Shown piece after piece: positions 1-38,151 of a stretch of DNA of 38,151 nt (positions are counted from its first letter, which is position 1; each line of letters opens with the position of its first letter). The notes below the pieces were generated by a model. It was given only the letters and a program-made list of their open reading frames with translations. It had not been told where the DNA came from and did no database searches. The position numbers and the translations under genes are program-made. The stretch comes from Methylococcaceae bacterium (lineage in GTDB: Bacteria; Pseudomonadota; Gammaproteobacteria; Methylococcales; Methylomonadaceae): assembly GCA_013141375.1 (NCBI GenBank), contig JABFRC010000280.1, positions 1 to 38,151 on the forward strand. Direction: 5' to 3'.

Positions 1-22
1 TTATTAAATTCACCATAACACC

Positions 23-943
23 ATGAAAAATAATACAAAACAATTATTAATTATAATTTTAACTTATACTTCAATGTTTTGCAGTTTGGCTTTTTCTGAA
101 GAACAGCCAAAAAATATTAGATTAAATATGGGTTATTATTATAACTCCATTAATGATCGAGCAAATCGTACCGATATTGAAATATCATTAAATTTTTGGG
201 CAAAAGAGCTTTTTGATGCTGAAGCAAAGAAAAATAACTTTGTTATTGCCTCATCAAAAGCAATTTTATTTGATCGTATTGAAGATATGCAAAGTGCTTT
301 CAATGATGGGCAGCTTGATTTAATTGTTGCTCCGCCGTTATTGATTTCAAGATATTTTAAGCGTGAAGCATTAGGAAAAGGTTTCGTAGGCATGCTTGAA
401 GGTAAGAAACCAGAAGCCTTATTATTAATTGCCCGAACCGATAAAAATATCAACGGTATAAAAGATCTACAAGGAAAACGTTTGGAATTGGTTGAAGACG
501 ATGAACTTGCTGATATTTTTATTGATACCTTAACTCTAAAAGAACTTAAAAAGAATTATAAAAATATCGACCTAACCATTCAACGTCAAAAAAAATCAAA
601 CAGGATTATTTTGGATATTTTCTTTGATAAAATCGACATAGGAATAGTTTACAGTAGCTCCTATACACTGATGCAAGAACTAAATCCTGATATAAAAAAT
701 AAAATAAAAATTCTTTCAGAATTACCAATAAAAGGAAGAAACTTCAGTTTTTTTCGACGTGGTTACCCATTAATTAACGAATTAACTAATGTTGCAATGG
801 CTTTTCCAGAAAGCCCAAGGGGAAAGCAAATTTTAGAAATATTTAGAACACCTGAAATTATACATTGCGATGTTGATGAGCTAAATAAGTTCGACACTAT
901 TTATAGCGAATACTTTCAGCTTAAAAATAAAGCAAATAAATAA
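23..943 (+). CDS. PhnD-like periplasmic substrate-binding protein
   Basis: This 306-residue protein begins with a signal peptide (hydrophobic stretch at about residues 7-25, cleavage near SLAFS-EEQ). The rest has the layout of the phosphate/phosphonate ABC-transporter binding-protein family (PhnD-like, type 2 periplasmic fold): an early segment stating that a region is probed (DGQLDLIVAPP), then the KDLQGKRLELVEDD element that typically follows in this family. No permease or ATPase gene accompanies it. A HAMP histidine kinase starts 22 bases downstream, so it may sense a ligand for that kinase and not feed a transporter; this is inference. The ligand cannot be told. No strong ribosome site is visible before the ATG. 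The gene is strongly A+T-rich compared with genes further right. Confidence 0.8.
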   Translation: MKNNTKQLLIIILTYTSMFCSLAFSEEQPKNIRLNMGYYYNSINDRANRTDIEISLNFWAKELFDAEAKKNNFVIASSKAILFDRIEDMQSAFNDGQLDLIVAPPLLISRYFKREALGKGFVGMLEGKKPEALLLIARTDKNINGIKDLQGKRLELVEDDELADIFIDTLTLKELKKNYKNIDLTIQRQKKSNRIILDIFFDKIDIGIVYSSSYTLMQELNPDIKNKIKILSELPIKGRNFSFFRRGYPLINELTNVAMAFPESPRGKQILEIFRTPEIIHCDVDELNKFDTIYSEYFQLKNKANK

Positions 944-965
944 CAACTAAATTGGTTTATTTATA

Positions 966-2525
966 GTGACAATAAAAAGAAACAATTCTATTTTTATAAG
1001 GGTATTTTTAATATTTGGTAGCTTGGTACTAGGTATTACGCTTTTTTTTGCGTTTATGGTTGTTCCTATGCAAAAAAATGCCTTTAATCAAATAATGTAT
1101 ACACAGGCAGAAACTGTCTCCAGATCTATAGTGCAAGCCAGTTCTGATGCAATTATTAGCAAAGATTATGGATTTATTGTTGAACACAATGTTCAAGTTC
1201 TAAAGAACAACACCAGTATTCACTATATTTTAATATCACCAAAATTTGGCGATAAAATTTGGATAAATCAAAAAAACTGGCATTTGGTTGATAAATTAAA
1301 TCCCGACATTACTAAATTAGAAAGCAACGATATTGCTTACAAAATTATGCATGTTGAAGGCTACACACAGGTTTATCACTTTGCTTATCCCATTCAATTT
1401 TCCGGTATCCTCTGGGGCTGGCTGCATATTGGCTTTTCTACTGATCAATACAATAAATACATCAACGACATGTATTTAAAGATCATCTACATCATTGGTA
1501 TTTCATTATTCCTCATAATATTCATTGGCTATTTATTTGCCCGCTGGATCTCTCGCCCTGTATCCATCATTAGTCATCTTGCAACAAAAGTTGCAGGTGG
1601 GGACTTAACTGTGCGGTCAACGATTGAACGGGGAGATGAAATTGGTGTTTTGTCGGATAGCTTTAATCAAATGGTCGACTCACTTATGCAATCTAAAAAG
1701 CATTTGGAAAACTATAACCAAGAATTGGAATTACAAGTTTTAAATCGCACACAAGAATTAGCTGAATTGAATAAAGATCTTGATAACAAAATAAAAGATG
1801 AAGTCGCCCAACGTCAAAAGCAGGAGGCTCTACTCATCCACCAATCAAGACTGGCGGCTATGGGCGAAATGATTGGTGCTATTGCCCATCAATGGCGACA
1901 ACCTCTCAATGCACTGGGTTTGGTGCAACAAAACCTTCAATTCAGATATCAAGTCGGCAAACTTGACGATGAATTTATGACTCAAAATATGGAAAAATCA
2001 GAACGATTAATCCAAAAAATGTCTTCAACCATTGATGATTTTCGTAATTTTTTTAAACCCAATAAGCATATTGAAAACTTTAACATCAATGAAACCATTA
2101 AATCGACAGCCGAACTGCTTGATGCCCAATTAAAAAACAATAACATTAATATAATAATAAATTGCAATGAAAATTTATATATAAAAGGATTTCAAGGCGA
2201 ATTTTCGCAAGTAATATTAAACTTATTGAATAATGCTAAAGATATCCTAATAGAGCGAAACTCAAAAAATCCGACAATTACTCTTGATGTTACTAAAAAT
2301 GTAAATAGCTCTATTTCCATCACAGTCAAAGATAATGCCGGCGGAATACCTGATGAAATAATAAATAAAATATACGACCCCTATTTTACAACTAAGGAGG
2401 AAGGCAAAGGTACAGGCATTGGTTTATACATGTCAAAGATAATCGTTGAAAACAACATGTTTGGTAAACTGTATGCATTTAATGATAATGAAGGCGCCAA
2501 CTTTGTTATTATTCTTAATAATTAA
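966..2525 (+). CDS. HAMP-domain sensor histidine kinase
   Basis: A membrane sensor kinase of 519 residues starting at GTG. Transmembrane segments lie at about residues 10-33 and 172-192, enclosing a periplasmic sensor region of about 135 residues. A HAMP domain (193-245), a coiled coil (about 245-290) and the kinase core follow. The phosphoacceptor is His308 in AHQWRQPLN. The ATPase half shows the N box NLLNNAKDIL, the G1 box DNAGGIPDE, the F box YDPYFTT and the G2 box GKGTGIGLYM, so it should be catalytically competent. It follows the PhnD-like gene by 22 bases and is probably co-transcribed with it. No response regulator is encoded in the window, so its output is unknown. The base composition is A+T-rich like its neighbour. 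Confidence 0.92.
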   Translation: MTIKRNNSIFIRVFLIFGSLVLGITLFFAFMVVPMQKNAFNQIMYTQAETVSRSIVQASSDAIISKDYGFIVEHNVQVLKNNTSIHYILISPKFGDKIWINQKNWHLVDKLNPDITKLESNDIAYKIMHVEGYTQVYHFAYPIQFSGILWGWLHIGFSTDQYNKYINDMYLKIIYIIGISLFLIIFIGYLFARWISRPVSIISHLATKVAGGDLTVRSTIERGDEIGVLSDSFNQMVDSLMQSKKHLENYNQELELQVLNRTQELAELNKDLDNKIKDEVAQRQKQEALLIHQSRLAAMGEMIGAIAHQWRQPLNALGLVQQNLQFRYQVGKLDDEFMTQNMEKSERLIQKMSSTIDDFRNFFKPNKHIENFNINETIKSTAELLDAQLKNNNINIIINCNENLYIKGFQGEFSQVILNLLNNAKDILIERNSKNPTITLDVTKNVNSSISITVKDNAGGIPDEIINKIYDPYFTTKEEGKGTGIGLYMSKIIVENNMFGKLYAFNDNEGANFVIILNN

Positions 2526-2605
2526 TCAAGTTTATCCTTAAAAAACCAACACCTGTGCATTAACAAATTTTCACGCCTAATCAATATATTCCTTATAACC
2601 TATTT

Positions 2606-3127
2606 ATGTTGAATATCTTATTTTCAATAGCAACATATCAAGATGCCGATAAAATTACTGCATTGGTCAATTCTGCGTATCGCGGTGAAACCAGCAAAAT
2701 TGGCTGGACATCAGAAGCCGACTTACTCGATGGCAGGAGAACAGACTTTAATGATGTTCAGAAGTTACTACAAGAAGACGATTCATTCATTTTAGTTTGC
2801 AGATATCAAAATGAAATTATCGGTTCAGTCCATCTTACCAAACAAAAGGATACGGCACTTCTTGGCATGCTGGCTGTTCAACCTCAATTACAAAATTCAG
2901 GAATTGGGAAATTGCTACTTTCTGAAGCAGAATTATTTGCCAAAAAAACTTGGTTAATTTCAAAGATTACGATGACTGTCATTTCAACTCGTAAAGAACT
3001 CATCGCTTTTTATAATCGACGTGGCTATATATCTACTGGAATTCTCAAGAAATTCCCGATTAATCCCGAATTATGGAATGCAAAAATATTTAACCTGCAA
3101 TTAGAACTGCTTGAAAAAAACCTCTAA
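2606..3127 (+). CDS. GNAT-family N-acetyltransferase
   Basis: A 173-residue protein of the GCN5-related acetyltransferase fold, which moves an acetyl group from acetyl-CoA to an amine. Motif A is clear: the beta-4 strand LLGMLAVQP followed by the CoA pyrophosphate loop QNSGIGKLLL. The late segment IAFYNRRGYISTG is the usual motif B that closes the fold. The acceptor cannot be predicted. It begins at ATG after an 80-base gap from the histidine kinase gene and ends just before a dispersed palindromic repeat, which may serve as its 3' boundary. The A+T-rich composition continues through this gene. Confidence 0.88.
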   Translation: MLNILFSIATYQDADKITALVNSAYRGETSKIGWTSEADLLDGRRTDFNDVQKLLQEDDSFILVCRYQNEIIGSVHLTKQKDTALLGMLAVQPQLQNSGIGKLLLSEAELFAKKTWLISKITMTVISTRKELIAFYNRRGYISTGILKKFPINPELWNAKIFNLQLELLEKNL

Positions 3128-3134
3128 GTATTCT

Positions 3135-3257
3135 GGGAGCCTCGAAAAACCCACTCCGTTTATGGTTCTACAAGCTCTCCACGAACGGAACTGATTGATT
3201 TATAAGACACCGTTCGCACTGAATTTATCGAAGTGCAGGGTTTTTCGAGGTTCTCTT
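3135..3257. repeat. Dispersed palindromic element, copy 1
   Basis: An imperfect inverted repeat of about 120 bases. The outer arms are GAGCCTCGAAAAACCC and, at the other end, GGGTTTTTCGAGG. Inside is a second inverted pair of the type TCTACAAGCTC...ACGAACGG against CGTTCGCACTGAA...TCGAAGTGC, separated by an A+T-rich centre GATTGATTTATA. Related copies lie at 3665-3788 and 28535-28660. It contains no coding capacity. Here it sits directly behind the acetyltransferase gene. The family resembles the REP/MITE-like palindromes common in environmental proteobacteria; mobility is inferred, not seen. Confidence 0.8.
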
Positions 3258-3342
3258 ATGTCGAGCAGAAGCCGTTGTTAAATTGACAAGCCCAAGCTAT
3301 ATGGTTATTATGTCGGCTGATTTTGCTGTTACAGCGACCTCT

Positions 3343-3429
3343 GCCGAGGTGGTGAAATTGGTAGACACGCTAGCTTCAGGTGCTAGTGCTCGCAAGGGCG
3401 TGAAGGTTCAAGTCCTTTTCTCGGTACCA
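3343..3429 (+). tRNA. tRNA-Leu (anticodon CAG)
   Basis: An 87-base class II tRNA with an encoded 3' CCA. The acceptor 5' strand GCCGAGG pairs with TCTCGGT (two G-U type pairs), discriminator A, then CCA. The anticodon loop TTCAGGT between CTAGC and GCTAG gives anticodon CAG, reading CUG leucine codons. A long variable arm (GCTCGCAAGGGC region) is typical of leucine tRNAs. The T loop TTCAAGT is canonical. It lies between two copies of the dispersed repeat and is followed by a rho-independent terminator. Confidence 0.95.
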
Positions 3430-3460
3430 AAGAACGATTTTAAGACGTTCAAAGACATAT

Positions 3461-3497
3461 AAAAACCCGCAAGTTATCTGGCTTCGCGGGTTTTTTA
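3461..3497 (+). terminator. Rho-independent terminator after tRNA-Leu
   Basis: The arm AAAACCCGC (3462-3470) pairs with GCGGGTTTT after a 15-base loop, and the stem runs into TTTTTT at 3491-3496. It lies 32 bases after the tRNA CCA end and is the obvious end of the tRNA transcript. Between this terminator and the next repeat copy (about 3498-3664) I see no gene. Confidence 0.85.
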
Positions 3498-3664
3498 TTG
3501 TCCGATGATATGCAGTAAGATTCGGTAACATTCGACATTTTATGCAGTAACTTTAAAGCAGTAAAAAAGTTTCTGCATTTTAAGCCTAACCCCGCTGATT
3601 TGTTGGCCGCAAAAAAAATCAGTCAGATTCTAATAACAAGTATCTAACTGATTCATCAAATTTA

Positions 3665-3788
3665 GGGGGAACCTCAAAAAAACCATTCCGATCATGGTTC
3701 GACAAGTTTACCAAGAACGTAACTAATTGATTTGTATAGGTCGGTTCGCACTGAGTTTGTTGAAGCGCATGGTTTTTCGAGGTTCCCT
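3665..3788. repeat. Dispersed palindromic element, copy 2
   Basis: The same element as at 3135-3257. The outer arms read GGGGAACCTCAAAAAAACC and, at the other end, GGTTTTTCGAGGTTCCC. The inner pair is TTCGACAAGTTTACCAAGAACG against CGGTTCGCACTGAGTTTGTTGAAGCGC in shortened form, with the centre TAATTGATTTGTATA. It abuts the stop codon of the minus-strand heme-binding protein gene, so it separates convergent transcripts from the tRNA and from that operon. Confidence 0.8.
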
Positions 3789-4222
3789 TAGGTTCTCCAC
3801 GGATGTGATGGTAAATCGGCAAGCCCAATAACATCGACGCCCGCTTTGGCTACTTGATGATCATTTTCCACCGAGCTACCGCTGACACCGATGGCGCCGA
3901 TCAATATGCCGTCCTGATCGACAATCGGTACGCCGCCGGGGAAAGTAATCAAGCCTTGATTCGAATGTTCGATGCCGTAAAGCGGTCCGCCCGGTTGCGA
4001 CAACAGGCCGATTTGCCCGGTATTCATACCGAAGAAAACCGCTGTTTTGGCTTTTTTGATGGCTATGTCAATACTGCCAACCCAAGCGCCATTCATTCGA
4101 GTAAAAGCTTTCAAATCAGCTCCGGAATCGACCACTGCGATACACATTTGCGTACCTAACTTGTTTGCTTCGGCGATGGCGGCAGCGATTGCCTGTTCTG
4201 CTTGTTCATACGTGACGTGCAT
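3788..4222 (-). CDS. GlcG/HbpS family heme-binding protein
   Basis: A 144-residue single-domain protein of the GlcG/HbpS family (formerly DUF336). Recognisable family features are the N-terminal helix with [13 protein letters not shown], the strand [14 protein letters not shown], the segment [15 protein letters not shown], the glycine-rich [21 protein letters not shown], and the C-terminal VAKAGVD. Family members bind heme or sense redox state, and some are encoded with enzyme operons as accessory proteins. It follows fumC by 39 bases on the same strand, the last gene of an apparent operon with a ferritin-like protein. No signal peptide is visible, so it should be cytoplasmic. Its stop codon coincides with the edge of repeat copy 2. 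Confidence 0.88.
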
Positions 4223-4261
4223 GGTTGGTTCCCAGATTGTTGTTGTAATGAAGTTATTGAC

Positions 4262-5665
4262 TTACTTAGATGAAAGCATCTGTTCGGGCCGAACAAGGGT
4301 ATCAAATATTTCAGCTGTCACCAATCCACTGGCAATGGCTTCTTCCCGAAGCGTACTGCGGCTTTTCAAGGCCATTTTGGCTAATTGCGCTGCATTCTCG
4401 TAACCGATATGCGGTACCAGCGCGGTCACCAACATCAGTGATTTTTCCAGTAGCTCAGTAATTCGCTCGGAATTTGGGATAATGCCCAGCACACAATGAT
4501 CGGTAAAACTGGTAACGGCCTCACCCAGCAGATGAATCGACTGCAATACGTTATAAATAATCACCGGCTTAAACACATTAAGCTCCAGTTGGCCTTGAGC
4601 ACCGGCAAACGTGACGGTGGTGTGATTACCCATCACTTGCGCACAAACCATCGTCAGCGCTTCGCATTGGGTGGGATTGATTTTGCCCGGCATAATCGAC
4701 GAACCAGGTTCATTTTCCGGCAGCAACAGTTCGCCAAGACCAGCCCTTGGCCCGGAACCCAGTAGCCGAATATCATTTGCTATCTTGTTCAGGCTTACCG
4801 CCAGCGTATTTAACACACCTGATATTTCCACCATTGCATCATGCGCGGCCATTGCCTCAAATTTATTGGTGGCGGAGGTAAACGGCAGTCCGGTAAAGCT
4901 TGCCACCTCTTCGGCAAACTGCTCTGAAAATCCTTGTTTAGCATTCAACCCGGTTCCGACTGCGGTTCCGCCTTGTGCAAGTGGATGCAAGCGCTTGAGG
5001 CTGTCTTCAATCCGCTCAAGTCCAAACTGAATTTGTGCTGCATACCCAGAAAACTCCTGACCCAGTGTCAACGGCGTTGCATCCTGTAAATGTGTGCGGC
5101 CGATTTTGATAATATCCGACCAAAGTTGAGATTTTTGAAATAAGGCCTGATGCAAATGCTGCAATGCAGGGATCAAACCATGATGTAACTGCTCGACCGT
5201 GGCGATATGCATTGCGGTTGGAAAGGCATCATTGGTTGATTGACTGTGATTACAATGGTCGTTTGGATGCACTGGCGATTTTGACCCCAGCGCACTACCC
5301 AATCGCTTATTAGCCAGATTGGCAATTACCTCATTGGCATTCATATTGGATTGAGTGCCGGAGCCGGTTTGCCAGATAACTAGCGGAAAATGCTCGTCCA
5401 ACTCACCGTTAATAACCGTCAACGCAGCTTCGGCTATCGCTATGCCGATTTCTGCATCAAGATCACTTAAGCGCATGTTAGTTAAAGCCGCGCAATGTTT
5501 AACAATACCCAGTGCACGGATTAACGATCTTGGCAGGCGTTCATCGCCGATTTTAAAAAATGTCAGTGAACGCTGAGTTTGCGCGCCCCAGTATTTGTCG
5601 GCCGGCACGGCAATATCGCCAAATGTATCGCTTTCAATCCTAGATTGCAGAATAACATCGCCCAT
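4262..5665 (-). CDS. fumC: Class II fumarate hydratase
   Basis: This 467-residue enzyme interconverts fumarate and L-malate in the citric acid cycle; the length equals that of E. coli FumC. Substrate-site motifs are present: [10 protein letters not shown] at about residues 100-109, [14 protein letters not shown] at about 133-146, the general-acid region [11 protein letters not shown] with His192, and the superfamily signature [11 protein letters not shown] at about 321-331. Class II fumarases have no iron-sulfur cluster. That fits its position between genes for a ferritin-like protein (17 bases upstream) and a heme-binding protein, an arrangement suited to iron limitation or oxidative stress. 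The gene product should be a cytoplasmic homotetramer. The ribosome site is weak. Confidence 0.96.
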
Positions 5666-5682
5666 GGACTCAATATCCCAAG

Positions 5683-6126
5683 CTATTCACCGGGTTTTCT
5701 TAACATCTTCAGTACCTCGCCCACATGACCTTCTTCCTGAGCAATTTTTGCACGGGCATATTCTTCCAAAAGAATATTGCGACCACTCACCAAGCCTAAT
5801 AATCGATGGTATTCGCCTAAAGCCAATCGTTCATGCTCCAGAGATTCCTTAAGAATATCGCCAATATCATGGCAATGCGTTTCCAATAAGGTACCAATGC
5901 TCAAAGAAGGATGGCCGCCCAGATGCGTAATCAGTTCACCCGCTTCGTTAGCATGAGCCAGCGACTCATTCGCCTGACCGCGCATCCAGGAAACAATTGG
6001 GATGCGGTTGTAGCCAAAGACCATCAGCGAATAGTGCGTATACCGAACAACCCCCGCCAGCTCAGCTTCAAGAATGTTGTTTAGAACCAAAATAACTGCG
6101 TTTTCATCAATGTCGATAGTAGTCAT
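5683..6126 (-). CDS. Bacterioferritin-like diiron protein
   Basis: A 147-residue four-helix ferritin-like protein. Candidate metal ligands are Glu22 in helix A ([12 protein letters not shown]), Glu54 and His58 in helix B ([10 protein letters not shown]), Glu94/Glu97 in helix C and Glu131/His134 in helix D ([10 protein letters not shown]). Helix B has ExxxH spacing where E. coli bacterioferritin has ExxH, and no Met is at the usual heme-ligand place, so this may be a non-heme ferritin-like variant. I chose the ATG at 6126 because CTGGAGACG gives a good ribosome site about 7 bases upstream and the homologous part starts here; a longer reading to 6258 adds an unconvincing N-terminus. It leads an operon with fumC. 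Probable role: iron storage or oxidation. Confidence 0.85.
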
Positions 6127-6389
6127 GATCGTCTCCAGTAGTGGTGTGAAGCGAATCTCACTATAAGACTTTTTAACGCCTATGGATACCAAATCAATAA
6201 CCGCATATAACAAAATCACCATTTCCTGATAAGAGATTGATTTATATAGCAATATCACAAATATAAATTCAATGTGGAAAATTACCTTTTTTTAAAGCAA
6301 AAATCCCTCAAGCTAACTTTAAATATCTCGTTTCTTTCCATATTCGATGTCCACCGATCCCAAACGCACCAATTTAATGAGGCTAAAAG

Positions 6390-7502
6390 ATGAAAACAAT
6401 GGCAATAAATAACTTTACCAGTGCTGACTCGATTAACTTATTGGGCGTTGGCTACCGTTTTCCAGAAGGTGAACAACCCGCAGAGGCTTTAAGTGGACGT
6501 TACAAGAACTATATCCCGGCATTGAAATCCGAACGAAAAACCGTTGTTAGACATCGCCTTTCGGCTGCTACTGAAGCCCAAGCAATTCAGTTGAACGATC
6601 ATGGACAAGCTGAATTTCTGTCATCGAACTTGCCCTTACCTAGATCGGGTGAAGTCGCCGTTGCGTTGGATTGCATAAACTTAACCGGTGTTAATTTACG
6701 AAACGAGTTAGTGACTGAATACCGTCGTGGATATTTTGCAATCGGCGTCATTTACTCGGTCGGTGACAAAGTGGTCAATTGGCATAAAGGCGATTTTGTT
6801 ATAGTTGCGGCAGATGGCAATCCTGCATCCCATGTTGTTTGTGCGAGCACACGCGTTTTTTCAGCAACACTTTTTGAAGGCTTTGCATCCGAGGATGTCG
6901 CCGCCTTACTGACCACTTTAGTCCCTGTTTACTACTCATTACATACGGTTGCCCGAGTTGCTCCCGGAGAAACCGTGTTAATTGATGCCGAATTGGGCAC
7001 TAGCGCCATTGCCGCACATTCCATTTCTCGCTGGTTGGCAGCTCGCCCACGTTTATTTCGCTGCACCGACGAAGGCCCGCAAATACTTGATGGCGAGATC
7101 GTCATCGACTTGAGCAAACCCGATTTCATTAACTCCTTAACCGATGAAGATAGAAACATACAAGCACGCGCCTGGCTACACAGCACAAAATGCGATGGCA
7201 AAATATCTTCAGCTGGATTAGTGGCACCGAATGCCCATGAGTTGGTCCTGTCGGAAGACAGCGCTCCCTCTCTTGCATGCCCAAGGGAAAATGCCCATTC
7301 CACAATCAGCGCCCTAAAGTTGGCTTGTATTGCACCCAAAATATTTCAGCAATTGTTGTCAGACATCGCACAAATCGTTTTGTTTAGGCCGCAAATATTG
7401 GTGTCGGCACAACAATTAACACAGAAAGAAACTCTGGATATTCTCTCCGATAGCAGCCAGCAAAGTAGTGGTAGCACACCGATATTGTCTTTTATAAATT
7501 AA
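6390..7502 (+). CDS. Degenerate enoyl-reductase-like (MDR family) protein
   Basis: A 370-residue protein resembling the medium-chain dehydrogenase/reductase fold, closest in flavour to the enoyl-reductase domains of polyketide synthases. It has the GroES-like part (GEVAVALDCINLTGVNLRN, then YSVGDKVVNWHKGDFVI at about 120-140) and the interdomain stretch SEDVAALLTTLVPVYYSLHTVARVAPGETVLID. At the nucleotide-binding turn, where family members carry a GGVG-type glycine motif, it reads LGTSA (residues 202-206), and the following Rossmann segment is poorly kept. Activity as a reductase is therefore doubtful. The 64-base gap to the oxoamine synthase gene suggests a shared transcript and function. 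A ribosome site GAGG lies 8 bases before the ATG. Function unknown. Confidence 0.6.
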   Translation: MKTMAINNFTSADSINLLGVGYRFPEGEQPAEALSGRYKNYIPALKSERKTVVRHRLSAATEAQAIQLNDHGQAEFLSSNLPLPRSGEVAVALDCINLTGVNLRNELVTEYRRGYFAIGVIYSVGDKVVNWHKGDFVIVAADGNPASHVVCASTRVFSATLFEGFASEDVAALLTTLVPVYYSLHTVARVAPGETVLIDAELGTSAIAAHSISRWLAARPRLFRCTDEGPQILDGEIVIDLSKPDFINSLTDEDRNIQARAWLHSTKCDGKISSAGLVAPNAHELVLSEDSAPSLACPRENAHSTISALKLACIAPKIFQQLLSDIAQIVLFRPQILVSAQQLTQKETLDILSDSSQQSSGSTPILSFIN

Positions 7503-7566
7503 AGAGCAACAGCTGATTATTCAGAATGAATTTGTTTAGCAAGTCCATTGGTAAAATAAAAATAAT

Positions 7567-8856
7567 ATGCCCAATCAATCTCCCAACATAGCTTCTATGG
7601 CTGATGAAAAGAAACGTTTTCTGCTGAAGCAATTGTTGCTGCTTAAAAGCAATTTTAATGAACCACCACAAAAATCGTTGGCGGAGATACCTGAGGAATA
7701 TTTTCGCCTGGATAAATATATAAGCACTGAGCTCCAGCTTAAAGAATTATCAAATGTAGTAATAGCTCACTTAACTTACGGCAAAAACCATATCAACTAT
7801 TGCTCCAATAGCTACCTTTGCTTATCCGATCACCCGGAAGTCTTGGCTCGCGCAAAAGCGGCAATCGACCAATATGGCACATCAGTCTCCGAAAATCGGA
7901 TTTCTTCAGGAGAAATCCCACTACACCGAGAACTTGAACAAAGCCTGGCGCACATTCACGACACCGAAGATGCACTTGCGCTACCGAGTATTTACGCAAC
8001 TCACGTATCAATCATCGGTCATTTATTTGGCCCTAATGACTTGGTCATACACGATAGTTTGATTCAAAAAAATTTAGTTGCCGGCGGCCGGTTATCAGGG
8101 GCGAAACTGCTTTCCTTCCCGCATAACGATTGGGAAGAATTAGACAAATTGTTGTCTCAAAATCGTCGTATCTATCAACGCGTCCTTATCATGATCGAGG
8201 GTGTCTATGGCGCAGAAGGCGATATTGCCAATTTACCGCACTATATTGAGATAAAAAATCGCCATAAATGCCTGCTCTTGGTAGATGAAGCCCATGCCAT
8301 TGGCGTACTCGGCCCTCGTGGTTTTGGCAGTCATGATCATTTTGGTCTGGATGCTAAAGAAGTCGATATCTGGATGGGGTCGTTAGACAAAGCTTTTGCA
8401 AGCAGTGGCGGCTACATCGCCGGCTCAAAGGTATTCATGGACAACATCAAACACAACGTACCGGGTGCCGTTTTGTACAACGCCGGCATTTCTCCTGCTA
8501 ACACCGGTGCGGCCTTAGCAGCGGCGCAGATTCTTATCAAGACGCCATCGTATGCCAAACAATTACGCTCAAGAGCAGGATTATTTTTAAATCTTTGTCG
8601 CCGAAAAGGAATCAATACCGGCCTGTCTTTTGGTACAGCTGTTATACCGGTAATCACGGGCAACTCGGTGGAATGTGTACAACTTGGGCAAAAACTGGCA
8701 GCAGCCGGAATAAATGTAGAGTCCATAACCAACCCCAATGCGCCTGAGTCAATATCGAAACTGCGATTTATCATTAACAGCAATCTGGCAGAACGAGACA
8801 TTATTTACACGGTTGATACTCTTGCTAAAGAATTAGAGCAACTGCGACAAAACTAA
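7567..8856 (+). CDS. Alpha-oxoamine synthase family PLP enzyme
   Basis: A 429-residue fold-type I PLP enzyme of the family that condenses an amino acid with an acyl thioester (KBL, AONS, serine palmitoyltransferase, CqsA). It shows YLCLSDHPEVL, the SENRISSGEIPLHRELE loop, PHND, the PLP aspartate motif LVDEAHAIGVLGPRGFG, and the Schiff-base lysine Lys275 in GSLDKAFASSGGYIAG. Odd features are the usual PLP-stacking His (E. coli AONS His133) reading Gln167 by my alignment, and the SGxxAN motif reading SIYATH. The closest general look is to oxoamine synthases tied to polyketide or fatty-acyl pathways. No bioF-type neighbours exist, so biotin synthesis is unlikely. It is paired with the enoyl-reductase-like gene. 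Product unknown. Confidence 0.82.
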   Translation: MPNQSPNIASMADEKKRFLLKQLLLLKSNFNEPPQKSLAEIPEEYFRLDKYISTELQLKELSNVVIAHLTYGKNHINYCSNSYLCLSDHPEVLARAKAAIDQYGTSVSENRISSGEIPLHRELEQSLAHIHDTEDALALPSIYATHVSIIGHLFGPNDLVIHDSLIQKNLVAGGRLSGAKLLSFPHNDWEELDKLLSQNRRIYQRVLIMIEGVYGAEGDIANLPHYIEIKNRHKCLLLVDEAHAIGVLGPRGFGSHDHFGLDAKEVDIWMGSLDKAFASSGGYIAGSKVFMDNIKHNVPGAVLYNAGISPANTGAALAAAQILIKTPSYAKQLRSRAGLFLNLCRRKGINTGLSFGTAVIPVITGNSVECVQLGQKLAAAGINVESITNPNAPESISKLRFIINSNLAERDIIYTVDTLAKELEQLRQN

Positions 8857-8880
8857 TCAGTATCGGTTAACTATCGACGC

Positions 8881-9234
8881 CTATTTTTCTTCAAACGTCA
8901 CCACGCCCTGCCAATACAGAGGCGGACTTTCCTGATACGCCACGGCCAACTCCAAGTAAAACTTGGAGGGGCCATCGTCTCCGTAATTATCTAAAATTCT
9001 TTGAAAACACACTGCCGCCTCATGCCAATCACCCTGCTGAAACGCACACAAACCATGGGCAAATGTTTTGCAGATCAGATTTTTTGAATCCTTCACACCC
9101 TCAGCTTTGCCGACAATCTCGATCAGCTCAACCGGCTCTTCACGGCCCACCAAACGAAAGCTGCCGACGGGACGACAAAGCACATTCACCAAACTGACCG
9201 CAATACCTTTGGAGGCTAAAATCTGGGTACCCAA
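8881..9234 (-). pseudogene. C-terminal part of the CHASE2 nucleotide cyclase, after an amber codon
   Basis: This reading frame is the direct in-frame continuation of the cyclase gene upstream (9238-11085), separated by one TAG and one TTT codon. It holds the end of the cyclase catalytic domain (LGTQILAS, then GSFRLVGREEPVELIEIVG, the usual last strand) and a TPR-like tail (AFQQGDWHEAAVCFQRIL). On its own it has no plausible ribosome site and only a TTG as start. It is either a dead fragment or made by read-through. The gene ends 24 bases from the convergent oxoamine synthase gene. Confidence 0.75.
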
Positions 9235-9237
9235 AAA

Positions 9238-11085
9238 CTAGTTAGCGCCTTGAATGCGCGAAGCAATATTCACCGTGTCACCTATCGCACGGTAATGACT
9301 GCCCTCCCCTGCATCCAATCGACCTAAAGTCATATCACCTTCGTGCAAACCGATGCGGGTGGCAAGATTGCCAAAATCGCTTGCCTGATTAAACCGGCTG
9401 ACAGCCACCGCCATTTCCAAGGCCGCCAAACAGGCATTTAAACGCTGATTCCCCAGCGGCAGATCAATCCAGACCGCCATCATCGCATCGCCGGTCACAT
9501 CAGCAATAATACCGTTGTGCGAACTCACCGGATGTCCCAACACCTGGTAATACGCATTGAGCAACTCCCACATTTGATGGGCTGTGTATTGGGCTGCGAT
9601 TGTCGTATAGCCATCGATATCGGTCGCCAGACACAAGCCTTTGACATCACGATCAAAGGTAAATTGCGGGGTATTCTTTTCGGGAAACCATTGCCCCGGT
9701 GAAGCCGGCGTAAACTGCAACCATTGCGGAAACACCTGGCGAATAAAACAGATGATGCGAAGCCGTTCATGCAACAAATCGCGTCGCGACCACACTAACG
9801 AAAGCAGCCAGCACAGCGGCAACTGAATCAACAAGGGCACCGTCACCGGCAGCCATAAACCACTGCGACTAAAACAGCCAATGGCAAGCAGCGCATAGCC
9901 CCCGCCCAGAAGCAGACTTAATCCCATGCCGGTAAAACCCGAAAAGGCAATCAACACCAGACTGACCAGCAAACCAAAACCGAAATACACCAGCCCCGAC
10001 GGCAACGCCGCGTCCACAAAACGCCACTCCAGCAAATTGGCAAATTGCGTCGCCATAATTTCCACCCCGGCCATTTTGCCGCTGCGAGTATCCGAAAAAG
10101 GCGTTTGAAAGAAATCGGTTTTGCCCGCCGAATACTGGCGATTGGCCTTGCCGACGAACACCACCTTGCCTTGTAAATCGCTCACCAAGCCTTGGTAAAC
10201 ATCGCTATACGACTCCATTCTCAACGTTTGCGGCGGGCCGTAATAATCCAGATAACGCGAGTCATCCCCGCAAATGATGCTTGCAATCCGTTGGCTTAAC
10301 ACCGATGTCGTCCGAAAAATCGTCGACCTGCTCGTGGGCTCCGACAAACACAGCCTGCGCTGCGCGGTTAACCAGGTCGACAACGGCCCATTGGCGGGCA
10401 GCATGTCGTTTACTTGGCCGCTGCTTTGCAGATAAACCAGCCAGGTCAATACCGGCAACGTGGGCGCTTCGGCAAGATCATCGAGAAAAACCCAGCCCTC
10501 CCGAATGATGGTACTGCCTGCGTCATTGGTCAGATGATAAGGCGCAAGATCGAATACAGACTGCGCCAGCAAAGGGTTAGCGCTAATTTTGCGCATCGCC
10601 ACCAGTTGCTCGGAAAGCGCTTGCCCGCCTTCTTTTTGCACGAAAGCTGCCTGATTAGTGCTTGAGCATTCATCGCGCCCGTAAAAGTCTTCAACGCCAC
10701 GGCGTAACTTCTGCACACACTCGGTAAGCAGCACATTGCCTGCCTTGCGCATCGCCTCGGCAAGGGCCGGATCATTTTCAGCTTGAGAGGCAATAAACTG
10801 GAGATCGAAAACGATTAACGCCACGCCCTGGCGCTGCAATTGATTGATCAACTGCGCATGCAGCTTGCGCCAGCGCGTCAAATCCTGGCCCATTCCCAAA
10901 CGCACTTCCGAGATTTCATCCATCGCCACCACCACGGCTTCCGGAGGCGGCGTGCGTGCGCCGCGAAGCTTAAACAGTGATTCCAGACCCAATGCCGTTT
11001 CCATGCCGGTCAGGTAATCGATACCGCTGCCCAGCAAGGCACTGATTAAGGCGATGATGAGAGTGCGTGGGATGTAGTTGCTCAT
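9238..11085 (-). CDS. CHASE2-domain adenylate/guanylate cyclase, truncated by in-frame TAG
   Basis: This N-terminal part (615 residues) has a membrane anchor near residues 5-25, a large extracytoplasmic CHASE2 sensor domain (about 30-330), three membrane helices (about 345-425) and a class III nucleotide cyclase domain. Metal-binding aspartates appear in ATDIDGYTT and TGDAMMAVW, and the transition-state Asn and Arg in GDTVNIASR. Translation then stops at TAG (9240-9238), where relatives continue with a residue before LGT, so the last strands are lost. I start at ATG 11085 (MSNYIPRT). The longer frame upstream reads through a palindromic repeat and is spurious. It is the last gene of a run with a Crp-type regulator, suggesting cAMP signalling. 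Confidence 0.85.
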   Translation of the reverse strand: MSNYIPRTLIIALISALLGSGIDYLTGMETALGLESLFKLRGARTPPPEAVVVAMDEISEVRLGMGQDLTRWRKLHAQLINQLQRQGVALIVFDLQFIASQAENDPALAEAMRKAGNVLLTECVQKLRRGVEDFYGRDECSSTNQAAFVQKEGGQALSEQLVAMRKISANPLLAQSVFDLAPYHLTNDAGSTIIREGWVFLDDLAEAPTLPVLTWLVYLQSSGQVNDMLPANGPLSTWLTAQRRLCLSEPTSRSTIFRTTSVLSQRIASIICGDDSRYLDYYGPPQTLRMESYSDVYQGLVSDLQGKVVFVGKANRQYSAGKTDFFQTPFSDTRSGKMAGVEIMATQFANLLEWRFVDAALPSGLVYFGFGLLVSLVLIAFSGFTGMGLSLLLGGGYALLAIGCFSRSGLWLPVTVPLLIQLPLCWLLSLVWSRRDLLHERLRIICFIRQVFPQWLQFTPASPGQWFPEKNTPQFTFDRDVKGLCLATDIDGYTTIAAQYTAHQMWELLNAYYQVLGHPVSSHNGIIADVTGDAMMAVWIDLPLGNQRLNACLAALEMAVAVSRFNQASDFGNLATRIGLHEGDMTLGRLDAGEGSHYRAIGDTVNIASRIQGAN

Positions 11086-11095
11086 GTATACAGCT

Positions 11096-11184
11096 CTCGT
11101 TCCCACTCGCTGTATGGGAATGGGGGACACTGACTCGGCGCAGCGCGCCTGGAATTCATTACCACGCAGCGCGTGGAAACGAGG
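11096..11184. repeat. Imperfect palindromic repeat upstream of the cyclase gene
   Basis: An 89-base imperfect inverted repeat. CTCGTTCCCACTCGCTGTAT on the left matches the reverse complement of the right arm, which reads ACGCAGCGCGTGGAAACGAG on the plus strand, with TGGGAATG / CATTACCA continuing the pairing. The type 'GTTCCCACGC..GCGTGG' is a familiar dispersed palindrome in environmental Gammaproteobacteria (recognised from memory, not searched). It lies just ahead of the cyclase start codon, so its hairpin could affect expression of that gene. It differs from the 120-base element elsewhere in the window. Confidence 0.7.
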
Positions 11185-11202
11185 GTAAATAGAAAATTCA
11201 AT

Positions 11203-11240
11203 AAAAATCAATGGGGAATCACCCATCCCCATTGATTTTT
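11203..11240 (-). terminator. Strong hairpin terminator, small membrane protein gene
   Basis: A perfect 15-base-pair stem: AAAAATCAATGGGGA (11203-11217) against TCCCCATTGATTTTT (11226-11240), with an 8-base loop. Read on the minus strand it begins 6 bases after the stop of the 101-residue protein and ends in a T run. The symmetrical A/T flanks mean it could stop transcription in both directions. It would partly uncouple the cyclase gene from the upstream genes. Confidence 0.8.
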
Positions 11241-11246
11241 GTATGA

Positions 11247-11552
11247 CTATGGGCAGTTGCTGGGCGGATTATTTGGGCAAGCGGTATTGGCAACTGTGCC
11301 AATTAATTTTATAGGTAATGGGCTGATTCTATATTTAAGACAGACTTGATGACCATCTATAGTTGTAGTTGAACAAGCATAAGTGGTTGCTGCTTTAGAA
11401 AAATAGATACCGGCAACAGCGGCGCCGACAGCCAAAGCAATCAGTATGGATTTGATAGGGTTTACAGAAATTAAAGTAGGTATTTTTTTTAAATCCATAG
11501 ACTGATGGCCTTTACTGGTTAAGTTGGAATAGGAATTAAGCTGTGCATTCAT
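11247..11552 (-). CDS. Small membrane protein with four extracytoplasmic cysteines
   Basis: A 101-residue protein I do not recognise. A polar N-terminal part of about 33 residues is followed by one membrane segment (about 35-52, SILIALAVGAAVAGIYF). A C-terminal region carries Cys60, Cys71, Cys92 and Cys100 and ends in a Pro/Asn-rich tail. The cysteines would face the periplasm and could form disulfides. AGGAGG lies about 12 bases before the ATG, a strong though rather distant ribosome site. It sits 36 bases after the FecR-TPR-barrel gene on the same strand and ahead of the cyclase gene, so it may be an accessory part of that module. It is followed by a strong terminator hairpin. Confidence 0.65.
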   Translation of the reverse strand: MNAQLNSYSNLTSKGHQSMDLKKIPTLISVNPIKSILIALAVGAAVAGIYFSKAATTYACSTTTIDGHQVCLKYRISPLPIKLIGTVANTACPNNPPSNCP

Positions 11553-11588
11553 GCGATTTGTTTCGCCTCCTGATGAGTTAAAGTTATT

Positions 11589-14500
11589 TTAAAAAGCCAA
11601 ATTAATGCGCGAGAACAGCAGCCTGCTCGGCGCCAACAGGGTTTCATTGTTATTGGTGTTTTGGTAGTTAATCCTGTCATCGAATACGTTATTCACCCCC
11701 AGGCTAAGCATGCCATGGCGTTGAGGCAAGCGGTAACTTAAGTTTAAATCCACAATAAAGAAATTTGATACCTCGGCAGCTCGACTGACTGAATTTTGAT
11801 TTTGAAATATGCCCGTTTGATGAATAAACGAAGGTTTAATCTTCAGCGCCAAGCCCGAGGGGTGAAACAAGCCCAAAGTGAGCGGCACTCGATGGGTTTG
11901 CACAGTATCAAATAATCCGTTAATTATTGAATTATCAGGTGTGATAGCCCGACCAGGTTGATCAATGCTTTCATAAAAATATTCTGTGCCCAGCGATACT
12001 CTTTCGTGCGGAGTAAAGTTAACATAGGCCCTGGCAATCTGTTCAGATCGGTCAACGCCATTGTTGCCGCCCGGTATATAGAGTTGTCGTTCCGAATATT
12101 CCAAACCTGAAGCCAGCTGATTTGAAAACTTATGGTCGACACCCGCCCCATAGCGCCAAGCTACCGTGCCATCGACATCGTCGAATAACTGATTGAATCC
12201 GGCCACCTGGGTAGGCTCAATTGTTTGATTAGAATTTCGAAAAACGCTTAAAGTTCTAAACGCAGCCGCACGAAAGGTGGTTGACCTGAAAGGACTCCAC
12301 TCTATACCCAGCTTGGGATTGACGGGGGTAAGTTGTAAGTTTCCCCATTTAAAAAAATCGACGCTACCACCTACTGTTGCCGCTAAATTGTTAGAGAGAT
12401 TAAAGGTTGAATAATTGTAAATATTTGTTCTAGTTAAATTGTTGTTGTTAGTAATCGAGCTATCAAAAACAACCGTCTTATAATTTAATTGTTGGTCAAT
12501 ATGACCGAAGCCGGAAATAAGATTGTAATTAGAGCCGGTGTAACGATGTTGCAGCTCTGAAATAAAGCCATTCCGATCGGTAATAATACTTTTTGGTATT
12601 AAAAACTGAGTATTCAAAAACTCCAGTATGTCATGGCTTTTTTGCCTGATGCCCACATCCTGATAAATAAACGATGCAAGCACTGAAGAATTAGGCGTCA
12701 ATTCATAGCGCCCGCCTAATCGATAACTATCGACCCGTTTGGTTTCTTTAAAATCCTTGGAGTAGTTATTCAAATCAAAGTTAAGCGCCAGATCGCCGTT
12801 ATCCGTTTCTTCATGCCGATATTCGGCTTGCAAATTCAGCTTATCCGTTACCTGGCCTTGCAGGAAGGCATTGTACAAATCCTTTTTAAGGAAGTTGTTG
12901 TCCCTGAAGCCGTCGGTTTCATAATGAAACTGGCCCAGGCTGAACGAGGCCTTGTCCCGCAAGCCGGACAGCGTGACGTTATCGCCCCAGGTGTTGTTGC
13001 CGCCATACAGCCCGGAGGCCTGCAAGGCAAAGCGGTTGTATTCAAACAAGGGATTGAATTCGTTGTAGCTGAGTTCAGACGGGCCCAAGCCATTGAGGAT
13101 AAATAAATTGCTCTCGGCCAGATTGGGTTGAATGGGCGTGATGTTGACCGGCTGTAACAATTGCGATTGCAATAACTCGCTGACCCGGGCGATTTCATGA
13201 CGGGGCATGGCCGCGTAGTTATCCGCCAGCAAGCGATGGGCCGAATAATTGCCTGGATCCTTGTTTACCGATTTCCAGCCTTCCAGCAGGCCTTGTTGTT
13301 GAAAGCCCAGCTCATTATAAATTCGCCCTTGTGCGGCGCTGCGGGCGGCTAAATCTTTGTCCAGCAATAGGCTGGAGCGATACACGCTGCGGTTGTCATT
13401 TAACTCGATGGCCTTCTGCATATCTTGCAGCGCTTCAATCGGGCGGTTGGTGGTTTGTTTGTTGATGGCATCGTAAAAATACGGCGTCGGGTCTTTGGGG
13501 TCGCGCTGTTTTGCCAAGTCAAACTGATCTTCCGCCAAGCTGCTGCGTTTTTCTTCGTAATAGGCTTTGCCCAGATAACTGCGAATAATGGCGTTGTTCG
13601 GGTCAAGTGTGGCGGCAATCTCAATATCCTGGCGCCCTGCAACAACGTCGCCTTTGCGAATCTTTGCCAGCCCCAAACCCAAGCGCGCCAATGGCGAGGT
13701 GGAATCCAGCGACAACGCGCTTTCAAAAGTTTGCTGGGCCAAGTCAGACTCGGTATTGAGCAGATAAGCAAAGCCCATCACGGTTTGGGTTCTTTCCAGC
13801 TTGGGATCCAGCGCCAGTGCTTGTTGTGCGGATTGTCGACTGTCGCTGTTCAAACGACTGGAGAGTTCCAGCTCGGCTTTACGCGCCCAGGCCATTGCAT
13901 CATTGGGGGCGAGTTTAACGGCCTGCTCGGCGGCGTCTATCGCCTTACTTAATTGAAAGCGCCCCTGTTCGGCATAAGAAAGCGCTGAATACGCGGTGGC
14001 CGATTGCGGATCGGCAGTAACGGCCTGATTGGCCAGGGCGTAAGCCTCGTCTTTGCGATTTTGGGACAGCGCTAGCACTGACTGCAAGGCCAGAGCTTCG
14101 GCATCGTTGGGATGTTTTGCGCGTATTGCCTGAATGTCTTGCAGGGCCAGCTCGGTTCGACCGGCGGAAAGCCGCATCGCTGCGCGTACTTTATAAAAAT
14201 AAGTACTGTGCTTTTCTGCTGCCAAGCCATCCAGTTGGCTTAAGGCCTGATCCACATGGCCTTGGCGAAAGGCTTGTGTCGCTTGGCCGATATCGCTATC
14301 GATTGCAGCATCTTTGGGTGTAGACAGAATGGGCGGGTAATACAATGCCCAAACCACGGCATCTTGCGGCTGTATATCAATTTGCGCGCGTGGCGCCTGA
14401 CCCAATTGAACCTGACCGCCTTCGCCGGGTTTAAGCTGAATGCTGCCTTGGGCATTGAAAAATTTGACGCCGCCTTCGTAAACCCACAGCGCGGCCTTGG

Positions 14501-14936
14501 CATCATCGACACTGAAGGCGAATTCAGTGCCTTCGGGGCCTGCATTGGCGATGGGGGAGTTAATCTGTAAATGTCTGGGTGTGCGGCTGATGAAATGCAC
14601 AAAGCCCTTGAGCATGTCCAACAAGGTGGGATTATTGGCGGCAATGCCGTTTAAGGTGAGTACAGTACCTTGATCCAGTCGTAACACGATGCCGTCCGGC
14701 AACAACAGCGAGGCACGACTGAAAGCCTCGACCTTGACCCTACTGCCCTGGCAGATGCTTTGATTGAGCCTGGCCTCTTGCCAATGTCCGTTGCGATCGC
14801 TGTCAAAAGACAACTTACCTTGCAAGGATACTAATTTCGCAGCGGATTCAATGGCACAGTGTGAGCTGGATACTTCCGCATCTGCCCAAGAAAGTGTCGT
14901 AAAAAAAGCCAGTAGAGGCAAGGTCAGGTAACGCAT
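11589..14936 (-). CDS. FecR-TPR-outer membrane beta-barrel fusion protein
   Basis: An 1115-residue exported protein. The signal peptide is about residues 1-20 (MRYLTLPLLAFFTTLSWADA). A FecR-type domain follows (about 50-180; the VYEGGVKFFN and LKPGEGGQVQLG strands are typical). A tetratricopeptide region covers about 215-560, with repeats such as AYALANQAVTADPQSATAYS and AIDAAEQAVKLAPNDAMAWA. The last ~490 residues are rich in alternating aromatic/polar strands and end in SLGVNNVFDDRINYQ and a terminal Phe (RINLAF), as in TonB-dependent-receptor barrels. No plug domain is seen. FecR normally occurs in anti-sigma sensors, so its fusion to a barrel is unusual. It is downstream of the Crp/Fnr gene (98-base gap). 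CGGAG precedes the ATG. Role probably sensing or transport at the outer membrane. Confidence 0.82.
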   Translation of the reverse strand: MRYLTLPLLAFFTTLSWADAEVSSSHCAIESAAKLVSLQGKLSFDSDRNGHWQEARLNQSICQGSRVKVEAFSRASLLLPDGIVLRLDQGTVLTLNGIAANNPTLLDMLKGFVHFISRTPRHLQINSPIANAGPEGTEFAFSVDDAKAALWVYEGGVKFFNAQGSIQLKPGEGGQVQLGQAPRAQIDIQPQDAVVWALYYPPILSTPKDAAIDSDIGQATQAFRQGHVDQALSQLDGLAAEKHSTYFYKVRAAMRLSAGRTELALQDIQAIRAKHPNDAEALALQSVLALSQNRKDEAYALANQAVTADPQSATAYSALSYAEQGRFQLSKAIDAAEQAVKLAPNDAMAWARKAELELSSRLNSDSRQSAQQALALDPKLERTQTVMGFAYLLNTESDLAQQTFESALSLDSTSPLARLGLGLAKIRKGDVVAGRQDIEIAATLDPNNAIIRSYLGKAYYEEKRSSLAEDQFDLAKQRDPKDPTPYFYDAINKQTTNRPIEALQDMQKAIELNDNRSVYRSSLLLDKDLAARSAAQGRIYNELGFQQQGLLEGWKSVNKDPGNYSAHRLLADNYAAMPRHEIARVSELLQSQLLQPVNITPIQPNLAESNLFILNGLGPSELSYNEFNPLFEYNRFALQASGLYGGNNTWGDNVTLSGLRDKASFSLGQFHYETDGFRDNNFLKKDLYNAFLQGQVTDKLNLQAEYRHEETDNGDLALNFDLNNYSKDFKETKRVDSYRLGGRYELTPNSSVLASFIYQDVGIRQKSHDILEFLNTQFLIPKSIITDRNGFISELQHRYTGSNYNLISGFGHIDQQLNYKTVVFDSSITNNNNLTRTNIYNYSTFNLSNNLAATVGGSVDFFKWGNLQLTPVNPKLGIEWSPFRSTTFRAAAFRTLSVFRNSNQTIEPTQVAGFNQLFDDVDGTVAWRYGAGVDHKFSNQLASGLEYSERQLYIPGGNNGVDRSEQIARAYVNFTPHERVSLGTEYFYESIDQPGRAITPDNSIINGLFDTVQTHRVPLTLGLFHPSGLALKIKPSFIHQTGIFQNQNSVSRAAEVSNFFIVDLNLSYRLPQRHGMLSLGVNNVFDDRINYQNTNNNETLLAPSRLLFSRINLAF

Positions 14937-15034
14937 AGTGGCTCCGCAGGGCGTGAGTTTCGATTGAGTTAACCGATAATAAGCGTTAAGCCTCTATGCA
15001 TTCAAGTATAAGTAGCTACATAAGAAAGCGCAAT

Positions 15035-15718
15035 TTAATGCCCTACCTGAAAATCACCAATAAGCCGGTGTTTGTTTTCTATTCTGAGCGTTTTTTCATC
15101 CAACACCACATAACCGCCTTTGGTGAGTTCTTTCATGACTTTATTGACCATTTCTCTGGATGAACCGACCATATTGGCAAGTTCTTGCTGGGTTGGGCGG
15201 TTGTAAATCACGGAAATATTGCCTTCTTTAACTGCCATGTCCTGCAATACTTTGATGGTTCTTTCATAGACATTGGATAAAGCCATTTGCTTAACCTTTT
15301 CGGTCAGGAACCTGATTTTTTCGGATAACACGCCAAGCAAAGAAATTGCCACGTCGGGATGCTGCCTAAGCCAGTGAATAAAATCGGCTTTGCAAATCAC
15401 GCCACAAATAGTCGGTTCAATGGCTTGTACAGAGGCCGAGCGCGGTTCATCACTTAACAATGCCAACTCGCCAAAATGGCTGCCGGGATCTTGTGTCGAT
15501 AGTGTCACTTCCTTGCTTTTTTCATCGCTTCCGTAAATCCGCACCTTGCCGGACAAGATTATATAAAGCGAACTGGTGTCGTCGCCTTCAGAAATAATAA
15601 TGGTATGTTTGGCATATTTTACTGATTTCGCTTTACTTGCTAGTGCGAAAAGCGCGTCTTCGGGGAGTTTGGCTAGAAACGGAATTTTGATGAGGCCTAA
15701 GTAAACATCTTGTTGCAT
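15035..15718 (-). CDS. Crp/Fnr-family transcriptional regulator
   Basis: A 227-residue regulator with an N-terminal cyclic-nucleotide-binding domain (about 10-125) and a C-terminal Crp-type winged helix (about 150-215; TQQELANMVGSSREMVNKVM is the helix-turn-helix). The phosphate-binding cassette reads FGELALLSDEPRSASV, with the Glu84 and Arg93/Ser94 pattern that binds cAMP in CRP. There is no N-terminal cysteine cluster, so it is not a classical Fnr oxygen sensor. A cyclase gene lies at the far end of the same run, so cAMP as ligand is a reasonable inference. It is divergent from the large GGDEF-EAL gene, with a TGACA-N6-TGTCA dyad between them that may be its target. Confidence 0.9.
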   Translation of the reverse strand: MQQDVYLGLIKIPFLAKLPEDALFALASKAKSVKYAKHTIIISEGDDTSSLYIILSGKVRIYGSDEKSKEVTLSTQDPGSHFGELALLSDEPRSASVQAIEPTICGVICKADFIHWLRQHPDVAISLLGVLSEKIRFLTEKVKQMALSNVYERTIKVLQDMAVKEGNISVIYNRPTQQELANMVGSSREMVNKVMKELTKGGYVVLDEKTLRIENKHRLIGDFQVGH

Positions 15719-15898
15719 GGATAATTCATTATTTGATGTAAGTGGCTAGCATTCTAGTCGTTAAATTTTACTTGGGAATCTGTAGGGATTTTCCTAGCAT
15801 TATCTTAAATGCCCCAACTAGCTGATATGAATAACAAAATATGACAAATTTACATTAAAAAATATTTTTTTTCAGGTGGGCCAGATAAAGCTGTCTAA

Positions 15899-15922
15899 TA
15901 TATGACAACAATTTGTCATATA
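15899..15922. promoter_or_regulatory. Dyad TATATGACA-N6-TGTCATATA, candidate Crp-family operator
   Basis: A perfect 9+9 inverted repeat with 6-base centre ACAATT. The TGACA-N6-TGTCA core has the same geometry as a CRP site (TGTGA-N6-TCACA). It lies 32 bases before the ATG of the GGDEF-EAL gene, in the 236-base divergent region shared with a Crp/Fnr-family gene. A left half-site ATATGACA recurs at 15839-15846, 61 bases away, about six helical turns. Binding by the neighbouring regulator is inference. Confidence 0.5.
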
Positions 15923-15954
15923 TGCCAGTTATAGCTTACAACATTTGAACTTAG

Positions 15955-18900
15955 ATGAAGTTATTTACACCCGTTACTCTATTGATCCGCATTTTGCTGC
16001 TGTTTGCTTATGCGTTAGTTAGCGCTCTCCCAATACTTCCTGCCTACGGTGCAGAACCGGTACGCATTGGTATTCTGGCTTTTCGCTCTCAACAAGAAAC
16101 CTTGAAACAATGGCAGCCTTTGGCGCAAGCCTTAAAACAAGCTATTCCAGCGCGTAATTTCACTATTCAAGCGTTTAATTTTGCCGAACTGGAAGCCGCC
16201 GTTGTCAATCATCAGCTGGATTTTGTCTTGACCAATCCAGGACACTACACGCTATTGGCAAGTCGGCATGGTCTATCATCGCCTCTTGCCACGTTGGCTC
16301 CCACACGAAGGGAGCCGGCCATTTCAGAGTTTGGGGGGGTGATTTTTAGCCGGGCAGATTCGGCCGCTATCAAATCCTTACAAGACATCCAAGGCAAAAC
16401 CATCGCTGTCACCGATACTGGATCTATGGGTGGCTACTTGGCGCAAGCTTATGAACTGCACCATGTCGGCATTCATATTCCCAAAGACATCCAATTACTG
16501 ACTACTGGCATGCCTCATGATACTGTCGTCGATGCCGTTTTGTCCGGTCGTGCCGATGTAGGATTTATCCGAAGTGGCGTTCTGGAAAGTCTGATCAGTG
16601 AAGGCAAGCTTAAGCTTGCGCAAATCAATGTCATCAATCTACAAGTAAAAAAGAATTTCCCACTGCGTCTTTCTACCCGACTGTATCCGGAGTGGCCGTT
16701 CTCATCGTTACATGACGTTGATGAAAACCTAGCCCGACATGTCGCGTCAGTGTTGTTTCTGCTTGAAGAAAGCCCAGCAATAACCCACGCCATCGGCATT
16801 CACGGTTTTGTCGTCCCGGCCGATTACAAACCCGTCGATGATTTACTCAGGGAATTGCGCTTACCACCCTACGAAGCATCGCCTGAATTTACCTTGCAAG
16901 ATGTATTCATCCGCTATCAATGGCAACTTATTGTCGGTTTTCTGGGCCTTGGCCTGATTACTTTGCTGGTCTTTCGCTTATGGATAGAACGCCAAAAAGT
17001 GCGAAAGCAAAGCGGGCTGTTAGCCGCAAGTGAAGCCAAACTGACTTTGATTTTAGACAATGTTGATGCCTGTATTTATCTAAAAGACAGGCAAGGCCGC
17101 TATCTCTATGCCAACCATCAGGTGCAAGAGCTGTTTTCAGCAACAGAGGATGAAATCCTTGGACAGTTTGATGATCATTTCTTTGATGTAAATACCGCCG
17201 CGCAATTACATGCCAATGATCTATTGGTGCTGGAGAATGGACAGATATTAAAAACCGAGGATAGCAATCTCAACACGATTAATAACCAAGTTTCGACCTA
17301 TTTAACGATCAAGCTCCCGCTGCGTAATGAGACTGGGGAAATCTATGCGCTGTGCGGCATTTCCAGCGACATCACCCAAACAAAAAAAATCGAAAAATAC
17401 GAGCAATTTCGCAGCCATATTCTGGAACTGCTCTCCGGCAACACCAAGCTTTCCAGCGTGCTTGAAGCCATTGTGCTTGGCGTGGAGCAATTGAATCCAA
17501 AAATGCTGTGCAGTATTTTGTTGCTGGATAGCGAAGACAAGCATCTCACAAACGGCATAGCTCCGAGTTTGCCTGAGTTTTACAACGCAGCCATCAACGG
17601 TGTTGCAATCGGCGTAGGTGTGGGCTCCTGCGGGACGGCTGCGTTTACAGGCAAACGTGTCGTTGTGGAAGACATTTCTACACATCCTTATTGGTCACCT
17701 TATAAAGAATTGGCTGCAAGCGCGGGGCTTTGTGCGTGTTGGTCGCAACCTATCTTTTCAGGCATGGGCAAAATATTAGGCACCTTCGCCATTTATCATC
17801 ATGAAGTTCGCCCACCCTCAGAAGATGATATTTTTCTTATTGAACAAGTCGCTCGTTTAGCCAGCATAGCGATTGACCGAAAAAACGCGGAAAACAAGCT
17901 GCGTACCAGCGACCTTGCGCTTAAGGCCATTTCTCAAGGCGTTATCATTACCGGTACTGACCAGAATATTATATGGATGAATGATGCCTTTTTGGCGATC
18001 ACCGGCTATACAAAAGAAGAAGTTATGGGCCAAAATTGCCGTTTTATACAAGGCCCGGAAACCGATCAGGAAACATTAAAAACATTGCGTCTTGCACTGG
18101 CTCAAGGCAGCGAAATTTCCACAGAAATCCTCAATTACCGCAAAGACGGCAGTAAATTCTGGAACGATTTGCGTATCTCGCCGACTTACGATGATCTCGG
18201 TCTTTTAACGCATTTTGTTGGCATCACTCGCGATATTACCGAGCGTAAACTGGCTCAAAAAGCCACCCAAGCTGCAGCCGAATACGCCCGAAATCTGATC
18301 GAAACCAGCTTGGATCCGCTGGTAACCATCAGCCCATCCGGTAAAATTACCGATGTCAATGTCGCCACCGAAAAGGTCACAGGCGTTAACCGGCGCATGC
18401 TGATAGGTAGTGACTTTGCGGTCTATTTTACCGACCCTGACAGTGCCCGCAAAGGCTATGCGCAAGTGTTTTCACAAGGATTTGTGACCGATTATCCGCT
18501 GGCGATTCGTCATCAATCCGGCAAAATCACCGATGTGCTTTATAACGCCAGCCTGTATCGCGACAGCAATGGTGACGTAGTGGGAATATTTGCTTCAGCG
18601 CGCGATATTACCGAACGCAAACTGGCAGAATCAAAACTCCATCTGGCCGCCAGTGTCTTTAGTTATGCTCGCGAGGGCATCATGATCACGGAGCCTGACG
18701 GCACCATCATTGACGTCAATGATGCCTTCTGCCGCATCACCGGATACACCCGCGACGATGTCATTGGCAATAATCCGAGTTTGTTAAGCTCAGGCCACCA
18801 TCGCAAAGAATTTTACGTTTCTTTGTGGCACGATTTGCTCGAGAAGGATCATTGGTATGGCGAGGTTTGGAACCGCCGCAAAAATGGTGAGGTCTTTGCC

Positions 18901-20682
18901 GCCATGCAGACCATCAGTGCCGTCAATGACAATCAAGGTAAAACGCGCCATTACGTTGCCTTATTTTCCGACATTACCACCATTAAAGCGCATGAACGCG
19001 AGTTAGAACACATCGCCCATTATGACGCGCTGACCAGCCTGCCCAACCGTGTACTGTTGGCAGATCGTTTGCATCAAGGCATGGCGCAAGCGCTGCGTCA
19101 TTCGCAGCCACTCGCAGTGGCTTATCTCGATTTGGATGGTTTTAAAGCCATTAACGACCGCTTTGGTCATGAAGCGGGCGACCAGTTACTGATCGCCTCG
19201 ACTGCCAACATGAAAAACGCCTTGCGTGAAGGCGACACCCTGGCGCGTTTGGGCGGCGACGAATTTGCTGCAGTTTTGCTAAATCTTACCGACATCGAAG
19301 ACAGTGTCCCAGTGCTAATTCGCTTACTGGCAGCCGCGGCTCAACCGGTACATATCGGTGACCTAACCTTGCAAGTGTCCGCCAGTGTGGGCGTCACTTT
19401 CTATCCGCAGGGTGAAGATATTGATGCCGATCAGCTGCTTCGGCAAGCCGATCAGGCCATGTACCTGGCTAAACAGGCGGGGAAAAATCGTTACCACGTT
19501 TTTGATGCCGAACAAGACAACAGTATTCGTGGTCATCACGAAAGTTTGGGACATATTCGCGACGCACTGACCGCCAACAATTTTGTGCTGCACTATCAAC
19601 CCAAAGTCAATATGCGCACCGGCACTGTGATCGGCGCGGAAGCCCTTATTCGCTGGCAACACCCGCAACGCGGCCTTTTGCCGCCACTTATTTTTCTGCC
19701 GGTTATTGAAGATCATCCGCTTGCCATCGATATCGGCGAATGGGTGATAAACACAGCTCTCACGCAAATGGAAATCTGGCATGACGAAGGGCTGGAGCTT
19801 GCGGTTAGCGTCAACATTGGTGCCCGCCAATTGCAGCAAGTTGACTTCGTCGAACGTTTGCAGGCGATTCTGGCAGAGCATCCTAATGTTTCACCCAGCA
19901 ATCTCGAACTGGAAGTGCTGGAAACCAGTGCATTGGAAGATATCGGCAAGGTCTCCAAAATTATTCATGAATGCCGGGATATGGGTGTCAAATTCTCTCT
20001 GGATGATTTTGGTACCGGCTACTCCTCGCTGACCTATCTAAAACATCTGCCTGCCGCTCAGCTAAAAATTGATCAAAGCTTCGTGCGCAACATGTTGGAT
20101 GACCCAGAGGATCTGGCAATTGTCGAAGGTGTGCTGGGCTTGGCAACGGCATTTCGCCGTGATGTGATTGCTGAAGGTGTTGAAACCCTGTTGCATGGTG
20201 AAATGTTACTGCAACTTGGCTGCGAAATGGCGCAAGGTTACGGCATCGCTAAGCCCATGCCCGCCGATTTGATTCCAAATTGGATAGCGACCTGGTCACC
20301 CGACCCTGCCTGGCTTAATCTGCCTTATGTCAGCCGCGGCGATCTGCCCTTGCTGTTTGCGGGTGTCGAACACCGTGCCTGGATCGCTACAATCAACAAC
20401 TTTGTGACTGGCGAACAGACCATGCGGCAGCTACCCGATCACCATGAATGCCGCTTTTTAGCGTGGCTGGCAGGTGACAACAAGCTTCGATATTCTGACA
20501 TTCCGGTCTTCCAGACAATCGAGCCACTACACAAGCAACTGCACACTACTGCCGAGGAGCTGATCAATCTTCAAATGGAGGGGCGTAATTCAGATGCGCT
20601 TGAGAGATTGGACGAGTTTCATGAGCTGGGCAATGCCTTACTGGAGCATTTGAAAATACTGGTACAGACTATCAAGCCTTAA
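15955..20682 (+). CDS. PhnD-PAS-GAF-LOV-PAS-PAS-GGDEF-EAL-CZB cyclic-di-GMP protein
   Basis: A 1575-residue membrane protein that may make and break cyclic-di-GMP. In order: signal/anchor (about 8-33), PhnD-like periplasmic binding domain (about 34-300), membrane helix (about 322-343), PAS (358-475), GAF (485-645), a LOV-type PAS (about 650-765), two more PAS domains (to about 1015), GGDEF, EAL, and a C-terminal CZB-like zinc-binding domain (about 1480-1575). The LOV motif GQNCRFIQG has the photoactive Cys695, with Asn727 and Asn737 conserved, but Thr758 stands where LOV proteins have the switching Gln. GGDEF (1100-1104) and EAL (1229-1231), with DDFGTGYSSL, look intact. His1497/Cys1499 and later His residues suit CZB. 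It heads the polysaccharide cluster. Confidence 0.92.
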   Translation: MKLFTPVTLLIRILLLFAYALVSALPILPAYGAEPVRIGILAFRSQQETLKQWQPLAQALKQAIPARNFTIQAFNFAELEAAVVNHQLDFVLTNPGHYTLLASRHGLSSPLATLAPTRREPAISEFGGVIFSRADSAAIKSLQDIQGKTIAVTDTGSMGGYLAQAYELHHVGIHIPKDIQLLTTGMPHDTVVDAVLSGRADVGFIRSGVLESLISEGKLKLAQINVINLQVKKNFPLRLSTRLYPEWPFSSLHDVDENLARHVASVLFLLEESPAITHAIGIHGFVVPADYKPVDDLLRELRLPPYEASPEFTLQDVFIRYQWQLIVGFLGLGLITLLVFRLWIERQKVRKQSGLLAASEAKLTLILDNVDACIYLKDRQGRYLYANHQVQELFSATEDEILGQFDDHFFDVNTAAQLHANDLLVLENGQILKTEDSNLNTINNQVSTYLTIKLPLRNETGEIYALCGISSDITQTKKIEKYEQFRSHILELLSGNTKLSSVLEAIVLGVEQLNPKMLCSILLLDSEDKHLTNGIAPSLPEFYNAAINGVAIGVGVGSCGTAAFTGKRVVVEDISTHPYWSPYKELAASAGLCACWSQPIFSGMGKILGTFAIYHHEVRPPSEDDIFLIEQVARLASIAIDRKNAENKLRTSDLALKAISQGVIITGTDQNIIWMNDAFLAITGYTKEEVMGQNCRFIQGPETDQETLKTLRLALAQGSEISTEILNYRKDGSKFWNDLRISPTYDDLGLLTHFVGITRDITERKLAQKATQAAAEYARNLIETSLDPLVTISPSGKITDVNVATEKVTGVNRRMLIGSDFAVYFTDPDSARKGYAQVFSQGFVTDYPLAIRHQSGKITDVLYNASLYRDSNGDVVGIFASARDITERKLAESKLHLAASVFSYAREGIMITEPDGTIIDVNDAFCRITGYTRDDVIGNNPSLLSSGHHRKEFYVSLWHDLLEKDHWYGEVWNRRKNGEVFAAMQTISAVNDNQGKTRHYVALFSDITTIKAHERELEHIAHYDALTSLPNRVLLADRLHQGMAQALRHSQPLAVAYLDLDGFKAINDRFGHEAGDQLLIASTANMKNALREGDTLARLGGDEFAAVLLNLTDIEDSVPVLIRLLAAAAQPVHIGDLTLQVSASVGVTFYPQGEDIDADQLLRQADQAMYLAKQAGKNRYHVFDAEQDNSIRGHHESLGHIRDALTANNFVLHYQPKVNMRTGTVIGAEALIRWQHPQRGLLPPLIFLPVIEDHPLAIDIGEWVINTALTQMEIWHDEGLELAVSVNIGARQLQQVDFVERLQAILAEHPNVSPSNLELEVLETSALEDIGKVSKIIHECRDMGVKFSLDDFGTGYSSLTYLKHLPAAQLKIDQSFVRNMLDDPEDLAIVEGVLGLATAFRRDVIAEGVETLLHGEMLLQLGCEMAQGYGIAKPMPADLIPNWIATWSPDPAWLNLPYVSRGDLPLLFAGVEHRAWIATINNFVTGEQTMRQLPDHHECRFLAWLAGDNKLRYSDIPVFQTIEPLHKQLHTTAEELINLQMEGRNSDALERLDEFHELGNALLEHLKILVQTIKP

Positions 20683-20729
20683 GTGTTTCATAAAAATGGG
20701 AGGGTCTTGAGTGCTGTGGTATCTTTCCT

Positions 20730-20750
20730 GCTCATTTGATTGAGCGCTTT
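20730..20750 (+). terminator. Weak hairpin after the GGDEF-EAL gene
   Basis: GCTCA (20730-20734) pairs with TGAGC (20741-20745) over a 6-base loop and is followed by GCTTTT. The stem is only 5 base pairs, so this would at most be a leaky terminator before the glycosyltransferase genes. Confidence 0.3.
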
Positions 20751-20775
20751 TCAATAGTATTTCACGGGTACCAGC

Positions 20776-21738
20776 ATGAAAATTACCGCCGTTATTCCTA
20801 GCTATAACAATGCCGACTTTATTGCCGATGCTATCAACAGCATCTTGAGGCAAACGCAGCCTGTCGATGAGATCATCGTTATTGATGATGGCTCGACGGA
20901 TAACACCGAGCAAATCGTGCAGGCATTGTCAGCCGATATCATCTATTTTAAGCAGGAAAACCGAGGTCCGTCGGCGGCAAGAAACCAGGGCATCAAGTTA
21001 GCTAAAGGTGATTGGATTGCTTTTCTGGATGCTGATGATCAATGGGTTCAAAATAAAATTGAAACACAATTAGGTAATCTTGAGCGCTACCCAGAACTCC
21101 GCTTACTGACAGCTGATATGACTGAAATAGATAAACATGGACAAGTTCTTACCAAATCAGCGTTAGCCAAACATAACTTGTTCGATGGCTTTCAACGACT
21201 CAACGGAGGTCCAATACCTAATGCACTAACTGCATTGTTAGAAAAAAACTTTATTCCACCCAGTACAGTGCTAGTGTTTCGAGAAATATTATTTGAAACC
21301 GGACTCTTTAATGAAAACATCCGATTTGGTGAAGACCTGGAGTTATGGGCCAAAATTGCTGCTAAATATCCAATTAATTGCCTCCCTGAATCATTGGCTT
21401 TACGGCGTCTTCATGGCAATAATGCCACTCAAAATATCCTGCGCATGCTGGAAGACTTAGTTAAAGTGCTGCGATCGCTTAAGTCGAATGTTCGGAATGA
21501 ATTGGCAAATCAAGGCTGTAATATTGATATGTTAATAGCCAATAGCCTGACAAATCTTGGCTATTGGTATTTCAGTCAAGCGCGTTATAAAGAAGCAAGA
21601 ACTGCATTTCTTAGCAGTTTAAACGAACGAATTACCACTAGAGCAATACTCTACTTATTCTCATCTTGTTTACCGCATACTGTTATTTTAGGGATTAAAG
21701 CGGTCAAACAATTAATCAGCAAATCTACCGCCAAATAA
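20776..21738 (+). CDS. Family 2 glycosyltransferase
   Basis: A 320-residue GT-A enzyme that transfers a sugar from a nucleotide-sugar donor. The N-terminal half is a typical GT2 domain: TAVIPSYNNADFI at the start, VDEIIVIDDGSTDNT, GPSAARNQGIKLAKGDWIAFLDADDQW with the metal-binding DADD, and a later FGEDLELWAKI that holds the candidate catalytic base. The C-terminal stretch (about 240-290) is helical and TPR-like (GYWYFSQARYKEARTAFLSSL). No membrane helix is evident, so it probably works at the inner face of the membrane. It starts 93 bases after the GGDEF-EAL gene and leads the run GT2-GT4-CapK-like. Acceptor and donor are unknown. Confidence 0.92.
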   Translation: MKITAVIPSYNNADFIADAINSILRQTQPVDEIIVIDDGSTDNTEQIVQALSADIIYFKQENRGPSAARNQGIKLAKGDWIAFLDADDQWVQNKIETQLGNLERYPELRLLTADMTEIDKHGQVLTKSALAKHNLFDGFQRLNGGPIPNALTALLEKNFIPPSTVLVFREILFETGLFNENIRFGEDLELWAKIAAKYPINCLPESLALRRLHGNNATQNILRMLEDLVKVLRSLKSNVRNELANQGCNIDMLIANSLTNLGYWYFSQARYKEARTAFLSSLNERITTRAILYLFSSCLPHTVILGIKAVKQLISKSTAK

Positions 21739-21792
21739 AGTCATCCAAGGCTATATTTGGTATACAAACGGTAACTATTATGGATGCTTTAA

Positions 21793-23016
21793 GTGAGTAA
21801 AAAAATTATAAAAAACATCCTATATATTGAAAATGGCATCGGCTATGGTGGTGCAATTATTTGTTTGAGGCACCTGATCAGGCATTTGGACCGAAGCCGC
21901 TTTCATCCACTGGTTGTCACTGGCCGCACTGGACCGCATTATCGCGAAATCGCGCAAGAGGCCGATTGGCAGCATATCCCCGATAGACACATCGATGTGA
22001 ACGCGTTACGAGACAAACTTAGGTCAATAACCTGGTTGCATCGAATTCCTGGCTTAAGCACTTTGCTAAATCAAATAGTGTCGAGAACCGATGATGTTTT
22101 CAATTTTCTTCCATTTTTTATACGCCTACTCTGGAGAGCTTGGCACGGCAAAGTAGATTTGATCCACGCCAATAACGAACCCTTGTGCAACCGCGCTGCG
22201 CTGTTGGCAGGTAAACTCTTACATATACCGACGGTTTGCCATGTCCGAGGCGATCAATCCGGCTCGCGATTGATGCGCTGGGCATTCAGCCTGCCTAAGC
22301 ATTTTATTTCCGTATCGCATTGGGTTTCTAAAAGCATGCAGGACAAGCTGCAAGTGCCTCCTGAAAAAATCAGCGTCATTTATGATGGGATCGAATTGGA
22401 AAAACTTGACGTATTTGTCGATGGCAACTTATTTAGAACACAACACCACGTTCCCAAAGAGTCATTTGCCGTTGGCCTGGTCGGCTTATTAATTCCCTGG
22501 AAAGGCCAAGAGCTGTTTCTTGATGCGGCCAAATTACTGCGCAACAAAATCCCCAATCTTAAAATGCTCATCATCGGCGGCACGCCTGATGATTGTGTGG
22601 CTTATGAAGCCAATTTACGTCAACGTATAATTGATGAAGGCCTAGAAGATATCGTCAGCTTTACCGGCCATGTTTCTGACATGTCCGTTGTCTATAACGG
22701 CTTGGATGTTGTGGTTTCAGCATCAACCAGCCCTGAACCATTGGGAACAGTGGTTATTGAAAGCATGGCCATGGGACGGCCGTTGATTGGACCCAATCAT
22801 GGCGGTGCCGCTGAAATGATGGCTCACGATCACACTGGCCTTTTATTTACCCCAAATGATGCCGGTTCCTTGGCGGAGCAAATCGAGCGTTTTTATCTAA
22901 GTCCGGACTTACGCCTTCGCTTGGGACAAAATGCCAGAAACCACGCCCTGGCAACCTTTTCGGTGGCAACGCATGCCCATAAAATCCAAGCCATTTACGA
23001 TAGCCTTTTACCCTAA
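21793..23016 (+). CDS. Family 4 glycosyltransferase
   Basis: A 407-residue GT-B enzyme. It opens with NILYIENGIGYGGAIICLRHL (an N-terminal glycine loop typical of GT4), continues through FISVSHWVSKSMQDKL and VGLLIPWKGQELFLDAAKLL, and shows the C-terminal EX7E-type donor site PEPLGTVVIESMAMGRPLIG followed by GGAAEMM. It starts at GTG; an ATG 13 bases earlier runs into a stop at once. The gene lies 54 bases after the GT2 gene and 12 bases before the CapK-like gene, a clear operon. Expected role: retaining transfer of a hexose during polysaccharide or glycolipid assembly on the cytoplasmic side. Confidence 0.93.
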   Translation: MSKKIIKNILYIENGIGYGGAIICLRHLIRHLDRSRFHPLVVTGRTGPHYREIAQEADWQHIPDRHIDVNALRDKLRSITWLHRIPGLSTLLNQIVSRTDDVFNFLPFFIRLLWRAWHGKVDLIHANNEPLCNRAALLAGKLLHIPTVCHVRGDQSGSRLMRWAFSLPKHFISVSHWVSKSMQDKLQVPPEKISVIYDGIELEKLDVFVDGNLFRTQHHVPKESFAVGLVGLLIPWKGQELFLDAAKLLRNKIPNLKMLIIGGTPDDCVAYEANLRQRIIDEGLEDIVSFTGHVSDMSVVYNGLDVVVSASTSPEPLGTVVIESMAMGRPLIGPNHGGAAEMMAHDHTGLLFTPNDAGSLAEQIERFYLSPDLRLRLGQNARNHALATFSVATHAHKIQAIYDSLLP

Positions 23017-23028
23017 TTCAGCATAACC

Positions 23029-24378
23029 ATGAATCCATACATTTCCAGAGAAATTATTTATCCCTTGCAAGAGAAATTATTGCATCGACCAACCTTCCCT
23101 TACCTGGCCGAACTGGAAAAATCGCAATGGCTGTCGCGCGCCGATATTGAAGCTTTGCAGCTGAAAAAGCTGCAAACGCTACTTAAAACTGCTGAAGCAC
23201 ATAGCCTCTGGCATAGTCAACGTATCAAAGAATCCGGCATTAGCATCGATCAACTAAGTTTCGAAGAATTCAGAAAACTGCCGACGATGACCCGAGCCGA
23301 TGCCCAACAACACGGGCAGGACATGGTCTGGCATGGAGTGCCAGGCGGGACGTTTCGTTACACAACCGGTGGCTCCAGTGGTCAACCGCTGATTTTTTAT
23401 TTTGGCCGAGCCAGACAAGCCGCCGATGCCGCCGGACGCATTCGTGCCAGACGCTGGTGGGGTGTTGATGTCGGAGAGCCGGAAGTCTATTTGTGGGGCG
23501 CGCCGGTTGAATTGAATAACACCGACAAAGTTAAAACCATTCGTGACCGATTACTGAATCAGCTCGTCTTAAACGCCTTTGCCATGTCGCCGGAACGCAT
23601 GGCGACTTACTTAACAGCCATTGAAAAGTTCAAACCTCGTTGTATTTACGGCTATGCCAGTAGCGTTGCGTTATTGGCACGTTTCGCAAAGCAGCAAGGC
23701 AAGCCAATTTCGCTACCCAGCCTGAAAGTGATTTGCACCACCGGCGAGCCGCTTTATCCCGAGCAGCGCCAGATTATTTCCGAAGTTTTTAATGTGCCTG
23801 TGTCCAATGAATTCGGAAGTAGGGACGCCGGACTCATTGCCCACGCCAACAATCATCAACAAATGCTGTTGTTGAGTGAAAGCAATATCCTTGAAGTCCT
23901 GGATGCAGAAGGCAATCCAGTCAAACCGGGGGAAATGGGTGAGGCCGTGATGACGGGACTATGTTCGGAAGCCCAGCCCTTCATACGCTACCGCACCGGC
24001 GACATGGTCAAATTATCGGCCGATGTTGATAAAGATGGCCGCGGCCTGCATGTCATTGAAGAAGTCATTGGCCGCAGCACGGACTTTTTGGTACATGAAA
24101 ACGGCTCGATCATTCATGCCTTGGCCGGCATTTATATTCTCAGAGAAACACCGGGCGTCGAACAATTCAAGCTTATTCAACATGCCATTAATGAGTTTGA
24201 AATTCTGATTGTGGCCAATAAATTTTGGGAACACTCCTCAATGCCTGCCATAGAAAATAAAGCTAAAGCCCGTTTCGGTGCGGCTTGCAAAGTCGATGTA
24301 AAACTTGTAGACAGCATACCTCCAGAAGCCTCAGGCAAAATCAGACAGGTGGTTTCTAAAGTGCAGCCAGTTTTCTGA
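23029..24378 (+). CDS. CapK/PaaK-like adenylate-forming enzyme
   Basis: A 449-residue member of the phenylacetate-CoA ligase branch of adenylate-forming enzymes. Motifs are the ATP loop FRYTTGGSSGQPLIFYF, the EFGSRDAGLIAH segment, RYRTGDMVKLS, and the C-terminal ASGKIRQV with its lysine. Close relatives named CapK occur inside polysaccharide clusters, where their exact reaction is mostly unproven; aromatic acid activation is less likely, since no phenylacetate degradation genes are near. It follows the GT4 gene by 12 bases, so it is probably co-expressed for surface polysaccharide work, perhaps activating an acyl substituent. That last point is inference. Confidence 0.85.
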   Translation: MNPYISREIIYPLQEKLLHRPTFPYLAELEKSQWLSRADIEALQLKKLQTLLKTAEAHSLWHSQRIKESGISIDQLSFEEFRKLPTMTRADAQQHGQDMVWHGVPGGTFRYTTGGSSGQPLIFYFGRARQAADAAGRIRARRWWGVDVGEPEVYLWGAPVELNNTDKVKTIRDRLLNQLVLNAFAMSPERMATYLTAIEKFKPRCIYGYASSVALLARFAKQQGKPISLPSLKVICTTGEPLYPEQRQIISEVFNVPVSNEFGSRDAGLIAHANNHQQMLLLSESNILEVLDAEGNPVKPGEMGEAVMTGLCSEAQPFIRYRTGDMVKLSADVDKDGRGLHVIEEVIGRSTDFLVHENGSIIHALAGIYILRETPGVEQFKLIQHAINEFEILIVANKFWEHSSMPAIENKAKARFGAACKVDVKLVDSIPPEASGKIRQVVSKVQPVF

Positions 24379-24429
24379 TATCGCAGGGTAAATAAGTCAC
24401 ATCCATTCACTTACAAAGTAGGCTATATT

Positions 24430-24443
24430 GAACTTATAAGTTC
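24430..24443. promoter_or_regulatory. Perfect 14-base palindrome GAACTTATAAGTTC
   Basis: A perfect palindrome in the 114-base gap between the CapK-like gene and the PAS-GGDEF gene. It could be a regulator site, or an A+T-rich promoter part belonging to the downstream gene. No cognate regulator is obvious. Confidence 0.3.
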
Positions 24444-24492
24444 TTAAGCTTGTTTGCTTAAAAAACCGCAACAACAAAACCAGGCAATTCAA

Positions 24493-27400
24493 ATGCCCAA
24501 AAGTGATACGCAACCTGATCACAATCGATTGCTTCCTCAAGGTTTCAACGATTCTTCAGAAGCCCTAAATTCCGGAATATTCCATTCGGTGGTCGATCAC
24601 ATGCCTAATGGTCTGATTTATTGCCAAATGCTTTATGACCAAGAGGGGCATGCCTGTGATTTTGTGTTTCTGTATTCAAATGCGGCGTTTACAGGACTTA
24701 CCGGATGGCATGACGTCGCCGGCAAGCGTATTTCAGAAGTGCTTCCCGATATTCTCCAATCAAATCCTGAACTACTGAATATTTATAGTCGTGTCGCCAA
24801 AGGCGCGCCGGCCGAAAAATTTGAATCGTTTATCGGAACATTGGGCAAGTGGTTTATCGTTAATGTCTTTAGTCCTAATAGAGAGCACTTTGTTGCCGTT
24901 TTCAATGACATTTCCGAACAAAAAACGTTTGAGAGTGCGCTGGAAAGGCTGATTGATGCCGTTCGCCAATGCGACGAAGTCATAATTATTACTGACAATG
25001 CAATGCAAATTCACTATGTGAATCCAGCTTTCGAAAGACTATTTGGTTACACTCAAGAAGAGATCAACGGCAAGGCATTAAGCATTCTGCTGCCTGATGA
25101 TGCCGAGCTAAAACCCTATAACAAAATTGAAAATCGCGCGTTTACCGGTGAAAAATTACGCCGAGCCAAGGATGGCCGAAACATCCCGGTATTGTTGAAA
25201 GTTGGGCCGATCCTTGATCATGAAGGTACCGATATTGGCTTTATAGGCACGATGACTGATCTGACCGAGATCAAATCAGTGATGAAAACGTTGGCAGAGA
25301 GTGAAGCCTTCAACCGCGCCATCCTGGATTCGGTGAGCGATGAAATTGCCGTGCTTGATCGCCACGGCTTTATTATCAAGGTCAATGAATCCTGGAGTAA
25401 ATTCTCCCTGGAAAACAGCCTGATACCTGGCAAACCTTATCCCTATACCGATATTGGCAGTAACTATCTGGCAGCTTGCCAATCCAGTATTAACGATGAT
25501 GCGGGGGCTAACAATAATCCACAAGAAGGTATTCGCGCAGTATTGGAAGGTCGACTATCTACCTTTAGCATGGAATATCCTTGCCATACTGCTGACCAGC
25601 AACGTTGGTTCAAAATGAAAGCCATGCCGCTTGGCTCAGCAAAATATGGCGCAGTTATCTCGCACACCGATATCAGCGAGTTCAAACTTGCCGAACAGGC
25701 ATTGCAATCCAGCGAAATGCGCTTTCGCAATCTCTTAGAAAACATTCCATCGGTTGCAGTGCAGGGCTACGGAAGCAATGGTGTTATTCATTATTGGAAC
25801 GAAGCGTCGGAAAACATCTATGGCTATACCGCCGATGAAGCCATAGGTAAAAATCTGCTTGAACTGATCATTCCGGAAGAAATGCATGACGATGTTAAAC
25901 ACGCCATCCAATCAATGTTTGCATCCGGCTGCCCAACGCCTTCTTCTGAATTATCGCTACTGCGTAAAGACGGTACAAAAGTAGATGTTTTCTCAAGCCA
26001 TGCCTACGTCCATGTCCCGGGAAAAGAGCCCGAACTGTTCTGCGTTGATGTTGATCTGTCTGAGCGTAAACGCATTGAAGAAGCCTTGCGAGCCAGTGAA
26101 CAACGCTGGCAATTTGCGCTGGAAGGCGCTGGCGATGGGGTGTGGGATGTTAATCTGGAAACATGTAAATCTCATTATTCAAAGCGCTACCAGGAAATGC
26201 TTGGGTATGCCGACGGTGAGTTCACCGATAGCCACAGTGAATGGCTGGTTCGAATACATCCCGACGATAGAGAGCGAGTAGACGAGGCTGTTACATCATA
26301 TTTAGAAGACAAATCTGACATTTATGCCATCGAATACCGACTCCGCTGCAAGGATGGCAATTATAAATGGATTTTTGCCCGCGGCATGACAGTCAGTCGC
26401 AATGCCGATGGTCAGCCGCTACGTATGGTTGGTACGCATACAGACGTCACCGAGCGCAAAAAAATGGAAGGCTTATTACGGGAAAGTGAAGAACGATTTC
26501 GCAAAATTGCCAACTCAGCCCCCTTGCTTATATGGATTGCAGGAAGTGACAGCCTGTGCAGTTGGTTTAGCCAGGGATGGCTGGATTTTACAGGCAATTC
26601 TCTGGATCATGAATTGGGCAACGGCTGGACGAAAAGCGTACATCCAGATGATTTAGCTAGATGCTTAGACACCTATCTAAATCATTTTAATCAGCGACAA
26701 CCTTTTCACATGGAGTACAGGATTAAACACCATAGTGGAGAATACCGGTGGATCCATGACAATGGCGTGCCTCGCTTTGACGATAATGGCGAGTTTCTCG
26801 GCTATATCGGTTCCTGTCTGGATATAACTGATGCCCACGAAGTGCAGGAAGCATTTAAAAAAAGTCAGGAAATGTTAAATGAGGCCCAACATATCGCACA
26901 TCTGGGTAGCTGGGATTGCAGCATTGTCGATGGCAAAGTCAATTGGTCAGAAGAAGCAGCGAGCATTTATGTTCCTGATATACCTACCATTACCCCGAGC
27001 TTCGAAGCCTTCCAGCAATCCATCCATCCTGATGATAGGGATAAAGTCATGGCGGCAATTGCAGCTGCTTTAGATTATGGCCTTCCTTACAATATTGAGC
27101 ATCGAGTAGTATCAAAAATAAAAGGCATCCGCACTGTCCATGCGCAAGGTGTTGTCTACCGCGAAGTCAATGGCTTAGCCACCCGCATGGTGGGAAGCGT
27201 TCATGACGTTACCGACCAGCTACGCGCTGAACAATCCATCAAAGAAACACGCGAACAGCTCGAAAGCATGACGGCCGCTGTTCCTGGCGTGGTGTACCAG
27301 TTTGTCCGCTTTATTTCTGGAGAATGGCAGTTTCTTTATTTGAGTAAAGGCGTTGAAGAACTCTATGGTGTAACTGCAGAAAATGCGCTTCTCGATTACC

Positions 27401-28506
27401 GAGTTATTACCCACCGCATTTTGCCGGAGGACCGCGCCGCACAACGAGAATCCGTTGAACATTCAGCCAGAACTTTTACGTTGTGGGCGCATGACTTTCG
27501 CATTATCACCACGGACGGCAGACTTAAATGGGTTCGAGGGCGAGCCACACCCAAATTACAAGCCGATGGCAGTATACTTTGGAACGGCATTCTGACGGAC
27601 ATCACTGAGCTGAAAAAGGTAGAGGACTCACTTCTACTCTCCTCCAGTGTGTTTGCCCATACTCAGGAAAGCATCATTATTACCGATGCCAATTGTCATA
27701 TTATTGAAGTCAACGCTGCTTTTATCCGTGAACATGGCTACAGCCGTGAGGAAATCATCGGTAAGAACCCTCACATACTGCAATCCGGTATTCATAGCAA
27801 AGAGTTTTATCAGAGTATGTGGCAGGGTATTGAAGAAAGCGGCTATTGGAGCGGTGAATTATGGAATCGCAAAAAAAATGGTGATATTTACGCTGCGTTA
27901 CTTACCATTTCAGCCGTTAAAAATGAGCAAGGCTTGGTAAGCCACTATCTAGGTGTGTCGACCAACATCACGCATATCAAAAATCACCAGAAGGAACTCG
28001 AACATATTGCCCATCACGACGCCTTAACCGGCTTGCCTAATCGCATTTTGCTGGCCGATCGCATGAAACAGGTTATCGCCCATGCCAAACGGGAAAAACA
28101 GCTCTTAGCCGTTTGCTATCTGGATTTGGATGGATTCAAACCCATCAACGATGCCGCTGGCCATGAAGCAGGCGATCAAGTGCTTATAGAAGTAGGCAAA
28201 CGCATAGGAGAGACCATTCGCAGCGGAGATACAGTCGCGCGTTTGGGCGGTGATGAATTTGTAATCCTATTATTGGGTGTCGACCAAATTGAGGAATATA
28301 TGACGACATTCGATCGGCTGTTAAATGCAATTTCCCAACCAATCACTATTGCCGGTAACGATTATCGGGTAAGTGCCAGCATTGGCGTTAGCTTATATCC
28401 GCAAAATTCTGAAGATCCCGATACCTTGTTAAGGCAAGCTGATCAAGCCATGTATTCAGCCAAGCAATCAGGGAAAAATCGTTACCAACTCTATAATCGA
28501 CAATGA
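24493..28506 (+). CDS. Diguanylate cyclase with nine PAS domains
   Basis: A soluble protein of about 1337 residues. I count nine PAS-type domains in series, several with the PAC ending (for example VDLSERKRIEEAL, TDVTERKKMEGLL, LDITDAHEVQ, TDITELKKVE), then a GGDEF domain with GGDEF at residues 1252-1256 and the inhibitory-site-like upstream region lacking a clear RxxD. No EAL domain is present, so it should make cyclic-di-GMP from GTP. No membrane helix or signal peptide is seen, so it senses cytoplasmic cues. I prefer ATG 24493 because the upstream TTG (24454) has no ribosome site and lies close to a palindrome. The final PAS-GGDEF part closely resembles that of the 15955-20682 protein. Confidence 0.88.
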   Translation: MPKSDTQPDHNRLLPQGFNDSSEALNSGIFHSVVDHMPNGLIYCQMLYDQEGHACDFVFLYSNAAFTGLTGWHDVAGKRISEVLPDILQSNPELLNIYSRVAKGAPAEKFESFIGTLGKWFIVNVFSPNREHFVAVFNDISEQKTFESALERLIDAVRQCDEVIIITDNAMQIHYVNPAFERLFGYTQEEINGKALSILLPDDAELKPYNKIENRAFTGEKLRRAKDGRNIPVLLKVGPILDHEGTDIGFIGTMTDLTEIKSVMKTLAESEAFNRAILDSVSDEIAVLDRHGFIIKVNESWSKFSLENSLIPGKPYPYTDIGSNYLAACQSSINDDAGANNNPQEGIRAVLEGRLSTFSMEYPCHTADQQRWFKMKAMPLGSAKYGAVISHTDISEFKLAEQALQSSEMRFRNLLENIPSVAVQGYGSNGVIHYWNEASENIYGYTADEAIGKNLLELIIPEEMHDDVKHAIQSMFASGCPTPSSELSLLRKDGTKVDVFSSHAYVHVPGKEPELFCVDVDLSERKRIEEALRASEQRWQFALEGAGDGVWDVNLETCKSHYSKRYQEMLGYADGEFTDSHSEWLVRIHPDDRERVDEAVTSYLEDKSDIYAIEYRLRCKDGNYKWIFARGMTVSRNADGQPLRMVGTHTDVTERKKMEGLLRESEERFRKIANSAPLLIWIAGSDSLCSWFSQGWLDFTGNSLDHELGNGWTKSVHPDDLARCLDTYLNHFNQRQPFHMEYRIKHHSGEYRWIHDNGVPRFDDNGEFLGYIGSCLDITDAHEVQEAFKKSQEMLNEAQHIAHLGSWDCSIVDGKVNWSEEAASIYVPDIPTITPSFEAFQQSIHPDDRDKVMAAIAAALDYGLPYNIEHRVVSKIKGIRTVHAQGVVYREVNGLATRMVGSVHDVTDQLRAEQSIKETREQLESMTAAVPGVVYQFVRFISGEWQFLYLSKGVEELYGVTAENALLDYRVITHRILPEDRAAQRESVEHSARTFTLWAHDFRIITTDGRLKWVRGRATPKLQADGSILWNGILTDITELKKVEDSLLLSSSVFAHTQESIIITDANCHIIEVNAAFIREHGYSREEIIGKNPHILQSGIHSKEFYQSMWQGIEESGYWSGELWNRKKNGDIYAALLTISAVKNEQGLVSHYLGVSTNITHIKNHQKELEHIAHHDALTGLPNRILLADRMKQVIAHAKREKQLLAVCYLDLDGFKPINDAAGHEAGDQVLIEVGKRIGETIRSGDTVARLGGDEFVILLLGVDQIEEYMTTFDRLLNAISQPITIAGNDYRVSASIGVSLYPQNSEDPDTLLRQADQAMYSAKQSGKNRYQLYNRQ

Positions 28507-28534
28507 AAAACTGACGGTACAAATTCCAACTCAC

Positions 28535-28660
28535 TAATGGAAACCTCTAAAAATTATCCATTCATGCTTCGACAGTCTCAGTACGAACGGATAAGTAATT
28601 GATTTAATGTACTAACCGTTCGCACTGAGATGTCGAAGTGCAATTTTAGAGGCACCCTAA
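28535..28660. repeat. Dispersed palindromic element, copy 3
   Basis: The third and most diverged copy of the element seen at 3135 and 3665. The outer arms are GGAAACCTCTAAAAATT and AATTTTAGAGGCACCC. Inside, CTTCGACAGTCTCAGTACGA is set against CGTTCGCACTGAGATGTCGA, with the shared centre TAATTGATTTA. It lies between the convergent ends of the PAS-GGDEF gene and lplT, as expected for an element tolerated at 3' ends. Confidence 0.78.
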
Positions 28661-28759
28661 TTTCTTAGTAATCAGAAGCGAACTGCTTGTTCATTAACTG
28701 CTAATGGCAGTCAAACCCACCAACTGAAAGTGTTGTACAACGACCGTAATACCTTGCTA

Positions 28760-30028
28760 TCAATCCTGATCATGGCCATGTTTTTTGGTTAACCAAGCCA
28801 TTGCGGATGATACAAATAGCCCAAATACAATCACGATGGTGTTCACCGCAAACCCCACCTTAATCATTAAAGCATAAGCGCCAAGCATCATTAAAATACT
28901 CAAGTTTTCATTGAAATTTTGCACCGCGATTGAGTGCCCCGAGCCCATGAGTTGATGGCCGCGATGTTGCAATAACGCATTCATGGGGATCAAAAAACTG
29001 CCGGCCAGGGTGCCAATCACCAACAACATTATCACCGCCATACGCCAATCAGTGACGTATACCATGCCAAATACAACCAATCCCATGGCGATACCTAAAG
29101 GCAATACTTTCACGGCATGCGCCAATGGCACAGCCTTGGTTGCTACTACAGAACCAATGGCTAAACCCACCGCGACAACTGCAGTCAATTGAGTTGCTTG
29201 CTCCAGATCAAGCTTTAGCGCCAATGCCGACCAAGCGAGAATAATAAAACGCAAGCTGGTTCCGGCGCCCCAAAATAATGAAGTGACTGCAAGAGAGACT
29301 TGGCCTAATGGATCTTTCCATAAAAGCAGGAAACTTTGCCAAAAATCCGCTAACAAAAACCCCGGTGACCGATTCCGTAAAACGTGTTCAATCGGTAGCT
29401 TGGGAATATAAAAATTAAGTATCGCTGCGACAAAATAAAGCCCCAGAGTGACAAAAATCGCAAATTCAGGCGCGGTATCAATGCCGCCATTAAATTCAAG
29501 TCCGCCCAGTTGCTGGACGACTTGGGCCTCTACCCGATGACCTAACAGTAAGCCGCCAAAAATGGCACCTAAAATAATGGCCAAAACAGTCAAGCCTTCC
29601 ATCCAGCCATTGGCCCAGATCAATTTATCAGCAGGTAGCCATTCGGTAAGAATGCCATATTTAGCAGGCGAATACATCGCAGCGCCGATACCGACAAAAC
29701 CATAAGCAATCAGTGGATGTAAACCCAGTAACATGGCTAAACATCCGACTATCTTGATCGTATTGCTAATAAACATGACACGACCTTTCGGTAATGCATC
29801 GGAGAAAGCGCCAACAAATGGTGCAAGCACGATAAAGGCGAACACGAAGAATTGTTGTAATACCGGTGTTTGCCAGGAGGGGGCATCTAGGTGTTTGAGT
29901 AGGGCTATTGCCGCGAATAAAAGCGCGTTATCCGCCAGTGATGAAAAAAATTGTGCTGCAAGAATGGTATTGAAACCGCGATTCATGAGACTTAAAACCC
30001 TAAGTAAAGCTTTAGAAACCAGCATCAT
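28760..30028 (-). CDS. lplT: Lysophospholipid transporter LplT (MFS)
   Basis: A 422-residue inner-membrane carrier of the major facilitator superfamily with about 12 membrane helices. It matches LplT at many diagnostic places: AAQFFSSLADNALLFAAIALLK at the first helix, FAPFVG-like LAPFVGAFSDALPKGRVM, AAMYSPAKYGILTEWLP, LIWANGWMEG, TSLFWGAGTSLRFI, and the late IPMNALLQHRGHQLMGSGHSIAVQNFNEN. In E. coli LplT flips lysophospholipids inward for reacylation by Aas, which is not in this window. The first methionines are uncertain; translation may begin at the internal Met15 (29986). It is convergent with the PAS-GGDEF gene and divergent from the multicopper oxidase gene. Confidence 0.92.
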   Translation of the reverse strand: MMLVSKALLRVLSLMNRGFNTILAAQFFSSLADNALLFAAIALLKHLDAPSWQTPVLQQFFVFAFIVLAPFVGAFSDALPKGRVMFISNTIKIVGCLAMLLGLHPLIAYGFVGIGAAMYSPAKYGILTEWLPADKLIWANGWMEGLTVLAIILGAIFGGLLLGHRVEAQVVQQLGGLEFNGGIDTAPEFAIFVTLGLYFVAAILNFYIPKLPIEHVLRNRSPGFLLADFWQSFLLLWKDPLGQVSLAVTSLFWGAGTSLRFIILAWSALALKLDLEQATQLTAVVAVGLAIGSVVATKAVPLAHAVKVLPLGIAMGLVVFGMVYVTDWRMAVIMLLVIGTLAGSFLIPMNALLQHRGHQLMGSGHSIAVQNFNENLSILMMLGAYALMIKVGFAVNTIVIVFGLFVSSAMAWLTKKHGHDQD

Positions 30029-30127
30029 TACATTTTAAGGTTAAAGCTTTATTTCAATTTAGATGAAAAGACTGCCGCTTAGAAAGTGCATCAAATTGCG
30101 ATTAATATAAGAATGGGTTCTGATTGA

Positions 30128-30155
30128 TGTGAAATATTCACACTTTCCTTGTGAA
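30128..30155. promoter_or_regulatory. Three alternating TGTGAA half-sites in the lplT/multicopper oxidase divergent region
   Basis: TGTGAA (30128-30133), TTCACA (30137-30142) and TGTGAA (30150-30155) form two overlapping dyads with 3- and 7-base centres. The first, TGTGAAATATTCACA, is one base shorter than a CRP site. They lie 100 bases upstream of lplT and about 240 bases upstream of the oxidase gene. The rest of this 367-base gap shows no gene. Confidence 0.35.
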
Positions 30156-30395
30156 CTATTTCAACGAGCCCAGCGCATTAAATTTTTATCCTGAACGAGT
30201 ATTGGACAACAGCGGTCACTAATCTTCCGTGCTGGTGAAAACAAAGCTAATACTCACTTCCCGTTTGAGCAATAACTACATTTAAAATACCGGGTAAGTA
30301 CGTTTTTAGTAACGGTTGATATAAAAAATCCAGCTATCCGTGCTGATACGAATTAGTCGTAACTTTTGCTCGTTTATATTCCGGAGGATATATCC

Positions 30396-32429
30396 ATGGC
30401 TAAACCAAAACTTACATCTGCACAATTTTATGCTTTACGTTTTACCGATGAAATCGCATTTCCAAAGATAATAAGAGTGGGGACCACCCGCAAGCGGGTA
30501 CTTATTAAACAGGCGTTGATCAATTTACATTCTGCGTTGGAAGATACGCCAATCTGGTGCTACGCCGTCAAATCCGGCACAACGGAAATCATTAACCCCA
30601 GCTTCGAAGTTGAAAGCGGTGTAACTTCCAAATTTGAATGGGTAAATCAACTGGCGGGACAAAACTTACCGATAACCGCTGCCACCGTAAAATACCTGGA
30701 AGTTGACGGTGCGAGCGTTATCCCGCAAAACAGCCCTGGTGCGTTGGCATTAACCGTAAACCAGACGGTTGATTTAGGCGCGCGTAAAGCCGATGAAACC
30801 TTTCTGCCTTTAAATCAGATTCCACCGATTGCAGTAACGCATTTGCATGGTGGCTATACCGAAGCCAATTCCGATGGCTGGACTGAAAACAGCATCTCTC
30901 CCGGCCAGTTGCAACTGGATCAATACAGTAATAAACAACCCTCCACCCTGATCTGGTATCACGATCACGCCATGCATATTACCCGTCTGAATGTGTATTC
31001 AGGTTTGGCCGGCTTTTATTTTATTCGTGACAATGATGACCGACGGGTTATTAATGACTTAAATTTACGCAGCACACCCACTGAACAACGTCCCAAATAT
31101 GAGCTTCCGCTCTTGATTCAAGATTGCAATCTGGATGTGGATATTGCCGGCAATATCGCCAGCACACTGTTGCATAAGGTTGAGTCCGGAGAAGGTCCAA
31201 TGGAGTTTTTTGGACCTTACACCCTGGTAAATAAAAAGATTTGGCCAAAATGCACCGTTAAACGTCGGCAATATCGACTGCGTCTACTGAACGGCTCGAA
31301 TGCCAGAACTTATCGCTTAACCTTACTAGCCGACAATGATGTTAATAAAAAAGTTGATTGGTTCAGTATCGCCAAAGTCATCGGTACCGATGGCGGCTTG
31401 TTGGCCAATCCTATCAATCCTGATGGCGATCTAGTGCTCGCGCCCGCTGAACGGCTCGATTTGATTGTCGATTTTGCTGCGGTCAATGCACAAACACTGA
31501 CAGTAGTAAACACGGCCCCTGCTCCCTATAACGGCAATGACTTACCGCTTGTTCCAAGCTTAGGCGAAGCCACTGATTCAACAACGCTTAGCCTGCGAGT
31601 ACGCTATCCGGAAATAATGCGCTTTGATTTAACCGGAGTTGCCCAAGCCCCGAAAGCCATTCCCGCCTTATCGAGTAGCTTTCGCCGGATTGTTCATGAG
31701 GCCGTTGATGCCGATCCTGGAGAGCAAGTCATTGTACTGCCTGATACTGGGGTGCCTGGCCATCACAAACATCGATATGTTGCCTTGGTAGAAGAGTTAC
31801 TCTCAGCAACTGACACCACAGCGGTACTGACTTTACGGGAACTACTGCCGTACACCCCGGTTGCAGGCGTAACGCCGATGGAGCGATTGATTGAAATTAC
31901 CGAGCCCGATCCTGTCAATCCAGCGGCATTAGTCACCAAAACCTATCAAACCGCCGCGAAGATGTTTCATGAAAGTGTTAATTTCGTCGGCAACCTGGGG
32001 GAAATCGAAGTATGGAAGGTTATTAATCTGTCGCCTGATACCCACCCACTGCACATTCATCTCAGCCAGTTACAGGTCATTGGACGAGTAGTAGCATCAA
32101 ATCCCGCGACTATGATTCCTGATCCTGCAACCTTGGACTGGCTGGATTTATCTGCACCGGTTTCCGTCACCTTGGATACGGAACAAGCCATCGTCGAAAG
32201 CGACCGGGCTTGGAAAGATGTCATTCGTATTGATCCGGGTCAGCTGGTAAAAATTGCCGTGCCCCTGGGAACGATTGATCCGCTAACCAACACTATCAAA
32301 GCAGAAGGTTTCAGCGGCAGATATATGTATCATTGCCATCTTCTGGAGCATGAAGATCACGACATGATGCGCCCCTTTGTCGTATTGGACAAAGCAATCG
32401 CAGCGTTAATGCCCCATCATCAACATTAA
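30396..32429 (+). CDS. Multicopper oxidase (CotA/phenoxazinone synthase-like)
   Basis: A 677-residue laccase-type oxidase that would couple one-electron substrate oxidation to reduction of oxygen to water. All copper motifs are present: HLHGG (His149/His151), WYHDHAMH (His189/His191), HPLHIH (His550, 553, 555) and YHCHLLEHEDHDMM (His646, Cys647, His648, His652, axial Met657 region). It is longer than B. subtilis CotA (513 residues), nearer to phenoxazinone synthase. There is no signal peptide, so it is probably cytoplasmic or released otherwise. I chose ATG 30396 because GGAGG at 30383-30387 sits 8 bases upstream; the frame's earlier TTG adds ten residues without support. Substrate unknown. 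Confidence 0.93.
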   Translation: MAKPKLTSAQFYALRFTDEIAFPKIIRVGTTRKRVLIKQALINLHSALEDTPIWCYAVKSGTTEIINPSFEVESGVTSKFEWVNQLAGQNLPITAATVKYLEVDGASVIPQNSPGALALTVNQTVDLGARKADETFLPLNQIPPIAVTHLHGGYTEANSDGWTENSISPGQLQLDQYSNKQPSTLIWYHDHAMHITRLNVYSGLAGFYFIRDNDDRRVINDLNLRSTPTEQRPKYELPLLIQDCNLDVDIAGNIASTLLHKVESGEGPMEFFGPYTLVNKKIWPKCTVKRRQYRLRLLNGSNARTYRLTLLADNDVNKKVDWFSIAKVIGTDGGLLANPINPDGDLVLAPAERLDLIVDFAAVNAQTLTVVNTAPAPYNGNDLPLVPSLGEATDSTTLSLRVRYPEIMRFDLTGVAQAPKAIPALSSSFRRIVHEAVDADPGEQVIVLPDTGVPGHHKHRYVALVEELLSATDTTAVLTLRELLPYTPVAGVTPMERLIEITEPDPVNPAALVTKTYQTAAKMFHESVNFVGNLGEIEVWKVINLSPDTHPLHIHLSQLQVIGRVVASNPATMIPDPATLDWLDLSAPVSVTLDTEQAIVESDRAWKDVIRIDPGQLVKIAVPLGTIDPLTNTIKAEGFSGRYMYHCHLLEHEDHDMMRPFVVLDKAIAALMPHHQH

Positions 32430-32450
32430 GCAGTAATGTTTTAGCTATTT

Positions 32451-32486
32451 GATTCACCGCCAAAACAAGCACACCGGCGGTGAATC
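32451..32486 (+). terminator. Hairpin terminator after the multicopper oxidase gene
   Basis: A perfect 11-base-pair stem GATTCACCGCC (32451-32461) / GGCGGTGAATC (32476-32486) with a 14-base loop, beginning 22 bases after the stop codon. No clean T run follows, so it may be an end-protecting hairpin more than an intrinsic terminator. Confidence 0.55.
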
Positions 32487-32881
32487 ATTGCTTCTATACG
32501 TACAGTAAATCAGCATAGATGCTGATATTCCAGCAGACACCCTCTTACCATTTCCCCGATCTCGGCTGAACAGTGAATGGGGCAAGCCTGATCAATTAAC
32601 GCTTTAATCCCTATTTACCTGAAAAATCGCTATCTCAGCACAGAGAGTTAGTTTGTTTATTTGCAACTGCTAATCAACAAGTTATCGATTTCTTAAGCCG
32701 AAATTTTTCCGCTGCAAACAATCCTTCTAACCATCAATTTAACAAATAGCCAACTCACAACTGCGCTAGTGGTATGCATATTGCTGTTTCTACTCGCTGG
32801 TTGATATACAGCCGCCACATGACTATCCCAAATGGCATTGCCTTTAGAATTTTTACATTCTCACTACCTTGGAGTTAAATA
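32487..32881. other. Gene-free stretch before the lipoprotein gene
   Basis: About 395 bases with no supported reading frame, RNA gene or repeat. The promoter of the downstream lipoprotein gene should lie here; a ribosome site TTGGAG ends it 9 bases before the ATG at 32882. Confidence 0.4.
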
Positions 32882-34351
32882 ATGAGTAGATCGATCTATC
32901 CGATACTTGGCCTGACGCTGACCTTATCAGTTACAGGCTGCGCAATCTTCAATCCCGAACCGTTAACGGCGACTGCTAACGAATTGGATGTTGCCAACAT
33001 CAGAACATTGGAATTCTCAGGCACCGGTCATTGGTATCAGTTTGGACAGGCGCCTAACCCTTCCCTGCCCTGGCCGGATTTTGAACTGAGCAGCTATACC
33101 GCTGATATCAACTATGTAACTTCGTCAGCACGTGTACAAACGACGCGTAAACAAATTATCGAGCCGGATCGTCAACGTCCGGTACCCACTGAGCAAAAAG
33201 CCGATCAATACATCAACGGCAACACAGCATGGAATCTTGCGCGTCCAGCCAATGCCGCTCCGGATGCAGCACCCGTTGCCTCAGCTCAACCCACAGCCGT
33301 GGAAGAACGCACCGCTGAAATTTGGTCAACACCCCAAGGATTTTTAAGAGCTGCTCAAGCCAACAATGCCAAGTCTAAGACTAGCCCTGCTGGAACTGAA
33401 GTATCGTTTACCGTAGGCGGCAAGTACCGTTATATCGGCACACTAAATTCAAACAAAACCGTCGCACGCGTTCAAACCTGGATTGATAACCCGGTACTTG
33501 GCGACACACTGGTCGAAACAAAGTTTCTGGACTATCAGGTTTTTGACGGTGTTAAATTTCCAAGCCATATCGTTCGCAGCATTGGCGGACACCCGGTACT
33601 GGATCTGAATGTCACTAAAGTAAAAACAAATCTGGCCGCCGAACTGCCTGTGCCTGACGATATTGCCAGCGCCAAACCGGCAGCAGTTACCGTAAAAGCA
33701 GATAAGTTAGCGACTGGCGTTTATTATCTGACTGGCGGTACGCATCACAGCGTAGCCATTGAGCAAAATAATCATGTAGTGGTTGTCGAGGCGCCTCAAA
33801 ATGAAGAACGTTCACTGGCAGTAATCGCCAAAGTTAAGGAACTGTTTCCTAACAAAGCCATTAAATTTTTGATTAACACCCATGCCCATTTTGACCATTC
33901 AGGCGGCTTGCGAACTTTTGTAGATGAAGGTTCAACGATTGTGACTGAGCAATCAAATCAACCGTATTATGAGAAAGTGTGGTCGGCACCAAGAACACTT
34001 AATCCTGACCGGCTTGCCAAATCTAAAAAACCGGCAAAATTCGAAACGTTTACTGACAAAATCTTAATTTCGGACGGCAGTCGCAAGATAGAAGTGCATT
34101 CCATTGCCGGAAACAGTCACAACGATGCTTTCGCATTAGTCTACTTGCCCAAAGAAAAGATTTTAATCGAAGCCGATGCATACACACCGCCAGCGGCCAA
34201 TGCGCCTGCGCCGACATCATTGAATCCCTACACGGTAAATCTGTATGACAACATCCAAAAACTAAACTTGGATGTTGATCAAATTGCCGCTTTGCATGGG
34301 CCGCGCGTAGTTAAACTTGACGACCTCAAAAAAGCTCTCGCTGTTAAGTAA
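32882..34351 (+). CDS. Metallo-beta-lactamase-fold lipoprotein
   Basis: A 489-residue lipoprotein. The signal peptide ends in a lipobox before Cys20 (LSVTGC). Residues about 40-270 form a region without a recognised name that resembles substrate-independent N-terminal parts of periplasmic MBL hydrolases. The MBL domain occupies about 275-485, with the zinc motif HAHFDH at 334-339 followed by SGGL, GNSHND as the next ligand histidine, EADAY for the bridging acidic residue and a final LHGPR histidine. It should be a zinc hydrolase tethered to a membrane facing the periplasm. The substrate is unknown. GGAG precedes the ATG and a strong hairpin follows the stop, so it is probably a single-gene transcript. 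Confidence 0.88.
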   Translation: MSRSIYPILGLTLTLSVTGCAIFNPEPLTATANELDVANIRTLEFSGTGHWYQFGQAPNPSLPWPDFELSSYTADINYVTSSARVQTTRKQIIEPDRQRPVPTEQKADQYINGNTAWNLARPANAAPDAAPVASAQPTAVEERTAEIWSTPQGFLRAAQANNAKSKTSPAGTEVSFTVGGKYRYIGTLNSNKTVARVQTWIDNPVLGDTLVETKFLDYQVFDGVKFPSHIVRSIGGHPVLDLNVTKVKTNLAAELPVPDDIASAKPAAVTVKADKLATGVYYLTGGTHHSVAIEQNNHVVVVEAPQNEERSLAVIAKVKELFPNKAIKFLINTHAHFDHSGGLRTFVDEGSTIVTEQSNQPYYEKVWSAPRTLNPDRLAKSKKPAKFETFTDKILISDGSRKIEVHSIAGNSHNDAFALVYLPKEKILIEADAYTPPAANAPAPTSLNPYTVNLYDNIQKLNLDVDQIAALHGPRVVKLDDLKKALAVK

Positions 34352-34361
34352 ATTTAGTTCC

Positions 34362-34389
34362 GTCGAGGTAGAGATTTCTCTACCTCGAC
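34362..34389. terminator. Perfect 13-bp hairpin after the MBL lipoprotein gene
   Basis: GTCGAGGTAGAGA (34362-34374) pairs perfectly with TCTCTACCTCGAC (34377-34389). It lies 10 bases after the stop codon. There is no trailing T run, so its role as terminator is likely but not certain. The remaining ~260 bases to the next gene hold no gene I can support. Confidence 0.55.
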
Positions 34390-34650
34390 AGCGCCTCCTG
34401 GCTTTTAGCAAGCCTGCCCAATCAAATCGGAATCAACAAAAAAACATGCTGCCCTCTGTGTGATTCATAGAGAAAAACTCCCATTTTCTGGAACACACTA
34501 AACAATTAACTGTATTGTTTATAAGCGTTTCGACGTCGCAAATTCGTCAGCTAGCTAAATCATCAGTATGTTGTTATCTTGTCAATCTAGCATTCCTAGT
34601 CTTCCGACTAACCTCTAAAACCGTGCTTACTTTTTCTTGAGGAACCGTAG

Positions 34651-34917
34651 ATGGACACGATCGTTTATTTATTGACTGGAGCATGTAAGATCATGCTGCT
34701 ATTGGTCGGATTAGTCATGTTATTCGGTGGCGGAATATGCATAGTAATGGATATTAGTATTTTTAGTTCCAACCCCGATTCTGACGCATTTTTAATTATA
34801 GGGATTGCCGGCGTAGTAACGTTTGTGGGCTGGAAATTAACGCAATCAGCACTTTCAACCGTCAAATCTTCTTCAAAAAATAATCACACCACACATCTAA
34901 ACGATTGGGAAGACTAG
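34651..34917 (+). CDS. Small two-helix membrane protein
   Basis: An 88-residue protein with two clear membrane helices (about residues 8-32, CKIMLLLVGLVMLFGGGICIVM, and about 46-66, FLIIGIAGVVTFVGWKLT) and a polar C-terminal tail. I do not recognise a family. GAGGA lies about 9 bases before the ATG. Only two bases separate its stop from the ATG of the following lipoprotein gene, so the pair is translationally coupled and it is the first gene of a four-gene operon with the Lgt-like and radical SAM proteins. Confidence 0.75.
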   Translation: MDTIVYLLTGACKIMLLLVGLVMLFGGGICIVMDISIFSSNPDSDAFLIIGIAGVVTFVGWKLTQSALSTVKSSSKNNHTTHLNDWED

Positions 34918-34919
34918 AA

Positions 34920-35600
34920 ATGAAGCAAGATTATCAATGGGGTATTCTGATCGTTTTATTTGTTACATTGATCGCAGGCTCATTCGGTTGCGCCACCCTA
35001 ACCGCGACAACGGCCGCAAAAAACAATGAGTTTTATACCAACCCCGTAATCAGCGATGAAATCATTGCCATCGGTAAACCTGATGCTGCACTGTCCAAAG
35101 CGATTGGGCACGACCACGTTGTTGCTTTTCTCGGCAAAAAAAATACCTACATGCTCTATAAAGGCGGTGAAGAACTGGAACACATCTCGACATTACATCT
35201 GTATGGCAAACGCCTGGTTATTGATACCACCACACATAAAAATCTCTATGTAAAGGATAAGCAAGTCTGGGGCTATATTGTTCTTACTTATGCCAAAGGC
35301 CTAGAAATCACACCCGAAGAACAGGAAGAGCTAATAAAGTCTGGCTTTAGTCAACCGGAATATAGGACATACCAGAAAAAAATCGAAATCGCGGGAATTA
35401 TCACACCGGCAATTCAACTGACTGATCAGCAGATAGCAACATTAGCCACGACCCGACCATTCAATCTTTATAATCCAAGAGACGTCAAAGCGCCCTCAAA
35501 TATAGGGGCAACAATGATGATACCCTTTGCAGTCGCCGCAGATATAGTCTTATCCCCTTTCTATTTAGGCGTTGGCTTGATTTTGCTGATTGCCCTTTAA
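34920..35600 (+). CDS. Putative lipoprotein of unknown function
   Basis: A 226-residue protein. The N-terminal hydrophobic segment ends at Cys24 (LIAGSFGC), a slightly non-standard lipobox, so lipid attachment is likely though not certain. The middle (about 40-165) is soluble with no motif I know. The C-terminus carries a hydrophobic segment with PFAVAADIVLSPFYLGVG, a pattern seen in small YceK/YidQ-type lipoproteins. I chose ATG 34920 because an upstream TTG reading overlaps the previous gene. It is followed after 3 bases by the Lgt-like gene. It could be a client of that enzyme, which is inference from position. Confidence 0.75.
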   Translation: MKQDYQWGILIVLFVTLIAGSFGCATLTATTAAKNNEFYTNPVISDEIIAIGKPDAALSKAIGHDHVVAFLGKKNTYMLYKGGEELEHISTLHLYGKRLVIDTTTHKNLYVKDKQVWGYIVLTYAKGLEITPEEQEELIKSGFSQPEYRTYQKKIEIAGIITPAIQLTDQQIATLATTRPFNLYNPRDVKAPSNIGATMMIPFAVAADIVLSPFYLGVGLILLIAL

Positions 35601-35603
35601 ACC

Positions 35604-36356
35604 ATGTTCCCACTCACCAACAATCCGCACTTTGTTCACGCACTATTTGAAGCGGCCGCACTATCGATCGGCGCTTTCTATTACCGTTATTTATTAAAAC
35701 GCGAAGGCGTGTCTGTCAGTGACTTGCTTAGCGGCCAACGCTATGCAGTATTGCTCGGCTGCATTTTCGGAGCGGCAATCGGCAATAAATTAGTATTCTG
35801 GATTGAAATGCCGCATTTACTACCGCTGTATTGGAACAAGCCCGAAGTGTGGTTTGCCGGGCAATCCATGGTGGGCGGATTGCTGGGCGCTCTTATTGGC
35901 GTGGAACTGGCGAAAAAGCTTTCCGGCATGCGCCACTCAACGGGCGATGCGTTTGTGTTTCCTGTGTTACTGGGATTAATCATCGGCCGCATAGGATGCT
36001 TTATTGCCGGTTTAGCAGACGGCACCTATGGCCTGCCAACGACGCTCCCATGGGGTGTAGATTTTGGCGATGGCATAGCGCGGCATCCCACTCAGCTTTA
36101 TGAAATCGCGTTTGCCTCCCTGTTATGGCTGATATTGCTAAGTTTACGCAAACCCTGGTCTGTGCAATCCGGCTTGTTGTTTAAGACGATGCTAAGCAGC
36201 TATCTCCTTTGGCGTTTGCTGATTGATGGCTTAAAACCCGTGCCGTTTGACTATGGCTTTGGCTTATCCGGCATTCAGCTGGTTTGTTCTATTGCGTTGG
36301 TGTTTTATGCACCGCTACTCTTTGCGCAGTGGCGCAAACTAAAGGAAACTGCATGA
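35604..36356 (+). CDS. Lgt-like (prolipoprotein diacylglyceryl transferase family) membrane protein
   Basis: A 250-residue polytopic membrane protein with about seven helices. It carries Lgt-family signatures GRIGCFIAGLADGTYG (128-143) and RHPTQLYE (160-167). E. coli Lgt moves diacylglycerol from phosphatidylglycerol onto lipobox cysteines. Two residues important there differ here by my alignment: the His103 position (SFHGG) reads Val90 (SMVGG) and the Asn146 position reads Cys132. It is also shorter than typical Lgt (about 290). So it is probably an Lgt paralogue with altered chemistry and not the housekeeping enzyme. Its TGA overlaps the ATG of the radical SAM gene (ATGA), and it follows a lipoprotein gene by 3 bases. 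Confidence 0.88.
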   Translation: MFPLTNNPHFVHALFEAAALSIGAFYYRYLLKREGVSVSDLLSGQRYAVLLGCIFGAAIGNKLVFWIEMPHLLPLYWNKPEVWFAGQSMVGGLLGALIGVELAKKLSGMRHSTGDAFVFPVLLGLIIGRIGCFIAGLADGTYGLPTTLPWGVDFGDGIARHPTQLYEIAFASLLWLILLSLRKPWSVQSGLLFKTMLSSYLLWRLLIDGLKPVPFDYGFGLSGIQLVCSIALVFYAPLLFAQWRKLKETA

Positions 36357-37792
36357 GCAGAAAAAATCGTCCCTGGTTGTTTTACGACACCACCGCATCA
36401 GTATGCGCCCAATGTTTACGCCAAGTAGAAGCCAAAATCATCATCAAAGGCGATGAAGTGTTTTTGGAAAAATGGTGCCCGGCGCACGGCTTCGAGCGCG
36501 TGTTGATTTGCGATGATGCCGAGTACTACCGGCTTTGCCGCGAAGTTTATGTAAAGCATCCGGAGATGCCGGAGCAGTTCAACACCCAGATGCTCTACGG
36601 CTGTCCATACGATTGCGGATTGTGTCCCGATCACATGCAGCATTCGTGTTTATCGGTGGTTGAGATCACCGACAACTGCAACCTGACTTGTCCGGTGTGC
36701 TACGCCGAATCTGCGCCACATCAGCAACATCGCCCCTTAAGCGACGTTATCGCCATGCTCGATGCAGTAGTGGCAAACGAAGGTGAGCCGGATGTGGTAC
36801 AAATTTCCGGCGGCGAACCGACTTTGCATCCGGATTTTTTTGCGATACTCGATGCCGCCAAAAGCCGTCCGATTCGGCACCTGATGATTAACACCAATGG
36901 CATTAGCATCGCAACCGACTCGGCATTCGCAGAAAAACTGGCGAGCTATTCGCCGGGCTTGGAAATCTATCTGCAGTTTGATTCGCTCAACGACGACACG
37001 CTCAAAAAAATACGCGGCGCAACCCTGGCTGACGTGCATCAGCGTGCACTGGAACGACTAGAAGCCCTGGGCATCTCTACAACCTTGGTGATGACCGTAT
37101 TACCCGGCATTAACGATGACCAGATTGGCGATGTGATTCAACATGCCTTGCAATGGCAATGTATACGCGGCGTTACCTTGCAGCCCGTCAGCGACGTCGG
37201 TCGGCTCACTATCGAAAACAAAACCAAGCGCTTGACGGTAAGCGGCATACGTCGAGCAATTGCCGAACAATCTGAGTTATTCAGCAAAGAAGATGTCGTG
37301 CCCGTGCCCTGCAACCCGGACACTTTGGCAATGGCTTATGCGCTAAAGCTCAACGGCAAAGTCATACCATTAACTCGGCATTTAGGACCAGAAGCCTTGC
37401 TGGCCGGGCCGCGCAATACCATCGTTTTCGAACGCGATCCTGCTCTTAAGGAACAAGTATTCAAATTGTTTTCCACCAACCATTCGCCGGAATCGCAAGC
37501 CTCTTGCCTGTCCGATTTACTGTGTTGCCTGCCGCGCGTGGCTGCACCGGCACTTAATTACCAAAATGTGTTCCGTGTGCTAATCGTGCAATTCATGGAC
37601 ATCCATAACCTGGATTTGCGCGCACTAAAAAAATCATGCATCCACTTCGCCCAAGCAGACGGCAAAATGATTCCGTTCGAAGCATACAATTTATTCTATC
37701 GAGGCAAGCGCATTGAACAAACAAAAGCCATCCAGGCAGAAATTGGTTTGAATGTGTTGAAAAGGAAGGCTGAAGCGAGTATTGCCCAATGA
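36353..37792 (+). CDS. Radical SAM protein, MJ0619/tetraether lipid synthase-like
   Basis: A 479-residue protein. It has an N-terminal cysteine site (CAQC at 18-21, CPAHG from 42), then GCPYDCGLCPDH with Cys84/88/91 and Cys99, the radical SAM motif CNLTCPVC (Cys109/113/116), the SAM-binding SGGEPT, and cysteine pairs near the C-terminus (SCLSDLLCC). This layout matches what I recall of COG1964, the family of archaeal MJ0619, shown to join lipid chains as tetraether lipid synthase; exact function in bacteria is open. I start at ATG 36353, giving an ATGA overlap with the Lgt-like gene; a longer frame runs inside that gene. Coupling to an Lgt-fold protein suggests a lipid substrate, an inference. 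Confidence 0.88.
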   Translation: MSRKNRPWLFYDTTASVCAQCLRQVEAKIIIKGDEVFLEKWCPAHGFERVLICDDAEYYRLCREVYVKHPEMPEQFNTQMLYGCPYDCGLCPDHMQHSCLSVVEITDNCNLTCPVCYAESAPHQQHRPLSDVIAMLDAVVANEGEPDVVQISGGEPTLHPDFFAILDAAKSRPIRHLMINTNGISIATDSAFAEKLASYSPGLEIYLQFDSLNDDTLKKIRGATLADVHQRALERLEALGISTTLVMTVLPGINDDQIGDVIQHALQWQCIRGVTLQPVSDVGRLTIENKTKRLTVSGIRRAIAEQSELFSKEDVVPVPCNPDTLAMAYALKLNGKVIPLTRHLGPEALLAGPRNTIVFERDPALKEQVFKLFSTNHSPESQASCLSDLLCCLPRVAAPALNYQNVFRVLIVQFMDIHNLDLRALKKSCIHFAQADGKMIPFEAYNLFYRGKRIEQTKAIQAEIGLNVLKRKAEASIAQ

Positions 37793-38151
37793 TAAAACTA
37801 CCTTACTCTCTCGATATTATCTGAGCCTTGCTTTGCGCAAGGCACTTGTACTGCTGCAGCTGAGTTCGAACCAGCACTATGGCGGATGAAGTTGCCGCGC
37901 ATAACCGTTATCGAAATTGAAGAAATGGCGCAAGATCGTCAACGGTCGATCAAAATACGGACGGCTCCCAATTTAAACTTACCGTCAGTAATGTGAGACA
38001 TTTTTTCACCAAAGGATTGCAAGTAAAAAACACATTCGTAAAAACACCCAATACCGCCAAGCGGCGGGTGTCATCAATGGCATGGTGAGGACTACTCGCC
38101 AACCAACATCATGGGATAATACTCTCGCCTCCGATTTCAATTTTTAATCGT
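37793..38151. other. Gene-free right end
   Basis: About 360 bases with no frame I can support; short frames are all broken by stops. A small stem GCCTTG / CAAGGC (37825-37843) lies 32 bases after the radical SAM stop and may help end that transcript. ACACCC...GGGTGT around 38044-38071 is another weak hairpin. Nothing else is recognised. Confidence 0.4.

Follow-up and report, generated by a model that had tools for sequence, protein, structure and literature searches.

What would a bacterium use a set of adjacent genes for that pairs an Lgt-like membrane protein (C) with a Tes-like radical SAM enzyme (D)? Lgt is prolipoprotein diacylglyceryl transferase, which attaches lipid anchors to proteins, and Tes is the archaeal tetraether synthase, which joins lipid tails; genes resembling the two occur as a pair in many bacteria. 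The question arises from four plus-strand open reading frames, A, B, C and D, all present at positions 34651-37792 of the window, by which we mean the whole 38,151-nucleotide stretch of DNA analyzed here (Methylococcaceae bacterium GCA_013141375.1, contig JABFRC010000280.1, positions 1-38,151 of the forward strand). We propose that C, D, and small membrane proteins of the A type form a set that probably modifies a membrane lipid in a way hitherto undescribed. The genes and their diagnostic motifs are arranged as follows:

Gene A, 34651..34917, + strand: 88-aa membrane protein, one of a family of small Gly-x-Cys proteins found alongside C and D.
Gly28-Ile29-Cys30 of A, codons 34732-34740, + strand: outer end of the first hydrophobic helix.
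Gene B, 34920..35600, + strand: 226 aa, lipoprotein-like N terminus (IAGSFGC); variable part.
Gene C, 35604..36356, + strand: 250-aa Lgt-fold membrane protein.
GQSMVGG of C, 35859..35879, + strand: replaces the Lgt motif GMSFHGG (HGGL).
GRIGC of C, 35985..35999, + strand: replaces the Lgt signature GRLGN.
Gene D, 36353..37792, + strand: radical SAM protein of 479 aa, resembling Tes from end to end.
CPYDCGLCPDH of D, 36602..36634, + strand: matches the Tes N-terminal auxiliary 4Fe-4S ligands (C73, C77, C80 and His).
CNLTCPVC of D, 36677..36700, + strand: radical SAM cluster motif CX3CX2C.

These coordinates confirm the four-gene operon described in the initial annotation, with gaps of 2 bases between A and B and 3 bases between B and C followed by an ATGA overlap of C with D (36353-36356), and both motifs quoted there for D were found in the protein. 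No sigma-70-like promoter was found in positions 34200-38151, where shuffles of the region average 6.6.

The linkage between C and D is conserved, deep, and strongly shown. Among the 398 genomes of our phylum sample, 12 carry D and the same 12 carry C; in every one of these, which include the window's own genome and fall in 8 family groups, the two genes are same-strand neighbors at most 817 bases apart, which rules out chance adjacency and bears out the expectation that the Lgt-like gene would stay beside the radical SAM gene across genomes. Eight weaker matches to C in genomes lacking D (75.1 to 79.9 bits) were rejected as canonical Lgt, all eight having GM[S/A]FHGG and GRxGN. Records from Bacteroidota and Actinomycetota also contain the C-D pair, and in two genomes where C and D were not found together both genes are still present. 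Not all loci are independent (L118 and L124, on contigs of equal length, probably represent one genome), and the counts given here were not drawn from the all-against-all neighbor listing, which was swamped by false open reading frames in high-GC DNA.

The conserved third part of the module is the small membrane protein A, not the lipoprotein B. Homologues of B turned up at 3 of 80 loci, all from close relatives (L041, L042, and L052), and the remaining loci had unrelated lipoproteins or none recognized; B is thus ruled out as a core component, and the lipoprotein that the initial annotation counted in the set proved to be a local extra. At one Collimonas locus (L077), a lipoprotein-like gene with Sel1 repeats separates C from D. 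Small membrane proteins with Gly-x-Cys at the outer end of a helix, by contrast, make up 77 of the 113 small membrane open reading frames beside the C-D pair versus 7 of 249 elsewhere, one of those seven being itself an A-type protein, and at least two A-type copies were present in 14 of 93 loci. In 70 of the 77 Gly-x-Cys proteins the charge before the helix exceeds that after the cysteine. A lipobox usually has Ala, Gly, or Ser before its cysteine; Leu takes that place in 45 of the 77, and by its residues Gly-x-Cys thus differs from a normal lipobox. By the strict motif, A is missing from 16 of 79 full loci, five of which have Ser-Leu-Cys or Thr-Leu-Cys instead. Family scans returned no match for the A protein of the window; Pfam scans of two relatives gave a narrow pass for DUF308 in one (26.9 versus 25 bits) and a score below the DUF5671 cut-off in the other. 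Upstream, genes on the same strand encode homologues (>150 bits) of an LplT-acyltransferase fusion (lysophospholipid transporter-acyltransferase) in 32 of 80 loci, 27 of these 32 being Betaproteobacteria by label, and of Aas (>150 bits) in 15 of 80, so that lysophospholipid handling adjoins C-D; neither neighbor was found in the eight loci L157-L164.

The Lgt-like identity assigned to C stands for its fold and family. C scored 91.9 bits against Pfam LGT (PF01790; cut-off 24.9, E 5e-26) and aligned with the Lgt structure 5AZB at Z 14.0, the next row reaching 7.3. It shares Arg-His-Pro-x-Gln-x-Tyr with Lgt. According to structure and docking, Arg143, Tyr235, and Arg239 hold phosphatidylglycerol in Lgt, and they are retained as R129, Y200, and R204 in all 69 rows compared, which represent the window and 68 of 76 loci having a C match (>150 bits, at least 200 aa). 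What did not stand is any reading of C as an ordinary Lgt: it reached 41.2 bits against TIGR00544 (cut-off 118.9), Lgt His103 is replaced by V90 and Asn146 by C132 (Val and Cys, respectively, in 69 of 69 rows), and GRxGC occupies 16 of 16 C-type rows versus GRxGN in 15 of 15 canonical Lgt rows. Glu151 is likewise not kept as Glu, with Gly or Asp at an aligned position whose placement is uncertain. The loss of His103 and Asn146, together with a separate true Lgt in the window's genome, rules out C as a second ordinary Lgt. Since changes at His103, Asn146, and Glu151 inactivate the Escherichia coli enzyme, the loss of the first two residues means that C may be unable to transfer diacylglyceryl. 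The His103 position holds Ala, Glu, Leu, or Val in the ten more distant C rows listed, and in 3 of these 10 a His three places earlier might serve instead. Over the 50 of the 69 rows used in the structure alignment, 37 columns of C are invariant. Among them are Arg129, Arg160-His161, Tyr200, Arg204, and the Cys132 that stands in for Asn146, a pattern suggestive of an active site more than of a scaffold.

Membership of D in the MJ0619 family, as initially annotated, holds as kinship over the whole length of the protein. The family scan matched D to Radical_SAM and to the zinc ribbon of the MJ0619/HMPTM family, and comparison with the structure of Tes (GDGT-MAS, MJ0619; 7TOM) gave Z 44.4 over 411 residues at 30% identity, the next family reaching Z 18.8. 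The rubredoxin ligands of Tes (C9-X2-C12-X20-C33-X2-H36) correspond to C18, C21, C42, and H45 of D in 28 of 28 rows, and the N-terminal 4Fe-4S ligands C73, C77, C80, and His to C84, C88, C91, and H94; none of the three cysteines varies across 80 rows (79 of 80 loci and the window), and all four ligands are constant in the 56 of those rows that entered the structure alignment. The N-terminal ligands are not kept in Mycobacterium, Nonomuraea, and haloarchaeal relatives, and one is left in L125. Family membership in the narrow sense did not hold, as D falls below the cut-offs of both Tes (NF045702; 262.2 bits, cut-off 450) and TrsS, a radical SAM (seleno)protein that is its best NCBIfam match (NF045646; 326.6 bits, cut-off 490), and a search of its own genome for TrsS also stayed below cut-off. 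The C-terminal cluster region of Tes is changed in D (M439 to V412, C438 to I411, C455 to S428, and C470 to E443), leaving C456 (C429 in D) as the sole C-terminal cysteine kept; at the Tes positions aligned with Cys320, Cys391, and Cys392 of D, Cys is absent. The predicted model cannot place a C-terminal cluster in D because residues 379-399 have pLDDT values below 50.

In the phylogeny D lies in one tree with Tes and TrsS-like enzymes and was not placed in an unrelated peptide- or cofactor-modifying clade, in a tree that included one true Tes, no acidobacterial Tes, and no peptide maturase, and whose deep joins are unsure because of the long branches of L125, Tes, and L176. Judged by these comparisons, D is a full-length relative of Tes, yet a separate lineage and not Tes itself. 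Unlike Tes, D is paired with an Lgt-like gene, whereas the TrsS-like genes examined on Mycolicibacterium and haloarchaeal plasmids, which are also below the NF045646 cut-off, adjoin a methyltransferase and have no Lgt annotated nearby; the methyltransferase-linked rows do not form one group in the tree. D probably belongs to a different protein family from Mss. Mss is cited in PMC11868695 as a bacterial membrane-spanning lipid synthase that couples fatty-acid tails.

We propose a module with three kinds of part, namely the Lgt-like C, the Tes-like radical SAM D, and one or two small Gly-x-Cys A proteins, and hold it about evenly balanced, from sequence, that C handles the diacylglyceryl group of phosphatidylglycerol, with the A cysteine as the likeliest acceptor, and that D performs radical chemistry on lipid tails. 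The analysis establishes the genes, their linkage, the folds, the residues missing from C, and the Gly-x-Cys motif; we infer phosphatidylglycerol as the donor, which C would bind in the Lgt cavity, moving or holding its diacylglyceryl group, the conserved A cysteine as the acceptor, lying at the outer helix end much like a lipobox cysteine, and acyl tails as what D acts on. Because C has no counterpart of the thiol-activating histidine of Lgt, either the acceptor or the way in which it is activated must depart from ordinary lipoprotein lipidation. D would use a 5'-deoxyadenosyl radical to take hydrogen from acyl-tail carbons and would then couple or alter the tails. Acyl-chain coupling by the operon is likewise what we infer, and it is uncertain whether D could couple tails as Tes does, since the Met439 ligand and two or three of the Tes C-terminal cysteines are missing from it. 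Also weighing against the proposal are the residues of the Gly-x-Cys motif, unlike those of a usual lipobox, the full loci without a strict-motif A, and the mainly betaproteobacterial distribution of the lipid-repair neighbors. An unlikely elaboration is a second lipidation pathway, in which C would load diacylglyceryl onto the A cysteine without the Lgt histidine and D would join two tails by radical carbon-carbon bonding, yielding a protein-bound, tail-coupled, and maybe membrane-spanning lipid; the tandem A pairs of some loci would provide both of its halves.

A possible though doubtful alternative is a free lipid as the product of C and D, for example a membrane-spanning or branched, tail-coupled phospholipid, with A proteins serving only as subunits or anchors for the enzymes. 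The whole Tes fold is present in D, the LplT-acyltransferase and Aas neighbors fit phospholipid remodeling, and bacterial Tes homologues have been proposed to make membrane-spanning lipids in the relevant passage of Zeng et al. (PMC8941075). The altered C-terminal cluster region of D speaks against a free product, which would also leave the conserved A cysteine and the Lgt fold without a reason. We know of no tail-coupled or membrane-spanning lipid from these mesophilic genera, which counts against it as well.

It is improbable that D instead modifies the small Gly-x-Cys protein, as radical SAM maturases do peptides, with C anchoring or lipidating the product. Small peptides are substrates of many radical SAM enzymes, A is the most constant partner after C and is sometimes present in several copies, and some peptide-modifying radical SAM families match D at low score, but Tes matches D far better than any listed maturase does (SuiB, Z 18.7), and D shares a tree with Tes and TrsS-like enzymes, albeit one from which maturases are absent. 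Moreover, the A cysteine is predicted at the outer membrane face, and inspection by eye found no export signal in D. Least probable is a noncatalytic C that only carries or flips lipid or docks D at the membrane, for although the residues replaced or not kept in C are those whose change inactivates E. coli Lgt, its invariant columns point to an active site.

Our literature search found no study of the C-D-A gene set and, for COG1964, nothing relevant to it. The earlier claim that no bacterial system of this kind has been described is thereby upheld as regards dedicated study, and is qualified by a passing mention, in a passage of PMC12010503, of a 3.5-kb stretch in Pseudarthrobacter with radical SAM and prolipoprotein diacylglyceryl transferase genes. 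Public records label some members of the C family "prolipoprotein diacylglyceryl transferase family protein," and Pfam LGT hides a family without the essential residues of Lgt. Bacterial homologues of Tes have been noted since 2022, their function being given as unconfirmed in the passages that mention them. One large lineage of these bacterial Tes relatives now gains a constant partner, the Lgt-like C, and a candidate acceptor, A, and the role of bacterial Tes relatives becomes directly testable in cultured genera, for instance Roseateles, Collimonas, and Methylococcus.

The initial annotation had described genes A to D as a four-gene operon, and the layout was recovered exactly as given: A and B are separated by 2 bases, B and C by 3, and C and D share an ATGA. 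These genes and one lipid-related neighbor are as follows:

34651-34917, + strand: gene A, small Gly-x-Cys membrane protein
34920-35600, + strand: gene B, lipoprotein-like protein
35604-36356, + strand: gene C, membrane protein resembling prolipoprotein diacylglyceryl transferase (Lgt)
36353-37792, + strand: gene D, radical SAM protein resembling archaeal tetraether synthase (Tes, MJ0619)
28760-30028, - strand: LplT lysophospholipid transporter (547.9 of 297 bits), 4.6 kb upstream of the operon

A search of 34200-38151 of the window for sigma-70-like promoters found none. By eye, a perfect inverted repeat, gtcgaggtagag-attt-ctctacctcgac, lies at 34362-34389, between a metallo-beta-lactamase-fold gene and the operon. 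The window also holds a large multicopper oxidase gene (30366-32429, + strand; nearest to O-aminophenol oxidase PhsA at 398.7 of 950 bits, below the cut-off) and a PaaK/DVU_1553-type AMP-ligase gene (23029-24378, + strand; 102.8 of 300 bits), directly preceded by two genes that appear glycosyltransferase-like by eye.

The association of C with D is conserved across genomes, as the initial annotation's pairing of the two would predict. The best 80 of 285 loci from a genome-collection scan for D relatives (60-86% identity) comprised 57 Betaproteobacteria, 12 Gammaproteobacteria, 6 Pseudomonadota without class, 4 Myxococcia, and 1 locus labeled Desulfovibrionia. C was found at 76 of these 80 loci (73 on the same strand, 3 on the opposite), with the exact 4-base C/D overlap in 32 of 72 same-strand cases, and was not found at L046 and L063 (less than 1 kb of upstream sequence) or at L054 and L060 (10 kb). 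Evidence of linkage is stronger in a phylum-wide sample of 398 genomes, because this sample was not chosen for D. At a threshold of E 1e-40, D occurred in 12 genomes (the window's own included), the same 12 carried C (118.8-394.9 bits), and their listed coordinates put C upstream of D, on one strand and at most 817 bases apart, in 12/12, though these represent 8 family groups and not 12 independent cases.

Within the window's family, no C was found beside D in G011 and G028, yet both carry C elsewhere in the genome (132.9 and 372.8 bits, respectively); in G028, D sits less than 1 kb from a contig end. G003 and G054, related genomes with no close D, possess canonical Lgt only. Among 60 related genomes besides the window's own, 4 carry a close D (65-70% identity) and 1 a divergent D, and Dechloromonas relatives are nearer to the window D (78%, among the best 80 of 285 loci and also in the tree) than those of the family. 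Given both this patchy spread and the closer Dechloromonas relatives, the distribution looks like horizontal transfer. Another locus of the family, L125, holds a second, divergent Lgt-like/Tes-like pair (3646-6845; 113 and 217 bits) whose two genes flank a 241-aa ORF.

The gene D product combines a radical SAM domain with the HMPTM zinc ribbon. Among curated models its best match was TrsS (326.6 bits, cut-off 490), and Tes scored 262.2 bits (cut-off 450), both below threshold. A PDB sequence search placed Tes (7TOL) far ahead (E 1.9e-59; next match E 6.7e-7), profile comparison with Tes gave E 7.6e-78, and an AlphaFold2 model (pLDDT 81.1, pTM 0.84) aligned with Tes structure 7TOM at Z 44.4 over 411 residues and 3.3 A, the next family reaching Z 18.8, so that the MJ0619 resemblance first read from the gene holds in the modeled structure. 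D keeps the ligands that PMC9433317 names for the rubredoxin site of Tes and for its N-terminal and radical SAM clusters. Unlike Tes, the C-terminal region of the window D has Val for Met439, Ser for C455, and Glu for C470, and Cys320, Cys391, Cys392, and Cys429 are invariant across 80 aligned rows. Since distant Lgt-linked D proteins (mycobacteria, Nonomuraea, L125) keep cysteines at the C455/C470 places and have none at 391-392, the window lineage may perhaps have retained its C-terminal cluster with a new ligand set, in a region where the D model is poor. D proteins of the actinobacterial records L177, L178, and L181 lack the Tes N-terminal 4Fe-4S ligands and have Tes-like C-terminal cysteines; that of L125 keeps one of three N-terminal cluster cysteines.

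Gene C matched Pfam LGT at 91.9 bits, but with 41.2 of 118.9 bits it fell far below the Lgt equivalogs. Alignment of its structure model (pLDDT 93.5) to E. coli Lgt covered 234 residues and gave Z 14.0 (next row Z 7.3). Across 69 aligned rows, Arg143, Tyr235, and Arg239, reported to line the phosphatidylglycerol site of E. coli Lgt, are invariant as in Lgt, whereas Val replaces His103 and Cys replaces Asn146 in every row; His103 mutants and Asn146Ala are reported dead in E. coli (available portions of PMC8689077 and PMC4728403 for both). Ten more distant C rows have Ala, Glu, Leu, or Val at the His103 place, and 3 of the 10 have a histidine three places earlier. GRxGC occurred in 16/16 C-type rows versus GRxGN plus HGG in 15/15 canonical Lgt rows; one C row, L165, has HGG located elsewhere in a long frame. 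The loss of the histidine argues that C is probably not running the usual Lgt thiol transfer, and a separate true Lgt (278.7 bits) is present in the window's genome.

Next to C or D are small membrane proteins whose Gly-rich helix ends with a Gly-x-Cys motif. When a single rule was applied to every ORF of 55-130 aa, the motif occurred in 77/113 ORFs near the pair versus 7/249 control ORFs (Fisher p 6e-42, with related loci not independent); an earlier start-codon rule gave 76/113 and 7/232. At least one such protein is present at 63 of 79 full loci, and two or more at 14 of 93. A profile of these proteins, whose cysteine column is partly circular as it was built from motif-bearing sequences, matched 11 further near ORFs without the motif, to which that circularity does not extend, and by eye the first-helix cysteine is still present in 9 of the 11. 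Its one control match, in L051 (3656 onward), is itself a Gly-x-Cys protein, the third of that locus and away from the pair. In 70 of 77 motif-bearing ORFs net charge before the helix exceeds that after the cysteine (lower in 4), so the cysteine is predicted to face the outer side of the membrane. Unlike a lipobox, the motif has Leu preceding the cysteine in 45/77.

A plasmid search returned 10 records, nine of which were examined. In a Persicobacter (Bacteroidota) record, C and D are accompanied by a 59-aa protein with the C-terminus GTGICGSLLS. An Lgt-family gene lies upstream of a divergent D in Mycobacterium avium, M. branderi, and Nonomuraea records (actinobacterial pairs L177, L178, L181); the M. 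avium locus has two small proteins with AGICTG and AGYCTG, and near the Nonomuraea pair no small Gly-x-Cys-type protein was recognized. In Mycolicibacterium vanbaalenii and four haloarchaeal records, the D relative is followed by a methyltransferase, with no Lgt annotated nearby; two methyltransferases scanned from these records matched DVU_1556 at 130-136 bits (cut-off 155). Several records of this methyltransferase-linked radical SAM branch (L176, L179, L180, L182, L183, from Mycolicibacterium and haloarchaeal plasmids) have DUF3179 or thiol-redox genes nearby. In a tree of 28 rows, limited by long branches and a single Tes, a branch (94/88) separated the 23 Lgt-associated D proteins from Tes and the methyltransferase-linked D.

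Homologues (>150 bits) of the LplT-acyltransferase fusion of L043 lay upstream on the same strand at 32 of the best 80 of 285 loci, 27 of the 32 labeled Betaproteobacteria, and Aas homologues (>150 bits) did so at 15 of the 80. A domain and family scan of the L043 and L053 proteins found MFS and acyltransferase domains in the former and Aas above the cut-off (966 of 886 bits) in the latter. No such neighbor was found in L121-L123, L125, or L157-L164.

Bacterial Tes homologues have been reported before: in the available text, Zeng et al. counted 456, Proteobacteria included, and suggested membrane-spanning lipids (PMC8941075), the words "operon," "neighbor," and "lipoprotein" being absent from its main text, and Lloyd et al. 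noted such homologues with role unknown. PMC7641849 and PMC8939145, considered as prior accounts of the pair, have unrelated content in the portions available. The initial annotation knew of no described bacterial system with this gene set, which stands insofar as no study of the pair came up in our search of open-licence papers on Lgt with radical SAM or tetraether, and gives way to a passing mention: the accessible part of PMC12010503 reports ~3,500 bases with radical SAM and prolipoprotein diacylglyceryl transferase genes absent from one of four Pseudarthrobacter single-cell genomes, a stretch that is quite possibly the C-D pair in its actinobacterial form. The pair thus appears to be already in print, unstudied, and an earlier description outside open-licence papers is possible.

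Linkage, folds, residue losses, and the cysteine motif are established here, and the chemistry may be read from them in several ways. As rivals to the mechanism proposed below, the product could be a free tail-coupled lipid, the small protein itself could be modified, or C could be non-catalytic. Should C have departed from the standard Lgt thiol transfer, its Cys132, or the A cysteine in another setting, may carry out the reaction. In the mechanism proposed here, C would use phosphatidylglycerol, the A cysteine would be the acceptor, and D would act on the acyl tails.
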